Origin: Haloferula luteola
Lineage (GTDB): Bacteria; Verrucomicrobiota; Verrucomicrobiia; Verrucomicrobiales; Akkermansiaceae
DNA: 64,000 nucleotides
Reading direction: 5' to 3'
Assembly (NCBI RefSeq): GCF_014201715.1
Contig: NZ_JACHFD010000005.1
Span: 1 to 64,000 of the forward strand
The position numbers were made by a program, and so were the translations under genes. The notes under the pieces are model-generated. The model saw nothing but the letters and a program-made list of their open reading frames with translations. It did not search any database and was not told where the DNA came from. Position 1 is the first letter of the stretch; each line of letters opens with the position of its first letter. Shown here in pieces: positions 1-64,000 of this stretch.

Positions 1-912
1 GGAGGCGTGGGGGGCCTGTTGATGCAGCGGACGGTCTCGGACGGGAAGCTGAGACGCCCGGCATACGACGGAAACGGAAATATCACGGCCTGGGCTCTCA
101 AGGGTTCCGGAGGCACAGCAAATCCCAATATGGAGCAACTGCGGACGGAATACGATGCGTTTGGAAATATCGTGGTTTCAGAAGGGATCTTGAATTCGGA
201 GTTTGGGTTCTCCACCAAGATTCGCGATCCTTACACGGGACTCTCCTACTACGGATACAGGTATTATGATCCGGTGACGGGGCGGTGGCCGTCCAGGGAT
301 CCGATTGGGGAACGGGGCGGGGTGAACCTGTATGGGTTCGTTCAGAATGATGGCGTCAATTGGGCGGACTACTTAGGTCTGAAGATCAAACGTAAATGCG
401 ACTTCACAATTGCTGTGGGCCACGGCGCCGAACCTCCTGACGACGATGGTCCTGCAAATAACTACGTGGATAGCGTTTTGAGGGGCGCAGAGTGTGGCGA
501 TCGAGTGGGAGCTGTAAGCTGTTACAACGGACATATCAATGATGCCATTCCCGAAGACAAGAGGTTGCCGAATATCCCGGAGAGGAGAAAAGGGAAAGGC
601 GACCCTCATGACGGGATGTTCCGATTCTCTGACTTGATCGAAGCCGGGATAAAAGCGGTTGAAGCGGCGGAGAAACAGGCACCTGAGGACTGCAAAGATC
701 CTGAAACCTGCTGCTCGAAGATCGAAATCGACGTGAACTGCTTGCCGGGCGGCAGGGATGATGTGAACCGCTGGCTGACAGGCCAGCATGGGAACTTCGG
801 CGACGAATTGGTCAAGCGAGGAAAAGCTCTCTGCAATTACAGCAATACCTACAATTGCAAATCTGGGAAGTGGAGCGGCAAGCTAATCGGGGAGCAGTTG
901 AGCGGAAAATGA
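1..912 (+). CDS. RHS-repeat protein, C-terminal part with variable toxin-type domain (5' truncated by window)
   Basis: The reading frame is open at base 1, so this is the 3' end of a larger gene. Residue numbers below count the GTG at 7 as residue 1. Residues 1-70 carry degenerate YD/RHS repeats ('YDGNGNI', 'YDAFGNI'). Residues 73-124 are the RHS-associated core ('RYYDPVTGRW', 'SRDPIGE', 'NLYGFVQND'), the usual junction between the RHS cage and a polymorphic C-terminal domain. The roughly 175 residues after 'DYLGL' are not a family I recognise. They are Cys-rich and contain a hydrophobic strand ending in 'VGHG' (H139) and a second ending in 'AVSC' (C172), a pattern reminiscent of clan CD cysteine peptidases. 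RHS proteins deliver such domains in contact-dependent competition. A toxin role here is inference from architecture. The TGA overlaps the next gene's ATG. Confidence 0.85.
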   Translation, partial: GGVGGLLMQRTVSDGKLRRPAYDGNGNITAWALKGSGGTANPNMEQLRTEYDAFGNIVVSEGILNSEFGFSTKIRDPYTGLSYYGYRYYDPVTGRWPSRDPIGERGGVNLYGFVQNDGVNWADYLGLKIKRKCDFTIAVGHGAEPPDDDGPANNYVDSVLRGAECGDRVGAVSCYNGHINDAIPEDKRLPNIPERRKGKGDPHDGMFRFSDLIEAGIKAVEAAEKQAPEDCKDPETCCSKIEIDVNCLPGGRDDVNRWLTGQHGNFGDELVKRGKALCNYSNTYNCKSGKWSGKLIGEQLSGK

Positions 913-1397
913 AAGCCCTAGCGATGGTTTTCTGTTTGACGCTTTCGTCAGCCATAGCCGATGACCTGACGGCGACCCCCAGCATCGTTGCTGTAGATCA
1001 AGCCAGCGGCACATTGCGAAATGCTGTGACAATGAAAGGGGAGAAAGCTTCCGAGGTGTTTGTCACCATCTACCGAGAGCTTGATCAGTTTGAGATCAAA
1101 CCGGATCTTTTGAAGAGGTTATTGGCGCAAGTCCAAGGAGGATTTCACGAAGAGGATCCGTTGCCTCTGCGGCCGGACTTTGAATTTGTCATTCAAAAAG
1201 AAGGCAAGGGCGGACTTGGGGTTAGCGTTGAGAAAGACGGCAGAGTGTTCTATCGAGGCGTCCGAGAGTTCGCAAAGGGCCTGTTTGAAGATGACGACTC
1301 GGAGGTCATGCCTGGTTCGTTCTTCGATAAGGAATTAGCCGCGACGTTGATTCAGATTGACACGCGAGACCGGAGGATGCGGGAGAATGATCGTTAG
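909..1397 (+). CDS. small secreted protein coupled to the RHS gene; candidate immunity protein
   Basis: The 162-residue product starts at the ATG that overlaps the RHS stop (ATGA), which implies translational coupling. The open frame extends further upstream, but the Met at 909 begins a good signal peptide ('MKALAMVFCLTLSSAIA' then 'DD'), so that start is preferred. The mature part is acidic and Lys/Glu-rich, with no recognised domain, no membrane segment and no lipobox. A small gene immediately 3' of an RHS gene is the usual place for the cognate immunity protein. An export signal would mean the toxin acts in the periplasm or envelope. The immunity role is inference from position only. Confidence 0.7.
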   Translation: MKALAMVFCLTLSSAIADDLTATPSIVAVDQASGTLRNAVTMKGEKASEVFVTIYRELDQFEIKPDLLKRLLAQVQGGFHEEDPLPLRPDFEFVIQKEGKGGLGVSVEKDGRVFYRGVREFAKGLFEDDDSEVMPGSFFDKELAATLIQIDTRDRRMRENDR

Positions 1398-1775
1398 GTC
1401 ATCGGTAGTTGAGCAAATACGGTATTCGCAGTAGAAGCGAAGTCCCTCCGGGCCACCTCCCCGGAAACTCCTAGAGTCAAAGGAGTCAGTCCTCGCGCTT
1501 TAACACCCGTGTCAAAGGGGTCATTCATGAAAGGTAATGCTTTAAGTCATCGTCCGTTGATAATTAATGATGGAGGGCCGTCCGGATTTCGGTAGGCACC
1601 GTGTGAATATCCAAGCTCTTCTGAGCGGCTTCCAGGCGACCACATTTGCCACTTCAAAATACGTCCAGTAAGCGTAAGTGTCGTAAAATCGACCCCCTAT
1701 CGTGCGGCCGCTTGACCTGCCAACATTGCCGGGATGTGCAGATCCACCTGCCGCCCCGCGCGGCCACTGCCATGC
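1398..1775. other. non-coding stretch between RHS module and IS relic
   Basis: I see no credible gene here. It contains the short direct repeat listed separately and then grades into G+C-rich decayed IS66 sequence. No terminator with a T-run was found after the small secreted gene. Confidence 0.5.
1476..1523. repeat. short direct repeat GTCAAAGGRGTCA, two copies
   Basis: GTCAAAGGAGTCA at 1476-1488 is repeated as GTCAAAGGGGTCA at 1511-1523, one mismatch in 13, with a start-to-start spacing of 35 bases. It lies between the RHS module and the IS66 relic, so it could be an insertion footprint or a regulator site. Nothing in the sequence decides between them. Confidence 0.5.
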
Positions 1776-1952
1776 ACCGGCGTCCACTTCGCCGAAGTCG
1801 AGTTTCCGCGCGTCTCCCAGCCTCGGCTGGTGATCGAGTTCCGCGAGGTCTTTTCGCTGCTGCTCGCCGACGAGGGCGCCATCCCTCTGGCCGCCGAGGT
1901 CATTGCCGCCTTCCGCCACCACCTCGCACGGAAGGGAGGCCGGTCGTGCTGA
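1776..1952 (+). pseudogene. IS66-family accessory ORF (TnpA-like), C-terminal fragment
   Basis: The translated stretch 'GVHFAEVEFPRVSQPRLVIE' through 'AAFRHHLARKGGRSC' looks like the C-terminal end of the small IS66 accessory protein encoded just before TnpB. The same frame has a stop at 1713-1715 and no family-like sequence before about 1776, so the N-terminal half is missing. Its stop (TGA 1950-1952) overlaps the start of the TnpB-like frame at 1946, the arrangement found in intact IS66 elements. It is a non-functional relic. Confidence 0.65.
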
Positions 1953-2262
1953 GTCTCGCCAACGGCGCGCTGAAGGTCTTCCTCGCGCTTGGGCCCTGCG
2001 ACATGCGCAAGTCCTTCAACGGCTTCCACACGCTGGCGACCGAACAACTCCGGCTCACGTCGGCCCGCGACGCGCTCTTTGCTTTCATCAACAAGCGTCG
2101 CAGCCGGGTGAAACTGCTGGACTTCGACGGAACGGGCACCTGGGTCGCGGCGAAGCGTTTGGAAAAGGGCCGGTTCAACTGGCCGGTGCCCAGCGAGCCA
2201 GGCCAGCGGCGCATCCGGCTCCACGCCGAGGCCCTGCATATTCCGGGCGGAGGGTTACGACT
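1946..2262 (+). pseudogene. IS66 family TnpB-like (Orf2) fragment
   Basis: From the GTG at 1946 the frame reads 'VLSLANGALKVFLALGPCDM', then 'RKSFNGFHTLATEQL' and 'KRLEKGRFNWP', the characteristic core of the IS66 TnpB (Orf2) protein. Resemblance stops around 'HAEALH' near 2245. After that the frame runs into unrelated, oddly composed sequence, so the C-terminus is lost to a frameshift or deletion. No TnpC (DDE transposase) gene follows. This is a truncated, immobile remnant, and its presence marks the left end of the window as a region of past insertion. Confidence 0.8.
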
Positions 2263-2587
2263 TCAACTCGGCCGTAACCGAGCCGAAAACACGACCAGCG
2301 GATGGGAATTCACACCAAGTCCAGAGGTTCCCCACGGCTGGCGTGGGCGTGAATGTGTGCTTCGAAAGTTGGTGGGTCTTTGGGGGCCTTGGTGAAAATG
2401 TCCATGATGAGGAATCGCAGAATTGGAGATTCGCCAAGGGATGACGGGGCCAGCTTCAAGGGGGTTGAGATGACGAAGATGGAGTGGAGTTTGTCTGCGT
2501 GCTGTGCCTATCGTTAAGGATTCAATGATGGACGATTTTGAAGTCGTTTTTCGGAAGATTATGGATCATGTTCTTTGTGGAAAGAAG
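2263..2587. other. stretch between IS66 relic and GH2 gene
   Basis: No convincing gene. The first part may still be decayed insertion-sequence DNA, because the frame continues without family resemblance. The last 80 bases are A/G-rich and precede the glycosidase. A purine-rich 'GGAAAGAAG' immediately before 2588 is a plausible ribosome-binding site for that gene. Confidence 0.45.
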
Positions 2588-4483
2588 ATGAAGATAGGAA
2601 TGATTGGATGGTGGGTATCGGCGTTAGGGGCGGTAGGTCTTGCTTTTGGAGGGACAGAGGAGGGGGCTCTGATGACGCGGTGGGGCAAGGAACTCACGGT
2701 TGAGGCTCCCGGATGGTCGTCTCATCCTCGGCCAGGGTTTCGGCGGGAGGATTGGGGAAGTCTCAATGGAGAGTGGGATTACTGTATTTCGAAAGAGGGA
2801 ATCGCTGTGCCGGAAGTTTGGAGCGGAAAGATCCGTGTTCCCTATGGCCCTGAGTCGGTCTTGTCGGGAGTGCACAGGGAGATCGAGCCTGGCGATTTTC
2901 TCTGGTACCGAAAGGAGTTTTCCATCGATAAGCACGAAGGAAAGAAGGTCGTGCTGCATTTCGATGCGGTCGACTACGAGACGAAGGTTTGGCTGAATGG
3001 GCAGGAGGTGGGTTCCCATGTTGGAGGGTTCACCCCGTTTGCGGTCGATTTATCCGAAGCCTTAACGGATGAAAGGAATGTCCTGTGGGTCAGGGTAACG
3101 GACGGGACGGGGGGATATCAACTCCGCGGGAAGCAAAGCTTGACGCCGAAGGGGATCACTTACTCGCGAGTTTCGGGAATTTGGCAGACAGTGTGGTGGG
3201 AGCAACTTCCTGAAACTTGTCTCGAAGGGATGGACTATTGGACGGAGCCGTGGGTCGGAGAAGTTGATGACGGAAAGGCACCTTCTGCGAAGTTGAGGAT
3301 TTCGCCGCAGATCATCGGATCGGCGGCGGGAGCAAGTGAAGTGCGGGTGAAGGTCCGACTGGAGGGAGAGGTGGTCGCTCAGGGAAACGGCACGGATGAG
3401 GTTTCGCTGAGGATCGAGGATGCAGAGTGGTGGTCGCCGGATCATCCGGTGCTCTATGACCTCCAGATCGAACTTCTGAATGCGAGGGGAGAAGTCGTGG
3501 ACGAAGTGGCGTCCTATGTGGGACTTCGAACGGTAGAGAAGCGGCTGAATGGTCAAGGGCGAGAGGCCATCTTCCTGAATGGGAAGGAAATCTTTTTGTA
3601 TGGACCCTTGGATCAAGGGTGGTGGCCGGAGAGCTTGCTGACACCTCCGTCTGAAGAGGCCATGGTGGCCGACCTCCAGTTCGTGAAGGACGCGGGCTTC
3701 AATTTCGTGCGCAAGCATGTGAAAGTGGAGCCGTCCTTGTACTATTGGCACTGCGATCGTTTGGGGATCGTGGTTTGGCAAGATCAGGTGAATGCAGGGA
3801 TGTGGTCGGGGAGTCCTCCTGAAGAGATCAGTCCTCCATGGACGCGATTGGATGATGACCCTGTCGACGGCAACTGGCCGGATGCCGCGCATGCCCAGTG
3901 GGTCACCGAGTATCAGGCGATGGTGGATCACTTGCGCGACCATCCTGCGATTTTCGTGTGGTGCCCGTTCAATGAATCGTGGGGGCAGCATCGAAGCATG
4001 GAAGTGGGAGCGATGGCCAAGGCCTATGATCCCAGCCGCCTGATTTGTTTGGCCTCGGGAGGAAATTTCTGGCCGGTGGGTGATATCGCTTCGGCTCACA
4101 ACTATCCGGTGCCACAGATGCCGGGGTTCTCGGAGAAGTTCGAAGGGATGATTCAGGTGGCGGGTGAGATGGGAGGAATGGGACTGGTCTTGCCTGGACA
4201 CCTTTGGACATCGGAGAAAGGGTTGCCGTGGTCCCATCAAAACTCGGAGTCGCTGGAAGATTGGAAGTCGCGATACCTTCAGATTGTCCGGAAGGTCGCA
4301 ACCTTGCGAAAAAGTTCTTTATCAGCAGCGGTTTACACCCAGCTCAGCGACGTGGAGCACGAAGTGAACGGGTTTCTGAGCTATGATCGAGTGCCGAAGG
4401 TGGATGCGGCTTGGTTGAGGAAAGTGCATCGCGAACTGCTGCCTGAGCTGGGGCGGGTGGAAAGGTCTGCCCAGTCGGAATAG
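2588..4483 (+). CDS. secreted glycoside hydrolase family 2 protein (beta-galactosidase/beta-glucuronidase type)
   Basis: The 631-residue product is a retaining exo-glycosidase of clan GH-A type; its substrate cannot be told from sequence. The Met at 2588 is chosen because it starts a signal peptide ('MKIGMIGWWVSALGAVGLAFG'). The N-terminal jelly-roll sugar-binding domain spans about residues 45-205 ('WYRKEF', 'VWLNGQEVGSHVGGFTPF'). An immunoglobulin-like domain follows to about 310, then a TIM barrel ('FNFVRKHVKVE', 'VVWQDQ'). The acid/base Glu is E463 in 'FNESWG'. E527 in 'AGEMGG' is the likely nucleophile, although its context departs from the classical GH2 signature. The gene is monocistronic, with no transport or regulator genes next to it. 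A periplasmic or extracellular polysaccharide-degrading role is inferred. Confidence 0.88.
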   Translation: MKIGMIGWWVSALGAVGLAFGGTEEGALMTRWGKELTVEAPGWSSHPRPGFRREDWGSLNGEWDYCISKEGIAVPEVWSGKIRVPYGPESVLSGVHREIEPGDFLWYRKEFSIDKHEGKKVVLHFDAVDYETKVWLNGQEVGSHVGGFTPFAVDLSEALTDERNVLWVRVTDGTGGYQLRGKQSLTPKGITYSRVSGIWQTVWWEQLPETCLEGMDYWTEPWVGEVDDGKAPSAKLRISPQIIGSAAGASEVRVKVRLEGEVVAQGNGTDEVSLRIEDAEWWSPDHPVLYDLQIELLNARGEVVDEVASYVGLRTVEKRLNGQGREAIFLNGKEIFLYGPLDQGWWPESLLTPPSEEAMVADLQFVKDAGFNFVRKHVKVEPSLYYWHCDRLGIVVWQDQVNAGMWSGSPPEEISPPWTRLDDDPVDGNWPDAAHAQWVTEYQAMVDHLRDHPAIFVWCPFNESWGQHRSMEVGAMAKAYDPSRLICLASGGNFWPVGDIASAHNYPVPQMPGFSEKFEGMIQVAGEMGGMGLVLPGHLWTSEKGLPWSHQNSESLEDWKSRYLQIVRKVATLRKSSLSAAVYTQLSDVEHEVNGFLSYDRVPKVDAAWLRKVHRELLPELGRVERSAQSE

Positions 4484-4544
4484 GGGGGGCTTCTCCTAAG
4501 GGTTCGCCTTGTCGGGAGGGGGTGGGAATGGCACAGAAGCGGTC

Positions 4545-5657
4545 ATGTCACGCCTCGCCCATCGCACTTCGGTCATCGACGCCTCCGGGATTCGCAAGGT
4601 CTTTGACCTCGCGCGTTCGATGAAGGATCCGATCAATCTTTCGATCGGCCAGCCGGATTTCGATGTGCCAGATGAAATCAAGGCGGCTGCGCATGCGGCG
4701 ATCGATGCTGGGCGTAACACTTACACTCCGACTCAAGGTCAGGCGGATTTGCGTGAGCTGCTGAGGGCGGATGAGAAAGCGTTCACTGGCCGGGAATGGT
4801 CGGAGGCAGAAACGCTGGTCACCTCGGGGGTTAGCGGCGGGCTGTTTCTGGCGTTGCTGGCATTGATCGATGAGGGCGATGAGGTCATCATTCCGGATCC
4901 CTACTTCGTGATGTACAAGCATTTGGTGCGCCTGTTTGGCGGGGTGCCGGTGTATCTTGATACCTATGATGCGGCATTCGGGATCGATCCTGAGCGGTTA
5001 GCGGGCCTGATCTCGCCGAAGACGAAGCTGCTGCTGTTGAACTCACCCGCGAACCCGACCGGGAGAATTCTTTCCCGGGCGGAGCTGGAAGGGGTGGCAG
5101 AGGTGTGCAGGAAGTATGGGGTGCTGGTGATCAGCGACGAGATCTACCGCCACTTTGCCTACACAGAGATGGTGTCGATGGCGGAGGTGTATGAGGACAC
5201 TTTGGTACTGGCGGGCCACTCGAAAGCCTATGGGATGACGGGTTGGCGGCTGGGGTATGCCTGTGGTCCAGCGGATGTGATTGGGGCGATGACCAAGGTG
5301 CAGCAATACAGTTTTGTGTGCGCGCCATCGGTGACGCAGTTTGCGGCGCTGGCGGCACCGGAAGTTGCGCTGGAGCCGTACATTGACCGCTATCGTGCGA
5401 AGCGCGATTTGATGGTGGGGCTGTTGGGGGAGAAGTTTGAGATCGGCCCGCCAGATGGAGCCTTCTATTTGTGGGCGAAGGCTCCGGAGGGGTTCACGGG
5501 GACGAGTTTTGTCGAGCAGGCGATTGCCAACAACGTGCTGGTTATTCCCGGCGGGGTGTTCAGTGAGCGAGACACGCATTTTCGTGTTTGCTACACGGTG
5601 CCGGATGACCGGCTGCAGGCTGGTGCGGAGATCCTTTGTGGATTGGCGGGGAAATGA
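4545..5657 (+). CDS. PLP-dependent aminotransferase, class I/II (aspartate/aromatic aminotransferase type)
   Basis: The 370-residue fold-type I aminotransferase transfers an amino group between an amino acid and a 2-oxo acid. The N-terminus 'INLSIGQPDFDVP' and 'YTPTQGQADLRE' are classical. 'NSPANPTG' contacts the cofactor phosphate and carboxylate region, and 'SDEIYRHF' holds the Asp/Tyr pair near the pyridine ring. 'GHSKAYGMTGWRLGY' holds the Schiff-base Lys. An upstream TTG at 4509 stays in frame but would add 12 Gly-rich residues. The ATG at 4545 matches the family's usual start. Which amino acid it uses (aspartate, tyrosine, alanine) cannot be decided. It converges on the DUF2721 gene, 15 bases away. 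Confidence 0.92.
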   Translation: MSRLAHRTSVIDASGIRKVFDLARSMKDPINLSIGQPDFDVPDEIKAAAHAAIDAGRNTYTPTQGQADLRELLRADEKAFTGREWSEAETLVTSGVSGGLFLALLALIDEGDEVIIPDPYFVMYKHLVRLFGGVPVYLDTYDAAFGIDPERLAGLISPKTKLLLLNSPANPTGRILSRAELEGVAEVCRKYGVLVISDEIYRHFAYTEMVSMAEVYEDTLVLAGHSKAYGMTGWRLGYACGPADVIGAMTKVQQYSFVCAPSVTQFAALAAPEVALEPYIDRYRAKRDLMVGLLGEKFEIGPPDGAFYLWAKAPEGFTGTSFVEQAIANNVLVIPGGVFSERDTHFRVCYTVPDDRLQAGAEILCGLAGK

Positions 5658-5672
5658 GGAGTGAGCGGTCCT

Positions 5673-6083
5673 TCAGCTCGGGAGGTCGGCCTCCAGAGCT
5701 TTGAGGGAGCCTGAGACATCGGCAAAGAAGTACCACAGGGCGACGATCAGCGAACCGAGGCTGAGCACGAATAGCGTGGAGACCACCACGCTGAGGTCGC
5801 CTGGGACGAAGACGGAGGCGAAGAGGGCGAGGACCAGGAGGGCGGCAAAAAAGATGGCGAGCCCCATGAACAGAATGGCGGAGCGAATCCAACGGGCGCG
5901 TTTGTGAATGATGCGAAGTTGGAGGTCGCGAGTGGGGCAGGAGTCTTGGCGAAGGCTACGGCCACGATCGATGGCGCGGCCGAGGCGATTGGTGAGGCTG
6001 AGCAGGAGCAAGCCGTAGGCGGAGATCAGGATCACCGGGCTGACGGCATGTTGAAGAGCATTGAAGACGGATTGCGTTTCCAT
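5673..6083 (-). CDS. DUF2721 family membrane protein
   Basis: The 136-residue product has a short N-terminus followed by 'AVSPVILISAYGLLLLSLTN', an N-terminal membrane segment with the family's hallmark 'LTNRLGRAIDR'. Two more hydrophobic segments lie near residues 70-90 and 95-118 ('AILFMGLAIFFAALLVLALF', 'LFVLSLGSLIVALWYFFADV'). DUF2721 is a conserved family of unknown function. The Met at 6083 is preferred because upstream residues in the same frame are Pro/Arg-rich and lack similarity. It lies downstream of polA on the same strand with a 138-base gap, or of its own promoter in that gap. Confidence 0.8.
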   Translation of the reverse strand: METQSVFNALQHAVSPVILISAYGLLLLSLTNRLGRAIDRGRSLRQDSCPTRDLQLRIIHKRARWIRSAILFMGLAIFFAALLVLALFASVFVPGDLSVVVSTLFVLSLGSLIVALWYFFADVSGSLKALEADLPS

Positions 6084-6221
6084 ACGAGGTGGACGGTAAA
6101 GGCCCGGCGTCCGCTGGGTTTCGGAGCCGGATGAAGGGAAAATAATTTCCCGATCTGGGTGCTGCAATCCGGCGGTGAAAGATGCCGAGGAAGCGTCAAA
6201 TCACGCGGGGAGTTCGCCGCA

Positions 6222-9014
6222 TTAGTGAGCGGCAAGCCAATTGGGGCCGGTGCCATGTTCGACGAGGATGGGCACGTGTCCGGGAAGCGGCAGGGCGGTT
6301 TCCATCAGGCCGAGGATTTCGGGCACGAGGGTGGCTTCCTCCGCAGGATCGAGGTCGAAGATGAGTTCGTCGTGGATCTGCAGTAGCATGCGGGAGTGGT
6401 ATGCTTTCTTTCGGAGGTGGGCATCGATGTGGATCATGGCGCGTTTGATCATGTCCGCAGAGCTGCCTTGGATGGGGGTGTTGATGGCGGCCCGCTCGGC
6501 ATTTCCTCGGATGGTGGCGTTTGACGAGCGAAGATCGGGGAAGTGGCGGCGGCGACCGGTGAGGGTTTCGGCGTAGCCTTGGTCCCGAGCCTCTTCGATG
6601 GTGCGGTCCATGAAGGTGCGGACGGCGGGGTATTGCTTGAAGTAGCTGTCGATGATTTCGGCGGCTTCGCCTCGGGGAATGCCGAGGCGTTGGGAGAGCC
6701 CGAAGGCGGAGATGCCATAGATGATGCCGAAATTGACCATTTTGGCTCCGCGCCGTTGTTCGCTGGTGACGTCTTTTTCCGCAACGCCCCAGACTCGTGC
6801 GGCGGTGGCGGTGTGGATGTCTTTTTGGTGGCGGAAGTCGTCGATCATCGATGGGTCGTCGGCGAGGGCGGCCATGACGCGCAGTTCGATCTGCGAGTAG
6901 TCGCAAGAGAGCAGGGTGAAACCCTCTTTGGGGACGAAAGCACGGCGGATTTCCCGGCCGGCGGTGGAGCGGACGGGAATATTTTGGAGATTCGGGTCGG
7001 TGGATGCGAGGCGTCCGGTGGCGGCGACGAGTTGATGGAAATGGGTGTGGATGCGTCCGGTCGAGGCTTGGAGGTGCTGAGGCAGGGCGTCGAGGTAAGT
7101 GGACTTCAGTTTGGTGATTTCGCGGTATTCGAGGATGGCATCAATGATGGGATGAGTACCGGAAAGGGAGGAAAGCGTTTGTTCGTCGGTCTTGTACTGG
7201 CCCGTGCGGGTCTTTTTGGGTTTTTCGACGAGTTTGAGATCATCGAAGAGAATTTCACCCAGTTGTTTCGGGGAGTTGAGGTTGAAGGGGCGTCCGGCGA
7301 TGTCGGTGATTTCTCGGCCGAGGGCATCGATGCGGTGGCCGAGAGTTTGACCGATTTCTTGGAGCGCGGAGGGGTCCATGCGGATGCCTTCCATTTCCAT
7401 GTGGACGAGAACGGGCAGCAGCGGGGCTTCGATTTCGGAGAAGACGCGCTCCTGGTCGGATTCGACGAGCAGGGGGCGGAGGTGTTGGGCGAGTTGGAAG
7501 GTGATGTCGGCATCCTCCGCGGCATATTCGGCGAGGGTGGCGAGGGGGATGGCGGCGATGTCGAGCTCCTTCGATTTGGGCTTTTTCTCCGCGAGGGAGA
7601 AGAGGTCATCGGCGTCTGAAGCGGAGGGGGGAGCGGCGATGTCGGTGAGCTTGATGGGGGAGTAGCCGAGGAGGGTCTCGGCGAGGTAGTCCATGGTGTG
7701 ACGGCGATCGGGAGCGACCAGCGCGTCGGCGAGCATGGTGTCAAAGAATGGGCCAGCGACTTCGATGCCATGACGATGCAGGACGCAGAGGTCATATTTG
7801 AGGTTATGGCCGATTTTTTCGGCGGCGTTGCCGAGAAGGGCGGAGAGTTCGGGAGGGAGAGACGTCGGGTCGGGGGTGGGAAGGTACCAGCCTTCGTGAG
7901 CTTTCCAGGAGAAGGCGATGCCGAGGAGTCGGGCCTCAAAGCGGTCGAGAGAGGTGGATTCGATGTCGAAGCAGAATCTCGATTGGTGCTGAAGGTGGAG
8001 GAAGAGTTCGGCCTGCTTTTCTGGGGTATCGACCAGGTGATAGGTGTGGGGAACGTCGGTGAGACGTTGGAAGGTTTCCTGAAGGGAGGGATGGGGGTCG
8101 GCGTTTTTTGGGGTGGGGCTCGGGGGTGAACTGGAAGTGGGGGCGTCGCCAAAGAGTCGTTTGCTTAGAGTGCGGAACTCAAATTCGGTGAAGAGGTCTT
8201 TGACGGCGTGGTCATCCCGGGGAGAGAGGACGAGATCTTCCCAGGAGGTGTCGATGGGGGCATCGGTGATGATGGTGGCGAGGTCTTTGGAGAGCCGGGC
8301 GATGTCGGCGTGGGCCTCGATGTTCTCCTTTTGCTTACCCTTGAGTTTCGAGGTGTGGGCGAGAACGCCTTCGAGGGAGCCGAATTCGGCAATGAGTTTC
8401 TGGGCCGTTTTTGGCCCGATTCCAGGGATGCCCGGGATGTTATCGACGGCGTCTCCCATCATGCCGAGGAGGTCGATGATTTGGTCGGGCTGGCCGACAC
8501 CCCAAATTTCGGGCAATTCGTTGAGGCCGATGATTTCGCGATCGGCGCCCTGTTTGCCGGGTCGCCACATGAAGGTGCGGGGGGCCAGGAGCTGCGCGAA
8601 ATCCTTGTCTGGGGTGACCATGTAGGTCTCGAACTGTCCATCGGACTCCGCGCGGCGGGCGAGGGTACCGATGAGGTCGTCGGCTTCGAAGCCGTCGATT
8701 TCTAGGACGGGGATATGGAAGGCGCGGCAGAGGCGTTTGACGTGGGGAATGGCGGCGGCGAGTTCCTCGGGCATGTCTTCGCGCTGGGCCTTGTATTCGG
8801 GAAATTTCAGGTGCCTCGGGGTGGGGGCGGAGGTGTCGAAGGCGACGCCGAGGTGGCTGGGTTGCTCATTTTCCAGGATGGTGAGCAGGGTGTTGGTGAA
8901 TCCGTAGAGGGCCGAGGTGTTGATGCCCTTGGAATTGCGGATGGGATTCCGGATGAGCGCGAAATGGGCGCGATAGACGAGGGCCATGCCATCGAGAAGG
9001 AACAAGCGGGGCAT
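6222..9014 (-). CDS. polA: DNA polymerase I
   Basis: The 930-residue repair and Okazaki-fragment-processing polymerase has all three domains. The 5' nuclease spans about 1-290 ('EADDLIGTLA', 'PDKDFAQLL', 'GDAVDNIPGIPGIGPKTA'). The 3'-5' exonuclease spans about 320-515, and its metal ligands are intact (D350 and E352 in 'FDIES', D408 in 'HNLKYD', D501 in 'YAAED'), so proofreading should be active. The family A polymerase spans about 520-930: motif A has D705 in 'CDYSQIELR', motif B has K758 and Y766 in 'RRGAKMVNFGIIYG', and motif C is H881-D882-E883. The frame extends 123 codons upstream, but 'MPRLFLLDGMALVYRAHFAL' is the family N-terminus, giving the start at 9014. It is divergent from the gene at 9123. 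Confidence 0.97.
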   Translation of the reverse strand: MPRLFLLDGMALVYRAHFALIRNPIRNSKGINTSALYGFTNTLLTILENEQPSHLGVAFDTSAPTPRHLKFPEYKAQREDMPEELAAAIPHVKRLCRAFHIPVLEIDGFEADDLIGTLARRAESDGQFETYMVTPDKDFAQLLAPRTFMWRPGKQGADREIIGLNELPEIWGVGQPDQIIDLLGMMGDAVDNIPGIPGIGPKTAQKLIAEFGSLEGVLAHTSKLKGKQKENIEAHADIARLSKDLATIITDAPIDTSWEDLVLSPRDDHAVKDLFTEFEFRTLSKRLFGDAPTSSSPPSPTPKNADPHPSLQETFQRLTDVPHTYHLVDTPEKQAELFLHLQHQSRFCFDIESTSLDRFEARLLGIAFSWKAHEGWYLPTPDPTSLPPELSALLGNAAEKIGHNLKYDLCVLHRHGIEVAGPFFDTMLADALVAPDRRHTMDYLAETLLGYSPIKLTDIAAPPSASDADDLFSLAEKKPKSKELDIAAIPLATLAEYAAEDADITFQLAQHLRPLLVESDQERVFSEIEAPLLPVLVHMEMEGIRMDPSALQEIGQTLGHRIDALGREITDIAGRPFNLNSPKQLGEILFDDLKLVEKPKKTRTGQYKTDEQTLSSLSGTHPIIDAILEYREITKLKSTYLDALPQHLQASTGRIHTHFHQLVAATGRLASTDPNLQNIPVRSTAGREIRRAFVPKEGFTLLSCDYSQIELRVMAALADDPSMIDDFRHQKDIHTATAARVWGVAEKDVTSEQRRGAKMVNFGIIYGISAFGLSQRLGIPRGEAAEIIDSYFKQYPAVRTFMDRTIEEARDQGYAETLTGRRRHFPDLRSSNATIRGNAERAAINTPIQGSSADMIKRAMIHIDAHLRKKAYHSRMLLQIHDELIFDLDPAEEATLVPEILGLMETALPLPGHVPILVEHGTGPNWLAAH

Positions 9015-9122
9015 GACGAGGAGCGTCGGGGCTCGGGGCCGGGAGGGCGAGGGGAAAACCTGAAAAGCGGGCGGAGGAAATCTCTGGCAAAGAACCGTTG
9101 CGCTTCCTACGTATCGCCCAGC

Positions 9123-10010
9123 ATGAAATGGGTATCGGGTTTGGTAGGCGTCGCGGCGATTGGGGCCGTGGGGTATTTCGCGGAGCCAGCGCTGCAGCCG
9201 CTGTTGTTCTCTTTTCATTCCTCGGCCGAGACGGATGCCCCCGAAGTGGAGCCGGCCGATCCTGCGGTCGCCGTGGAGGATGAGCTCGCGGTGAAAGAAT
9301 CGGTTCCTGAGGAGCCGGCTGTGACGGAAGAGGTTGCTTGGCCGGAGGCTCCGGAGTGGGTGGCCGGCCTGACGCCGGAGCAATTGCCGGAGAAGGTCAC
9401 GTTGAAAGCGGATTTGCCGATCACCGTGCCGGGTGCCAAGCAGCCGATGGTGATTTCTTCAGGGGTTCAGGTGATGCCGGTTCGCGTGGAAGGAACGGAT
9501 TTGGTGGTGAGTCCTCTGGCTGGCCCGTTGGAGGGCAAGCTGCCGGTGATGGCCACAGATTTGGTGGAGGTTCTGGGGGGTGAGCCGCCTGCGGTTCCTG
9601 AAGAAGAGCCGGTGGTGGCGGAAACGGAGACTCCCGATCCCTTGATGTTGGACAGCATCACTCCGGCCGGGGATTCTGAGCCGGAGATGGCGGAGAATGG
9701 GGCCGCTGAGGAAGCGGAGGAGGAGCCTGCTACGGCGGAAGAGCCTGCCGCCGAGTCGGGCACGGCGATCGTGGATGCGATGCAGGCAAGCATCAAGGCG
9801 GGCGACGTGAAGGAGTTCACGTTTGATCAAGTCGTCAGCTGGGAAGCTGGAGACACGGTGGAGCGTGACGGCGTGACCTATGAGTCGGGCAAAGCCGCCT
9901 ACAAGGCCGAGACTATCTTTGGGGTTAAGACGATCGAGGCCCAGGCGTTGATTCAGGGGGGGAAGGTGATCAAGTGGATTTGGCCGAACAGCGGCATGGA
10001 AATCCAATGA
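9123..10010 (+). CDS. membrane-anchored acidic protein of unknown function
   Basis: The 295-residue product begins with a hydrophobic N-terminal anchor or signal ('VSGLVGVAAIGAVGYFAEPA'). A segment of about 45 residues rich in Glu, Pro, Val and Ala follows. Then comes a globular stretch around residues 80-165 ('PEWVAGLTPEQLPEKVTLKA', 'VQVMPVRVEGTDLVVSPLAG') and a second Glu/Pro/Ala linker. The C-terminal domain of about 70 residues ('DVKEFTFDQVVSWEAGDTVE', 'YKAETIFGVKTIEAQALI') reads like a small beta-rich domain. No family is recognised. The Met at 9123 is chosen because it begins the hydrophobic segment; the frame is open far upstream opposite polA. It is divergent from polA and converges on the M32 carboxypeptidase gene. 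An envelope location is inferred. Confidence 0.75.
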   Translation: MKWVSGLVGVAAIGAVGYFAEPALQPLLFSFHSSAETDAPEVEPADPAVAVEDELAVKESVPEEPAVTEEVAWPEAPEWVAGLTPEQLPEKVTLKADLPITVPGAKQPMVISSGVQVMPVRVEGTDLVVSPLAGPLEGKLPVMATDLVEVLGGEPPAVPEEEPVVAETETPDPLMLDSITPAGDSEPEMAENGAAEEAEEEPATAEEPAAESGTAIVDAMQASIKAGDVKEFTFDQVVSWEAGDTVERDGVTYESGKAAYKAETIFGVKTIEAQALIQGGKVIKWIWPNSGMEIQ

Positions 10011-10023
10011 TTCGGGTGCGGGT

Positions 10024-11484
10024 TCAGTAACGTTCCCGCAGGTGGTTCAAGTGGGCTTCGGCCGAGGGGTCGGAGCCCGTGGCCTGGCGGATGAGGTCCG
10101 CCGGGGAAAGCGTGGCGCCGAAGTCGTGGACTCGGCTGCGCAGCCAATCGAGAAGCGGCGCGTAGTTCGCCTGCTGGAGGCCTGCTTCGACGCTGGCATC
10201 GCGACGTGCAGCTGCGAAGAGCTGGGCGGCTCCCAGATTTCCGAGGGTGTAGGTGGGGAAATACCCGATGCCACCCATGGACCAGTGGATGTCCTGGAGG
10301 CAGCCTTCACGGTTGTCGCGTGGGCGCATGCCGAAGGAGGCTTCGAAGGCATCGTTCCAAGCCGCAGGGACGTCTGCGACGGCGAGTTCGCCGCTCATCA
10401 GGCGGCGTTCGATGCCAAAGCGCAGGAGGATGTGGAGGTCGTAGGTGGCTTCGTCGGCTTCCACCCGAATGGGAGAAAATTCGGCCTTCCAGACGAAGGA
10501 GAGGAATGCATCGAGAGAAAGGTCGCGGAGTTGGGGGAAGTGCTCGATGGCAATGGGATACCAATGTTCCCAGAAGGCCCGTGAGCGGCCCACGTGGTTT
10601 TCCCAGAGCCGCGATTGCGATTCGTGGATGCCATAGGAGCAGGCGCTGCCAGCTGGGAGCCCGAAATCTGCGGGGCGCATGCCGAGTTCGTAGAGACCAT
10701 GGCCAGCTTCGTGCATGACTCCGAAGAGGGAAGAAGTGAAGTCTGTCACTTCGTAGCGGGTCGTGAGACGGACATCGGCAGGGCCCAGCGTGGTGCAGAA
10801 GGGGTGAGTGGTGGTGTCGATGCGTCCTTGGGTGAACTCGAATCCGAGAGCTTCGGCGACCTTGCGATTGAAGGCCATCTGTTGTTCGACGGGGAAAGGT
10901 CCTTCGGGAAGGTGGGCGGAGCGGCTGCGGGACCGCTCCACGGCGGAGGTGGCGATTTCCCGGAGTTCCGGTCCGAGCTGGTCAAAGAGTTCGGCGAGTC
11001 CTTCGGCAGTCCAGCCGCGTTCATAGGGCTCGAGGAGGGCATCGTAGGCTTCGTTTTCGTATCCCCATCGGTCGGCTTTCTCACGAAGAAGATCGACGAG
11101 TTGCTGAAGGAAAGGAGCAAAGGCCGCAAAGTCATCATGGGAGCGAGCTGCTGCCCAGGCGTGCTTTGCCTGCGAGGTGAGCTCGGTTTCACGCTCGACG
11201 AAGGATGTGGGGAGTTTCTCGGCGCGTTCGAAGTCGCGGCGCATCTCTTCCAGAGAGGCGGCGTCCCGAGGATTGTCGGGCTCTGCTTCTTCGAGCGCGC
11301 GGCGCCACGAGTTCGAGGTGGCCAGCTCATGTGCCCGTCCGGCCAGCCAAGCCAGCTGGCGGGAGCGCCAGGCGGACCCTTGTGCTGGCAGGTAGGTCTC
11401 CTGATCCCATCCGAGGACCGAGGCAGAGGAGGAAATCAGAGCGGCTTCGGTGGCGAGATCGCGGAGGGTCTGGAAGGTGGCCAT
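10024..11484 (-). CDS. metallocarboxypeptidase, peptidase family M32 (Taq carboxypeptidase type)
   Basis: The 486-residue, mostly helical zinc carboxypeptidase removes C-terminal residues from peptides and is probably cytoplasmic (no signal peptide). The zinc site is 'HEAGH' with H258, E259 and H262. The family-specific 'HESQSR' (H287, E288) supplies the third ligand. 'DVRLTTRYE' precedes the site as in other M32 enzymes. The N-terminus 'MATFQTLRDLATEAALISSS' and 'LGWDQETYLP' are typical and fix the start at 11484; upstream in-frame sequence is Pro/Arg-rich. The length is normal for the family (about 490-510). It is divergent from the VWA gene and converges on the gene at 9123. Confidence 0.95.
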   Translation of the reverse strand: MATFQTLRDLATEAALISSSASVLGWDQETYLPAQGSAWRSRQLAWLAGRAHELATSNSWRRALEEAEPDNPRDAASLEEMRRDFERAEKLPTSFVERETELTSQAKHAWAAARSHDDFAAFAPFLQQLVDLLREKADRWGYENEAYDALLEPYERGWTAEGLAELFDQLGPELREIATSAVERSRSRSAHLPEGPFPVEQQMAFNRKVAEALGFEFTQGRIDTTTHPFCTTLGPADVRLTTRYEVTDFTSSLFGVMHEAGHGLYELGMRPADFGLPAGSACSYGIHESQSRLWENHVGRSRAFWEHWYPIAIEHFPQLRDLSLDAFLSFVWKAEFSPIRVEADEATYDLHILLRFGIERRLMSGELAVADVPAAWNDAFEASFGMRPRDNREGCLQDIHWSMGGIGYFPTYTLGNLGAAQLFAAARRDASVEAGLQQANYAPLLDWLRSRVHDFGATLSPADLIRQATGSDPSAEAHLNHLRERY

Positions 11485-11616
11485 GAGGCGCGAAGCTACA
11501 AGCCGGGACGCATTTGGCAACTCGGGCGGGCGGGGATTCACGGAAGGGCGAGGGCAACCGAGTGGCTTTTTTGTCTCCAAGAAGGGGCGATCGGTCGGCG
11601 TTAGCGCTCATGAGCT

Positions 11617-12720
11617 ATGCACCCTTTTCTGATGTCGCCTTCGATTCGGTCGCAGTTGGCCGAGCGCGTTCGTCGTGAGCGTCGCGCTTCGGCGCTCGGC
11701 ACGGTGGTCATCACTCTGTTGGTCTCTGGACTGATTTTGACCGTGCTGGGATGGATTTTGCTGCCGAGTTGGGAGCGGGAAACAGCGCTGGAGGCGGTAA
11801 GATTCGAGACGCTGCCGGCGGAAGAATCTCCCACGGAGTTTTCCCCGATGCGGCGCCAAACAAGTCCGCCACGGGCACCCTCAGCGGCCTCGAATCGGGC
11901 CCTGGTAGCAGCGGTAGCGGCGCCGGTCGCCCTGGCAGTGCCGGAGGTGGAGGTTGACGAGATGTCTCTGGAGTGGGGACAGGACGATGATTTCCTCGAG
12001 GGATGGGGAACCGGAGGGGCGGGGACAGATGGGGGGCAAGGAATGGATGAGGGTGAGATGGGAGCGACTTTTTTCCAGCAGAAGACGAGTGCCCATCGGG
12101 TGTGCTACTTGATCGACTTCTCCGGGTCGATGCGAGGCCAACGCGAAAAGTTGATGCGAAGCGAATTGTCGAAATCCCTGGAAGCCTTGGCGGAGGGGAG
12201 CTTGTTCCAATTGGTGTTCTTTGCCGGTCCGGTGTGGATCGCGGGATCATCGGTGGAGATGGAAGACAAGAATCCTCCGCGAGAAGGGGTCGTGACGGTG
12301 GGTGACGAGAGTTTCCGGTGGGAGTATGTCGGCGGAGGGAAGTGGGAAGCCCAAGGGCGGGAACAGGAGATCCATTGGCGGGAGGCGTCCGCCTCTACGG
12401 TGAAACAAGCGCTCGCTGAAGTTCGCGGGTCACGCTTGGCGTATGGCGGGGGTTGGGAGAATCCGATCGAATGGGCGCTTGGGCTCGATCCGGCGCCGGA
12501 GGTGATCTTTTTCATGACCGACGGTGCGATCAGTGGAGACATGATGGGAATCGCCCGCGACCTTGCCCGCAAGGCGAAGCGGAAGGGAACGGTGATCAAC
12601 ACGGTGGCCCTGATGGAGCCGAAAGCCGAAAAGCCGATGCAGGAAATGGCCCGTCGTGCGGGCGGGCAATTCACGCTGGTTCGGGAGGATGGGACTCTCG
12701 AAGTGATGGGCTTCGAATGA
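11617..12720 (+). CDS. membrane-anchored von Willebrand factor A domain protein
   Basis: The 367-residue product has one N-terminal transmembrane segment (about residues 28-50, 'VVITLLVSGLILTVLGWILL'), preceded by Arg-rich sequence that places the N-terminus in the cytoplasm. A Pro/Ala linker and a Gly/Asp-rich stretch (about 117-148) lead to a VWA domain (about 160-367). The MIDAS is intact at the start ('DFSGSM', D167, S169, S171) with a later 'MTDGAIS'. The domain should therefore bind a divalent metal and a protein partner outside the membrane. The final strand ends at the C-terminus without further domains. Two Met codons (11617 and 11632) are possible starts. No ATPase partner (MoxR) lies beside it, so its pathway is unknown. 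Confidence 0.85.
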   Translation: MHPFLMSPSIRSQLAERVRRERRASALGTVVITLLVSGLILTVLGWILLPSWERETALEAVRFETLPAEESPTEFSPMRRQTSPPRAPSAASNRALVAAVAAPVALAVPEVEVDEMSLEWGQDDDFLEGWGTGGAGTDGGQGMDEGEMGATFFQQKTSAHRVCYLIDFSGSMRGQREKLMRSELSKSLEALAEGSLFQLVFFAGPVWIAGSSVEMEDKNPPREGVVTVGDESFRWEYVGGGKWEAQGREQEIHWREASASTVKQALAEVRGSRLAYGGGWENPIEWALGLDPAPEVIFFMTDGAISGDMMGIARDLARKAKRKGTVINTVALMEPKAEKPMQEMARRAGGQFTLVREDGTLEVMGFE

Positions 12721-12726
12721 GTTCGC

Positions 12727-13776
12727 TCAGGCGGGCTGCTGTTGGGTGAGGCAGTGGAGGGTCCCGCCCTCTTCCACGAGGTCGAGGCAATCGATGCCGA
12801 CGACTTCACGGTCGGGAAAGAGTTCGCGGAGGGTGCCGAGGGCACGATCGTCGTTGCGACCTTGCCGGAAGGTCGGAACAAGCAGGCCGCCATTGACGAT
12901 GAGGAAATTGACGTAAGAGGCGGGGAGGATGGGAAGTCGCCATCCGGGGACTTCACAGGCTGCGGGCATGGGGATTTCCACCAGCTCAAACGGGCGACCA
13001 GAGGGAGTGCGGAATTCGCGGAGGCGATGAAGATTGGCGTCGAGAACGCGGTGATTGGGGGAGCTGGGGTCTCGATCGACGCAGACCGCGATGAGGTCGT
13101 CTGCGCAAAACCGGGCGAGGTCATCGATGTGGCCATCGGTGTCATCGCCTTCGATGCCTTTTTCTAACCAGAGCACTTCTTTCACTCCGAGGGTTTGGCA
13201 GAGCTTCTGCTCGATTTGCTCCCGGTTGAGATGAGGGTTGCGGTTGGGATTGAGAAGGACGGCTTCGGTGGTGAGGAGTTGGTCGCAACCATTGATTTCG
13301 ATGGCGCCACCTTCGAGGATCATGCCGCCGGTGTAGCTTGGCAGGCGAAGTTGTTGGGAAATCTGGGAAGGGATGGAGTTGTCGGCATCCCATGGAGCGA
13401 ACTTTCCTCCCCAGGCGTTGAATTCCCAGTCGCTGATCGCCAGGTTCCCGGATTCGCGGTGTTTGAGGAAGATGGGGCCATGATCGCGGCACCAGACATC
13501 GTTGTGAAGGTGGGGGAAGATTTCGAGTCTTTCGGGGACTGCTTTGGCGCGGAGACAGCGCTCGCGAATTTCATCCTCGGTGCCAGGAATGGCATTGATC
13601 CGGACGATTTCAAAGCGGCTGATGGCGGCGGCCAAGACAACAAAGCGGTCGAGAATGATTTCGCGTTTTTGTCCACCCCAGTGGCGAGGATCGTCGACGG
13701 GCCATGAGATCCAAATGGCTTCCTGGGCGGACCATTCGGGGGGCATGGCGAATCCTTCTTCTGCAGCGGTGGGCAT
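12727..13776 (-). CDS. aguA: agmatine deiminase
   Basis: The 349-residue guanidino-group-modifying enzyme hydrolyses agmatine to N-carbamoylputrescine and ammonia. Family marks are 'MPPEWSAQEAIWISWP' near the N-terminus, 'CRDHGP' (R97, D98), 'LEGGAIE', 'DDTDGHIDDLARF' with H216, and the nucleophile C342 in 'GGTLHCLTQQQP' at the very C-terminus. The Met at 13776 fits family length and clears the upstream gene by 32 bases. A Met at 13746 has a better Shine-Dalgarno ('AGAAGGA', about 7 bases upstream) but would drop the conserved 'EEGF' lead. It is the last gene of a three-gene operon with aguB and a secreted protease. It converges on the VWA gene. Confidence 0.93.
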   Translation of the reverse strand: MPTAAEEGFAMPPEWSAQEAIWISWPVDDPRHWGGQKREIILDRFVVLAAAISRFEIVRINAIPGTEDEIRERCLRAKAVPERLEIFPHLHNDVWCRDHGPIFLKHRESGNLAISDWEFNAWGGKFAPWDADNSIPSQISQQLRLPSYTGGMILEGGAIEINGCDQLLTTEAVLLNPNRNPHLNREQIEQKLCQTLGVKEVLWLEKGIEGDDTDGHIDDLARFCADDLIAVCVDRDPSSPNHRVLDANLHRLREFRTPSGRPFELVEIPMPAACEVPGWRLPILPASYVNFLIVNGGLLVPTFRQGRNDDRALGTLRELFPDREVVGIDCLDLVEEGGTLHCLTQQQPA

Positions 13777-13808
13777 GCCGGGAAGCTGGAGTCGAAGAGG
13801 GCCGGGGG

Positions 13809-15047
13809 TCAATCTTCCGAATCGCAGCATGGGCAGGTGCCGCAGGCATCGACGATGCGGGGATGGACGATCAGGATTCCCTCGGTAACCTCGGGAGGTG
13901 GGGGACTCGTGAAGGAGGGCGCGGTTGTGGGAAGCGAGGTTTCCAATTGGTAGAAGGCGCGATCGGTGGGCGCGTTTGAGTCCTGGTAGGTAGCGATGTC
14001 ACCGTTCCCTGGCGTGGGACCGGTGAGGGTGGTCCAGGAGATCAGATCTATTGATCGGCGGAGCCGGTAGCTGATCCCGCTCGTGGTGGGCCATGAGAGG
14101 GAACTGGCGAGCGGTGCAAGTTGGGGGGCGTTGAGTCGAGGGGGCGGGGAAACTTCCCAACCGACATCTCGCAGGCCCGCAAGGTCGAGATCCGTCAGAA
14201 CCTGGAGATAGGTGATTGAGGGGATGGTGCAGGACCCAGGGTCCATGATGGCGATCTGATCTTCAGCATGGGGGCGCCCAAAACTCTGGCAGGTGAGCGA
14301 GAGGACGTTGTCAGGGTTGCTGGGGACATATCCGAGTGGGTAGGCACATGCTCCGTCGTTTCGCCAATGCCCTAAACCAGAATCGAGGGGTGCGGCTCCT
14401 CCCCACACGGCGGAGCTGGCGGGGCCAGTGAAGGTCGTTCCGGAGATGTAGTGATCGAAGGACGCAGCAGTTCCGAATCCGAGGAGGTGCGACATCTCGT
14501 GAAGAGCGATGGAGACGAAGTCGATCTGACTGTTCGCAGGGCGGCCCTGGATGTCGAAGTTCCAGGTTTCGTCGGTATCAAAGGTGATGGAGCCGCCCCA
14601 CGGGCCAAAATCTGTGGAGGTGCTGGAGGCAAGGGTGGCACCGGTTTGGCCGCGGAACCGGACGAGATCGAACCATGTTTGGTTGCCGGATGCGCTGAAG
14701 CCTCCCGGGCCGCCCTGACCTACGGTGCCTCCTGCGAGGGAGCGACCTCCGGGAAACACGATCAGAGTGTCCGCTGGTACCACCATGTTCTGCAATTCAG
14801 AGGCGGTGTAGTAGTCGCCCGTGGCGGGGTGAAAGAATCGAGGGATCCAGTTGTTGGAGCCGGTCGATTGGATGGCGGAGAGCGAATCGTGCAAGAGGGC
14901 CTCGAAATGATCGGCCACCGCACGCATGGCTTCCCGGGCCCCGGGTTGGTCAAAAAAGCCGTTGGTATCGTAGCGATAGTCCAGCTCCACAGTGATGGCG
15001 CTGACCGAAATGGGAAGCAGCACAGCGGCAAATGCGATGACCCTCAT
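13809..15047 (-). CDS. secreted zinc metalloprotease-like protein (leishmanolysin-type HExxH) between aguB and aguA
   Basis: The 412-residue product has a signal peptide ('MRVIAFAAVLLPISVSA'), which fixes the start at 15047; the open frame continues upstream across aguB only as a shadow. The zinc motif is 'HEMSHLLGFG' (HExxHxxGF). The residue at the usual third-ligand position of metzincins is not His or Asp, as in leishmanolysin-like enzymes, where a distal ligand is used. Upstream 'TFDTDETW' and 'DFVSIALHE' match secreted bacterial relatives. A beta-rich domain ('SWPTTSGISYRLRRSIDL' onward) follows, as in many verrucomicrobial exported proteins. The last residues are unusual: 'DACGTCPCCDSED', four Cys in eight residues. 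No PEP-CTERM anchor is present. It sits 22 bases after aguB and 32 before aguA. Confidence 0.85.
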   Translation of the reverse strand: MRVIAFAAVLLPISVSAITVELDYRYDTNGFFDQPGAREAMRAVADHFEALLHDSLSAIQSTGSNNWIPRFFHPATGDYYTASELQNMVVPADTLIVFPGGRSLAGGTVGQGGPGGFSASGNQTWFDLVRFRGQTGATLASSTSTDFGPWGGSITFDTDETWNFDIQGRPANSQIDFVSIALHEMSHLLGFGTAASFDHYISGTTFTGPASSAVWGGAAPLDSGLGHWRNDGACAYPLGYVPSNPDNVLSLTCQSFGRPHAEDQIAIMDPGSCTIPSITYLQVLTDLDLAGLRDVGWEVSPPPRLNAPQLAPLASSLSWPTTSGISYRLRRSIDLISWTTLTGPTPGNGDIATYQDSNAPTDRAFYQLETSLPTTAPSFTSPPPPEVTEGILIVHPRIVDACGTCPCCDSED

Positions 15048-15069
15048 TTCGCAAGATAGGCCGGGATTT

Positions 15070-15927
15070 CTAGCTGCGCCAGCGCGAGGTGATGTCGCCA
15101 TAGGCATCAATCCTGCGATCACGGAAAAACGGCCAGATCCTTCGGAAGTCTTCCACGGCGGAGAAGTCGAGGTCGTGATAGAGGATTTCTTCTTGGTCGG
15201 TGGTGGCCTTGGCGACGAGTTGACCGTAGGGGTTGACCACAAACGAGCGCCCCCAGAATTCGCTATCCCCTTCGGTTCCCACGCGATTGACGGCGGCGAG
15301 GTAGCAGCCATTGGCGACGGCGTGACCACGCTGGACGGTTTCCCAGGCGCAATGTTGGGCTTCTCCAAGGGCCTCCTTTTCCTCGGGAAGCCAACCGATG
15401 GCCGTCGGATAGAGAAGGATCTGGGCACCGCCTAAAGCCATCAGCCGAGCGGCTTCGGGATACCATTGGTCCCAGCAAACGAGGACGCCGAGAGGCCCGA
15501 AGCGCGTTTCCCAAACGGGCCAACCGGTATCGCCGGGAGTGAAGTAGAATTTTTCCTCGAAGGCGGGATCTTGAGGGATATGGGATTTCCGATAGATCCC
15601 GAGTTGTTGGCCATCGGCATCGTGGACGATGGCGGTGTTGTGATAGAGTCCCGGGCCCCGGTGTTCGAACCATGAAGAAACGATCACGACCCCAAGTTCG
15701 CGGGCAAGATCTCCGAGGCGGTCGCTGGCGGGACAGGGCAGGGGATCGGCCAGATCAAAGAGCGCGGGGTCCTCGACGGTGCAGAAGTACGGGGTGAGGA
15801 AGAGTTCCTGAGTGACCACGATTTGCGCTCCATTTTCGGAGGCTTGGCGGATCAACTCGATGTGTTTTTCGAGGGCTTCCTCTTTGGTGGCGAAGGCCCG
15901 GGACTGGAGCAGCGCGAGACGTGGCAT
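15070..15927 (-). CDS. aguB: N-carbamoylputrescine amidase (carbon-nitrogen hydrolase)
   Basis: The 285-residue nitrilase-superfamily enzyme releases putrescine, CO2 and ammonia from N-carbamoylputrescine. The catalytic triad is visible: E41 in 'VTQELFLTPYFC', K114 in 'YRKSHIP' and C151 in 'VCWDQWYPEAARLMA'. 'IGWLPEEKEALGEAQH' and 'WGRSFVVNPYG' are typical of the AguB branch rather than of general nitrilases. The length is normal. It is the first gene of the operon whose last gene is aguA, so the cell can make putrescine from agmatine. No arginine decarboxylase gene is in the window. It lies downstream of a hairpin that separates it from the sigma/CHAT operon. Confidence 0.95.
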   Translation of the reverse strand: MPRLALLQSRAFATKEEALEKHIELIRQASENGAQIVVTQELFLTPYFCTVEDPALFDLADPLPCPASDRLGDLARELGVVIVSSWFEHRGPGLYHNTAIVHDADGQQLGIYRKSHIPQDPAFEEKFYFTPGDTGWPVWETRFGPLGVLVCWDQWYPEAARLMALGGAQILLYPTAIGWLPEEKEALGEAQHCAWETVQRGHAVANGCYLAAVNRVGTEGDSEFWGRSFVVNPYGQLVAKATTDQEEILYHDLDFSAVEDFRRIWPFFRDRRIDAYGDITSRWRS

Positions 15928-15940
15928 GCCGATACAGTGA

Positions 15941-15960
15941 ACGCGGGCTGAGGCCCGCGT
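15941..15960 (-). terminator. GC-rich hairpin between membrane-protein gene and aguB
   Basis: The perfect 8-bp stem ACGCGGGC / GCCCGCGT with a 4-base loop lies 47 bases past the stop of the gene at 16008 and 13 bases before aguB. No T-run follows on the minus strand, so intrinsic termination is uncertain. It could also be a leader structure of the agu operon. Confidence 0.4.
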
Positions 15961-16007
15961 CCATGATTTCCAGAAAAGTTTGGATGACGAAATGGGATCC
16001 CTGCGCC

Positions 16008-16598
16008 TTACAACCGACTCACGGCATCGGCGATCGAGATGGAAAGCTGCGAAGCATCTGTTGGAAGGGGGCTTTCATGCACCACGCGGCCATCGGCGGC
16101 GATTGCTTGGATGCGTCCCTCGGTGAAATCGACGATCACCTTCGGATTGCCTTCCGCTGCAGCGGCTTCGGCGCTGGCGAGGCTTTTCAGGGATCGAGCT
16201 TCCAGATCTCCAGCTTCGGTCAGCTGGAGCATCGCGGAATCCGGGCCCCCGACGAGGAGAACCGGGATGGAGGCCACCTCTCCCCCGCCTTCACCCCGGA
16301 AGGATTCCGCGGCGGGTTCTGATGGGTGGAGGAATTGAGGCCCGAGCACGCCCAGAGCCACCACCGCCACAGCGGAAGCAGCCCAACCCGGATGGGAGAA
16401 CGCCGTGGTCACGCGAGCCCACCAGGAGCGGGAAGTGACAGCGGCCACCGGTGCAGCCTGAGCAGGAGCAAAATGCGCCTGCAGATCCGAGCAGAGTTGG
16501 GCAGGCATCGGAGGGGCCGGATCATCCGTCCGCAATCGAAGGCTGTTGCCCAGCATATGCTTGAGTGGGTCTTGCTGGGTTTGGGGTTCAAATTCCAT
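16008..16598 (-). CDS. single-span membrane protein with anti-sigma-like topology
   Basis: The 196-residue product has a cytoplasmic N-terminal region of about 65 residues, one transmembrane segment (about 72-90, 'WAASAVAVVALGVLGPQFL') and an exported C-terminal domain of about 105 residues ('VIVDFTEGRIQAIAADGRVV'). The layout resembles anti-sigma factors of the RseA class. The N-terminal part contains 'CSDLQAHF', but I cannot see a clear zinc-binding anti-sigma (ZAS) motif. The gene follows the sigma-like gene on the same strand with a 36-base gap and is probably cotranscribed with it and the CHAT gene. An anti-sigma role is inferred from topology and position. It could instead be an unrelated envelope protein. 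Confidence 0.7.
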   Translation of the reverse strand: MEFEPQTQQDPLKHMLGNSLRLRTDDPAPPMPAQLCSDLQAHFAPAQAAPVAAVTSRSWWARVTTAFSHPGWAASAVAVVALGVLGPQFLHPSEPAAESFRGEGGGEVASIPVLLVGGPDSAMLQLTEAGDLEARSLKSLASAEAAAAEGNPKVIVDFTEGRIQAIAADGRVVHESPLPTDASQLSISIADAVSRL

Positions 16599-16634
16599 GT
16601 CTCTCCTTCCAATCGGTAAGGGTTCAGTTTTTTT

Positions 16635-17576
16635 TCAAACTTGGAACGATTTTCTGATTTTACCGAGGGCTTCTTCGGCCTTGGCTAACAGCTCGCGGCG
16701 TTTGGTCGAGGGGGAGGCGGTGGTGCGGATGCCGTGACGGCGGCAGAAGGCATCATCGGCTAACAAATCCTGTACAGGTGCGGACTGGGCCACATATAGG
16801 GAATAGATCAAGTCCCACTCGAGGTCGGTGAGGTCTTCGCGGCATTCGGAATAGATGCGTTCGAAGGTCGCTTGGTCGGGGTCGGAATTCGGATCCTCGA
16901 ATTGCTTGCGATGGTCGGGGTCGTCAGTGAGGGCATCGAAGCTTTCTCCGGCGTTGGGCCGGTTTTTCTGGGCGGACTTTTTCCGCATCCAGTCGATGGC
17001 TCGAAACCCGGTGATGCGGGTGTGCAGCGGGATCAGTTCTTCGAAGACCGTGAGATCGAGGATCGGAGCGCCGCCGTCGTTGCGTTCGCGGGCGAGTTCA
17101 AGTAGGCTGTCGTTGAATACCTCGTCGGCATCGGGTCCGCGAATGCCCTTGCGGGAGAGGGTATGAAGGGCGAGGGGGCGTAGTACCGGAGGCAAGTCGT
17201 TCCATTCGCGGTCGTGGAACCCGCGCTCCGCATCGCGTCGTTGGAGGCGGTCAAGGTTGAGATTCCGCTCGTAGCGGCTGTCTCCGGGATCGTGATGGAG
17301 CTGGGGATCTCGGTGGTCGCGGCGTTGGAGCGCCACGCCCTCTCGGGCCGCGCGAGCGGTTTCTTCGAGGGCGGTGGCCAAGAAGGGACCTTCGCCAGGA
17401 AAGGTTTTGAAGGAAAGCGAGGCGTTGCGAAGCGCGCGTTCGGCGATGTGAGTGGCTTGATCGTTGGGGAGCAGGATGCCTTCGACGGGGCGTCGTGCTC
17501 GAGCCCAACAGGCCTCCCAGCAACGCCGGAGAGTGTCTTGGGTGACTCCGTCTGGGTGTGAAAACGGATCACTCAT
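16635..17576 (-). CDS. divergent sigma-70-family factor (putative), coupled to the CHAT gene
   Basis: The 313-residue product starts with an ATG that overlaps the stop of the CHAT gene (ATGA at 17573-17576), which fixes the start and implies coupled translation. The N-terminal ~110 residues are Arg-rich and unfamiliar. About residues 125-205 resemble sigma region 2: 'DADEVFNDSLLELARER' is like the 'DAEDVVQETFLRL' helix, and 'HTRITGFRAIDWMRKKSAQK' is like the core- and -10-binding helices. About residues 245-313 ('LTDLEWDLIYSLYVAQSAPV' and 'KRRELLAKAEEALGKIRK') could be a degenerate region 4 helix-turn-helix. Similarity is weak. The call rests on the region 2 pattern and on the anti-sigma-like neighbour. 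Confidence 0.55.
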   Translation of the reverse strand: MSDPFSHPDGVTQDTLRRCWEACWARARRPVEGILLPNDQATHIAERALRNASLSFKTFPGEGPFLATALEETARAAREGVALQRRDHRDPQLHHDPGDSRYERNLNLDRLQRRDAERGFHDREWNDLPPVLRPLALHTLSRKGIRGPDADEVFNDSLLELARERNDGGAPILDLTVFEELIPLHTRITGFRAIDWMRKKSAQKNRPNAGESFDALTDDPDHRKQFEDPNSDPDQATFERIYSECREDLTDLEWDLIYSLYVAQSAPVQDLLADDAFCRRHGIRTTASPSTKRRELLAKAEEALGKIRKSFQV

Positions 17577-20302
17577 TGAGGATGAGAATGGGACATTGGT
17601 TGCATCGCTCCGGGTGTGGGAGCTTTTCGGGTACAAACTTGCTTAGTCTTGTTAATATTCGATCTCCGGACAAGCCAGAACCCGGTAATCAGGGGAACGA
17701 ACAGGGATCCGAGGATCATGGGCCAAAGCGGGCGCGGTGGTGGCAAGGGAATGCTGGGGCCGCTGAGCAAGGGTCCCGATTGGCTCAGGATGAACGGTGC
17801 AAAACGGAGGATCGCGAGATCGAAACCAGGATCCGAAGCGTTCGGGATCTGATCTCGTTGGGTTTCCCAGAGTGACTGGGCCGGGCGCCCGGACTCGAGA
17901 GCACGCTGGTAGAAGTCGTGCATGAAGTCCGGCGTTGAGCGATCGGAAACGGGCCACAGGGCGACGGCGACTTCGCGGGCTCCTGCGAGGTGGAATGAGC
18001 GTCGCAGCCCAAGCAGGCCTTCCCCGGAAACGGGGGTGCCATTGCCGGAATCGCAGGAGGAGAGGGTCACCAAGCGGGTTTGGCTAAGGGGTAGGCGAGC
18101 GATTTCCGCGGGAAAAAGGAGATCGTCCTCGGGGCTAACGGGAGGATCGGAAGGCGATCTCATCGCTCCGCGGTAGAGGACCAACCCCCCGGCAAACAGC
18201 AGATCAGCATGATCATCGAAGTCGAGGGTGATGCCGGAGTTTTGAACGGAATCGGCGAGATAGAATGCGTGACATCCCAGATGAAGAACCGCTGGTGATG
18301 GGGTGAGTTGGCGCAAGCTGGGCTCGGTGGCTTCCTCATTTTGCAGGAACTTGGAACCGCGTGGGGCCAGCTTGCGAAGCATGCGTGACTCCTTGTCGGT
18401 GCCTGGCATGTCGTCGAGGGAGCCCAGAGTGCGAAGCAGCGGGGATTCCGCTTCTTCGGCCCCCGCCGGTTTTGGGAAATGAGAGACGGTGACGACCTCC
18501 CAAGGGCTGGCGGAAAGGCTCTGTCGTGTGCGGGGTTTGAGGAGGTCTCGGGCGTTCCCCACGGTGGTGATTTGCAGGTATCGATGGCAGAGCGGAGTGC
18601 CATCGGCATCCAGGAGCGCGGCCAAGGGGAGGAAGTGGAGTGCCCCATCGGGAGACCAGGCGATGTGGTGAACATCGGGGGGCAAATGGGCGGCAAGAGG
18701 TGCCCAGAATTCTCGTTCGAGTTCCCGAAGAATGGTTCGGAGCTTGAGAGTCGGTGGGGGTGTGTCGAGCCCGGCGAGGTGATCGCCCTGCCATTGGAGG
18801 CGTCCCCTGAGAGCGGAAAGCCACCTCAAGGCCGATTCCTCCGTTCCTAGGGGAATCCACTCGGGATCGCGACCGGGCAGGTAGAGGACGCAGCCGAAGC
18901 GTGGCGAAACGAGAGGTTCATCCGGAAGGTAACGGCAGACGTCGACGAAGGCCCCATCGGGGGGGAGAGTCGAGGAGACGACGGCGGTGGTGGGAAGCTT
19001 GGTAGAGGTATCGCCGAGGAGGGCATCCAGCAGACGACCCTTGGAAGCAATCAGGGTGGTCGCGATGCGTTGAGGGTCCCCGGTGGCGCAGGGGAGGGAG
19101 ACCGGATCGAAGCGAGCCAGGAAATTGAGGCGCTCGCGCTCGGTGCCGTTGTGGACGAGCTTTTCGAGAAGTTGAAGGCCGATTTTCGTCGTGCCGTCGA
19201 CCATCTCCAGGGCACGAGGATCATCCAAATGGAGATAGACGAAGGCGAGATTGCGGCGGGTTTCGGCGACGCGGAGGTGGACGGGGTCGAGGTGCCGGTT
19301 TTGGAGTTCGAGACAGCGTTCCAGAGCACTGCGTGCCTCCGTGAGTTCTCCATCGCGAGTGAGAGCAACGCCGAGGTTGTTGAGAGGGGTGATCAGGCCG
19401 GGATGGTCCGCGCCGACCTCGGTTTCGAGGATTTCGATGGCGTAGCGGAAGGCTTCGGCGGCTTCCTTGGGATTGCCCAATTCGAGCGCAAGGTTGCCGA
19501 GGTTGTTGATGTAGGGAACCGAAAGGGCGGGGCGATCGGCGAAATACTCCAGGGCGTCGGCTGAGATGTTGTGAAACTCATCGATGGCATCCTCGACGTT
19601 GCCGAGCCGAAGGAGGCTCAGGGCGCGTTGGGAGCGGAGAGAGAGTCGGAGTTCGTGGTCATGGAAGTCGATTTGGAGAGCCTGATCGATGGTTTCGACG
19701 GAACGGGCGTGGCTGCCGAGGGTGTGATAGTAGCGGCTGAGGTGGCCCAGCATTTGAGCTCGGTCAGCCACGGAGTCTTCAGGTGTGACCTGAAGAGCTT
19801 CTTCGATCAGCGGCAGGACGGCTTCGTAGTCGCCTGACACCAAGCGGTTCATGGCAAGGTGGTCGAGGGAATGGGCAAGTTCGCCAGGCTCTCCAGCAGT
19901 TCGGCGTTGGGAGACCAGCTGGCGGAGCAGGGTTTCCGCCTCGGGCAAGCGGCCGGCATCCTGGAGGGTGAGAGCGAGGGCCTCCTGAGCGTTGGCCCGC
20001 TGGGCTGGAGGTGCCGACTCAAGGATTTGGCAGGCCTCGGTGAGGGCATCCAGGGCCTCATCGGTCTTCCCCAATTTTCGTTTCACCACGCCCAAGGCAT
20101 GGAGGCTTCCTCCGAGGGCGAGGGACGCATCGGAACTCGGCCGAGATTGGCGCTCTGCGCGCCACTCACGAACCAATTCCTCAAGGCCGGGCTCGGCTTC
20201 CGCCGGACGGCTCAGATCGATCTCTTGTCCCGCCGCGCGCCCGCTAGCGAGTGCCAAACACAACCCTGCCAGGACAAAAATCTGGCATAGGCGTGATGAC
20301 AT
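17573..20302 (-). CDS. exported TPR-CHAT (caspase-like) protein with C-terminal membrane anchor
   Basis: The 909-residue product starts with a signal peptide ('MSSRLCQIFVLAGLCLALAS'). About residues 45-400 are tetratricopeptide repeats ('LHALGVVKRKLGKTDEALDA', 'NNLGVALTRDGELTEARSAL'). About 520-850 is a CHAT domain, a clan CD protease fold. Its catalytic dyad is present: H678 in 'LHLGCHAF' and C750 in 'VTLSSCDSG', followed by 'GLRRSFHLAGAREVAVALWP'. A transmembrane segment at about 860-878 is followed by 'RRSN' and a basic tail. With a cleaved signal this is a type I topology, placing both TPR and CHAT domains outside the inner membrane. It heads an operon with a sigma-like and an anti-sigma-like gene. 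Substrates are unknown. TPR-CHAT proteins generally act as signal-activated proteases. Confidence 0.88.
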   Translation of the reverse strand: MSSRLCQIFVLAGLCLALASGRAAGQEIDLSRPAEAEPGLEELVREWRAERQSRPSSDASLALGGSLHALGVVKRKLGKTDEALDALTEACQILESAPPAQRANAQEALALTLQDAGRLPEAETLLRQLVSQRRTAGEPGELAHSLDHLAMNRLVSGDYEAVLPLIEEALQVTPEDSVADRAQMLGHLSRYYHTLGSHARSVETIDQALQIDFHDHELRLSLRSQRALSLLRLGNVEDAIDEFHNISADALEYFADRPALSVPYINNLGNLALELGNPKEAAEAFRYAIEILETEVGADHPGLITPLNNLGVALTRDGELTEARSALERCLELQNRHLDPVHLRVAETRRNLAFVYLHLDDPRALEMVDGTTKIGLQLLEKLVHNGTERERLNFLARFDPVSLPCATGDPQRIATTLIASKGRLLDALLGDTSTKLPTTAVVSSTLPPDGAFVDVCRYLPDEPLVSPRFGCVLYLPGRDPEWIPLGTEESALRWLSALRGRLQWQGDHLAGLDTPPPTLKLRTILRELEREFWAPLAAHLPPDVHHIAWSPDGALHFLPLAALLDADGTPLCHRYLQITTVGNARDLLKPRTRQSLSASPWEVVTVSHFPKPAGAEEAESPLLRTLGSLDDMPGTDKESRMLRKLAPRGSKFLQNEEATEPSLRQLTPSPAVLHLGCHAFYLADSVQNSGITLDFDDHADLLFAGGLVLYRGAMRSPSDPPVSPEDDLLFPAEIARLPLSQTRLVTLSSCDSGNGTPVSGEGLLGLRRSFHLAGAREVAVALWPVSDRSTPDFMHDFYQRALESGRPAQSLWETQRDQIPNASDPGFDLAILRFAPFILSQSGPLLSGPSIPLPPPRPLWPMILGSLFVPLITGFWLVRRSNINKTKQVCTRKAPTPGAMQPMSHSHPQ

Positions 20303-20688
20303 AAGACCTGAAGGAAAGGCGGGCATCAGCAGGTTCGGGAATAGGGGCAATCACGCAGGATGGATAGGCCAACAGTCCTGAATATTGCAAAAATCTGAAA
20401 ATCAGTCACTTAATGTTTTGGATTTAGGGGATGGGTTGTCTTGAAGGTCAAGTTTTGTCGAAAAACTTCCCATGGGGAATTGCGCCATCAAGGGGGCTAA
20501 AAATCAGGTCATGCAGGTGCCCCGGGAATGGGGATGGAAGAATGTCCCTCAAGGTGAGTCAGTGGAGGCGTTCGAACTCCCCCAGATCCGGGGGGGCACA
20601 TCAGGCACCGACATTGGAAAACGACAAAAGCCGAAGCCCGGGAAGGGCTTCGGCTTTGGGGGAACACCGCGGGGGAAGGCGGCGTGAA
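20303..20688. other. intergenic region upstream of the CHAT operon
   Basis: These 386 bases hold no credible gene. The part nearest the CHAT gene (about 20358-20470) is relatively A+T-rich, with 'TGAATATTGCAAAAATC' and 'CACTTAATGTTTTGGATTTA', and is the likely promoter zone of the CHAT-sigma operon. The distal part holds the terminator of the S8 protease gene. Confidence 0.5.
20627..20657 (-). terminator. rho-independent terminator of the S8 protease gene
   Basis: A perfect 13-bp stem (AAAGCCGAAGCCC at 20627-20639, its complement at 20645-20657) encloses a 5-base loop. On the minus strand it is followed by 'CTTTTGTCGTTTTCC'. It lies 32 bases past the protease stop and insulates the protease from the CHAT operon. 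Confidence 0.88.
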
Positions 20689-22011
20689 TCAGTTGAATTC
20701 GATTTCCAGGCGGTAAGAAGCAGAGGTGTCGGTATCAGGAAAGGTGATCGACACGGGCGTTTTGCCATTGGCCGAGGTGCCCAAAACGATGGGGCCAGAT
20801 GGGGCTGGCGACCAGGTGTCGTTGGCGCCTTGCTTCAGAACCCTCCAGTAGCCACCAGCGGCGAGCTTGGAGGAGTCCGTCGTGCTGAGGATGCCATTGG
20901 CCACCGTGAACTCGATCGTGGTGGAGGAGGCATTGTGCTGGAGCTTCATGCCGGCCGGAACACTGGAGCGGGAGGCCCAGTTGGTGCCGAAGAAAGCTTC
21001 GATGGCATTCGGAGAGCCGTCGCCGTCGATGTCATCGGGCACCGGGATCTGGAGGATGGAGACGGCCTTGGCGGCAAGGCGGGACTTCAGCAGCGTTTCC
21101 AACTGGGCCGGAGTGGTCGTTGGATTGGCGGAAAGCTCTAGAATGGCAGCGCCGGTGGCGATGGCGGTGGCAGGGCTGGTGCCACTCATGGGAGTTCCCT
21201 GCCCGGCAGTTTTGTTCGCCGGATCGTAGCAGAGAACATTTTGACCGGGGCAATAGAAGTCGACGGCGGTTCCGTAGTTGGAGGCGGAAAGCCGGGTATT
21301 GCTTGAAGTGCTGGCGCCGACGCAGATGGCCCCAGCGAGGGTTCCGTTGGAGGATGGGGAGTAGTTGGCAGCAGTGGCGTTCTGGTTGCCGGCAGAGAAG
21401 ATGACCGTGATGCCACTGTTGACGGCTTCGGCAATGGCGGCGTTGACCATGTAGCTTTGGCCCGCGACTTCCGAGCCGAGGGCGCAGCAGATGACTGCCG
21501 GCATCCCCGGGTGTGCATCTTGATAGTCAATGGCGTCATAGATGGCGCTGCCGATGTCGGTGAGGCTGGGAACGGTTTGGCCGTAAGCGATGTTGTAGTT
21601 GACGACGTGAATCGGGGTTCCCGGTGCGATACCGGCCTGCGGCCCGGCAATGATGGAAAGCATCTTCGTGCCGTGCCCAGTGGTTGGACTGGTCGAGTTG
21701 CTTTCGTAGGTGGATTGATAGAACTCGAAATAAAGGTTTGGGTTGCCTCCAAACCAGTTGGTGGAGTTGTCGACGGCGGTGTCGATCAGGAACAATCGGA
21801 CGGGCTTGCGAGGTTCGGGATAGGCGTAGCCGGTGGTCGAAGCAGAGTAGTTGACGTCATTCATGCGGGCCGGTGCCCAGCCGGCAGAGGCATTCCAGCC
21901 CTGTGGGCTGGCGCTGAGGAGATCGGGAAAAGTGGAGACCGACTGAGCGGGGTTGCCAAACAGGCAGGGTGCCGCCCCCAATGCAATCAAGGCAAAGAGA
22001 AAACGTTTCAT
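20689..22011 (-). CDS. secreted subtilisin-like serine protease (S8)
   Basis: The 440-residue product has a signal peptide ('MKRFLFALIALGAAPCLFG'), used to set the start at 22011; in-frame Met codons also exist at 22053 and 22098. The catalytic triad is D77 in 'FLIDTAVD', H113 in 'TGHGTKM' and S279 in 'GTPMSGTSPATA'. The oxyanion Asn is N209 in 'FSAGNQN'. The C-terminal ~95 residues begin with 'DDIDGDGSPNAIEAFFGT', a calcium-binding-type tail common on verrucomicrobial exported proteins, then a beta-rich domain. There is no obvious inhibitor prodomain of subtilisin size: only about 50 residues separate the signal from the catalytic domain. It ends in a strong terminator. A nutritional or surface-processing protease is likely. 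Confidence 0.92.
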   Translation of the reverse strand: MKRFLFALIALGAAPCLFGNPAQSVSTFPDLLSASPQGWNASAGWAPARMNDVNYSASTTGYAYPEPRKPVRLFLIDTAVDNSTNWFGGNPNLYFEFYQSTYESNSTSPTTGHGTKMLSIIAGPQAGIAPGTPIHVVNYNIAYGQTVPSLTDIGSAIYDAIDYQDAHPGMPAVICCALGSEVAGQSYMVNAAIAEAVNSGITVIFSAGNQNATAANYSPSSNGTLAGAICVGASTSSNTRLSASNYGTAVDFYCPGQNVLCYDPANKTAGQGTPMSGTSPATAIATGAAILELSANPTTTPAQLETLLKSRLAAKAVSILQIPVPDDIDGDGSPNAIEAFFGTNWASRSSVPAGMKLQHNASSTTIEFTVANGILSTTDSSKLAAGGYWRVLKQGANDTWSPAPSGPIVLGTSANGKTPVSITFPDTDTSASYRLEIEFN

Positions 22012-22720
22012 GGATGTGGGTGTGTGCGGCTGTTGGAAGTATGGTTGGTTCATGTTTCGGTCTAGATTAAAGTTAAACTTAAACTTAGTTAATATCATCT
22101 AATGGGAAGATGTATTATTGGTGTTTGAATTAGAGTTTCTCGAAAGGATTCGAATGCCTGAAAGCTGAGGGTCGTTGAGAAGCGACAGGGGCGAATAGTC
22201 CGCAGAGCTTGATGGCACGGCCCGATTTCTCCGTGGTTGTGGGAGATCCCGTGACCGCAGCGGAGCGGATGGGGTCAGGTGGAAATCGCCCACCGGAAGG
22301 GGAGAAGGCCGAGGAGGGAGGAAGTGCCAGCGGAGCGGCCTTAGCGGAGCGGTGGAGAGACGGGGCCTGGTGAAACGGAGGGTGCGGAAGGCACACGTAG
22401 ATACCCGAGGTCAAGAATCGGGCAAAATTCGGCGCGGAAAGGGCTTTTTGGGCTTCCTGGCAAGCTGGAAATCGCGTGGGTAGGTGGCGTCCAGCCCTTG
22501 GCAGTGCGAGGGATTTCCGGGGGCTTGCGGAGTCGCAAGGAGAAGTAGAATCAAGGGATTCCCGGCATTTCTTCGGGAATCCTGAGGAGGCGTGAAAGGG
22601 AAAGCAGGCCGGCGGCATGGGACTCCAATCGGAATCCTGGCCGCCGGAACTTCAGGGAAGGGGTCTCACCCTCAGTGGGGAGTCGCGCCTTCGGGGGGGA
22701 AATCGAGGCATCGATCCGGC
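22012..22720. other. 709-bp intergenic region, A+T-rich near the S8 protease gene
   Basis: No gene is recognised. Bases 22061-22140 are strikingly A+T-rich for this genome ('AGATTAAAGTTAAACTTAAA' and onward), consistent with a promoter or UP-like region for the S8 gene. Bases 22140-22720 contain low-complexity Ser/Pro/Arg frames only. Two hairpins lie near 22524-22540 and 22556-22582 (stem GGATTCCCG / CGGGAATCC, 9-base loop). The latter may end the long minus-strand transcript after the OmpA-like gene, although no T-run follows. Signatures of RNase P RNA, SRP RNA and tmRNA were looked for and not found. Confidence 0.5.
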
Positions 22721-23899
22721 TTACGGACCGGCGGGAGCGATTTCCCAAATCTCGACAATCTGGTTGCGTTCAGGGATGCCGGAGGAGAATCGATCGGTTT
22801 GCCCAAGGTAGGCGGCCTGAACCTTTTGGCCGGGGCGTTTGGCTTCGTCCAGAAGCACGGCCACGGCGGTGGCACGATCGGAGGAAAGGGTGCGGTTGGC
22901 ATCGACATTTCCGGTTTCCGAGGCGTAGCCGACCACGAAAAGCATGGCGCCTTCCGGGGCTTCCTGCGCGATGCGAGGGAGTTCTTGCTGGAGCTCTGCA
23001 TCGACTTCGGAGGAACCGGTGGCAAAGGTGCAAGTGCGCATGACATTGGCGCCCAGCTTGGCGCCGAAGCGGCTGTAAGCGGTGGAGATTTCGGAGTCGG
23101 GCTTGCCTTCGAGGGTGAGCAGAGCCTGATAGAGTTGGACGGCTTCTTTGCGAATCTCGGACTCGGTGGCAGCGAAGATGGTGGCCTCTTCAAGTTGTTT
23201 GGTGAGATCCGCCACTCGCTGGCGAAGCTGAGTGTTCTCGGATTCGGCGGTGTCGAGTCGGGCCTGAAGGTCACCGGGAGCGGATTGGGAATCGGCGAGT
23301 TGTTGGCTGAGGGCGACGATGCGGGCCTTCGCTTGGTCGAGGTCGTTCTTGAGGGTAGTGGCGAGTGAGGCGTCGATCAGGGCGGTGTCGAGGTCGTGCT
23401 TGGTGCGGTCCAGCAATTCCCGGAGGCGCTTTTGGTCCTGCAGGGCTTTGACGCTCTCCTGGCGCACGCCATCGAGTTCGAGCTCTTTTTTCTGGATGAG
23501 TTCCTCGAAGCTGGAGGCGAGGGCGGAGAGGGTGCTGGCATCGCTGCGCAAGCGGGCGGCGACCTCATCGGCGGTTTCCGCCATGTTGCTGGAGGCGATC
23601 GGTTCGAGTCCCAGGGAAACGCGGGTGCGATTGAGCTCGGCGCGGCGGGTTTCGATATCCGCCTTGAGGGATGCCATACCGGGGCTTTCAGAGTTTTTCC
23701 CGGCGGGGAGGCCGGGTTTCATGAGGTTTTGGAAGAGCAGAACTCCGAGGAGAGTGATGATGATGAAGGCAGCGATGGCCCAACCCGGGGAGACGGTTTT
23801 GGTGGCCGAAGGTTCGGCGGAAGAGGTGTCAGGAGTCGAGGAATCGGCGGCTGACGAGTGAGTGGCCTCTTCGGGGGAGGGAGAAGGTTGGTCGGTCAT
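22721..23899 (-). CDS. inner-membrane coiled-coil protein with C-terminal OmpA-like domain
   Basis: The 392-residue product has a Ser/Thr/Pro/Glu-rich N-terminus (1-38) and one transmembrane segment (about 40-59, 'WAIAAFIIITLLGVLLFQNL'). A long Glu/Lys/Gln coiled coil follows (about 75-265, for example 'LDTAESENTQLRQRVADLTK'). The C-terminal ~120 residues look like an OmpA/MotB-type peptidoglycan-binding fold: 'CTFATGSSEVDAELQQELPR', 'FVVGYASETGNVDANRTLSS' and 'DRATAVAVLL'. The usual 'NxxLSxxRAxxV' helix is represented by 'NRTLSSDRATAV'. It would bridge the inner membrane and the wall. It is the last gene of the long minus-strand string, 6 bases after the HAD phosphatase gene. Confidence 0.78.
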   Translation of the reverse strand: MTDQPSPSPEEATHSSAADSSTPDTSSAEPSATKTVSPGWAIAAFIIITLLGVLLFQNLMKPGLPAGKNSESPGMASLKADIETRRAELNRTRVSLGLEPIASSNMAETADEVAARLRSDASTLSALASSFEELIQKKELELDGVRQESVKALQDQKRLRELLDRTKHDLDTALIDASLATTLKNDLDQAKARIVALSQQLADSQSAPGDLQARLDTAESENTQLRQRVADLTKQLEEATIFAATESEIRKEAVQLYQALLTLEGKPDSEISTAYSRFGAKLGANVMRTCTFATGSSEVDAELQQELPRIAQEAPEGAMLFVVGYASETGNVDANRTLSSDRATAVAVLLDEAKRPGQKVQAAYLGQTDRFSSGIPERNQIVEIWEIAPAGP

Positions 23900-23905
23900 G
23901 GCGGA

Positions 23906-24535
23906 TCAGGAGTGAAGTTGCAGGAGTTCCTCGGGCTGGGAGATCAAGTGAGTGGGGTTCTCGGCGGCGAGGGCCTCGGTGGAGTTGAATCCCCAAGTGA
24001 CGGCAGCGACAGGAATGCCGGCTTTTCGAGAAGCTTTGAGATCTCGAATTTCATCTCCGACATAAAGCATTTCGTCGGACTCGAGTGAAAAAGTTTTGCG
24101 GATGGCGCGGAGGTGTTTGGCCTTTCCGGTGAGTTTGGAGGTGGAGGAGATGAAGTCGAAATGTTCGCGCAATCCGTGGGCGCGCAGGAAAAGATCGACG
24201 TTGGTGGGGGCATTGGAGGTGAGGATGCCAAAGGAATCGCAACGGCTGCGCAGGATGGGAAGGACTTCGCCAATGCCCTCAATGAGGGGGAGTTGCATGA
24301 TGTTGGCTCGCATCAAGGTGGTTCCGCGTGCGATCAATCCAGGCACCCGTCGTTTGGGAATGTCGAGGTGACTGAGGAGTTCGCGCAGAGAGAAGTGGCG
24401 CAATCCGGGGAGTTGTTCGGCAGAGACCTGGCGGAGGCCCATGCCTTCCGCCAGTTCGTTATAGATCCGCCGGCTCTCCTCAAGGGTGTCTGCCAGGGTG
24501 CCGTCGAAGTCGAAGATGATGGTCCGATAAGCCAT
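23906..24535 (-). CDS. HAD-superfamily phosphatase (phosphoglycolate phosphatase-like)
   Basis: The 209-residue product has the HAD motifs in order: motif I 'FDFDGTLADT' with the nucleophile Asp, motif II 'ILTSNAP', the motif III Lys in 'SKLTGKAKHL', and motif IV 'YVGDEIRDLKA'. A four-helix cap between motifs I and II places it in subclass I, the Gph/PpaX group. The Met at 24535 begins the domain; upstream in-frame residues are Ser/Pro-rich. The substrate is not determined (phosphoglycolate, pyrophosphate or sugar phosphate are all possible). It lies 46 bases after tsaD on the same strand. Confidence 0.88.
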   Translation of the reverse strand: MAYRTIIFDFDGTLADTLEESRRIYNELAEGMGLRQVSAEQLPGLRHFSLRELLSHLDIPKRRVPGLIARGTTLMRANIMQLPLIEGIGEVLPILRSRCDSFGILTSNAPTNVDLFLRAHGLREHFDFISSTSKLTGKAKHLRAIRKTFSLESDEMLYVGDEIRDLKASRKAGIPVAAVTWGFNSTEALAAENPTHLISQPEELLQLHS

Positions 24536-24581
24536 TCGCGGAAGAGGGGAGCGGATTGAGCGGAAGAGCGCCAAGGAAAAA

Positions 24582-25613
24582 TCAGGCCAGGGTGAGGGGT
24601 AGGTTGGGATCGATGGGGGAATCGAGTGGCGAGAAGCGATTTTCGAAGGTGCGGAGAAGGCCGGCGAAGCCAATCATGGCAGCATTGTCGGTGCAGAGCC
24701 CCGGGGATGCGGTATGAAGGGCGAGGTCTTCCTGAAGGCAGGCCTGTTCGAATTGGCCGCGGAGGGTGCGGTTGAGGGAGACCCCACCGGAAAGGGCGAG
24801 AGTTTGACGCCCGGCATGACGGGCAGCGGCAAGCGATTTGCGGAGGAGGACGTCGATGACGGCCTGTTGAAAGCTGGCGCAAAGGTCGGGGAGGTCACCG
24901 ATTTGGACCTGGCCCGTGGCCGGTTGGCGATCGGTGAGGGTGTAGAGCACGGCGGTTTTGAGGCCGGAGAAGGAGAAATCGAAGCCGGGTTCCTTCATCA
25001 TGGACCGCGGGAAATCAAAAGCGGCTGGGTTGCCGGTGGCGGCGGCTTTCTCGATCTCCGGGCCGCCAGGATAGGGGAGGCCAAGCATTTTGGCGACTTT
25101 GTCGAAGGCCTCTCCCGCTGCATCGTCGCGGGTGGAGCCTAGCTTTTGGTAGCGACCTGGGCCCGCGACATCGAGGAGCAGGGTATGGCCGCCGGAGACG
25201 ATGAGGGCGAGGTGGGGAGGGACGTGCCCGAGTTCCACGAAAGGGGAGAGGAGGTGGCCTTCGAGGTGATTGATGGCGATGAAGGGTCTTCGGGCGGCGG
25301 CGGCGAGGGCTTTGGCCGCTGTTGCCCCGATGAGGAGGGAGGAGGCAAGGCCGGGGCCAGAGGTGGCGGCAAAGGTGTCAATCTCTGCGAGGCGGACTCC
25401 CGCATGGGAAAGGGCCTGTTCGACGAGGGGGCGGAGGTGCAGGGAGTGATTGCGGGAGGCGAGCTCGGGAACGACGCCGCCATAGACGCGATGGAGTTCG
25501 ATCTGGCTGGCGATCTCAGAGGCGAGGATGTGCGCGGGTTGGCCGGGTTCGCCCTGAAGGAGGGCGACAGCGGTTTCATCGCAGGAGCTTTCGATGGCGA
25601 GGACGAGCGGCAC
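24582..25613 (-). CDS. tsaD: tRNA N6-adenosine threonylcarbamoyltransferase TsaD
   Basis: The 343-residue ASKHA-fold enzyme transfers threonylcarbamoyl from TC-AMP to A37 of ANN-decoding tRNAs, working with TsaB, TsaE and TsaC, none of which is in this window. The N-terminus 'LAIESSCDETAVALL' and the metal-binding 'INHLEGHLL' (H116, H120) are diagnostic. 'LIVSGGHTLL', 'STRDDAAGEAFDKVAKML' and 'YPGGPEIEKAA' are also conserved. The length is normal. It lies 59 bases after the S41 protease gene in the minus-strand string. Confidence 0.97.
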   Translation of the reverse strand: MPLVLAIESSCDETAVALLQGEPGQPAHILASEIASQIELHRVYGGVVPELASRNHSLHLRPLVEQALSHAGVRLAEIDTFAATSGPGLASSLLIGATAAKALAAAARRPFIAINHLEGHLLSPFVELGHVPPHLALIVSGGHTLLLDVAGPGRYQKLGSTRDDAAGEAFDKVAKMLGLPYPGGPEIEKAAATGNPAAFDFPRSMMKEPGFDFSFSGLKTAVLYTLTDRQPATGQVQIGDLPDLCASFQQAVIDVLLRKSLAAARHAGRQTLALSGGVSLNRTLRGQFEQACLQEDLALHTASPGLCTDNAAMIGFAGLLRTFENRFSPLDSPIDPNLPLTLA

Positions 25614-25672
25614 GTGGCGGCGATGTTCCGCGTCTGGGTGAGGGGTGGCAAGAGTTCAGAGCCGGGATCTGA

Positions 25673-26878
25673 TCAGGGATTCTCGAGGAGGTGTTGGGTG
25701 GCGGCTTGGATGACGGGGTCGGTCCAGCCGGCAAGTCGTTGTGTTTGCTCGGGCGTGAGGGAGTCGGGGTGGAAGGAGAGGCGGATGTTCTCGCGCTGAG
25801 TGGCGTCGGTTTCGACGGGGAGATCGGGGGTGATGCCGGCGAGGTGAGGAGTGCGGCCACTGGGGGTGTGATAGGTGGCAATGGTGAGGCGCAGGGCGGT
25901 ATTCCCGCCCATGGGGATGATGTTTTGGACGGAGCCTTTGCCGTAAGAGATTTCTCCAACCACGGTGGCGCGCTTGAGGTCTTGGAGGGCGCCTGCGGTG
26001 AGTTCGGAGGCGGAAGCTGACATGCGATCGATGAGGACGGCGATCGGGTAGTCGCGATGACGACGTTGTCGGGTGGGGGTGCGAAGGGTTTCGGTGGCGG
26101 AATCGTCGCGTCCGCGGGTGGTGACGACCGCGGTATCGGGGGGAAGGAATAGTCCGAGGATTTCGACGGTGGTGGAGAGGGATCCGCCGGGGTTGCCTCG
26201 GAGGTCGAGGAGGAGCCGTTTCATGCCGGCATCTTCGAGATCATCAAGGGCGGTTTCGATTTCATGAGAGGCGGTGGTCGCGAATTCGGCGAGACGGAGG
26301 TAGCCGGTGGTGCCGTCTGCTTGGAGGTGCGAATCGGCCAGGGCTCGGGTGGCGACGAGGCGATGGGTGAGGGCGATTTCCTGGGGTCGTGGGTCGGCAG
26401 GGGATTTGAGGCGCAGGATGACGGGGGTTCCGGGAGGGGAGTGGAGAGCGGAAAGGATTTCGGCGGGTTCGAGTTGGGAAGTGGGACGTCCGTCGATCTC
26501 AAGGAGGGAGGAGCCGGGGAGGAGTTCGGCGGCGGCGGATCCAGGCAAGACATTGGCGAGGTAGGTTCCATCGTCTCTCCAGCCGAGGGTAATGCCCAGC
26601 GAGGGCAGGAAGGGGTCGAGGTCGGGATGGGCCTTGAGTAGGGCCGCCATTTCCGGGTGGATGAAGGAGGAATGGGGGTCGAGAGAGGCCAGCATGCCCT
26701 CAAGGGCGTGGTTGACGAGGCGATCGTAGGCCAGTTTGTCGACGTCGGGATGGCGCTGACGAACCTGTTCAAGGACTTCGATGAAGCGTTCGATAGCGGG
26801 ATAGGCGGCTTCTTCTGGGTCGGGCGGGCTGGCAGCAAGCAGTGGAGCGGAGAGGGCTAACAGAAGCAGCAGTTTCAC
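25673..26878 (-). CDS. carboxyl-terminal processing protease, peptidase family S41
   Basis: The 401-residue exported protease has a signal peptide ('MKLLLLLALSAPLLAAS'). A PDZ domain spans about residues 90-175 ('LPSLGITLGW', 'VLPGSAAAELLPGSSLLEID'). The S41 catalytic domain includes 'LLLDLRGNPGGSLS', the serine in 'RMSASASELTAGALQD' (S287-S291 cluster) and the general base K314 in 'SYGKGSVQ'. Ser/Lys-dyad proteases of this kind trim C-termini of periplasmic proteins in envelope maintenance. The gene is 48 bases after the small GNAT gene and 59 before tsaD. Confidence 0.94.
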   Translation of the reverse strand: MKLLLLLALSAPLLAASPPDPEEAAYPAIERFIEVLEQVRQRHPDVDKLAYDRLVNHALEGMLASLDPHSSFIHPEMAALLKAHPDLDPFLPSLGITLGWRDDGTYLANVLPGSAAAELLPGSSLLEIDGRPTSQLEPAEILSALHSPPGTPVILRLKSPADPRPQEIALTHRLVATRALADSHLQADGTTGYLRLAEFATTASHEIETALDDLEDAGMKRLLLDLRGNPGGSLSTTVEILGLFLPPDTAVVTTRGRDDSATETLRTPTRQRRHRDYPIAVLIDRMSASASELTAGALQDLKRATVVGEISYGKGSVQNIIPMGGNTALRLTIATYHTPSGRTPHLAGITPDLPVETDATQRENIRLSFHPDSLTPEQTQRLAGWTDPVIQAATQHLLENP

Positions 26879-26926
26879 GAGGGAAAGGTGGGCGAAACGC
26901 GGGGAGGAGCCGAGGCAGAAGTGAGA

Positions 26927-27202
26927 TCAGGAGGCGACGAGATCGCGGTGTTCCGGGTGGCGTTGGAGCCAGGCGACAGCATAGCCGCATACGGGTCGAA
27001 TCTGGAGTTGGCGGGCTTTGGCATGGGCGACAACCCCTTCCATGAGACGCCCGGCGGTTCCTTGACCGCGCAAATCGGGGTGGGCCTCGACGTGAGGGAG
27101 GATGAGGAGATCGCCGTCCAGTCGATAGGTGGCGAAGGCGAGAAGGCCTCGTTCGGTGAGCTCGAAGCGTTGCCGTTCGGGCGAGTCGATGACTTGGGTC
27201 AT
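26927..27202 (-). CDS. small GNAT-fold acetyltransferase-like protein (YjdJ type)
   Basis: The 91-residue protein matches the short GNAT-like family: 'RFELTERGLLAFATYRLDGD', 'LPHVEAHPDLRGQGTAGRLM' (acetyl-CoA-binding loop R-G-Q-G-T-A) and 'IRPVCGYAVAWLQRHPEHRD'. The conserved Cys in 'RPVCGYA' is present. The start at 27202 fits the family. The substrate is unknown. It begins 5 bases after the STAS-like gene, so the two are probably translated from one message. Confidence 0.9.
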   Translation of the reverse strand: MTQVIDSPERQRFELTERGLLAFATYRLDGDLLILPHVEAHPDLRGQGTAGRLMEGVVAHAKARQLQIRPVCGYAVAWLQRHPEHRDLVAS

Positions 27203-27207
27203 GGCGA

Positions 27208-27573
27208 TCAGGGGCGAGTGAGCCAGGTGCTGGCGGCGGTTTCTTCGCCGGGAGGGAAGCTCTGGATTTCGAGTCCGGGGATGAGCATGCTTTCCCACTG
27301 GCTGATGCGGCGGATCCAAGTTTCATCGGCGACCACCGCGGCGCGGCGGAAACGTCGCAGAATACCCAGCATTTTCGGAAGGCGGGCAAATTCGAGAGCG
27401 ATGGCCTGGCGGGATGGCATTTCGAAATGCTCGATCCGGATGAGCATGGTGCCGTTCTCGATGCCTTCTGCTTGGGCGGTGAATTCATCGAGCACTTCCT
27501 TCATTTCGGAGGCTTCGAGACGCCCCCCAAATGTGAAGTCGAGGTGGTTTCCGGTGCGGTGGACTTTGAACAT
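27208..27573 (-). CDS. STAS/SEC14-like (SpoIIAA-like) domain protein
   Basis: The 121-residue protein has a single SpoIIAA-like domain: 'FKVHRTGNHLDFTFGGRLEA', 'MLIRIEHFEMPSRQAI' and 'FRRAAVVADETWIRRISQWE', typical of the bacterial STAS/SEC14 family that may bind lipids or nucleotides. The Met at 27573 begins the domain; upstream in-frame residues do not resemble it. Next to a beta-oxidation cluster a lipid-related role is conceivable, but this is guesswork. The following GNAT gene starts 5 bases downstream. Confidence 0.8.
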   Translation of the reverse strand: MFKVHRTGNHLDFTFGGRLEASEMKEVLDEFTAQAEGIENGTMLIRIEHFEMPSRQAIALEFARLPKMLGILRRFRRAAVVADETWIRRISQWESMLIPGLEIQSFPPGEETAASTWLTRP

Positions 27574-27660
27574 GGCGGGCGGAAGTGAGAAGTGGCGCAG
27601 CCTTGCACGGGTGTCTGGGCCACGCAAAGGGAGAATCTTCCGCCCGCCAGTGGTGAGGTC

Positions 27661-28101
27661 TCAGGCAAGCTCGAATCTCTGAAGGAGTTCGCGTTTGGGG
27701 ACTTTCACCAAGTCGAGGGGTAGGTCTTTGACGATGCGTTGGCGGACACCGGCTGAGAGGGAGTCCCGAAGTTTTGCAAGGATGGTCTTGGGGGCGGCGA
27801 GGCAGATGGTTTCGTCCGCGCCTTGAGCGACGGCGTCGATATGCCCGGCGATGGCGAGGAGTTGGTTGCCTTCGACTTCCGCCTGTTCACGATGGCGTTC
27901 TCCTACGGAGTTGCCACCGGGTCCATGGGACATGCGACCGGCCTGGTAGGTGAAGCGGTCCGAGACGCGGCTATGGCGGTTTTCGAGATCGATGTCCTTG
28001 AGGTCTTCAAAAGCGGGAGAGGTGGTAGGATCATCGTCGTCTTTGGAAATGCGGTAGGCTTTCATGCGTCCAAGGTCGGCAACAATCAGAAGTCTCTTCA
28101 T
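27661..28101 (-). CDS. host-attachment-type (eRF1-like fold) protein
   Basis: The 146-residue protein resembles the 'protein required for attachment to host cells' family: the N-terminal strand 'RLLIVADLGRMKAYRI', the central 'RFTYQAGRMSHG', then 'FCLAA'-like 'ICLAAPKTILAKLRDSL' and 'KDLPLDLVKVPKREL'. The family has an eRF1/RNase-like fold and, despite its name, no firmly established biochemical role. Its ATG overlaps the stop of the acyl-CoA dehydrogenase gene (ATGA, 28098-28101), which fixes the start and implies coupled translation. Confidence 0.85.
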   Translation of the reverse strand: MKRLLIVADLGRMKAYRISKDDDDPTTSPAFEDLKDIDLENRHSRVSDRFTYQAGRMSHGPGGNSVGERHREQAEVEGNQLLAIAGHIDAVAQGADETICLAAPKTILAKLRDSLSAGVRQRIVKDLPLDLVKVPKRELLQRFELA

Positions 28102-29954
28102 AGCGTGGCACCGTCGCGAGGGTGGGAGGGATTGCAAGGGAATCCGGGTAAGGGAGGGTCGCTGAGCAGGGAGCGAGCGAGCTGGAGGCGAACTTGATCC
28201 GGGTCTTTCCCGGCGAGCCACTGGTGGCAGCGGTGGGCACCGCGACGAGAGAGGTAGTGAGCGATCTGGCGAGATCGGGAATCCCCGAGATGATGGGCGC
28301 GGGCGATGGATAGGCTCATGACGAGGAGTTCGGCAGCGGTGTCGACGAGGCGTCCTAGCAGAAGCTGCTGGCTTTCGAGCTTGGGGCCGAAGTGGGCCAT
28401 GGCGTGGAAGATGGAGCGAGCGAGGCGGCGGCTGAGGGAGGCGGTTTGGAGGAGGGAATGGCGCAGTTGGGGGTGGAGGTCGGAGGGCAGCTGGCGGGAG
28501 GCCAGGGGCCGTGGCAGCCATTTGAGCGGATACCACGCAGCGTAGTGAAGGCCCGCGGAGACGGCGGCACGGGCTCGCTCGGAGGTCGACTTGCGGGTGT
28601 CGAGGGCGGCCGCACCCCGTCGCAGGTGAGGATCCAGGGCTTCGCGAGCGATGAAGAGGTGCATGATCTCGGTGGAGCCCTCGAAGATGGTGTTGATGCG
28701 GCAATCTCGCAGGGGGCGCTCGATGGGATCGGCCTTTTCCCCGCGGTGGTGGAGGGAGTCAGCGGTTTCATAACCACGCCCCCCTTTGATTTGCATGGTG
28801 GCATCGATGCCACGCCAGGCGGCTTCGGTGCCCCAGAGTTTGGCGATGGCGGCTTCCATGCGGATGTCTGCCGAGGATTCGCGGTCGACGAGGGCAGAGG
28901 TGAAGAGAACGAGGGATTCCGTGGCGAAGGCATCCGCAGCGAGGTCGGCGAGTTTTCCTCCGATGGCGGCATGATTGCCGATTTTTTGGCCCCATTGCTC
29001 GCGGGTTCCGGACCATTCGAGGGCGATCGAGAGGCAGCGTTCGAGCATCCCGGAGCATGCGGCTGGAAGGGTGAGCCGGCCGGTATTGAGGGTCGTCAGT
29101 GCCACCTTGAGGCCCTTGCCGACGCCTCCGACGACGTTTTCATTGGGGACTTTGACCTGAGTGAATCGGACGACGCCGTTGTAGAGGGCCTTGAGCCCCA
29201 TGAATCGGCAGCGGGTCACGATCTCGACGCCAGGTTGATTCATTTCGACGATAAACGCTGTGGTGCCGTGGGGTTTTTCTGCGGTCGGCGTGCGGGCCAT
29301 GACGATCAGGGCATCGGCCTTGAGGACATTGGTGCACCAGAGTTTTTCGCCATTGAGCACCCAGCCATCGCCGACAAAGGTGGCTTCGGTTTTCATGCGT
29401 GCGGGATCAGAGCCGACATCTTTTTCGGTGAGAGCGAAGGCAGAGATCGAGCCGGCAGCACAGCGGGGAAGGTACTTCCTTTTTTGGGCCTCGGTTCCGA
29501 ACACAAGGAGAGGTTGGGGAAGGCCGATGGATTGGTGGGCAGAGAGCAGCGCTGTGAGGTTTCCACAGTGGCCGCCGAGGATCTTGGCAGCGCGAGAATA
29601 GTTGGTCTGTGAAAGTCCGAGGCCGCCGTACTGGGTGGGAATCTTGATTCCGAAGGCGCCGAGTTGGGCGAGTCCGTCGATGACTTCGTCAGGGATTTCC
29701 CCGTCGCGGTCGATGCGGTCGGGATCGGTTTGAGTTTCAAGGAAAGTCTGGAGAGGGCCGAGAAACGCATCGCCCGCATCGCGGTCCTTGTCTGGTTGCG
29801 CAGGAAAGGGAAAGAGAAGACGGAAGTCCGGCGTGCCGTTGAAGATGGACGCGGCGAGGCCGGTGAGTTCGCGGGGATCGCGTGAGGACTCGGCAAGCTC
29901 AAGTGCCGCTCGCTGGCCCTCGTTCATGCGGGAGGTGTCAATGAGAGTGCTCAT
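28098..29954 (-). CDS. acyl-CoA dehydrogenase family protein, long form
   Basis: The 618-residue flavoprotein oxidises acyl-CoA to enoyl-CoA, the first step of beta-oxidation. The N-terminal helical domain has 'GAFGIKIPTQYGGLGLSQTN', the beta domain 'SAFALTEKDVGSDPARMKT' and 'WVLNGEKLWCTN', and the C-terminal FAD-binding helices 'INTIFEGSTEIMHLFIAREA', where the Glu of 'FEGS' is the expected base. Beyond about residue 480 an extension of about 140 residues ('LRHSLLQTASLSRRLARSIF') exceeds the ordinary 380-residue family. It resembles the C-terminal domain of very-long-chain (VLCAD/ACAD9-like) enzymes. The start at 29954 overlaps the end of the preceding gene by 17 bases. The stop overlaps the next ATG. 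Confidence 0.93.
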   Translation of the reverse strand: MSTLIDTSRMNEGQRAALELAESSRDPRELTGLAASIFNGTPDFRLLFPFPAQPDKDRDAGDAFLGPLQTFLETQTDPDRIDRDGEIPDEVIDGLAQLGAFGIKIPTQYGGLGLSQTNYSRAAKILGGHCGNLTALLSAHQSIGLPQPLLVFGTEAQKRKYLPRCAAGSISAFALTEKDVGSDPARMKTEATFVGDGWVLNGEKLWCTNVLKADALIVMARTPTAEKPHGTTAFIVEMNQPGVEIVTRCRFMGLKALYNGVVRFTQVKVPNENVVGGVGKGLKVALTTLNTGRLTLPAACSGMLERCLSIALEWSGTREQWGQKIGNHAAIGGKLADLAADAFATESLVLFTSALVDRESSADIRMEAAIAKLWGTEAAWRGIDATMQIKGGRGYETADSLHHRGEKADPIERPLRDCRINTIFEGSTEIMHLFIAREALDPHLRRGAAALDTRKSTSERARAAVSAGLHYAAWYPLKWLPRPLASRQLPSDLHPQLRHSLLQTASLSRRLARSIFHAMAHFGPKLESQQLLLGRLVDTAAELLVMSLSIARAHHLGDSRSRQIAHYLSRRGAHRCHQWLAGKDPDQVRLQLARSLLSDPPLPGFPCNPSHPRDGATL

Positions 29955-31923
29955 GATGAAAGGGTGGGGTCGGAGTTCCGGAAGTGGCGTAGAGGGGCCC
30001 GCCACGGAAGGGAGGGAAGCCGGTGCCCAGAACCATCGCGAGGTCGATGTCATCGGCGGATTCGGCGACGCCTTCGCGAAGGCAACGTTTGGCCTCGTCG
30101 GCCATGAGGAAGGCGAATCGGGTGGCGAGGGCCAGGGGGGCGGCCTCCGTCCCCGTGCGGAGACGCAAGGCGGTCTCCGAGGGCTCGGGGTGCCCCTTCC
30201 CATAGCGGTAAAAACCTTCCCCGGATTTGCGGCCGAGATGGCCGCTGGCTACCAACTTTTCGACTACAGCGGGGATCTGCATGCGATCTGGAAAGGCGGC
30301 TGCGAGGGTGCGCGCGACATGCAGGGCGACGTCGAGCCCGACCTCGTCGAGGAGGCGAAGAGGTCCCATCGGCATGCCGTATTGCAGCATGGCGTCATCG
30401 ATGACTTTGGGATTGCCTCCCTTTTCGAACACTTCTGCGGCGGCGACGAGGTAGGGGAGAAGGATGCGGTTGACGAGGAATCCTGGGGAGTCGCGAACGA
30501 CGACGGGAAGTTTGCCAATGCGGCGGACGAAGGACACGGCGGTGGCGAGGGTCTCGTCCGAGGTGTCGGGAGTGCGGACCACCTCGACGAGTTGCATGCG
30601 ATGAACGGGATTGAAGAAGTGGAGCCCGACAAGGCGGGAGGGTTGGGTGACGGAGGGTGCGAGGTCGCGCAAGGGGAGGGCGGAGGTATTGGTCGCGAGG
30701 AGGGTGTGGAGGTGCGATCGAGAAGCAAGGTCCGCGAAGAGGGTCTTTTTGATATCGAGGTTTTCGGTGGCGGCCTCGATGATCAATTGGCAGCGATCCA
30801 AGGGGATCTTCCCGGAGGACAGATGGATGCGATCCAGGCCGCGAGCGGCTTCGGTGGTGGTGAGGATGTGTTTGCGACGGGAGGTCTCGTAGTTCTTGGT
30901 CAGCCGTTGGTATCCCTGCGCGAGTGCAGAGTCGGAAACATCCTGCAGAATCACTTCGATACCTCGGGTGCTGAGCCAATAGGCAATGCCGGAACCCATG
31001 ACTCCGGCGCCAATGACGGCGACGCGGTCGATCGGGTGAGGTTCGGCATGGGCGAGGGAATGTTTTCGGGCCCGTTCGGTGAGGTGGAAGAGGCGCATCA
31101 GGCTGGTGGTTTCCGGAAGGGCTGCGAGGCGAAGCAGAGCGGCTTTTTCCCGAGCGAAGGAGGCCGCGATCGGTCCACTCACGGCACGGCACATGACCTC
31201 GAGTGCGGAGAGAGGTGCGGGATAGTGCCCGCGGGTCTTTTCGAGGAGGTCGGCGTGGGCCTTGCGTCGAATGATCGCCACGGAAAGGGGGTGGTGCAGG
31301 GCAGCGTGATGATGGGGGGGGCGTTTGCCTTTCTGCAGGAAAGTGATGGCGTGGGGTTCGAGGCGCTGGAGGGGCGCCACGGCGTCCACGAGTCCTTTGC
31401 GCTGGGCGCTGGTGGCTTTGAGGAGCTTTCCGCTGAGGACGAGTGGGAGAGCAGTGGGGAGTCCGACGAGGCGGGGGAGTCGGGTGGAGCCGCCCCAGGC
31501 GGGGAGAATGCCGAGTTGGGTTTCGGGGAGGCCGATGCGGGTCTTCGCCGAATCGGACGCAACGCGCCAATCGCAGGCGAGGGCAAGTTCAAGTCCGCCG
31601 CCGACGCAGGCACCATGAATGGCCGCAACCGTGGGGATGGCGAGCTCGGCGAGTTGGTTGAATACTTGGTGTCCGAGGTCAATGAGTTCGGCGAGTTCGC
31701 TGCCTGATGCGTTCGTGAGCTTATCAAGGTTGGCGCCAGCAATGAAGATGGTGGGTTTCGCCGAGCGTACCAGGAGACCCGTTACCGAGTGGTCCTTTGA
31801 GAGGGTATCGAGGGTTGCTCGAAGTTCTTCAAGTGTGGCCCGATCCAGGAGATTGGCGCTCGAACCTTGGCGATCCAAGGTAAGGGTCGCGAGGCCGTGG
31901 AGATGGGTGAGTGAGAGATTCAT
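29938..31923 (-). CDS. fadJ: bifunctional enoyl-CoA hydratase / 3-hydroxyacyl-CoA dehydrogenase
   Basis: The 661-residue fusion covers steps two and three of beta-oxidation. The crotonase domain spans about 1-190: the oxyanion loop 'IHGACVGGGLELALACDWRV' and Glu in 'LPETQLGILPAWGGSTRLPR'. From about residue 300 comes the NAD-binding Rossmann 'VAVIGAGVMGSGIAYWLSTR'. The dehydrogenase catalytic His is in 'GLHFFNPVHRMQLVEVV', and the C-terminal helical domain follows ('VRDSPGFLVNRILLPYL'). The layout is that of the FadB/FadJ alpha subunit, somewhat shorter than the ~715-residue E. coli proteins. It lies 14 bases after the thiolase gene. Confidence 0.94.
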   Translation of the reverse strand: MNLSLTHLHGLATLTLDRQGSSANLLDRATLEELRATLDTLSKDHSVTGLLVRSAKPTIFIAGANLDKLTNASGSELAELIDLGHQVFNQLAELAIPTVAAIHGACVGGGLELALACDWRVASDSAKTRIGLPETQLGILPAWGGSTRLPRLVGLPTALPLVLSGKLLKATSAQRKGLVDAVAPLQRLEPHAITFLQKGKRPPHHHAALHHPLSVAIIRRKAHADLLEKTRGHYPAPLSALEVMCRAVSGPIAASFAREKAALLRLAALPETTSLMRLFHLTERARKHSLAHAEPHPIDRVAVIGAGVMGSGIAYWLSTRGIEVILQDVSDSALAQGYQRLTKNYETSRRKHILTTTEAARGLDRIHLSSGKIPLDRCQLIIEAATENLDIKKTLFADLASRSHLHTLLATNTSALPLRDLAPSVTQPSRLVGLHFFNPVHRMQLVEVVRTPDTSDETLATAVSFVRRIGKLPVVVRDSPGFLVNRILLPYLVAAAEVFEKGGNPKVIDDAMLQYGMPMGPLRLLDEVGLDVALHVARTLAAAFPDRMQIPAVVEKLVASGHLGRKSGEGFYRYGKGHPEPSETALRLRTGTEAAPLALATRFAFLMADEAKRCLREGVAESADDIDLAMVLGTGFPPFRGGPLYATSGTPTPPFHHEHSH

Positions 31924-31937
31924 GGTAAGGGAGGGCC

Positions 31938-33188
31938 TTAGCGTTCAAGGAGGAGGGCGGCGCCTTGGCCGCCACCAATGCAAAGGGTGCACAGGGCGCG
32001 GTGAGCGCGGAGTTCATGGAGTTGATCGAGCGCGGTGAGCAGAAGTCGGGCTCCGGTGGCACCGACGGGGTGGCCCAAGGCGATGGCTCCGCCGCGGCGA
32101 TTGAGGTTTTCTGGTGGGATTTCGAATCGGGGTCGGTCGGAATGTTTGGGGTGGGCGAGTTCCTTGAGGACGGCAAGCGCCTGGGCGGCGAAGGCTTCAT
32201 TGAGCTCGACGAGGTCGATACGGGAGGCCTCAAGGCCGGTCTGCTGACGCAGGCGCTCGATGGCAGGAATGGGGCCGAGGCCCATGCGTTCGGGATCGCA
32301 GCCAGCGTAGGCAAAGGCGCTAAGACGGCCGAGCGGTTCAAGGTCGAGACGCTGTGCGGCGGCCTCGGTGCCGACGAGGAGAGCGACCGCGCCGTCGGTG
32401 AGTTGTGAGCTATTGCCGGCGGTGACGGTGCCTGTATGAGCATCGAAGAGGGGCCGCAATCGGGAGAGCCGATCGGGGGTGGAGTCGTCCCGGATCCCGT
32501 TGTCGGAGGTGATGGCGCGGCCATGAACAGGGACAGGGGAGATTTCCCGCTTGAAGGAATCGAGGGCGTTCAGTGCCTTGCGGTGGGATTCGGCCGCAAA
32601 TGCGTCTTGTTCGCTACGGGAGATGTCGTATTCGAGAGCTAGGAGTTCTGCGGTTTCGCCCATGAGTTTCCCGGTGAAGGGGTCGGTGAGCCCGAGTTGC
32701 AGTCCGATGCGAGGCTTGAGATCGCGGGGTTTGATGGAGGCCAGGCGGGCAAGCTTTTTCCCTGCCGAATGGGCGTGCTGAAAGCGGGCTAGTTTGGTGG
32801 CGGCCGCATGGGGAAAGAGCAAGGGGATCTGGGACATGCTTTCGGTCCCGCCGACGAGAAACAGATCTCCTTGGCCTGTGGCAGCGCGCTGGGCTGCGGT
32901 GGTCACGGCTTCCGTGCCTGAGGCACAGTTGCGGTGCACGGTGGAGGCAGGAACGTGAAAGGGAATTCCCGCCCGGAGGGCAATCACCCGGGCGACATTG
33001 GCGGCGTCGACGGGCTGGGCGACACAGCCGAAAATGACTTCGCTGATTTCAGCGGGATCAATGCCGGTGCGGGTGAGCAGGGCTGAGGTGACGTGGCGGC
33101 CGAGGTCGGCTGCGTCCATCGCCTCCAAGTCGGTGCCCATGCGGGCAAATGGAGTGCGGGTGCCGGCGAGGATGTAGAGGGGTGCCAT
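31938..33188 (-). CDS. thiolase (acetyl-CoA C-acyltransferase)
   Basis: The 416-residue product performs the thiolytic last step of beta-oxidation. Catalytic residues are visible: nucleophile C88 in '[11 protein letters not shown]', the His in '[20 protein letters not shown]', and C403 in '[18 protein letters not shown]'. '[14 protein letters not shown]' is the family's NEAF signature. The size is slightly above the ~390-residue biosynthetic type and is compatible with a FadA/FadI partner of the neighbouring multifunctional protein. The gap to the upstream ligase gene is 32 bases. Confidence 0.95.
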
Positions 33189-33220
33189 GGGTCGGTGAGT
33201 CGAGAGTTACGATGCTGGGT

Positions 33221-34684
33221 TCAAAGGGGCTTGGGTCGGTGATCGACGAGCTTTTGCTCTTTGAGTTCTTTGCCGACGCCTTGGATCCGACGCATTTCGT
33301 CCCAAGAATGAAAGGTGACGGCGTTGGGTGAAAACTCGGTGGTTTGGCGAATGCGGTGTTCGATCCGTTCGCGAAGTTGATCTTCTGAAGTGCCATCGAG
33401 AGTCACCGCATGAACCAGGACCTGATCGGTTTGCAGGGGATCGTCGTCCTTCTTGCGAAGTTCAATTTGCCAAGCGCCGAGTCCATCGGTGTCATCGAGG
33501 AGGTTTTCGAGGGCATTGAAGTCGACGAGTGTGCCCTTGAGTTTGTCGATGTGCAGTCTCCGGATGTCGGAGACGCGGGAGATTTTGCCGATCAGGCGGG
33601 GGCAGGTTCTTCCGCAGTAGGGGCAAGGTTCTTGGGTGAGGCCACCTTCGATGAGATCTCCGGTGCGGTAGCGAAGTACGATGGTCCCCCTAGCATCGAT
33701 GGGGGTGTAGACGATTTCCCCGGGTTGGCCATCGGGCACGCGTTCTCCGGTCTCGGGATCGATGATTTCGATGAATCCCATATCGGGATAAATGTGGAAT
33801 CCTGACGGCTCGGCACCGGGTTCGAGGGGCAGGCATTCGGTCCAGGCAACCTTGGCTTCTGTAAATCCGTAGGTAGAGAGGATGCGAACCTGAGGAGATC
33901 CCAGTTGCTGGCAAAGGGAGATGATTTTTCGCCGCATACCCTGGGGAACTTTCTCGCCGCCGAGGACGATGCGTTGGAGTTGTGTCCACCGGGAACCTTC
34001 TTCGTGGGCCTCCTGAAGGAGGTGATAGAGAAAGGTGGGCATGGCGATCAGGGTGTCGGGCTGGATTTTGTCGATCAGCCGAAGATTCCCCTCAGTCCCC
34101 ATGGATTTGCCGCCACCGGTGGACAGGACAAAGGTGTTGTAGCCGATGCCGGCGTAGTGCGCCTGCCAGAAGGCCAGGTGGGGAGCGAAAGGAAAGGCGT
34201 TGAGGTGACGCCAGGTGGCATCGGCGCGGCAAAGCTCCATCAGGCGTCGTCCACTCTCCTCGAGGCGATCAAGATCGTGCTGCGTGTAAAGAAAGGGAAC
34301 GGGTGCGGCGGACCGACCGGTGGTGCTGGTGAGAAGGATGGGTCGGAGTTCTCGGGTCAGCCGTTGTTGGGTATTCCGTGGGCCGTGGCGGAGAACTTTG
34401 CGCAAGGTGGAGCCTTGGCGTTTGAGGGAGTGCTCGTCTGGGATGACCACAAAGTCCCGTGGGTTCTCGAGGTGGCTTTTGCGAGTGAAAGGGAGGAGAG
34501 AGAGGTCGTCGATGCGGCGAATGTCCCGAGGGTCGAGACCGAGTTCTTTGAATTGCCGCCGATAGTAGGCGACAAAGGGTACGACACGGTCCCGCAGATA
34601 TGGGGTGAGTCGACGGCTTTGTTGATGGGCGATCTCGTCAGGCGACGCGGTCTCCCACCACTTGGGGTGATGGGTGAGTTTCAT
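33221..34684 (-). CDS. PaaK-type AMP-forming acyl ligase (phenylacetate-CoA ligase / F390 synthetase-like)
   Basis: The 487-residue member of the adenylate-forming superfamily has a P-loop-like 'LTSTTGRSAAPVPFLYT', 'LSTYGFTEAKVAWTECL' (A5-like, with Glu), 'RYRTGDLIEGG' (A7) and 'CPYCGRTCPRLIGKISRVSD', which supplies a possible four-Cys or Cys-pair metal site seen in the PaaK/F390 branch. The C-terminal ~100 residues are the mobile lid ('HRIRQTTEFSPNAVTFHSWD'). It presumably activates a carboxylic acid as CoA thioester. Given its position ahead of thiolase and fadJ, a fatty or aromatic acid is likely. Its ATG lies inside the patatin gene (47-base overlap). Confidence 0.85.
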   Translation of the reverse strand: MKLTHHPKWWETASPDEIAHQQSRRLTPYLRDRVVPFVAYYRRQFKELGLDPRDIRRIDDLSLLPFTRKSHLENPRDFVVIPDEHSLKRQGSTLRKVLRHGPRNTQQRLTRELRPILLTSTTGRSAAPVPFLYTQHDLDRLEESGRRLMELCRADATWRHLNAFPFAPHLAFWQAHYAGIGYNTFVLSTGGGKSMGTEGNLRLIDKIQPDTLIAMPTFLYHLLQEAHEEGSRWTQLQRIVLGGEKVPQGMRRKIISLCQQLGSPQVRILSTYGFTEAKVAWTECLPLEPGAEPSGFHIYPDMGFIEIIDPETGERVPDGQPGEIVYTPIDARGTIVLRYRTGDLIEGGLTQEPCPYCGRTCPRLIGKISRVSDIRRLHIDKLKGTLVDFNALENLLDDTDGLGAWQIELRKKDDDPLQTDQVLVHAVTLDGTSEDQLRERIEHRIRQTTEFSPNAVTFHSWDEMRRIQGVGKELKEQKLVDHRPKPL

Positions 34685-35636
34685 GGGTTTGGGTGAGGGC
34701 TCGGATCTCCTCAAGGTGGCGGGTGGCGACCTCCCGCCCGGCATCGATGAATTTCCGGAAATGGGAGTAATCATGCCAGGTGGCGAAGAAGTGCTCGGGG
34801 CGGAGGCAAAGGTCAGCACGGTGAATGGAATCGTGGGCCATGCGAATCTGGGCGGCGCGGATGCTCTGGCGGAAGGTGTCGATGACATTGCCGGGAGCGA
34901 GCAGGTTGAGATTGCGGTTGAGGGCTCGGGTCGCACGGCGCCAGAGAGGCGGATGCACGGGTTCGTCACCGACGTTGGCCCAACCGGACTCGATATCGGA
35001 AAAAGTTGGGACGACCGAGACGGCGAGAATGCGATCGACTCCTCCATATTTTTGAAGGGCGCCGACAGGAACGGGTTCCACCACGCCCCCATCGACACAG
35101 CGATGCTGCCCGAGGCGCACAGGCGCGATCACGCCGGGCATGGCGCACGACGCGTGAACGGCATCGACCAATGAGCCGCTTCGGAGCACCAGCCGCTCCT
35201 TGGTATCGATATCGGCGGCAACGACGAGAAGGCGTCGTTCGAGGTCCTCAAAACGGAGATCACCCAGCGAACGGGCGAGGTGAGCCTTGGCTTTGAGGCC
35301 GTGGAAGAGCCCCTTCATGGGAGGCACGATCGGATCGGCGAGTTTCCAGAGCTGACGCCGATCATGAAGTTCTGCGGCCAATTCTTCGAGTTCCGTTCCC
35401 GAGAAGCCGGCAGCCCACAGGGCTCCGACATAGGCGCCCATGCTGGTGCCGGCGATGGCATCGATCTCGATGTCGTTTTCCTCAAGGACTTGGAGCACGC
35501 CGACGTGGGCGAGGCCACGGGCTCCCCCCGATGAGAGGGCGAGACCCAGCTTCGGTGCTGCACTTTCTCGCAGTGGCCTGCCAGACGGGGTCCGGGCAGG
35601 GCGGCGGCGAAAAAGAAATGGAATCAGCCGGAACAT
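34638..35636 (-). CDS. patatin-like phospholipase
   Basis: The 332-residue lipid acyl hydrolase has the oxyanion box 'LSSGGARGLAHVG', nucleophile elbow 'AGTSMGAYVGAL' (S65) and catalytic Asp D182 in 'CVDGGVVEPVPV', the Ser-Asp dyad of patatins (RssA-like). The N-terminus 'MFRLIPFLFRRRPAR' is hydrophobic then basic; it may be a short membrane tether but is not a clear cleavable signal. It is the promoter-proximal gene of the lipid cluster. Its last 47 bases overlap the ligase gene in another frame. It probably releases fatty acids for the downstream ligase and beta-oxidation enzymes, an inference from context. Confidence 0.9.
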   Translation of the reverse strand: MFRLIPFLFRRRPARTPSGRPLRESAAPKLGLALSSGGARGLAHVGVLQVLEENDIEIDAIAGTSMGAYVGALWAAGFSGTELEELAAELHDRRQLWKLADPIVPPMKGLFHGLKAKAHLARSLGDLRFEDLERRLLVVAADIDTKERLVLRSGSLVDAVHASCAMPGVIAPVRLGQHRCVDGGVVEPVPVGALQKYGGVDRILAVSVVPTFSDIESGWANVGDEPVHPPLWRRATRALNRNLNLLAPGNVIDTFRQSIRAAQIRMAHDSIHRADLCLRPEHFFATWHDYSHFRKFIDAGREVATRHLEEIRALTQTHETHPSPQVVGDRVA

Positions 35637-35732
35637 GGGTGAATGACAGGACGGGAAAAGATCCACCCTAACAATAGACCCGATGAGTGCGGGGCGCAAA
35701 TGAACGACGGGAGTTTTTCTCCGCGTGGGAAC

Positions 35733-35765
35733 AAAAAAGCACGCTTCCCGAGGTGGGAAGCGTGC
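35733..35765 (-). terminator. rho-independent terminator after clpX
   Basis: A perfect 11-bp stem (GCACGCTTCCC at 35739-35749 paired with 35755-35765) has a 5-base loop. It is followed on the minus strand by a run of six T (35738-35733). It lies 34 bases past the clpX stop and separates the Clp operon from the lipid cluster. Confidence 0.92.
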
Positions 35766-35798
35766 GGAGAGCCCTTTGAGGGGACGGGACCGGCTTGA

Positions 35799-37070
35799 TC
35801 AGGCAGCGTCTTTGTCGGAGCGACGCTTCCTCACCAAGGGCGCCTTGTCTCCGGCGACCACAGCGGCGTTGATGGTGACGGACTCGACATCGTCTCGCGA
35901 GGGCACCTCATACATCACGTCGAGCATCAGGCGTTCGAAAATCGAGCGCAGGGCTCGGGCTCCGGTGCCGCGCTTGACGGCTTCTTCGGCAAGCGCACGA
36001 AGGCCGTCTTTGGTGACCTTCAGCTTCACGCCATTCATGGCGAGCTGCTTGCCGTATTGTTTGACGAGGGCGTTTTTCGGTTCGGTGAGAATCGAAACAA
36101 GTTCGTCTTCAGTCAGTTGGCGCAGCGAAGTGATAACCGGGAGTCGGCCGATGAATTCGGGGATCAGGCCGAAGTGGAGCAAGTCCTCGGGTTGAGTGAG
36201 GTCGAGCGGATTTTCGGAGGATTCCTTGGCTTCCGAAATGCCGTGGAAACCGAGGGAAGCCCGGCCCATGCGGCGTTGGATGATTTCCGGAAGTCCGACG
36301 AAGGCGCCGCCGCAGATGAAGAGGATCTTCTCGGTGTTGATCTGGATGTATTCCTGTTGGGGGTGTTTGCGGCCTCCTTGGGGTGGGACATTGCAAACGG
36401 TGCCTTCGAGGATTTTGAGAAGGGCCTGTTGGACGCCTTCTCCGGAGACGTCCCGGGTGATCGACACGTTGTCGGTTTTGCGGCCGATTTTGTCGATTTC
36501 ATCGATGTAGATGATGCCGCGCTCGGCACGGGAAACGTCGAAGTCGGAGGCTTGGAGAAGCCGCAGGATGATGTTTTCGACATCCTCGCCGACGTATCCG
36601 GCTTCGGTCAGCGTCGTGGCATCGACGATGCAGAATGGCACATCCAGCAGGCGCGCCAGAGTGCGGGCCAGCAGGGTCTTGCCAGAACCGGTGGGGCCGA
36701 GCAGGAGAACGTTGGATTTCTCGATTTCGACGCCATCGAATTCGCTATCCTGAAGGGTTTCCTGGCGGAGGCGCTGGTAATGGTTGTAGACGGCGACCGA
36801 GAGCACCTTTTTGGCGACTTCCTGACCGACGACGAAGTCATCCAGCCGAGTGCGCATTTCTGCAGGAGAGAGCAGTGGCCGGGCGGCAGCGGTGGAACGC
36901 TGTCCGCGGGCTTCGTTGTCCCCGCCATGCAGTTCTTTTTCCAGGATGTTGGAGCAAACATCGACGCATTCGTTGCAGATGTAGACTCCGGGGCCGGCGA
37001 TGAGCTTTTTCACTTCTGAGTGACTCTTGCCACAGAAGGAGCACATCGTGAGGTTGGAGGCTCTTGCCAT
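35799..37070 (-). CDS. clpX: ATP-dependent Clp protease ATP-binding subunit ClpX
   Basis: The 423-residue AAA+ unfoldase feeds ssrA-tagged and other substrates to ClpP. The N-terminal zinc-binding domain has C10, C13, C32 and C35 ('[11 protein letters not shown]', 'CNECVDVC'). Walker A is 'GPTGSGKT' (K131) and Walker B '[10 protein letters not shown]'. The RKH-type pore element and sensor motifs ('[18 protein letters not shown]') are present. The Met at 37070 is the family start; the preceding in-frame residues do not align. It lies downstream of clpP, separated by a terminator, so it may have its own promoter or rely on readthrough. Confidence 0.98.
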
Positions 37071-37115
37071 AGTGAAATCGGGGTTTCTTGGGGTTATTTC
37101 GGTGGTGCCGAAAGC

Positions 37116-37147
37116 AAAAAGGGTGCCGCGGACCCGCCACGGCACCC
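37116..37147 (-). terminator. terminator/attenuator between clpP and clpX
   Basis: An 8-bp perfect stem (GGGTGCCG / CGGCACCC) around an 11-base loop is followed on the minus strand by TTTTTGCTTT. It lies just past the clpP stop and would limit readthrough into clpX. Confidence 0.8.
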
Positions 37148-37169
37148 CGGAAGTTTAGCGCGTTACGGA

Positions 37170-37862
37170 TCAGGCGTCGTCCTTTTTTCCGTCATCCGTG
37201 GCATCCATGGCGGATTGCACGGCATCGGGGAGCTGCTTGCGGCTCTCAAGGACCTTGTCGACCAGGCCGTAGTCCCGGGCTTCTTCGGCGGACATGTAGT
37301 TGTCGCGGTCGCTATCGCGTTCGATCTCTTCCACGGTGTGTCCGGTGTGCTCCGCAAGAATGCCGTTGAGGCGCTTCTTGAGGTTGAACATGAACCCGAT
37401 GGTGCGCTCCACGTCGGAAGCGGTGCCTTGGGCGCCGCCGGAGACTTGGTGGATCATCACGTGGGAGTTGGGCAGGCAGAATCGTTTGCCTTTGGTGCCA
37501 GCGGTAAGCAGGACGGAGCCCATCGATGCGGCGATGCCGATGCAATAGGTGTTCACGTCACAGGTGACGAACTGCATGGTGTCGTACATCGCCAAGCCTG
37601 CGGTGACGGAGCCACCAGGGGAGTTGATGTAGATGTGAATGTCCTTCTTCGGGTCCTGCATTTGCAGGAAAAGGAGCTGCGCGATCACCGAGTTGGCGAC
37701 GAAATCATCGATCGGCGTGCCGATGAAGATGATCCGGTCCTTCAGCAGTCGGGAATAGATGTCGAAGGAACGCTCGCCGCGACCGTCTTGTTCGACGACG
37801 ACGGGAACGTAGTAGCTGCCGCGGGGACCCGCGGCCTGCGGGATGGAAGTCGGGTGATTCAT
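37170..37862 (-). CDS. clpP: ATP-dependent Clp protease proteolytic subunit ClpP
   Basis: The 230-residue serine protease forms the tetradecameric chamber. The catalytic triad is S113 ('[11 protein letters not shown]'), H138 ('NSHVMIHQ') and D187 ('[13 protein letters not shown]'). '[20 protein letters not shown]' is conserved. The first ~30 residues are a propeptide-like extension, and the C-terminus ends with the charged tail '[11 protein letters not shown]'. The ATG overlaps the tig stop (ATGA at 37859-37862), giving coupled translation. Confidence 0.98.
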
Positions 37863-39196
37863 GCTTCGGAGGTTTCCGGCTGGTCTGCCGGGATTTCCTC
37901 GACGCTCGCGTGTTCGAGCACGAAGTCAATGGCCTTGCCCACCAGCATGGAGTTGCGGATGCCAGCGATGCGGCCTTCGCGTTGCAACTGCTTGATGAAC
38001 TTTTTCGGGTTCTCTTTGCGGCTGGCGGCGACTTGGGCGAGGTGTCCCACGAGTTCTTGGTCGCTCACTGAGAGGTTTTCAGCCCGTGCGATCTCCTGAA
38101 GAATGAAGTTGGTTTTCAGGTTGGTGCGGGCTTGAACGCCGGCGGAGGCGAAGATTTCGTCGCGCTGAGCAAGGATTTCGTCCTGGGAAAGTCCGGATTG
38201 GGCACTTTGCTGAACCAAGGAGTCGGCCTGGCTCTGAGTTTCCTGGCGAAGCAGGGCGTCGGGGAGTTCGAAGTCCACGGCGGTGTTGAAGTGTTCGACG
38301 ATCTGGTTGACCTTCATGTCGTCGATTTGCCGTTGTTTTTCGGCTCCCATGCGCTCGCGGAGGATGTCCTTGAGTTCTTCGAGGGTCTTGTCCCCGGTGA
38401 GCTTGGCGGCGAACTCGTCGTCGAGTTCTGGAAGCACGGCTTCCTTGATTTCCTTCACGGTGACTTCGTAGGTGAGTTCCTTTTCGCGAAGTTCTGCGAC
38501 CGGGAAATCTTCGGGGACGGTGACCTTGACGGTGCGGGACTCGTCCTTGGCGGCGCCTTCCAGTTGAATCGCGAAACCGGGGAGGAAGGACTCTTCATCG
38601 AGCTTGATCCAGAAGCCCTCGCGGCCGGAAATGTAGCCGACCGGGCGGCCGACGACTTCCTCGATGGCCTGGTCGTCGAGCTTGCCGGTGTAGTCGATGA
38701 CGAGAATGTCTCCCGAAGCGGCGTTGCGGCCTTCGACATCACTGTAGTCGGCGGAGCGCTCGCGGAGAGTTTGGAGCTGCTGGTCCAGTTCTTCGTCGGT
38801 CACCTCGCTGGAAGGCGCGTTGATGGTGACGCCCTTGTAATCAGGAAGGGCGATTTCCGGAGCGAGAGTCAGGACTGACTCAAAAGAAACGGCACCATTT
38901 TCGCCGGTGGTGAAGGCGGAGGGGCGCCCGAAGTTGAGAACTTTGAGGTCTTGGCTTTGCAGGGCTTCGTCGAATGCCTTGCGAGCCAGACGGTCTTCGA
39001 GTTCACCGGTGATTTGCTCGGCGAAGCGCTTCTCGATCACTTTTTTGGGTGCCTTGCCGGGCCGAAAGCCTTGAATACGAGCTTGGGAGGCATAGGTGGA
39101 AACGATGCTGCTACGCTCCGTCTGCACGGTTTCCGAAGGGATTTCGACGCGGAGGGTGGCGGTGCAGTTGGGCTGCTTTTCAACGCTGATGTTCAT
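37859..39196 (-). CDS. tig: trigger factor (ribosome-associated chaperone / PPIase)
   Basis: The 445-residue product has the N-terminal ribosome-binding domain with the signature '[16 protein letters not shown]'. The FKBP-type PPIase domain is in the middle (about 150-245, '[20 protein letters not shown]'). A long helical C-terminal chaperone domain follows, ending in an acidic tail ('[13 protein letters not shown]'). It is the first gene of the conserved tig-clpP-clpX order, divergent from bamA with 135 bases between them that should hold both promoters. Confidence 0.97.
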
Positions 39197-39331
39197 GATC
39201 CGAGAGCGGCTGGGGCGGCGAATCGATGCCGCGGGCGGGGAGGCTTAGGAGACAAGGGGCGGGATGTCAAAGCGAAGTACGGGCGGCTTCACCGGGAAAG
39301 GGGACATGATCCTTGACGGGACAGGGGTCGG

Positions 39332-41692
39332 ATGGGTTTGATCCGCGCATCGCTGAAAAACATGGATTTCTCCTCCTTTCAACAAAACAGGGACAAGGTC
39401 CGTGCGACCGGTCGAGTGCTAGGTCTGGCGGCTGCCGTCTGCTTTTCGACCCTCGCGCCGGTGTCGGCGCAGGATTTCGAAGGTCAGAAGGTGACCGGTG
39501 TGGACTTCCGATATGAAGGACCTCGCACTGTGGATGAGGAGCGACTTCGCAATTTCATCCAGCTGGCTCCGGGCACCGACTACAGCACCGACACGATTGA
39601 TAGCGACATCAAGGCTCTCTATGAGTCGGGTTTCGTCAATGACGTGCGGGTGCTTGCTGAGCCTGTGGGCGGAGGCGTGCGGGTGGTCTACTCGGTGTCG
39701 CCTCGTGAAGGTGTCGCCGCCATCGGTTTCGTCGGCAACTCGGTTTTCAGCGACACGAAGTTGGCCAAGGCATCGAAGATGACTGCTGGAGGTGCCCTCA
39801 GTGACCAAGCGATCTTGGATGCTCGCCGCAATCTTGAGCAGTATTACATGGATGCCGGATATCCGGACGTCACGATCTCCCACCGCATCCAGGCATCGGC
39901 CTCGGGAAATGGTGCAGAGCTGATTTTCGTGATCGATGAAGGCGCGAAGAACGAGATTCGTGATATTCGCTTCGAAGGAAACGGAACTTTTGATGACCGC
40001 ACGTTGCGGCGGCAGATGAACGTGAAGGAAAAGGGTCTGTTCTCTTTCTTCACCAAATCGGGTCGCTTCGAGGTGGATCAGCTCGATGATGATCTTGAGC
40101 TCGTGCTCGATTACTACCGCTCGAAGGGTTACCTCCGGGCCCAAAGCCCGGGGATTCGCCGTGAGCCGGTGGGTGACGGTCGCGTGGATCTGGTGATTCC
40201 GATTCAGGAAGGCGAAAAATACACGGTCAAGGGCGTGGGTTTCGGCAAGATGACGGTCTTCACGGAAGAGGAGCTCTATCCGGTGCTGAGCCTGAATGGA
40301 GGGGATGCCTACAACTCCAAGAAGATGCGGGCGGACATGACGACCATCCGCAGCTACTATGGATCGCGCGGTTACGCCGATGCGACGGTGACTCCGGACA
40401 TTCGCGATGCCGGTCCCAATCAGGTCAACGTGATCTACCGAGTGACCGAAGGTCGCCGTTTCCGTGTGGGCAACGTCAATATCCAAGGCAACACCAAGAC
40501 TCAGGACCGTGTGATCCGTCGGGAAGTGCCGCTCAAGCCGGATGACTATTTCAACTCGGTGGAGCTGGATACGACCAAGTCACGCCTTGAGGGGCTGCAA
40601 TATTTCTCCAACGTACAAGTGGATAGCTCGCCCAGCGCCCGTGGGGGTGGCTATCGCGATGTCGATATCTTGGTCGACGAAGGGAAGACGGGATCGGTGA
40701 GTGCCGGTATCGGTTTCAGTTCGATCGACAACGTGGTGGGCTTCGTGACTTTGGAGCAGTCGAACTTCGACATTCGCAATCCTTGGCGTTTCACAGGCGG
40801 GGGTCAGCGATTTGCGATGAACATGCGGATCGGTTCGGAGCGCAGCGACTTCTCGATTTCCTTGGTAGAACCTTGGTTCATGGGCCGCGAGCTGGCTTTG
40901 GGCGGAGAGCTGTTCTATCGGGATTCCCAGTATTTCTCTGATTTCTATGAGCAGACCAATGTGGGAGCCGCGGTGAACATCCGCAAGCCTCTGACAGAGC
41001 ACACCTACTTCACGGCGGAGTATCGCTTGGAGCAGGTGGAGATCGACTTGGAAAGCACGGTCCCAGCGACCTCCTTGTTGGTGCCTGAGGCGGGCGACTA
41101 CATCCGCAGTGCGGTGAGTGCCCACTGGGTCTATGACAGCCGTGACGCGCTCATCGAAACTCGTGCGGGAAGCAAGGTGGACGTCGGACTCGACTACGCG
41201 GGTTCCTTCCTCGGTGGCGATGTCGATATCGTCGGACTTTCCGTCCGTGGTCAGAAATTCTGGAACCTGAAGTGGGATTCGATCCTTTCGGTGAATGGAG
41301 AGTTGGCGGCGGTGGATGCGACGAGTGGATCGGTGCCGATCTTCGACCGGATGTTCCTCGGTGGTGCTCGCACGCTGCGTGGTTACGACTTCCGGGATGT
41401 GGGTCCTCGCGATCCTGCGACCAACGAAGTGGTGGGTGGAACCTCTCTGGGCTACGGCCAGCTCGAGTATTCGGTGCCGATCATTGACAATGTTCGGGTG
41501 GCGGCATTCTACGACGTGGGTTTTGTGAATTCTGCTTCCAACCTCTACCACGATGTGGGCTTTGGCGTGCGTCTCCGTCTGCCGGTGAGCCCGGTTCCGA
41601 TCGCGCTGGACTATGCGGTGCCGATCGAATCACCGGATGCCCGCGCCGATCAGGGAGGCCGCTTCAACTTCTCGCTCAGCTACGAATACTGA
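39332..41692 (+). CDS. bamA: outer membrane protein assembly factor BamA
   Basis: The 786-residue outer-membrane insertase shows the cell is diderm. The signal peptide ends near 'LAPVSAQ'. Five POTRA repeats fill about residues 45-420 ('VTGVDFRYEGPRTVDEERLR', 'AIGFVGNSVFSDTKLAKASK', 'NVNIQGNTKTQDRVIRRE'). A 16-strand barrel follows, with the L6-loop motif in 'GGARTLRGYDFRDVGPRDP' and the last strand 'FNFSLSYEY', ending in Tyr rather than the common Phe. The ATG at 39332 follows an AGGGG; an internal Met at 39362 is an alternative. No bamD, skp or lpx genes adjoin it here. Confidence 0.97.
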   Translation: MGLIRASLKNMDFSSFQQNRDKVRATGRVLGLAAAVCFSTLAPVSAQDFEGQKVTGVDFRYEGPRTVDEERLRNFIQLAPGTDYSTDTIDSDIKALYESGFVNDVRVLAEPVGGGVRVVYSVSPREGVAAIGFVGNSVFSDTKLAKASKMTAGGALSDQAILDARRNLEQYYMDAGYPDVTISHRIQASASGNGAELIFVIDEGAKNEIRDIRFEGNGTFDDRTLRRQMNVKEKGLFSFFTKSGRFEVDQLDDDLELVLDYYRSKGYLRAQSPGIRREPVGDGRVDLVIPIQEGEKYTVKGVGFGKMTVFTEEELYPVLSLNGGDAYNSKKMRADMTTIRSYYGSRGYADATVTPDIRDAGPNQVNVIYRVTEGRRFRVGNVNIQGNTKTQDRVIRREVPLKPDDYFNSVELDTTKSRLEGLQYFSNVQVDSSPSARGGGYRDVDILVDEGKTGSVSAGIGFSSIDNVVGFVTLEQSNFDIRNPWRFTGGGQRFAMNMRIGSERSDFSISLVEPWFMGRELALGGELFYRDSQYFSDFYEQTNVGAAVNIRKPLTEHTYFTAEYRLEQVEIDLESTVPATSLLVPEAGDYIRSAVSAHWVYDSRDALIETRAGSKVDVGLDYAGSFLGGDVDIVGLSVRGQKFWNLKWDSILSVNGELAAVDATSGSVPIFDRMFLGGARTLRGYDFRDVGPRDPATNEVVGGTSLGYGQLEYSVPIIDNVRVAAFYDVGFVNSASNLYHDVGFGVRLRLPVSPVPIALDYAVPIESPDARADQGGRFNFSLSYEY

Positions 41693-41725
41693 ATTCTGAG
41701 CTGAGGCGCTCAATTCGACTTTGCC

Positions 41726-41760
41726 AAGCGTGGCTCCTTCGGGAGTCACGCTTTTTCTTT
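41726..41760 (+). terminator. bamA terminator (UUCG tetraloop)
   Basis: A 12-bp stem with one G-T wobble closes a TTCG tetraloop (arms 41726-41737 and 41742-41753). It is followed by TTTCTTT on the plus strand. It overlaps the 3' end of the opposing ygfZ gene. Confidence 0.9.
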
Positions 41761-42561
41761 GAGGGTCAGCTGACTCGCGGGTCTCTCGGTAACGGTAAAG
41801 TGGCTTTTTCCAAACCCGGACTTATGCAGGAACCCCAGGGCATACTGGCCGGAGGGCGCGACGCTGGTGATCGTTCCACAGGGGATCCCGTCGGATTCAA
41901 AGGTGTCACCTGCGGCCAAAAAGCCGAGCACCTGAAATGGGGCCAGTTTCCGGTTCAACTTGCCGGCACTTTTGATGCGCGAGAGCGTTTCCTGACCGAT
42001 GTAGCAGCCTTTCGAAAAGGAGATGGCAGAAGTGTCGAGGCGAGCTTCCGGAGGGAGCAGGCCGGCTGTGATTTCGCGGCCCCAGATGGGGGATCCGAGG
42101 CGAATTCGTCTTTCTTCGATTTCTGTCGGGGAGAGGGGGGCTGGCGCAGGGGAGGTGGGGAGAAAGTCGAACCAATAGTCTCGCCAGTTCGGTTCAGGCC
42201 AAGTGCTGGTGCGGGAGAAGTTTGCGTCGGGCAGGCCGGGGGAGTCGGCGCGGAGTCGGTGCCAACTTCCGGAAAGGTCCTCAAGGGATGCGTCATCGGC
42301 AATGAGGTAGCGATCGAGTCGGGCCAGGATTTCCTCGCGCTCGTCAAAACGGGTCGCGACCCAAAGGCAGGGATCGGCTTTGGGGCTCTGGAGGATCTCG
42401 ACGTAGAATTGGAGTCGACCTTTGGCATCGGTGATGCAGGAGGCGCGAGTAGCATCACCAAGGTTGCGGGCGTCCTGAGTGATCTGCCCATTGAGGAAGC
42501 GCACTGCGTCCGGACCACGGACTTCAATCAGTCCAGGGGTTTCCAGAGGGAAAGACTCCAT
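41746..42561 (-). CDS. ygfZ: YgfZ/GcvT-domain folate-binding protein
   Basis: The 271-residue product has the diagnostic 'SKGCYIGQETLSRI' with the reactive Cys. The N-terminal GcvT-like 'IEVRGPDAVRFLNGQITQD' and 'CITDAKGRLQFYVEIL' are present, and 'SPIWGREITAGLLPPEA' precedes the Cys motif. YgfZ binds tetrahydrofolate and supports maturation or repair of some Fe-S enzymes (MiaB among them). The last codons overlap the bamA terminator. It lies 14 bases after the secreted protein at 42576-43403, so the two probably share a message. Confidence 0.93.
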   Translation of the reverse strand: MESFPLETPGLIEVRGPDAVRFLNGQITQDARNLGDATRASCITDAKGRLQFYVEILQSPKADPCLWVATRFDEREEILARLDRYLIADDASLEDLSGSWHRLRADSPGLPDANFSRTSTWPEPNWRDYWFDFLPTSPAPAPLSPTEIEERRIRLGSPIWGREITAGLLPPEARLDTSAISFSKGCYIGQETLSRIKSAGKLNRKLAPFQVLGFLAAGDTFESDGIPCGTITSVAPSGQYALGFLHKSGFGKSHFTVTERPASQLTLKEKA

Positions 42562-42575
42562 GGCAGAATGGCGGT

Positions 42576-43403
42576 TCAGTGCTCTTCACGCTGCAAGGCC
42601 AACTCAACGAGCTTGGTCGCCTGCTGATGGATCTCGGTCATCTTCTCAGAAGTTGGCTCTTCGCCTTCTCCTAAAACCATTTCAGTCCTCATGCCGGCGA
42701 GCAGGTCGCGCATCTCTACGTAGTTCGGCCGTTCCGCGATGCGGGGCTCAAGTGAGCCGATGATGGAGGAGTAGTAGTCTGCAATGTCTTCCCGCATCAC
42801 TTCGCGGGCCCGTTCAGGAGAGAATTGGCGGACGACAGCGGCAGAGGCGACATCGAGCGCCCGGATCCAGCCGCCGAGGGAAATCAGGTGTGCCAGGTCG
42901 GCGTCTCTCAAGGTGACCAATTCCAATTCAACGTCTTTTTGGGTAGCGCTCAGCTCCTTTTTGAGCTGGTCGACTTTTCCGTCCCTTGCGCTTTCCAAGA
43001 GGCTGGCAGCGTGGCGGTTCACACGATCGCCAGCACCGAGAGCTTTCCCGTAGCGGGTCAGGTGGCTGGCCAATTCCTCGACCTTGCCCAGTTCTCCCGC
43101 TTGGACAATCAGGAATCCATCTGCGATCAGGAAGCCAAGCTCGACTGCCAAATCAGCGCGGTTCAAGGGGGTGCGCTCAGGGATGTCTCGCGTGTGTTCG
43201 TTGATCGGAAGTGGAGCGAGCGATTCGAGCGAATCAAAGATCTTGGCAATGGAAGGTGCGGTGAATTCGTTGATGGCGAGTTCCTCCCTCACATGGGGGT
43301 CATCCAAGAGGTCTGCTGGGATGGCTGGGGCGTCGGAATCGATCCCATCTTGAGCCAGAAGGGCGGGAACCAAAAGTCCTGCGACTAGGAAATTGCGAAT
43401 CAC
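42576..43403 (-). CDS. secreted protein of unknown function, cotranscribed with ygfZ
   Basis: The 275-residue product has a signal peptide ('MIRNFLVAGLLVPALLAQ') and an otherwise soluble, predominantly helical body with many Glu/Arg/Leu. 'LNRADLAVELGFLIADGFLI' is a recognisable helical repeat, followed by 'YGKALGAGDRVNRHAASLLE'. It has no lipobox, Cys or catalytic motif. It resembles uncharacterised exported proteins of verrucomicrobia rather than any named family I know. The 14-base spacing to ygfZ suggests one operon. Confidence 0.78.
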   Translation of the reverse strand: MIRNFLVAGLLVPALLAQDGIDSDAPAIPADLLDDPHVREELAINEFTAPSIAKIFDSLESLAPLPINEHTRDIPERTPLNRADLAVELGFLIADGFLIVQAGELGKVEELASHLTRYGKALGAGDRVNRHAASLLESARDGKVDQLKKELSATQKDVELELVTLRDADLAHLISLGGWIRALDVASAAVVRQFSPERAREVMREDIADYYSSIIGSLEPRIAERPNYVEMRDLLAGMRTEMVLGEGEEPTSEKMTEIHQQATKLVELALQREEH

Positions 43404-43667
43404 GAGCGAAGTTTGGCAGTGGAAAGCTCGATTCGCAACGGGAATGCGGGGGGCGGATCGGAACTTGACGAGCCAGGTGTTTCCTGTTGGCCTTCCGGCC
43501 CGCCCCGGGAGGGTGCCGGGCCTTGATTTCCAGAGATTACGTCTTCGCCAAGTCGACGAGGGATTTGTGGAACAGGGTCTGCTCTCCCGTCATGATCGCA
43601 TGCTCGAAGAATCGAGTCCTAACGGGCGCCGGCTAACCTCCGCTCACCTCCATTTCCCCACAAATCC

Positions 43668-45158
43668 ATGGAAATCTGGTCCTCTCCTCTTTGGTATGCC
43701 TCCTACCTGCTGGTGCTCATTGGCTTGGCGGGATACGGTTTCCATCGGCTTACGATCGTTTATCTTTACCTCCGGCATGCGCGTCGCCGCCCTGAGCCGC
43801 TTCGTCAGTTCGAAGAGCTGCCGTTGGTGACGGTTCAGCTTCCGGTGTTCAATGAGCTGCATGTCGTGGATCGATTGCTCGATTCGGTGGCGGCCCTCGA
43901 TTACCCGCAGGACAAACTTCAGATTCAGGTTCTCGACGACTCGACCGACGAGACGACGGAGATCTGCCAAGCAGGGGTCGCCCGCCTTCAGGCGATGGGA
44001 TTCGATGCTCAACTCATCCACCGCGTGGATCGGACTGGCTACAAGGCAGGGGCGCTGGAGAACGGAACTCAGGAAGCCAAGGGCGAGTATCTGTTCATTC
44101 TCGACGCCGATTTTGTTCCGAATCCGGACGTGCTGCAGCGCACGATTCATTACTTTAGCGATGATCGGATTGGGATGATTCAGACCCGTTGGGGGCACCT
44201 CAATCGGACCTTCAACGTGCTGACCCGCATTCAGGCGATGTTCCTCGACGGGCACCTGGAACTGGAACAAACAGCACGCAATCGGAGCGGGAGGTTTTTC
44301 ACTTTCAATGGCACTGCCGGCATCTGGCGGAAGTCGTGCATCGCTGATGCTGGTGGATGGGAGCACGACACCCTCACCGAGGACATGGACCTCAGCTATC
44401 GCGCCCAGCTCAATGGTTGGCGTTTTATCTTCCTCAACGAGGTGGAAACTCCTGCCGAGTTGCCCGTCGACATGGATGGGTTCAAGAGCCAGCAGCATCG
44501 ATGGACGAAGGGCTCCATCCAGGTTTGCAAAAAGGTGCTGCCCGCCATTTGGAAGAGCAAAGTGCCGCTCTATGTGAAGATGGAGGCCACGGCTCACCTG
44601 ACGTCGAACTTCGCCTATCTATTGCTGATTTGCCTGTGTTTCCTGATTTACCCGAATCAACACGCTGCTCCCGATTTCGGGCCGTTGACCTACTACATTG
44701 TCAATGTGCCGATCTTCTTCTTCGCTTCGGTTTCGGTCATTGTTTTCTATCTGACCTCTCAAAAAGCTCTGCGACCGGGTTCCTGGTGGCGTGAAATTCC
44801 CTACCTCCCTTTGCTCCTTGCGTTGGGGATCGGCATGTCGATCAACAATGCCAAGGCGGTGCTGGAGGCGATCTTCAATCACCAGTCTGGCTTTGTTCGT
44901 ACGCCGAAATACGGCATTGATCAGTCCCGCAAGACCGATTGGAAGAAGAGCAGCTACAAAGCCATCAAATCGCTCACTCCGGTGATCGAGTTGTTGTTCG
45001 GATGTTTCTTTCTCTTTGTGGTGGTCGAAGCGGCGATGGACGATCGTTGGTCCTCCGCAATTCTTCTACTTCCCTTCCCGGTCGGATTCTTCTATACATC
45101 GCTTTCGTCGATTGTCCGCATGCTCCCCGGCCCGAAGGAGGAGAAGTCGGCCGACTGA
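43668..45158 (+). CDS. processive family 2 glycosyltransferase (cellulose/mannan synthase-like)
   Basis: The 496-residue inner-membrane enzyme has an N-terminal membrane segment (about 9-34) and a cytosolic GT-A domain with all processive-synthase signatures: 'VLDDSTDETT' (D90/D91), 'LDADF' (D146, D148), 'TED' (E238, D239) and 'QQHRW' (QxxRW, residues 275-279). At least four C-terminal membrane segments follow ('NFAYLLLICLCFLIYP', 'IVNVPIFFFASVSVIVFYL' and two near the end). It is likely to polymerise a beta-linked glycan such as glucomannan and translocate it. No PilZ domain or bcs partners are present. It is followed by an L,D-transpeptidase gene 33 bases on. Confidence 0.93.
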   Translation: MEIWSSPLWYASYLLVLIGLAGYGFHRLTIVYLYLRHARRRPEPLRQFEELPLVTVQLPVFNELHVVDRLLDSVAALDYPQDKLQIQVLDDSTDETTEICQAGVARLQAMGFDAQLIHRVDRTGYKAGALENGTQEAKGEYLFILDADFVPNPDVLQRTIHYFSDDRIGMIQTRWGHLNRTFNVLTRIQAMFLDGHLELEQTARNRSGRFFTFNGTAGIWRKSCIADAGGWEHDTLTEDMDLSYRAQLNGWRFIFLNEVETPAELPVDMDGFKSQQHRWTKGSIQVCKKVLPAIWKSKVPLYVKMEATAHLTSNFAYLLLICLCFLIYPNQHAAPDFGPLTYYIVNVPIFFFASVSVIVFYLTSQKALRPGSWWREIPYLPLLLALGIGMSINNAKAVLEAIFNHQSGFVRTPKYGIDQSRKTDWKKSSYKAIKSLTPVIELLFGCFFLFVVVEAAMDDRWSSAILLLPFPVGFFYTSLSSIVRMLPGPKEEKSAD

Positions 45159-45191
45159 TTCGATGGAATATCTATCCCCACACGTCCCATC

Positions 45192-45821
45192 ATGACAGGT
45201 AAGCTGCGCAAAATCATGGTTGCAGCGGGGCTCCTCTTCGGGTGTGCCTTGCTTTCTAACTGCGGCACGAGCCGCGATGATCAAAATCAGATGCTGGTCA
45301 GCGTTCGCGATCAGCAGTTGCTCCTCGTCCATGAGGGGAAACCGGTGAAAGCCTACAAGATTTCGACCTCGAAGTTTGGCTTGGGTTCTCGCAATGGTTC
45401 CAACTGCACCCCGCTGGGGCACATGGAAGTGGCCCGCAAGATTGGCGATGGTGCCCCAAGTGGGATGGTTTTCAAGAACCGTCGTCCGACTGGAGAAGTG
45501 CTGCGGCCGAATGCCCCGGGACGTGATCCGATCGTGGGACGCATCCTCTGGCTGCATGGGAAAGAAAGCCAGAATCGCAACACTTACGGACGCTGCATTT
45601 ACATCCATGGAACTCCGGAAGAATGGCGTCTGGGAAGCCCTGCTTCCTACGGCTGCATTCGGATGGCGCAGAAGGATGTGGTCGATCTCTACAATCGTGT
45701 GGGGGTTGGTGCTGAAGTTCGTGTGATTCGCGGCTCTCTGCTCACCACTCCTGAGGGTTTGAACTATGCCCAAAAGAAAGCGGACGCGCGATTCATGGGT
45801 TACACCGCATTTCGCAGGTGA
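45192..45821 (+). CDS. L,D-transpeptidase (YkuD) lipoprotein
   Basis: The 209-residue product has a lipoprotein signal with lipobox 'LLSNC' (C24). It has a YkuD domain with the catalytic motif H139 ('IYIHGTP'), S152, C155 and R157 ('SPASYGCIRM'). Such enzymes make 3-3 crosslinks in peptidoglycan or attach lipoproteins to it. It is adjacent to a polysaccharide synthase on the same strand, which suggests an envelope-building unit. Confidence 0.92.
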   Translation: MTGKLRKIMVAAGLLFGCALLSNCGTSRDDQNQMLVSVRDQQLLLVHEGKPVKAYKISTSKFGLGSRNGSNCTPLGHMEVARKIGDGAPSGMVFKNRRPTGEVLRPNAPGRDPIVGRILWLHGKESQNRNTYGRCIYIHGTPEEWRLGSPASYGCIRMAQKDVVDLYNRVGVGAEVRVIRGSLLTTPEGLNYAQKKADARFMGYTAFRR

Positions 45822-45839
45822 AATTCGTGGGACTGGAGC

Positions 45840-45867
45840 TTGACAACTTCGCTCCTCTCCCTATCTT
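45840..45867 (+). promoter_or_regulatory. sigma-70-type promoter for rpsT
   Basis: TTGACA at 45840-45845 and TATCTT at 45862-45867 are separated by 16 bases, 68 bases before the rpsT ATG. The -35 is perfect and the -10 acceptable. This is a sequence match only. Confidence 0.5.
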
Positions 45868-45935
45868 CCCGCCCCCCGAAGCATGCTTCGCTCTGCCTCT
45901 CGGGAACGAAGGCACTCATTTTTTCTCCATCCACC

Positions 45936-46199
45936 ATGGCCAATCACAAGTCAGCCCTCAAGCGCGTCCGTCAGACCAAGATCCGGACCGAGCGCAACCG
46001 CGATCGCAAATCGACCATCAAGAAGCTTCGTAAGGAAGCCTTGTCGGCCGTGGCCTCCGGGGATGCGAGCACTGCTGCTTCGGCTGCTTCCAAGCTCTCG
46101 TCAGCTGTGGACAAGGCGGCCAAGAAGGGTCTGATTCACGCCAACAAGGCGGCGAACATCAAGAGCAAGACCGCCAAGGCGCTTGCCTCGATCGCCTAA
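45936..46199 (+). CDS. rpsT: 30S ribosomal protein S20
   Basis: The 87-residue basic helical protein 'MANHKSALKRVRQTKIRTER' with a C-terminal 'GLIHANKAANIKSKTAKAL' is typical of S20. The ATG at 45936 is the family start; the frame is open upstream only by chance. Its own promoter and a terminator frame the gene as a single unit. Confidence 0.98.
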   Translation: MANHKSALKRVRQTKIRTERNRDRKSTIKKLRKEALSAVASGDASTAASAASKLSSAVDKAAKKGLIHANKAANIKSKTAKALASIA

Positions 46200-46239
46200 G
46201 TTCGAACTCGCCGATTCGGCGTTCGATGACCATTTTTTG

Positions 46240-46270
46240 AAGCGGCGCCGGACCCCGGTGCCGCTTCTTT
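46240..46270 (+). terminator. rpsT terminator
   Basis: A 10-bp stem (AAGCGGCGCC / GGTGCCGCTT, one G-T wobble) with a 7-base loop is followed by CTTT. It lies 40 bases past the rpsT stop and 12 before the next gene. Confidence 0.7.
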
Positions 46271-46281
46271 CATGTCGATCC

Positions 46282-46521
46282 ATGAGCGAGCCCACTCCAT
46301 CCCCTCTCAATGCCCGCCAGAAAAAGGCGGCTGAAATCGCGGCCAATCCCTCAGGCTACAAGGTGTGCGAAGGTTGCGAATCGATCGTTGGCACAGGGGT
46401 GGTCCTGTGCCCCAATTGCCATAGCTTCCGGTTTGATGGCGAAGCCCAACGGGTGATTGAGCAAGCCCGATTGCTAGGTTCCCGGGACCAAACTTCGGTC
46501 ACCATGGGCGACATGTCCTGA
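46282..46521 (+). CDS. small zinc-ribbon protein
   Basis: The 79-residue product carries two CxxC pairs, 'CEGC' and 'CPNC', 15 residues apart, forming a probable zinc ribbon. An N-terminal 'ARQKKAAEIAANPSGYKVCE' and C-terminal 'EAQRVIEQARLLGSRD' helix flank it. It resembles short uncharacterised zinc-ribbon proteins of verrucomicrobia. Nucleic-acid or protein binding is possible but not shown. The Met at 46282 is preferred because upstream residues span the rpsT terminator. Confidence 0.8.
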   Translation: MSEPTPSPLNARQKKAAEIAANPSGYKVCEGCESIVGTGVVLCPNCHSFRFDGEAQRVIEQARLLGSRDQTSVTMGDMS

Positions 46522-46533
46522 TCTCGGTGGGGA

Positions 46534-46899
46534 TCAGTCTTGGCGGAGGAGCTCTTCGCGGGTCCGCCGTGCACGCTCGGCCAGAAGGGCTTTGACGACG
46601 ACGATCAGCACGACGGCCGAGATGATGAAGGATGCAGCCTCCCATGGCGCGGTGGGCTCCCGAGTCAATTTGAGCCAAGCCGGTGCACAACGCGTGGCTC
46701 CGAGCAATCCGAGCACACCGGCACCGATCACGCCGTGCCAATAGGAGCGGAAAGAAAAGCCCGCGCAGATCAACCACCCGCCGCCGAGCGTTAGCGCTCC
46801 CTGGAGCAAGCCAGGGTCGTTGAGTGATCCCATGGAGACGACCCCAAGTCCCATCGTGAGGGCTCCGGCGAGGAATAGGAGAGGGCGCATCAGATTCAT
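46534..46899 (-). CDS. small multi-span membrane protein, coupled to glnD
   Basis: The 121-residue product has about four hydrophobic segments ('MRPLLFLAGALTMGLGVVSM', 'LLQGALTLGGGWLICAGFSF', 'WHGVIGAGVLGLLGA', 'FIISAVVLIVVVKALLAERA') and a short basic C-terminal tail. No family is recognised. Its ATG overlaps the glnD stop (ATGA at 46896-46899), giving probable translational coupling, although a role in nitrogen control is not otherwise indicated. Confidence 0.72.
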   Translation of the reverse strand: MNLMRPLLFLAGALTMGLGVVSMGSLNDPGLLQGALTLGGGWLICAGFSFRSYWHGVIGAGVLGLLGATRCAPAWLKLTREPTAPWEAASFIISAVVLIVVVKALLAERARRTREELLRQD

Positions 46900-49637
46900 G
46901 GCAGATGAACGACTTTTTCGAGTCGCTGTTGCAAAGTTTCAAGGAGTTCGATGTCCGTCGCCTGGCCGCCACCGGGAACGGTCACGTAAAGGGTGTCGAG
47001 CGCCGCGCCCTTTTCGGTGCAAATCCGGGCATGAACGGTATCGAGGCCGCATTCGTTGATCGCGTGGAAGAGATCGTGGAGAAGGCCGATTCGGTCAATC
47101 GCCTGAACCTCGACGATGGTGTTTTGTGGATCGAGGTCATTGGAGACGTGAACCCGAACCGGAAACGCGATGCCGCCCTCCTCGCGAGGGCGCAGCAAAT
47201 TGCGCTTGGGCTTGAGGTATTCTTGCGAGTTGTAGGCCTCGTGTTCGCTGAGTCGATAAAGGGCCTGAATGACCGATTCGCGGACTTTGGGGTCGGAGAC
47301 AGGTGCGAAATCGACGGTGCAGACTCGGAAGATGTCGACGACGATGCCGTCGACCCGAGTGTGAAAGTCGGCGGAGAGGATGTTGATGCCCTCTGAGGCG
47401 ATGGCACAGCAGACTTTCTCGAGAAACAGGGGCTGGTCACGGGAAACCACCACCACTTCGGTATAGCCGCGGTCGGCTCGGTCGAGAGCCTGGATGGAGC
47501 ATTCGAAGGCGCCATCGCTCTTGGCTTCGCGTTCCTTGAATTGCTTCACTGCTTTGACGTGCACGGGGATGGTGCGCGGGCTGCGGAAGCGGAAGTAACT
47601 GGCCGGCATGAAGGAGAAATGCTCGTCGATCTCTTCCTTCCACTCGTCGCCCATCGCATGGAGTGTCTGAGTTTGAAGCGCTTCTCGCTCAAGGAGGATG
47701 ATTTCGTTGAAGCGTTCCTTGCCGTTGGTCAGGAAGCTGCGAGTCGAGGAGTGGAGCTGGCGGAGGAGGGTTTCCTTCCAACTGGTCCAAGCGTCGGGCG
47801 AAGTGGCGTTGGAATCGGCGTAGGTGAACAGCAGCAGAGCATCAAGACGCGAGGTATTGCGCATCAAGGCTGCAAATTCGGCGACGACCTTGGGGTCTTC
47901 GATATTTTTGGTGGTGGCGTAGCGCCACAGGGTCAGGTGGTGGTCGACCAAAAACATGATCAGCTGGCGACGCGATCCGCGGACTTGGAGTCGATTGCAG
48001 AGGCGTTGGGCGAGCATTGCGGAGCCGTCAATATGCTCGCGGACATTTTCAGAGCGACCGCTGTCGTGGAGGAGAATCGCGAGGTAGAGAGCTGGCGGGT
48101 CCTGGATTTCAATCAGCAGCTGGCGGTAGAGCTGCAGTCGGGGATCATCACTCTCCACCAGCGCATCGATGGCTTCGATGAAGCGCAGGGTGTGTTCATC
48201 GGCCGTATAGCGATGAAAGAACTCGTGCTGCACGAGGCAATCAAGGGCGCCGAATTCAGGAAGGTATCGGCCCAGGAACCCGACCCTGTGCATTTGGCGC
48301 AAGGTGCGAGCGACGTCGCCTTTACGGCTGAGGATGCCTTCGAAAACTTCGCGGTTGAGTTTGTTGTAGCGGAACGGGCGGTCGATGTCCCCCCAGTGCT
48401 TTTTGACCAACTTGCGAATCGGCGGGCTGAGTCGGAGGTTCCTGACCTGGCAATGCTGGAAGAGCCGCATGATCCGGTTGGCGTCTTCTTTGAAGATTTC
48501 GGCATTGGTGGGGTAGATCCGGCCTTCTCGGGCGATGAATCCATCGAATTCCTCGCGCTTCTTGGACCGCAGGGTGAGGAAACTGGTGAGGCCGGTCTCG
48601 CGATTGTTTTCTTCCTCGATCTGGAAGATTTCCATGATCGAGGTGCTGTGCTGATAGAGGTTTCGGGTGTGTCGATAGTAATCCCTCATGAACGCCTCGG
48701 TGCGGCGGAGGATGGAGCGCTGCGGATAGCGGAAATCGGTGGAAACGACGCCCTGAAGGCGGAGGGTGAGTTGGTCGGAACCTCGGCCGGCTTGGTAGTG
48801 AAGTTCATTGCGCACACGGTGAAGAAAGTCGTAGGCGTCTTCGATTTCCTTCAGGGCGGTGCGGGTGAGCAGTCGCCCTTCGACGAGTTTTTCCAGAGAT
48901 GTCCACCCTCTTTTGACACGGATCACCCAGAGGATGTTTTGGTAGTCGCGCATTCCGCCGCAGCCTTCCTTCACGTTGGGTTCTTGGAGGAACACGGTGC
49001 GGGAAAACTTGGTGTGGCGGCTGCGGAGATCTTCCCGTCGTTGGCTGAAAAAGGCTTCCTGGCCGCGCTTCAGTTCGATGGCGAATTTTTTCCGAAAGTC
49101 GGCAAACAATGAGCGGTCTCCGGCGACTCGACGGGCATCCATCAGAGCGGTCTTGGCTTCGAGATCGATCCGCGATTGTTGCACGCACTCGCTGATCGAG
49201 CGCACGGCATGGCCGACTTTGAAGCCGACATCCCAGAGGAGGTAGAGGACCTCGTGAACGACCTCTTCCAAGGGTTTGGGGAGACGGTGAGAGGCCCGTG
49301 GGACGAGGAAGAGGAGATCCACGTCGGAGCAGGGATTCATGGTTCCCCGGCCATAGCCACCGACGGCGACCAGCGAGAGATTCGCGGTCAGATCGCGCTG
49401 CTTCAGAGCGCCGTGGAAGACGGCACGCAGGACGATGTCGAGAAGTTCGGCGCGGGCTGTTGCGATTTCCAGTCCGCCCGCCCCGCCTTGGTGGCGGAGT
49501 TTGATTCGGTGCTCTTCGATCTTGATGAAGCGCTTGAAGACTCGAAGCCGCTCGCCGGGTGACAAGCGGCCTTCCTTGGCGGCCTTGAGCGCGATCTTCG
49601 CGTGATCGGAAAGGTTCTTGAGATGAAGAGGCGGCAT
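46896..49637 (-). CDS. glnD: [protein-PII] uridylyltransferase / uridylyl-removing enzyme
   Basis: The 913-residue nitrogen sensor uridylylates PII when glutamine is low and removes UMP when it is high. The nucleotidyltransferase domain has 'GGYGRGTMNPCSDVDLLF' (G93-G94, D105, D107). The HD hydrolase domain has 'YLAILLHDSGRSENVREHID'. Two C-terminal ACT domains follow ('YTEVVVVSRDQPLFLEKVCC', 'IVEVQAIDRIGLLHDLFHAI'). The length is in the usual 850-950 range. The start at 49637 is chosen because earlier in-frame residues are Ser/Pro-rich. No glnB, glnK or amtB gene is in the window. Confidence 0.96.
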   Translation of the reverse strand: MPPLHLKNLSDHAKIALKAAKEGRLSPGERLRVFKRFIKIEEHRIKLRHQGGAGGLEIATARAELLDIVLRAVFHGALKQRDLTANLSLVAVGGYGRGTMNPCSDVDLLFLVPRASHRLPKPLEEVVHEVLYLLWDVGFKVGHAVRSISECVQQSRIDLEAKTALMDARRVAGDRSLFADFRKKFAIELKRGQEAFFSQRREDLRSRHTKFSRTVFLQEPNVKEGCGGMRDYQNILWVIRVKRGWTSLEKLVEGRLLTRTALKEIEDAYDFLHRVRNELHYQAGRGSDQLTLRLQGVVSTDFRYPQRSILRRTEAFMRDYYRHTRNLYQHSTSIMEIFQIEEENNRETGLTSFLTLRSKKREEFDGFIAREGRIYPTNAEIFKEDANRIMRLFQHCQVRNLRLSPPIRKLVKKHWGDIDRPFRYNKLNREVFEGILSRKGDVARTLRQMHRVGFLGRYLPEFGALDCLVQHEFFHRYTADEHTLRFIEAIDALVESDDPRLQLYRQLLIEIQDPPALYLAILLHDSGRSENVREHIDGSAMLAQRLCNRLQVRGSRRQLIMFLVDHHLTLWRYATTKNIEDPKVVAEFAALMRNTSRLDALLLFTYADSNATSPDAWTSWKETLLRQLHSSTRSFLTNGKERFNEIILLEREALQTQTLHAMGDEWKEEIDEHFSFMPASYFRFRSPRTIPVHVKAVKQFKEREAKSDGAFECSIQALDRADRGYTEVVVVSRDQPLFLEKVCCAIASEGINILSADFHTRVDGIVVDIFRVCTVDFAPVSDPKVRESVIQALYRLSEHEAYNSQEYLKPKRNLLRPREEGGIAFPVRVHVSNDLDPQNTIVEVQAIDRIGLLHDLFHAINECGLDTVHARICTEKGAALDTLYVTVPGGGQATDIELLETLQQRLEKVVHLP

Positions 49638-49695
49638 GGATTGGCCGGAGCTTGCCGAGGGAAACTCCGGCGGTCCATACCGGATTCCGGTGAGA

Positions 49696-50553
49696 TTAGG
49701 CGTTGAGCTTGGACCAGGCGCGCAGGTAGCCGACGCATTGGGCGACTTCAGGCAGTGAGGAATTCCAATTGTGCTCGTATTCGATCGAGATGTTGCCAGC
49801 GAAGCCGTGCTTCTTCGCTTCCGCAAGAATCTCGGGGAGTTTCAGAATGCCGGTTCCATACGGGCGGTCGTGGGTCCACTCGGTGATGGATTCGCGATCT
49901 TTGAAGTGGAAAGAGCGAATTCGAGGTGCGATCGACTTCACGACTTCCAAGGGGTCCATGCCGGAGCTGGCCCAGTGGCCGATATCGGCGCAGTATCCGA
50001 GGTGTTCGTCGCGACCCTCGATGGCCTTGCCGACGGTTTCCGGATTCCAAAGCGCGGTGGGCTTCGGGTGGTTGTGGAAGCAGACGTTGATGTCGTATTC
50101 CTTGGCGAGTTTTTCAAGGACATCCAATGAGCCGAGTGCTTCGGTGGTGATGCCGTAGAGGCCCAATTGCTTGGCGAAATCGAAAAGCACGCGGGCTTGG
50201 GCTTCGTCGTTGGGAACATCGGTGACGCCGAAATTGACTGGGGCGATGCCATGTTCCTTGCACTTCGCGAGGACGGCCGGGACTTGCTCGGAGGCTTTGG
50301 CGGGATCGAGTCCGGCATCGCCGAAGTCGCCTCCGATTTTCTGTCCGGGAAAGAGTTCAACACCGGTAGCTCCGGCAGCGGCAGCCATTTCGATGGCTTC
50401 AAAAAGGGTGAACTCCTTGAAGGTCCAGCATTGAACCGAGATGGCGTAGCCTGCCGGAGTCACCGAGACGGGAGGCAGCACAGCGGCCGCACCACGGGTG
50501 GCAAACAAGAGCGAAGAGGCGGGGAGCAATTTCAGGGCGTTACGACGTTTCAT
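49696..50553 (-). CDS. sugar phosphate isomerase/epimerase-like TIM-barrel protein, exported
   Basis: The 285-residue product starts with 'MKRRNALKLLPASSLLFATR', a twin-Arg-like or Sec-type leader common in planctomycete and verrucomicrobial oxidoreductases and isomerases. The TIM barrel of the xylose-isomerase-like family has 'ATGVELFPG', 'CFHNHPKPTA', 'LGYCADIGHW', 'RSFHFKDRE' and 'NISIEYEHNW', where His/Asp/Glu residues bind a divalent metal. The substrate is unknown (a sugar or inositol). The next gene upstream on the same strand is the lactonase at 50622, which fits a sugar-oxidation context. Confidence 0.87.
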   Translation of the reverse strand: MKRRNALKLLPASSLLFATRGAAAVLPPVSVTPAGYAISVQCWTFKEFTLFEAIEMAAAAGATGVELFPGQKIGGDFGDAGLDPAKASEQVPAVLAKCKEHGIAPVNFGVTDVPNDEAQARVLFDFAKQLGLYGITTEALGSLDVLEKLAKEYDINVCFHNHPKPTALWNPETVGKAIEGRDEHLGYCADIGHWASSGMDPLEVVKSIAPRIRSFHFKDRESITEWTHDRPYGTGILKLPEILAEAKKHGFAGNISIEYEHNWNSSLPEVAQCVGYLRAWSKLNA

Positions 50554-50621
50554 AGACGATTGAGAAAAACGGTGAGGAATACGCAGAGGAAAGGACTTTC
50601 TCGCGAGGAATTCCGAAGGAT

Positions 50622-51581
50622 TCATCGAGGCATGATCCGTGGGACCCGTAGGATCCGGTCGCTGGAGGTCAGGTAGAGTTCGCCGGGAGCCAGCGCAACG
50701 TTGGCTGTGGGGCGGTGGCAGAGAATTCGGCCGAGCAGTTTTCCCGTGGGTGAGAGGATGAGCAGGCCGCCCGGTCCGGTGGCGAAGACGGTGCCGTCTT
50801 CCGCCACTTTGAGGCCATCAGGAGCTCCGGGTCCTTCAAGTGTGCGAGCGTCGAAAAACATCCGGCGAGGACCCAGTGAGCCATCATTTTCGATGGGAAA
50901 TCTCCAGATGAAAGGCTCCTTCCCGCTGGATTGGGAGACGTAAAGGAGGTCGCCTTGTGGGTTCAGGGCGATGCCATTGGGGCGTTCGATCTCCCGAGTG
51001 AGAAGTTGAAGCTTGCCCTCGGGATCGATGCGATAGACTCCGCAAAAATCGAGTTCGCGAAAAGGATCGTCGGCACCACGAGGGAGGCCATAGGGGGGAT
51101 CGGTGAAGTAGATCGAGCCGTTGGGGTGGAGGGTGAGATCGTTGGGCGAGTTCAGGCGTTGTCCTTCAAATCGATCGGCAAGGGTCAGCTTGCCGCCGCC
51201 GGGCTTCAGGATGGAGAGGCGGCGGTCTCCATGTTCGCAGCACAGCAGATCCCCATCTGCATTCAGGGCGAGTCCATTGGCACCGGGTTCTCTGCCGTAG
51301 TCGCCGGTGCCGGTGTAGCCGGAGGGTTTGAGAAAGATATCGAGATGCTCATTGGCCGCGGACCAAGCATGAATGGTGTTCGCGGGGATGTCGGAGAACA
51401 GAAGGCGGGAGTGCCGCGGATCCCAGACGGGGCCCTCGACCCAGGCAAATCCGGTCATCAGCGTCTCCACGGCGGCATCGACGGGTAAAATCCGATCGAG
51501 TGCAGGATCGAGTCGTTCGATCGACTCGGGTTCTCCAGCCAGGCGGCTAATGAGGAGGACGCAGGCAATCCGGTGGAGCAT
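50622..51581 (-). CDS. SMP-30/gluconolactonase/LRE family protein, exported
   Basis: The 319-residue six-bladed propeller has a short leader ('MLHRIACVLLISRLAG'). It has 'AWVEGPVWDPRHSRLLFSDI' (metal-ligand Glu near the start), 'EPGANGLALNADGDLLCCEH', 'NSPNDLTLHPNGSIYFTDPP' (Asn/Asp ligands) and 'RPNGIALNPQGDLLYVSQSS'. Lactonases of this family open sugar lactones. The gap of 68 bases to the isomerase-like gene suggests one operon. Confidence 0.9.
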   Translation of the reverse strand: MLHRIACVLLISRLAGEPESIERLDPALDRILPVDAAVETLMTGFAWVEGPVWDPRHSRLLFSDIPANTIHAWSAANEHLDIFLKPSGYTGTGDYGREPGANGLALNADGDLLCCEHGDRRLSILKPGGGKLTLADRFEGQRLNSPNDLTLHPNGSIYFTDPPYGLPRGADDPFRELDFCGVYRIDPEGKLQLLTREIERPNGIALNPQGDLLYVSQSSGKEPFIWRFPIENDGSLGPRRMFFDARTLEGPGAPDGLKVAEDGTVFATGPGGLLILSPTGKLLGRILCHRPTANVALAPGELYLTSSDRILRVPRIMPR

Positions 51582-51707
51582 GTTGTAAGGCTTCCGCCAG
51601 GGAAAAGGGAAAGTCCAACTCGGAATGGAGCCGCGGTCGGTCTCCTGAGACAGAATTCGTTTTGCTTGCGCCAGCAAGGGCGAAGGAGGGATGCTCGCCG
51701 TCAATTC

Positions 51708-52787
51708 ATGGGAACTCCAGCCTCCGTCAACATTGTCCGCTTGCTCTACGTTCTGATCTGCGTGGTGGCGGGTTGCATGCTGGCCTTTGGAACCAAAGGC
51801 TACGAATCCTGGGGGTTACCGATGTGGGGAGGGATCATTGGGGGCCTTTTGGTCGCGGGGATTTTCATTCTTGTGGAAGTGCTGATCAAGGGCTTCACGG
51901 TGCGCGGTTTGTCGACGGCCACCTTCGGGCTCTTGGTCGGGCTGTTTTGCGCGTTCTTGCTCACCCGGGTGGGCTTGAGCGAATTGGTCACCGCGGTGTT
52001 TGATCGCACGCTGGAGCTCAACGGCGGCCTGGCATCGGGCAGAGATATTGCTCAGACCATCAACCTCGCGGTCGGCACGATGATTTATGCCGGTTTCGGC
52101 TTCATCGGGGCCGTGCTGGCACTGCGCAGCAGTCGCGATGACTTTGCTTTCATTCTGCCCTACGTGCGCTTTCGCCAGGATGGCACCTCCGGGAGGCCTA
52201 TGGTTTTGGATGCCGATACGATCATGGACGGCCGCATTCCCGGACTGGTGAAATCAGGCTTTTTGGCGGGTCGGTTGATTGTGCCGCGCTTTGTGCTCGA
52301 TGATCTCCAGACGATTTCGGAATCGGGAAATGCCACCCAACGCCAGCGGGCAGTCCGTGGATTGGAGTTGTTGGAGCGGATGCAGGCCGACAGTGGAATC
52401 GCGATCACCGTGGAAGATGCCAGTGAGGTGGATCGCCGGGAAAGCGTGCATTCCCGGCTCGTGCAGACGGCCTTGTTGTTAGGGGCTCGGTTGATGACGA
52501 CCGATGACAGCTTGGGGAAATTTGCGCGGCTTCGCGGCGTGGAAGTGCTCAGTCTTCATGAGCTTGCAGAGGCATTGCGACCTTCGGTGGTGGTGGGGGA
52601 GAGGATCCGATTGGCCCTCGTCCGGCCTGGCAAAGATGACCACCAAGCAGTGGGCTATCTGTCCGATGGTACGATGATTGTCGTCAACCAGGCGGTGCAA
52701 CGGATCGGGAAAACGGAGGACGTTCAGGTCATCAGCACTCTCCAAACTGCCGGGGGTACGATGGTTTTTGCTGAACTGGCGAACTGA
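51708..52787 (+). CDS. membrane PIN-TRAM domain protein (YacL type)
   Basis: The 359-residue product has four transmembrane segments (about 9-27, 38-59, 71-88, 119-139), a PIN nuclease-like domain (about 164-290) and a C-terminal TRAM domain (about 300-359, '[16 protein letters not shown]'). PIN acidic residues are present: D168 in '[12 protein letters not shown]', D174 and later '[10 protein letters not shown]'. The family is widespread; the domain mix suggests RNA binding or cleavage at the membrane, but its function is not settled. The start at 51708 gives the first membrane helix. It is divergent from the lactonase gene. Confidence 0.92.
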
Positions 52788-52842
52788 TCGCCGAGGGCGA
52801 TTGTTCTTTTCATTCCGGGGGCGGGAAAGCTTGTTTTGCCCC

Positions 52843-53943
52843 ATGCACGATCCTCGCGTTGATGAGTTGGCCCGCCAGTTGATCGGATATTCCGTTTCGC
52901 TGAAGAAGGGAGAGAAGATCCTGATCGACCTCTTTGATGTGCCTGATTCGATTGGGCTGGCGCTGCTTCGTGAGGTGCGCCGCCGTAAGGCAACGCCCTT
53001 GATTCGGGTTCATCGTTCGCGGTTGACCCGTGAGTTGTTGCTGGGAGCCACCGATGAGCAGTATCGTCTGCTCTCCAAACACCTGTTGGCGGAAATGAAG
53101 GACATGGATGCCTACATTGCAGTCCGCGGATCGGACAATATTGCGGAATCGAGCGATGTTCCTGCCGCGCGGATGGCGCTGGCGATGAAGCAGCTCCGAC
53201 CGGTGATGGACTGGCGAGTGAAAAAGACGAAGTGGTGTGTGCTGCGTTGGCCGAGTCCGTCGATGGCGCAGCAGGCGGGCATGAGCACCGAGGCCTTCGA
53301 GGACTTCTATTTCGATGTGTGCCTCGTCGATTACAAGTCACTGGTACCGGCGGCGACGGCCCTGAAGAAGCTGATGGACCGCACGGATCAAGTTGAGATC
53401 ACCGGTCCGGGAACCGACTTGCGATTCTCCATCAAGGACATCCCGGCCGTGGTGTGTGCCGGGACCTGCAATATTCCTGACGGGGAGGTCTTCACTGCCC
53501 CGGTCCGTGACAGCGTCGAAGGGGTGCTTTCGTACAATGCCCCAACAATCTATCAGGGCATTCCGTTCGACTCGGTGAAGCTTACTTTCGAGAAGGGCAA
53601 GATCGTCAAAGCGGAGTCGCCCGGGAAGAACAAGGAGATCAAGAAGATCCTGGATAGCGATGAAGGCGCGCGTTTCATTGGGGAGTTCGCGCTCGGCTAC
53701 AACGCAGCGATTCGTGAGCCGATGCGGGACATTTTGTTCGATGAAAAAATTGGTGGATCGTTCCACTTTACGCCGGGTCAAGCCTACGAAGAGGCGGACA
53801 ATGGCAATCGCTCTCAGGTGCACTGGGACATGGTGTGCATTCAGCGCAAGGACTACGGCGGTGGGGAGATTCGTTTTGATGGCAAGGTGATCCGCAAGGA
53901 TGGGGTTTTCCTGCCCAAGGCATTGGCGAAGCTGAATGGCTGA
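52843..53943 (+). CDS. aminopeptidase, peptidase family M29 (thermophilic aminopeptidase type)
   Basis: The 366-residue cytoplasmic metallo-aminopeptidase has its metal ligands in order: Glu in '[12 protein letters not shown]', Glu in 'IGEFALGYN', His in '[19 protein letters not shown]' and His/Asp in 'QVHWDMV'. '[14 protein letters not shown]' is also typical. The Met at 52843 starts the domain; the open frame upstream overlaps the PIN-TRAM gene only by chance. It lies 55 bases after that gene. A hairpin at 54004-54036 lies past its stop. Confidence 0.93.
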
Positions 53944-54003
53944 TTGATTGCCTGCTTCCGGACGGCCCGGTCATTCCGGGCGACGGAGCGATGGTAAAAC
54001 GAA

Positions 54004-54036
54004 AGCCCGCGTCACCGAAAGTTGGCGACGCGGGCT
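54004..54036 (-). terminator. hairpin between aminopeptidase and Verru_Chthon-A-like genes, possibly bidirectional
   Basis: AGCCCGCGTC (54004-54013) pairs perfectly with GACGCGGGCT (54027-54036). On the minus strand it is followed by TTCGTTTTACC, so it probably ends the gene at 54055. It lies 60 bases past the opposing aminopeptidase stop and may serve both. Confidence 0.75.
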
Positions 54037-54054
54037 GGGGTGGGGAAAGGGCGA

Positions 54055-57000
54055 TTAGATTTCGTCGCGGTGAAGCCAGCGGAAACGCTTGGTGGTGAAG
54101 CGACGACCAAAGTCGACGTTCCGCTCGACGTCCGGGTTGATGCCACTTTTGTCGGGGTTGACCGGATCGGATTGTCGTTGGACGACGGCTTCGCACCAAG
54201 CCTCTGCGAGGACTTTGCCATTTTTGTCGACCGCATTGCCATAGGCGCGGACCACAAAAGTGTCGGAGCGGGCGGTGAGCACCGGACCGAGGGACTGGAG
54301 GAGGTCAGCCTGCGTCACGAACCCAAGAGCTCCCCAGGCATTCGAATTGGGCTTGAGGGTTTGTTCGATGCGGGTCGGGTCCTTGATGTTGTCGATGTGA
54401 TTGTAGTTCGGGAGGGTTTCGTCGTTGTTCACCGGCCAGGTGTCGTCGAAAGACTGGTTGATGCCAGAGGTGGACAGGGCCGCTTCGAGGGCGCCCATTT
54501 TTCCTGTTTCGTCGAGCGAGAGGCGACGATTGACGAAGTCGGAAAGTCCCAAGAACGGGCCGCGTTTTCGAACCTCGGTGACGATGGATTCTGCGAGGCT
54601 GCGGATTTCGTCTCGGGATAGCGTGCGTTGACCATCCCAAGCAGCTTCGCTCCGTGGATTGGCACCGTCCCACTCCTTGCCCTTCGGCTCCAAAATGCGA
54701 GGAAAGAGGACTTTGTTGTCATCCGTCCGCACCCCCGCGGATGAGAGGAGAAGCGACTCCCATGCAGAAACACTCATGGAATTGACATTGAAGCCTCCCT
54801 GAAGTGTTAGCGCGGAGGCAGCGTGGTGGAAGTCGGCGAGATCCTCCTCGGTGGCGGAGAGGGTCGGTTGCAGTCGGCCATTGGGAAGCGGGCGGTTGAC
54901 GGGGTCGTCGAGGAACGCGCCCTTGTCACTCGGAGTTCCCGTAGAAAGGAAGTAGCGATCCCAGAGGCTGTAGTTGAGCTCGTAGCTGAGGTCGAAGATC
55001 AGGTCTTGATCGCGGGCGGTCTGTTCGAGGAGGCCACGCGCATGTTGGGCCCAACTATCCGAATTGTAGGTGGTGGGGTTGTTGGATCGTCCATCGGTGC
55101 TGTAGCCAATGGTGTCCCGGTTCCAGCCTCCTTCCCATTCGTTATCGCGCTCGCTGCGGTCCGGTTCGGTCATGTCGGTCGAGATGCGCGGATCGGCCAG
55201 GGAATTGCCAAAGGCGTAGGTGGGATGCCAGACGAGCTCCGAAAACTTGAGGTGCTGCAGCGCACCGAGGGAGACCAACTCACCACCGGTGCGGGGCAGA
55301 TCGAAGAGGATGCGTCGCTGACCGGCATTCGGCTGATCAAAGGGGTCACCTTCGGCGGTACCCCCCGAGGAGCGAGGGGTGAGCTGATTCCAACTGATGG
55401 CGTCGTCAAAGAGGTCGCGGGTGTAAGCGCCAAAGAAGTGCGGGGCGACGTCCGTGACATTCTCGAATGCGGATCGGAAAGAATAGGCGGCGCGCACATT
55501 CCAGTTGGCGATGGTTGCGGTTTGAAAGTGAGGGGTGCCTGCGAGGCTTCCCGAGCCCATGATGTTGGAGGCATGTTCGTTGAGCCAGCGGAGGCGGAAT
55601 CCGTCGCGGGTGCGACGGTCCGGAACTTGTTGCACTACGCCGCCCTGAGTCGACTCCATCATCGGAACGGGATCGACGTCGCTCCATTGAACTGGAAGCT
55701 CGTCTTCGTCGCCATATTGGAAGGCACAAGAGACATACTGGCCATGGGGAAGCGAAGCGAAGGTGCGCAGGTTGGCGGTGCCCGAGGCACTGGAGGAAGG
55801 AAAGGGTTTCCAATACATCCAGTAGTCGTCGGCCTGAGTATAGCCACTTTGCTGGACGTTGCCGGCGGCCGTGCCGGGGACAACCTCTCTCCAGCGGACT
55901 CCCGGAGCCTTCAGGTAATCGCTGACGATGCGAGGGTCAGGGGGGAAGCTTTGAGCCACCTCAAAGAGGAAATCCCCGTCGTCGCGCTTGTCCATGTAGA
56001 AGCTGCGAGTCGGGTCGGGCCGCTGGGACGGAGTGAGAAGGTTTGCGCCGAAGTTGCTCTGGTCGTAGGGCATGTTTCCCGATGGAGAGAAAACGACCGA
56101 TTCCCCGGGTTCGAGTGTGGTAGCAGCGAGCTTGAAGTAGTGCGAACCCCGTCTCCAGCGTTCGAAGGCTCCTCCGGTGCCGAGCAGATTGCCCCAACTC
56201 ATGCGGTAGTGGAGGGTTTCTTCCTTGCCGGCGTTGTCGACGATGATTTCGACCTGCTTGGCGCCGTTGATTTGGAGCCCCAGCATGGAGGGGTTGACCT
56301 TAAGGGCCACATTGTAGGGGTTCCACAGTACCACTCGAGGATAGAGGTGGAGTCGCAGGCCATACTTTCGCCGGGTGTCGGTGGAACCGGTGTCGAAATA
56401 ACTGATGTTGTAGTAAATGGAGCCTTCGGTCAGGACCGGTTGCACGTCGGATTGTTGCCGGTTTTTGTATTCGACGGGGTAGAGGTTCTGGCCTCCGTAA
56501 CTTTGCATTTTGTCGTCATCCCGAGCTCGAGTCGGGGAGAAGGAAGCGGACATTTGACGGGTCGAGAGGCCGAGTTTTTCGGCGCGTTTTGCCCAGTGGC
56601 GGATCAGGCCGAAAGTGGGCGAGATTTGATTGAGGCGGTAGGCCTGGGATCCGTCTTCCATCACCTCGGCGGCGAGATCATTGGGAGGTCCAATGATGGG
56701 ATCCTCTTGGCCGAGGCCGACGCCCGCCATGCCTTCGGATTCCATTTCACCGGTTTCGCCATTTCCTTCGATGAAGGCGGTGAGGTCTTTTTTGAGGCCC
56801 CCCTCGCGCACGTCGACTAGCAAGGATTCCGAATCGGTGGTGAAGTCGAAGTAGTGTTGTTTGACCGCGTCTTGCAGCCCCTCTGAAACCTTGAGGGTAG
56901 CAGGGCTGAGCATCTTTGAGCGCTCTTCATTCGAGAGCTCCGAATCGCTGCCAAAGGCGGTGGCCGACTGGTCCTGGGCAATTTGAAGACGACGGATGTC

Positions 57001-57687
57001 ATCGCCCTGAGGTCCATCGAAGCGGTCGGGAGTGGAAATGTTGGCACGGGTACCGAGGTCTCCGACCCACCAGGCATATTCGCCCCCGGCTTTGTTGTCC
57101 TCTCCGATCCGAACTTTCGGAGCACTGACGTAGTCCTGGGTCAAGCTGTCTCCCACGCTGCCGGGGCCAACGAGAAGTTGCATTTCTTCGCCGTCACTGG
57201 CGCGGTCGGAGCGGTAGATCAGTTGCGATTCATTGCCGCTGACCAGCTCAGTGAGGAGATCGTTTTCAATGTCCCAATCGCCATCTTCACGGGCATCGTG
57301 AAGACCACCATTCTCGGCATTGCGAAGAATGAGAGGAGATCCGTCTTCCAGCGTCGTTCTCCAGACACCGACCCAGTGGGGGTGTTTGACGCCGCTGGGT
57401 GCGGAGTCGGGATCGGAGGATACTCCGAAGGCGGACTCGGCTGTGACCCGTTGGTCCGGGCCCGCGTGCTTCTGGAGTTGGGCAATCGCTTGCTCAAGAG
57501 CGAAGCGAGCATTGGTGCGCGCTTCTTCCATGGTGGAAACATGATGGCCTTTACGGAGGCTCACCGTGGCAAGTCCCATCATGCCCACCGCGAGAAGCGT
57601 GAGGAGCACCATGAGCGCAATCGTGATGACGAGACTGAAGCCCGATTGGGGAAGGCGGGCGGCTGACCGAGTGAGATGTGCTTTCAT
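54055..57687 (-). CDS. Verru_Chthon cassette protein A-like large prepilin-type protein
   Basis: The 1210-residue product has a type IV prepilin-like N-terminus: basic lead 'MKAHLTRSAARLPQS', then 'GFSLVITIALMVLLTLLAVG' and a helix 'TNARFALEQAIAQLQKHAG'. The rest is a very long exported body with many Asp/Asn/Trp residues and no known enzyme motif. Size, N-terminus and phylum agree with protein A of the Verru_Chthon cassette, whose function is unknown. The other cassette members (B, C and D, smaller prepilin-like proteins) are not adjacent: the flanking genes are an aminopeptidase and an unrelated secreted protein. A terminator follows. Export through a type II or IV pilus-type machine is inferred. 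Confidence 0.82.
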   Translation of the reverse strand: MKAHLTRSAARLPQSGFSLVITIALMVLLTLLAVGMMGLATVSLRKGHHVSTMEEARTNARFALEQAIAQLQKHAGPDQRVTAESAFGVSSDPDSAPSGVKHPHWVGVWRTTLEDGSPLILRNAENGGLHDAREDGDWDIENDLLTELVSGNESQLIYRSDRASDGEEMQLLVGPGSVGDSLTQDYVSAPKVRIGEDNKAGGEYAWWVGDLGTRANISTPDRFDGPQGDDIRRLQIAQDQSATAFGSDSELSNEERSKMLSPATLKVSEGLQDAVKQHYFDFTTDSESLLVDVREGGLKKDLTAFIEGNGETGEMESEGMAGVGLGQEDPIIGPPNDLAAEVMEDGSQAYRLNQISPTFGLIRHWAKRAEKLGLSTRQMSASFSPTRARDDDKMQSYGGQNLYPVEYKNRQQSDVQPVLTEGSIYYNISYFDTGSTDTRRKYGLRLHLYPRVVLWNPYNVALKVNPSMLGLQINGAKQVEIIVDNAGKEETLHYRMSWGNLLGTGGAFERWRRGSHYFKLAATTLEPGESVVFSPSGNMPYDQSNFGANLLTPSQRPDPTRSFYMDKRDDGDFLFEVAQSFPPDPRIVSDYLKAPGVRWREVVPGTAAGNVQQSGYTQADDYWMYWKPFPSSSASGTANLRTFASLPHGQYVSCAFQYGDEDELPVQWSDVDPVPMMESTQGGVVQQVPDRRTRDGFRLRWLNEHASNIMGSGSLAGTPHFQTATIANWNVRAAYSFRSAFENVTDVAPHFFGAYTRDLFDDAISWNQLTPRSSGGTAEGDPFDQPNAGQRRILFDLPRTGGELVSLGALQHLKFSELVWHPTYAFGNSLADPRISTDMTEPDRSERDNEWEGGWNRDTIGYSTDGRSNNPTTYNSDSWAQHARGLLEQTARDQDLIFDLSYELNYSLWDRYFLSTGTPSDKGAFLDDPVNRPLPNGRLQPTLSATEEDLADFHHAASALTLQGGFNVNSMSVSAWESLLLSSAGVRTDDNKVLFPRILEPKGKEWDGANPRSEAAWDGQRTLSRDEIRSLAESIVTEVRKRGPFLGLSDFVNRRLSLDETGKMGALEAALSTSGINQSFDDTWPVNNDETLPNYNHIDNIKDPTRIEQTLKPNSNAWGALGFVTQADLLQSLGPVLTARSDTFVVRAYGNAVDKNGKVLAEAWCEAVVQRQSDPVNPDKSGINPDVERNVDFGRRFTTKRFRWLHRDEI

Positions 57688-57851
57688 CCTACGGGTCCAG
57701 TAGAACGGACATCTGGGGCCAGGTGCAAAACCTTACCCGTTACACGTTTGTTGCCTCCGGTGGGAAGCTTTTGGTGCGTCAGGTTACGATTTTGCCGCAT
57801 CGGCAGACTTTTTGGGCGGCATGGATGGGGGGATGGGATGGGCGCGACCCC

Positions 57852-58601
57852 ATGCCTATGATGAAACGATTGAGTTTGCTGATGCTGATGCTGAGTTTTT
57901 CCGCACTCCATGCCGAGGAAGGAAAGTTCCACCGTTTGCGAGTGTTGACGGTAGGCAACCGGGCACCCTTCAAGCAGGAGGTGCGAGATGGGGTGCGTTA
58001 CGAGATCGATCCGCCCGAAGGGAGTTTGCCGCCGCGGGAAATTTCCGTGGGTTTTGTGAAACCTGGTGATGAAGCCGAAGACTCATCGGAGCGTCTCTCG
58101 CTCAGGTTGGGTGAAGTTTCCGGGGGAGTCCAAGTCACGGTGAAAGAGGGTGAAGCCCCTGTGGTGACCTTGCGTGATTCCTCGACGGGGGATGTGTGGC
58201 TCAAGGCTCCTCTTGGCGGGGGCGATGCCACCTTATTGGTGGTGTGGAGAGTGGGGGCCAAGTGGGACAAGGTGCGCTTTCTGGCGCTTGACGAGTCGAA
58301 GCAAGCGGTGCCCGCCCAGGCAACACGCGTGGTCAATGTTTGCTCCGGTGACGTCGGTGTCACTTGGGGGGAGAAGAAACTGCTCTTGAAGCCGGGCAAG
58401 CAGGCGAAGCTCGAGTTTCCGGCGGGAGCGACGGGTGGGCGGTTGCTAGTGCAGTATCCGCAGGGAGGGGGGCTGGCGACCGCGATCGATACGAATGTCG
58501 AAAATGAGGCGGGAACCTTGCGCCAATGGGTGGTGTTTCAGGCGGATCGAAAGGATTCCCGGCAGCCGGTTCAGGTGCTGCCGGTGATCGGGAACCGCTG
58601 A
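57852..58601 (+). CDS. secreted protein of unknown function
   Basis: The 249-residue product has a signal peptide ('MPMMKRLSLLMLMLSFSALH'); Met codons at 57852, 57858 and 57861 are all possible starts. The mature part is beta-rich, with 'GKFHRLRVLTVGNRAPFKQE', 'RLSLRLGEVSGGVQVTVKEG' and 'DVGVTWGEKKLLLKPGKQAK', and lacks Cys pairs or catalytic motifs. It resembles no family I know. It is divergent from the Verru_Chthon-A-like gene, with 164 bases between starts. It abuts the opposing glycerophosphodiesterase gene without a gap. Confidence 0.72.
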   Translation: MPMMKRLSLLMLMLSFSALHAEEGKFHRLRVLTVGNRAPFKQEVRDGVRYEIDPPEGSLPPREISVGFVKPGDEAEDSSERLSLRLGEVSGGVQVTVKEGEAPVVTLRDSSTGDVWLKAPLGGGDATLLVVWRVGAKWDKVRFLALDESKQAVPAQATRVVNVCSGDVGVTWGEKKLLLKPGKQAKLEFPAGATGGRLLVQYPQGGGLATAIDTNVENEAGTLRQWVVFQADRKDSRQPVQVLPVIGNR

Positions 58602-59396
58602 TTACCGTGCGTTCAACTGCTGGCGCAACCAACCAGGACGGTTGGTGGTGATCGATTGGGCTCCGAGCTCGAGAAACCGTTCGGCGACTTTGGGGTCGTC
58701 GACGGTCCAGCAATGGTAGCCAAGATTCTTTTGGAACAGGGGCTTAAGGAAAGCAGCATCGACTCGGGGATCTGCCTTGGAGCTCAATCCATCGGCGTGA
58801 ATGTCCGCCAGCGTGTCGAGAACTTGCTGGCTGGACGGTTGAAGAGGATTGCCTTTCTCAAAGCTGGAGAGCCAAAAGGCTTTGAACTTTGAGGTGGTTT
58901 TCTTGAGCTCGCGGATGACGGGTGCGTTGAAGGAAATGATCACGACCTGATCATTTTTTAGCCCGGACTTTTGGATCTCCCCGAGGAGGGTGGGGAGAAT
59001 CTCCGGGCCACATTTGACCTCGATATAGAACTGTCCGCTTGCGGGAACGGTCGCGGCGACTTCGGCGAATTCCGGAAGTGGAGTTCCTTTGAAGCGGGCG
59101 TCGAACCAAGACCCGGCATCGAGCTTGCGGAGGGCGTCGAAGGTGCTGTCTTTTACACTGATTTTCTTTCCGGTCACTCGGCGGGTATCGTAGTCGTGGA
59201 TGCAGATGATATGGCCATCGGAGGTGAGATGGAAATCGCCCTCAATCGCATTGGCCCCTTGTTCCCAAGCGAGCTTGAAGGAAGGCAAAGTGTTTTCCGG
59301 GGCGTCGTGGGATGCGCCGCGATGGGCGACAATTCGTGGAGACTGGGCGAAGGCGAGGGAACTTACACCGATGAGAATGGCTGCGATTCGTTTCAT
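58602..59396 (-). CDS. glycerophosphodiester phosphodiesterase, exported
   Basis: The 264-residue product has a signal peptide ('MKRIAAILIGVSSLAFA'). The GDPD TIM-barrel motifs are present: 'IVAHRGASHDAPENTLPSF' (His/Arg and Glu), 'AIEGDFHLTSDGHIICIHD' (Glu, Asp and the second catalytic His) and 'IEVKCG'. The C-terminal 'HCWTVDDPKVAERFLELGAQ' and 'ITTNRP' are typical. It hydrolyses glycerophosphodiesters to glycerol-3-phosphate and an alcohol in the periplasm. The start at 59396 is set by the signal. Confidence 0.94.
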   Translation of the reverse strand: MKRIAAILIGVSSLAFAQSPRIVAHRGASHDAPENTLPSFKLAWEQGANAIEGDFHLTSDGHIICIHDYDTRRVTGKKISVKDSTFDALRKLDAGSWFDARFKGTPLPEFAEVAATVPASGQFYIEVKCGPEILPTLLGEIQKSGLKNDQVVIISFNAPVIRELKKTTSKFKAFWLSSFEKGNPLQPSSQQVLDTLADIHADGLSSKADPRVDAAFLKPLFQKNLGYHCWTVDDPKVAERFLELGAQSITTNRPGWLRQQLNAR

Positions 59397-59544
59397 GAAA
59401 GGAAAGCATTTCGGAAGATCGAGGCCCCCATGCAAGACAAGCCGGGTGACCGTTTCGCCCGGGTGGGAAATGGGGTCTGCGACCAAATTGAAACACGAAT
59501 CCATGAGGCAGTCGATGCGCGGACATTTAGTCGGAGGGCTCGAC

Positions 59545-61554
59545 ATGAAATACCTGGGACTTGCTTGGATGATCGCGTGGCCGCTGGCGGCGCAGGAACA
59601 AGAGGTGAACCCGAATATCGGGCACCTCCACCATCACCATCACTATGGGGAAAAGCTGCCGACGGAGCTTTCTTCGCCGGAACGCTTCCTTACCTCGCGG
59701 GAAGCGGCGGCGGCCCTCCGGCTTCCGAAGGAGGAAGACGCATTTAGCTTCATCGTTTTTGGCGACCGCACAGGGGGTCCTGCGGATGGGGTATCGATCC
59801 TCGCGGATGCCGTGCGCGATGTGAACCTCCTGGAGCCCGATCTGGTGATGACGGTTGGTGATCTGGTGCAGGGGTACAATCAGGAGGATCAGTGGAAAGA
59901 GCAGGCGGTAGAATTCAAGTCGATCATGGACGAGTTGGCTTGTCCCTGGTTCCCGGTGGCCGGGAATCATGATGTTTATTGGCGGGGTCCGAAGGGGGTA
60001 AAGGGTCCAGTAGGGGGGAACGAGAAGAACTATGAGGTGGAATTTGGACCGCTGTGGTATGCGTTCGAGCACAAGGACTGCTGGTTCATTGTGCTTTATT
60101 CGGATGAGGCCAATCCGGAGACGGGAGTGCAAAGCTTCCAGGATCCGGAAACCCAGAAGATGAGCCCGGCGCAGTTCGAGTGGTTGGACGAAACGCTGAC
60201 CAGAGCCAAGGATGCGAAGCACGTTTTTCTGTTCCTCCACCATCCTCGGTGGCTCGGGAATCACTATGGAAACGATTGGGATCGAGTCCACGAGCGCTTG
60301 AAGCAAGCGGGGAACGTCAGCGCGGTATTCGCCGGGCACATTCATCAGATGCGCTATGATGGGCCACGGGATGGAATTGAATATGTAACGCTGGCGACGA
60401 CCGGGGGGCATCAGCCGGGATTGGTTCCCGATGCTGGCTATCTGCATCACTATGACTTGGTGACGGTTCGAAAAGACCGTCTTGCGCTCGCTGCGGTTCC
60501 CGTCGGGGAGGTTCTCGACGTGCGTGAGATCACCGGTGACCTGGTGCAGGAAACCAATGCTTTGGCCAAGGCGCCCATTCGCGTTTCACCAGAGATCGAT
60601 CTCAATGCGTGCGAAGTCGTGGAAGTACAAGTCGAGTTGAGCAATCCGACCTCTCATCTGGTAGAATTCACGGCGGGCGGAGCCTCAGAAGACAGCCGGT
60701 GGTCGTTTTCTCCCGATCACACTCATGGGGCATTGGCACCTGGCGAGAAGAAGACGGTGAGTTTTCAGGTCGGACGGTTGGCGAACGGTTTGGACGAAGC
60801 ATTCCGGGCTCCATTCGTCGAGGTGGGGATGGACTATCTGGGTGAAGGATTTCGTTATTCGATCCCCGAGAGGAAGGTGCCCTTGAAGCTGGCATTCCCC
60901 TCGAAGCAGGTGAGTCAGGGAAAGGCACTGGCAATCGATCTCGATGGTAAAAAGGACGCCCTTTTGGTGCCATCGGAGCGGTTTGAGGTTGGAAAGGCGT
61001 TCACTTTAGAATGCCGATTCATGGCTCGATCCTTCGAAGGAAGGACCGGCTTGGTGAGCAAAATGGAAGGTTCCGAGTACGGCATTTTCGTGAGCCATGG
61101 CCAGCCCCACTTTTCGGTCCATGTTGGCGGACGTTACCTGACGGTGGAAGCTGACGCGCCAGTGTTGAAGCCGAATGCATGGCACCATGTTGCCGGTGTT
61201 TACGATGGCAAGGAGGCTCGGCTCTACCTCGACGGGAAGTTGCTGGATCGAAAAGCTGGCGAGGGAAAGAGGAAGCGCAATGATCTTCCCTTGGTCATCG
61301 GCGGGGATGTGAATTCTGAAGGTCAGCCGATGTCTCTTTTTTCCGGACAGTTGGATGAGGTTCGGCTCACTCGTGGAGCGCTCTACGAAGGGGAAGAGGT
61401 CGAGATGTTGCGTGATGCTCCCGTGTCTCCAAAGACCATCCTGGCCTTTGATTTCGGTGAAAAGATCGGACCCTGGGTGCCTGATGCCTCAGAGAATCGC
61501 GCCCATGCGACTCGGGTGGGTACGGCGGAGATCGTGGAAGTGAGTGCCGAGTAA
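59545..61554 (+). CDS. secreted metallophosphoesterase with C-terminal LamG-like domain
   Basis: The 669-residue product starts with a short signal ('MKYLGLAWMIAWPLAA'), and a GGAGGG lies 7 bases before this ATG, so the start is firm. Right after cleavage it has a natural His cluster (residues 27-33, six His of seven). The calcineurin-like phosphoesterase spans about 65-290: 'FGDRTG' (D74), 'VGDLVQGYN' (D106), 'GNHDVYW' (N141-H142), 'FLHHPRW' and 'FAGHIHQMRY'. A beta-sandwich linker follows to about 460. A concanavalin A-like/LamG domain is C-terminal ('FTLECRFMARSFEGRTGLVS', 'WHHVAGVYDGKEARLYLDGK'). The substrate is unknown. Confidence 0.92.
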   Translation: MKYLGLAWMIAWPLAAQEQEVNPNIGHLHHHHHYGEKLPTELSSPERFLTSREAAAALRLPKEEDAFSFIVFGDRTGGPADGVSILADAVRDVNLLEPDLVMTVGDLVQGYNQEDQWKEQAVEFKSIMDELACPWFPVAGNHDVYWRGPKGVKGPVGGNEKNYEVEFGPLWYAFEHKDCWFIVLYSDEANPETGVQSFQDPETQKMSPAQFEWLDETLTRAKDAKHVFLFLHHPRWLGNHYGNDWDRVHERLKQAGNVSAVFAGHIHQMRYDGPRDGIEYVTLATTGGHQPGLVPDAGYLHHYDLVTVRKDRLALAAVPVGEVLDVREITGDLVQETNALAKAPIRVSPEIDLNACEVVEVQVELSNPTSHLVEFTAGGASEDSRWSFSPDHTHGALAPGEKKTVSFQVGRLANGLDEAFRAPFVEVGMDYLGEGFRYSIPERKVPLKLAFPSKQVSQGKALAIDLDGKKDALLVPSERFEVGKAFTLECRFMARSFEGRTGLVSKMEGSEYGIFVSHGQPHFSVHVGGRYLTVEADAPVLKPNAWHHVAGVYDGKEARLYLDGKLLDRKAGEGKRKRNDLPLVIGGDVNSEGQPMSLFSGQLDEVRLTRGALYEGEEVEMLRDAPVSPKTILAFDFGEKIGPWVPDASENRAHATRVGTAEIVEVSAE

Positions 61555-61575
61555 GTCGGGGAACGGAATCGTCAC

Positions 61576-61613
61576 GCGGTCGCACTGGTCAGCGGTGCGG
61601 CCGCTTTGTTTTT
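61576..61613 (+). terminator. rho-independent terminator of the metallophosphoesterase gene
   Basis: A 10-bp stem (GCGGTCGCAC at 61576-61585 with 61595-61604, one G-T wobble) and a 9-base loop are followed by TTTGTTTTT. Confidence 0.9.
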
Positions 61614-61623
61614 GCGGTGCGAA

Positions 61624-62313
61624 ATGAGTATGCGTTTTCCATTCGTCCTCGCTGGAGCTTTTGCTTGGGTGTCCTCCGTCTCCCAAGGAGCCTTGGTGAT
61701 CAGTGAAGTTCTCTACAATGAGGTCGGGAGTAACACGGCCGGGGAATTCATCGAGTTGTTCAACAACGGTGCATTTTCGATCGATTTGACGGGCTACCGT
61801 ATCGGCGATGAAGAAACGTCAGGGGATTCGAGCGCGACTGAATCGATGTATGCGTTTCCATCGGGTTCGACCATTGCCGCCGGGCAAACGATCGTGATCG
61901 GAATTGGATCGGGCACTTTTTTTGCGAACTACGGATTTCGCCCGGATTATGAGATCATCGACGATTCGGCTTCGGTGCCGAATTTGGTGTTGGATTCGAC
62001 CTGGGATCCCGATGGAGGGGTGATCAACCTTTCCAATTCGAATGATCAGTTGCTTCTGTTGGACGACGCAGGTCAGGTGGTTGACATGGTAAGTTGGGGA
62101 AACACCTTTGCCATGAACCCGGCTCTGGATGCGAGTGCGGAGAGCGATGGTCAGAGTTATCATCGAATCGATCCGTTTGTGGATACAGACACGGCCGCAG
62201 ATTGGGCTCTGACGACGGGGGCTTCCCTCAGCACCCCTGGAGTGGTGCCTGAGCCCGGTGTGACGGTTTTGGGTATCGCGGGCCTGGGCTTGCTGGTGCG
62301 TCGTCGTCGTTGA
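61624..62313 (+). CDS. lamin-tail-domain protein with PEP-CTERM sorting signal
   Basis: The 229-residue exported protein has a signal peptide ('MRFPFVLAGAFAWVSSVSQG'). The lamin-tail domain (LTD, immunoglobulin-like) runs over about residues 24-170: 'LVISEVLYNEVGSNTAGEFI', 'ELFNNGAFSIDLTGYRIGDE' and 'DQLLLLDDAGQVVDMVSWGN'. The C-terminus is a PEP-CTERM tail: 'VPEPG', a hydrophobic helix and 'RRRR'. PEP-CTERM proteins are processed by an exosortase and usually go with exopolysaccharide. No exosortase or EPS gene is in the window. The start may be 61624 or 61630. Confidence 0.9.
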   Translation: MSMRFPFVLAGAFAWVSSVSQGALVISEVLYNEVGSNTAGEFIELFNNGAFSIDLTGYRIGDEETSGDSSATESMYAFPSGSTIAAGQTIVIGIGSGTFFANYGFRPDYEIIDDSASVPNLVLDSTWDPDGGVINLSNSNDQLLLLDDAGQVVDMVSWGNTFAMNPALDASAESDGQSYHRIDPFVDTDTAADWALTTGASLSTPGVVPEPGVTVLGIAGLGLLVRRRR

Positions 62314-62337
62314 GCCTTCTGGACCTCTCGTAGAATC

Positions 62338-63150
62338 ATGCACGGGCATCGCTGGATGGCCGCCGCGATTGGCGTGGCGGCTCCCTTGTTGGCGCGAGAT
62401 GGCGCGGAGTTTGGCACGGTCAAAGTGGTGCAACTCGACGCTGGGAATCGTGCGGATTCGGTCGATTTGTCGTTGGATGGGGCGACTTCAGGGGTGGTGC
62501 TGGCGGGAGGGAATCGAGGCGACTACGATCTTGATTTCGGGAGATCCAACGACGTGTTGGCAGGCGCGTTGGTGGCGGCGGTGGCGGAGCGGTCGAGGGA
62601 CAATTCAGCGCAAGGAGACGCCATGGGCGCCTTCTTTGCGACATCCGCCCATGATCGGACGACTGCCGGGCGCTATTACCTTTCTCTATTCAACAGTCCC
62701 GATGCTGGGGAAGTGAACATCGATACCAGCTTCGGGTGGTTTCCGTTTGAAAGTTTTCGGGGTGGTCTGGCACTCAATGAGACCAACGGGGGCGCGACGA
62801 CGGAACTGATCGGGTCTCCTGGCATGGAGTTGGGAGAGCAGTGGGTCGATTTGGGAGGAGGCCGGTATGCGGTGGATTTGCGAGCGCTCGGGGCGGATGC
62901 CTCGCGAGGGGTTTTGCTGACTCATGGTGCCAAGAACGAGGACAACTTTGCGTTGAGTGCTGCGAATGCCGATGGGACGTTCACGGTGTTCGTCCACGAC
63001 AATGGAGCTCAAGGGCAATCGTATGAGGCGGATCCGGCATCGTTCGTCTTTGTGCCCGCAGCCGGTGTCGGCAGTGATAGGATCGCAGCGGTGGCCCGTG
63101 TGAATAGCGATGGTGTAACGCGTCGGAAGTCTGCGTACAGTCCTGCGTAG
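62338..63150 (+). CDS. secreted protein of unknown function, possibly 3'-truncated
   Basis: The 270-residue product has a putative signal ('MHGHRWMAAAIGVAAPLLA'). The body is beta-rich and repetitive in style ('VDLSLDGATSGVVLAGGNRG', 'RYYLSLFNSPDAGEVNIDTS', 'GTFTVFVHDNGAQGQSYEAD'). The last ~15 residues ('SDGVTRRKSAYSPA') are more basic and unlike the rest. The stop lies only 29 bases before a perfect inverted repeat, so the original C-terminus (perhaps with a PEP-CTERM tail like its neighbour) may have been lost. No family is recognised. It begins 24 bases after the lamin-tail gene, so both are probably cotranscribed. Confidence 0.65.
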   Translation: MHGHRWMAAAIGVAAPLLARDGAEFGTVKVVQLDAGNRADSVDLSLDGATSGVVLAGGNRGDYDLDFGRSNDVLAGALVAAVAERSRDNSAQGDAMGAFFATSAHDRTTAGRYYLSLFNSPDAGEVNIDTSFGWFPFESFRGGLALNETNGGATTELIGSPGMELGEQWVDLGGGRYAVDLRALGADASRGVLLTHGAKNEDNFALSAANADGTFTVFVHDNGAQGQSYEADPASFVFVPAAGVGSDRIAAVARVNSDGVTRRKSAYSPA

Positions 63151-63178
63151 AAAATATCCAAACGGGTCATCCGAAGTT

Positions 63179-63238
63179 CTCAACAGCTGATCCTCGGCCG
63201 ATGGGCGGCTACTCCACGGCCGAGGATCAGCTGTTGAG
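63179..63238. repeat. perfect 21-bp inverted repeat, 18-base loop
   Basis: Arms 63179-63199 (CTCAACAGCTGATCC...) and 63218-63238 are exact reverse complements over 21 bases. No T-run follows on either strand, so it is not a standard intrinsic terminator. Length and perfection suggest a recent mobile-element end, a recombination site or a structured RNA. See findings. Confidence 0.85.
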
Positions 63239-63320
63239 CCAGTTTACGCACTCGTGAACACTGTTTAGGGCTCCTCTCCTTCGCGGATAGACGCGGCGAT
63301 GTGCTCCATGGCCCGACGCT

Positions 63321-63338
63321 ACCCTACACAAGTAGGGT
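63321..63338. repeat. short inverted repeat ACCCTAC-ACAA-GTAGGGT
   Basis: A 7-bp perfect stem with a 4-base loop lies in the non-coding strip between the large inverted repeat and the LamG-like gene. A partial further copy, ATAGGGTG, lies at about 63346. It could be a protein-binding operator or part of an element end. Confidence 0.45.
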
Positions 63339-63374
63339 GTAGAAATAGGGTGAATTGGGCGAGAGTTTAGCCCC

Positions 63375-63407
63375 ACTGAAGACGTCGCCGTTCATTAACT
63401 GAAGACG
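63375..63407. repeat. direct repeat ACTGAAGACG, two copies
   Basis: ACTGAAGACG occurs at 63375-63384 and 63398-63407, the second inside the last codons of the minus-strand LamG-like gene. A 10-base direct repeat 23 bases apart could be a target-site duplication or chance. Confidence 0.35.
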
Positions 63408-64000
63408 CCCCGTGCTATATTGCGGGCATACTCAGCTTCGAGCATTGCGACCGCATCGAAGCCCGATGGAAAGAGATGGGCATGCCCACGGAAGAGCCGG
63501 AATCCATCGCGCGTGGCGAAGCTGTTGGAGAACTGCCCGAAGTTTCCAATGCCGAGTTTTGCAGAACTGAAATCCACTGTATTGTCGGCACCCGTGGCGA
63601 CCGACTCGCTAGTTCCTCCCGAGGAGCGGATGCGGAGGGTAGTAGTCGTGCCTTGCCTGCGAACCGAGACCTGCGCCACCAACCCAGCATGCAGGTCCCG
63701 AATTGTCCCTGGGTTCATCGTCTCGTAGGCGTTGAGCGCAGTTTGCCGCCTCCCAAAGAGGCTGCCTGCGGAGGTTGTAAAAGCCAGCAGCACCAGCTCT
63801 GGATGGGTCACGTAGCTTGTCGCGCCGCGGCATAGAGAAAATAGCCCGCCACTTAAACCAGTCGATGGAGCAGGCCAGTTCGCCACGGTGGGGAGCTTGA
63901 AATATCCCACGATGATGAAATCCTGGCCGCCATCGTAGATCGCCGCCGACACAGATGCGGGCAGCTCGATGCCGAAATCCCGCACCGTTCCGGTCCCGCT
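63395..64000 (-). CDS. LamG/concanavalin A-like domain protein, C-terminal part (5' end beyond window)
   Basis: The frame is open through the right edge, so only the last ~200 residues are seen. They read as a jelly-roll carbohydrate/adhesion domain: 'DFIIVGYFKLPTVANWPAPS', 'GLFSLCRGATSYVTHPELVL', 'VSVRRQGTTTTLRIRSSGGT' and 'SSAKLGIGNFGQFSNSFATR', ending 'GVFS'. The style is like structural or tail-associated LamG proteins of phages and mobile regions, but no phage gene is otherwise present. The stop overlaps a short direct repeat. Confidence 0.6.
   Translation of the reverse strand, partial: SGTGTVRDFGIELPASVSAAIYDGGQDFIIVGYFKLPTVANWPAPSTGLSGGLFSLCRGATSYVTHPELVLLAFTTSAGSLFGRRQTALNAYETMNPGTIRDLHAGLVAQVSVRRQGTTTTLRIRSSGGTSESVATGADNTVDFSSAKLGIGNFGQFSNSFATRDGFRLFRGHAHLFPSGFDAVAMLEAEYARNIARGVFS

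Follow-up and report, generated by a model that had tools for sequence, protein, structure and literature searches.

A Cysteine-Rich C-Terminal Domain of RHS Proteins with a Conserved His-Cys Pair and a Candidate Exported Immunity Partner in Verrucomicrobiota

Introduction

The closest described systems to the locus reported here are the Sec-exported RHS polymorphic toxins, the T2SS/Sec class in the catalogue of Zhang et al. (2012; PMC3482391). To the extent that the available portions of that catalogue describe them, they share with our locus an RHS core ending of the TIGR03696 type, a variable C-terminal domain, and a small coupled gene, and the long RHS proteins of the genus in which we found the locus begin, as in that class, with N-terminal signal segments. 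The locus departs from the class in two respects: its toxin-like domain is in no family library that we searched, and its partner is, by prediction, exported. In the same portions of the catalogue immunity proteins are nearly all cytoplasmic and globular, with Imm65 as the sole lipoprotein (PMC3482391).

Three groups of toxins offer partial parallels. Tox-JAB-1 with Imm65, and Tox-LD-peptidase, resemble the present locus in that an RHS toxin is accompanied by a secreted, lipidated, or membrane immunity partner, but their motifs, as given in the part of the catalogue available (HxH for Tox-JAB-1; H, S, and C for Tox-LD-peptidase; PMC3482391), are different from those described below, and our domain has no Pfam match to either. 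Cpe1, according to the available part of its report (PMC12136450), is a papain-like cysteine protease toxin with a Cys-His-Asp/Asn triad that cleaves GyrB and ParE. It is like our domain, whose thiol activity is putative, in belonging to an interbacterial thiol hydrolase toxin family able to ride on Rhs carriers, and unlike it in that here the His comes before the Cys and the partner appears to be exported. Finally, Tox-Caspase domains and other members of clan CD (C14, C25, and CHAT) have in common with our domain a Gly-His followed by a Cys after two successive predicted strands and a C-terminal position in the toxin protein; our domain differs from them in that the His strand comes first, the HG is not kept in five members, and the domain is small, rich in cysteines, and without a significant profile or fold match to them.

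Here we describe a candidate cassette at the beginning of a 64,000-nucleotide stretch of DNA from Haloferula luteola (hereafter the window, meaning the whole stretch that was analyzed). Our leading reading, which is tentative and which we place just short of an even chance, is that we are dealing with an RHS toxin-partner cassette in which a disulfide-rich His-Cys thiol hydrolase toxin would act outside the cytoplasm and would be countered by an exported immunity protein. If true, this would add a new type of toxin to a familiar class of weapons used in competition between bacteria, and envelope toxins with exported antidotes would broaden the range of targets known for RHS proteins. The analysis also supplies a His-Cys pair that can be put to the test, together with a partner, for a toxin-like family absent from the libraries searched.

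Results and Discussion

An RHS Tip Coupled to a Candidate Partner Gene

Positions 1-912 of the window, including the stop codon, contain the last 303 codons of an ORF for the C-terminal end of an RHS protein (this and the other features of the cassette are on the plus strand). The first base of the window is also that of contig C5, and the frame runs open to this 5' edge; the RHS gene is therefore 5'-truncated and has no true start in the window. The end of the RHS core ("YYGYRYYDPVTGRWPSRDPIGERGGVNLYGF..DYLGL"; 1-375), which is cut by the contig edge, matches the RHS-associated core model TIGR03696 (E 8.4e-23; ORF residues 51-127), and the variable C-terminal domain lies directly 3' of it. 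An earlier note on this DNA had proposed an RHS toxin-like C-terminal domain at this place, and the position of the core bears that proposal out. The domain (376-912) consists of 178 codons (376-909) and the stop, and contains nine cysteines.

The stop codon of the RHS gene overlaps, as ATGA at 909-912, the start of a second ORF (909-1397) whose product of 162 amino acids begins with MKALAMVFCLTLSSAIA (909-959), which reads as a signal peptide with a predicted cut before DD and scores 2.57 under our hydrophobicity rule. The coupled next gene with a signal peptide is present as the earlier note had described it, and the partner, whose signal peptide is predicted from sequence, is a candidate immunity protein. 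The note had recognized neither domain from the known polymorphic-toxin catalogue, and searches of Pfam, NCBIfam, and PADLOC at E <= 10 likewise gave no match to the domain or to the partner.

A Family Thinly Spread in Verrucomicrobiota

When the sequence of the window domain alone was used as the query, the 260 sampled genomes of its taxonomic family yielded three weak relatives, which places the domain in four of the 260 at E <= 0.001. A profile built from these first weak relatives was then used for wider searches. It detected the domain in 6/260 genomes of the family and 7/386 genomes of the order at E <= 0.01, and in 2/384 genomes of the class and 4/288 of the phylum at E <= 0.001, with our own genome included in each count and with samples that overlap from one level to the next. 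The domain family is thinly spread among the sampled genomes. Single-sequence searches of genome contigs, plasmids, and phages and a profile search of viral contigs recovered no relative of the domain, and the best matches in a sequence search of solved structures had E values of 0.38 and 0.51.

Nine further members were kept, all from Verrucomicrobiota, all located behind RHS tips, and 19-37% identical to the window domain, so that the set comprises ten members with the window. They include members from metagenome-assembled genomes of Akkermansiaceae (L022), Verrucomicrobiaceae (L023, the same as L010), and Verrucomicrobiia (L024, on the same contig as the same-genus match in genome G090). 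One of the ten, L019, is truncated by the end of its contig and is absent from counts that concern the second half of the domain, for which n is therefore nine. Pfam returned two isolated weak matches (PF03708, E 0.017, and PF01523, E 0.092), each in a single member and unrelated to one another, which we set aside. The domain is best read as a new, cysteine-rich family of RHS toxin domains, known from sequence.

Two candidates are outside the set. L017 (E 0.009) was discarded as false; it has two internal stop codons and begins a frame that, as we read it, resembles phosphoenolpyruvate carboxykinase. L020 is a broken relative and was left out of the counts: at 1492-2230 inserted DNA parts the RHS tip from the toxin-like domain, and a fragment there resembles, again in our reading, a REP-type transposase. 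In L024 (4150-6210) and in L019 a tyrosine recombinase (PF00589) is located immediately 5' of an orphan RHS tip that carries this domain, and in L024 the recombinase and the tip form one continuous frame.

A His-Cys Pair among Conserved Cysteines

The ten-row alignment showed that Cys8 and Cys49 are present in all ten members and Gly15 and His16 in nine, and that Cys106, Cys112, Cys113, and Cys161 are present in 9/9 (L019 lacking the second half). Gly15, His16, and these six cysteines are the only positions within the domain, its RHS-derived start excluded, whose conservation reaches 90%; Ala98 comes next (8/9). His16 (H139 of the ORF; 421-423) and Cys49 (C172 of the ORF; 520-522) are the His of VGHG and the Cys of AVSC that the earlier note had singled out as a clan CD-like pair. 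Given that the one is kept in 9/10 members and the other in 10/10 at identities of only 19-37%, the pair belongs to the core of a real family and is beyond chance. The exception for the His is L016, an intact ORF that has Ala-Asp instead of Gly-His. The His and the Cys are 33 residues apart in the window, and the note had taken this short spacing to mean that the domain may be a compact variant or something else; the distance ranges from 22 to 49 across the ten members, however, so the spacing carries no weight.

Probably, the domain is a His-Cys thiol hydrolase, an assignment that we keep as putative. It is consistent with the number of cysteines, which is odd (seven, nine, or 11) in eight of the nine complete members, an excess with a binomial P of 0.02 for events that are not independent. 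An odd count fits one unpaired thiol; L009, with eight cysteines, does not fit. The remaining cysteines may be paired. In particular, Cys122 and Cys153 are each found in 7/9 members and are both missing from L010 and from L021, and such joint loss is as expected of a disulfide and makes these two the best-supported pair.

The same cysteines lend themselves to another explanation, in which Cys49 would be a structural disulfide cysteine and the protein an envelope toxin that makes no use of a thiol, being either a hydrolase in which His16 serves as base or metal ligand or a binder of membrane or wall that lacks enzymatic activity; the partner would still be an exported immunity protein. We consider this a serious alternative, if a doubtful one. 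Cys49 may indeed be structural, because Cys8, Cys106, Cys112, Cys113, and Cys161 are as well conserved as it is, and the even count in L009 and the persistence of the cysteines in L016 despite its missing His point the same way. What argues against a purely structural role is the odd count in the other eight complete members and the fact that Gly-His is the sole motif other than cysteines kept in 9/10. A metal site likewise finds no backing in the ten-row alignment, where none of the Asp, Glu, or further His residues is shared by seven or more members. Our leading reading, for its part, is weakened in that no third catalytic residue is conserved.

Predicted Fold and the Question of Clan CD

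An AlphaFold model of the window domain, built on a four-row alignment, had a mean pLDDT of 76 and a pTM of 0.79. It consists of a strand (5-15), a helix, a strand (43-48), a helix (84-107), a strand (113-122), two helices, and a final strand (156-160), with His16 directly behind the first strand and Cys49 directly behind the second. A model of L024, a member of the other subfamily, was of lower confidence (mean pLDDT 66.5, pTM 0.62; pLDDT below 50 for residues 37-51, around its Cys43) and has its elements in the same order, strand-helix-strand-helix-strand-helix-helix-strand, with the His ending strand 1; the two models are not independent, both having been built on the same four sequences. 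The prediction is thus of a Rossmann-like sheet with His16 and Cys49 at the carboxyl ends of its first two strands, and it is at such ends that the active sites of these sheets lie.

The earlier note had suggested Foldseek and profile searches of the domain; these were carried out, and searches of the PDB and of the viral folds in BFVD with the models gave no significant match and no Foldseek match at E <= 0.001. With VIA-align, the top row was malate dehydrogenase 4e0b_C for the window model (Z 5.0, rmsd 4.1, 99 residues) and ketoreductase 4j1q for the L024 model (Z 5.1, rmsd 3.5, 95 residues), values that are common by the tool's own remark. The secreted C11 protease iotapain appeared among the Foldseek rows with a probability of 0.02 and was set aside. 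None of the fold and profile searches of the domain gave a match that names an enzyme.

The earlier note had likened the His-Cys pair to that of clan CD, and on that view the domain would be a compact, N-terminally shortened peptidase of the clan, kin of the Tox-Caspase domains. Several features invite the comparison. One strand ends in the His and the next in the Cys; the window, L009, L019, and L021 have C-[YF]-x-G at the Cys; and caspase-like domains at the C terminus of toxins form a recognized category in the available part of the 2012 catalogue (PMC3482391). Profiles were compared by hhalign with those of C14 and C25 peptidases from related genomes (14 and 12 sequences, respectively). 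The best local match to C14 pairs the GHG motifs of both but covers only 10 columns, at a probability of 2.6%; the probability was 0.1% for C25 and 0.2% for the control comparison of C14 with C25, which thus also failed, so that the test lacks power and sequence speaks neither for nor against kinship. Among the Pfam matches of the ten members at E <= 1 there was no clan CD model. Moreover, among the nine members with the His only four have a Gly after it, the other five having HR, HT, HL, or HN, and L016 has Asp instead of the His.

The models give this assignment no significant support either. In the clan CD fold further strands precede the His strand, and since the His strand is already the first in the model of our domain, the assignment would require that the preceding strands have been lost. 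The CHAT protein of a SAVED-CHAT filament (8tl0_D), which we take to belong to clan CD, was found at rank 23 (Z 3.7, rmsd 4.3, 93 residues), level with unrelated folds; a literature search on SAVED-CHAT gave no relevant result. Hence the clan CD identity is unsupported by any significant profile or fold match, and we judge it improbable.

Exported Partners

We return to the reading of the domain as a His-Cys thiol toxin and to the gene that follows it. A hydrophobicity rule applied with starts chosen by hand classed the next gene as exported or membrane-like in all nine complete members with a readable neighbor, and the neighbor of the broken relative L020 is exported-like as well. Two of the nine partners (those of L021 and L026) are polytopic membrane proteins, which would suit a membrane-acting toxin and to that extent favors a structural role for Cys49. 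The partners of different members show no clear kinship; the best pair not in tandem, L010-L018, had an E value of 0.03. In 254 genomes of the family, relatives of the window partner were limited to weak matches in two other genomes (E 0.002-0.004), and no RHS tip was found beside either in the frames read. L016 (537-1480, minus strand), where the His is missing, has two exported-like partners; they stand in tandem and are related to each other (29% identity, E 7e-15), and one contains a faint SLBB-like stretch (E 0.18, below the cut-off).

As a control, we examined the other RHS cassettes of the genus (loci among L027-L064, L106, L108, and L126-L150). A recount by position read 66 of 74 places, those lacking including two with little DNA past the stop and one running off the DNA; leaving out the present toxin-like family (two places) and two tips of fewer than 60 residues gave 62, of which 59 had a next ORF. 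This ORF was signal-peptide-like or TM-like in 37/59, the call being a hydrophobicity threshold, not SignalP, that misses some signal peptides. By the same next-ORF rule 5/38 next genes in the window were exported-like (Fisher P 1e-6 against 37/59), and by first Met 11 of 45 greedy ORFs in the window were, the partner among them. An earlier, smaller set based on a text pattern had given 32/40, a value that is biased and too high, as the pattern missed many RHS tips, and is superseded by 37/59. The nine of nine in the toxin-like family compares with 37/59 at a two-sided P of 0.026, with the starts hand-picked for the nine, and with 32/40 at a P of 0.32. The family may thus lie somewhat above the genus in exported partners.

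Thus, the exported partner that the earlier note had emphasized is present, but it is not peculiar to this toxin; we have dropped it as a special mark, and it is largely a habit of the lineage, because 37/59 other cassettes of the genus have one too. Set against the mostly cytoplasmic immunity proteins in the available part of the 2012 catalogue (PMC3482391), the frequency of exported partners in the lineage is noteworthy in its own right, and the 37/59 cassettes, as compared with 5/38 next genes in the window, suggest a lineage in which many RHS weapons may target the envelope. A literature search that covered titles and the opening lines of abstracts, with thin coverage of subscription journals, found no report of RHS toxins of Verrucomicrobiota with exported immunity.

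Signals on the RHS proteins themselves are in keeping with export by Sec. In the genus a start was read for six long RHS ORFs (L109 included), and each of them opens with a signal or anchor segment; the full-length RHS protein of member L026 does so too. Within the family, only in L026 and L021 does the toxin protein show an export signal of its own, the start being cut or missing in the window and in most other members. L021 (1282-1941), the only one of the short RHS-tip ORFs inspected that begins with a signal peptide, is a putative stand-alone mini toxin in which the signal peptide is fused directly to the end of the RHS core and this domain, and a multi-TM protein follows it.

A Possible Mechanism

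If our leading reading is correct, Sec would export the RHS protein, and the RHS shell would carry the C-terminal domain. Release of the domain would occur behind the conserved "..DYLGL" with which the core ends, and the domain, once freed, would act in an oxidizing compartment, the periplasm or cell envelope of a neighbor. Disulfides, of which Cys122-Cys153 is the best-supported, would hold the domain together, and His16 and Cys49 would form a thiol dyad that hydrolyzes an envelope substrate, most simply at a peptide or amide bond. Meanwhile, the 162-residue partner would bind the toxin in the periplasm and so shield the producer and its kin. A broader proposal is that the domain represents a new class of disulfide-braced His-Cys thiol toxin of the envelope and exemplifies a wider rule, namely that Sec-exported RHS proteins of this group within Verrucomicrobiota carry mostly envelope-directed tips with exported antidotes, unlike the cytoplasm-directed tips implied by the available part of the 2012 catalogue (PMC3482391); taken as a whole, we hold this proposal to be rather unlikely.

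Genomic Setting

The cassette lies among repeats. A repeat 3' of it (1476-1666, plus strand) is 84% identical to positions 1595-1792 of contig C50 of the same genome, and within it 1555-1666 is 82% identical to C50 3717-3835. Two more RHS tips on C50 are 96% (window 1-341) and 90% (window 1-384) identical to the window tip, with core ends that are alike and C-terminal ends that are unlike. With repeats thus on either flank, the cassette has the setting that exchangeable RHS modules would be expected to have. Contig C50 (locus L111) is 4.4 kb in length and contains these two RHS tips and the repeats; it and the edge of the window are possibly parts of one broken RHS array.

Such surroundings, which resemble those of orphan modules, raise the question of whether the domain is a non-toxin or a silenced orphan remnant. 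The gene behind it would then encode a co-factor, a substrate, or an exported protein with no tie to the domain, rather than an immunity protein. That the partners of the relatives are mostly unalike, that L020 is clearly broken, and that toxin activity is putative would all be in accord with this. The frame is intact and joined to its neighbor by ATGA, however, the cysteines and Gly-His have been kept at 19-37% identity, and an exported or membrane-like neighbor is present in nine of nine members; we therefore regard a remnant as very improbable and retain the toxin-partner cassette as our reading of the locus.

Finally, we note that an IS66 Orf2-like (TnpB) frame is located behind the cassette (1946-2395; PF05717, E 2e-24), with another on the contig of L020, and that positions 2504-4483 of the window encode a glycoside hydrolase family 2 protein (PF02837, PF00703, and PF02836).
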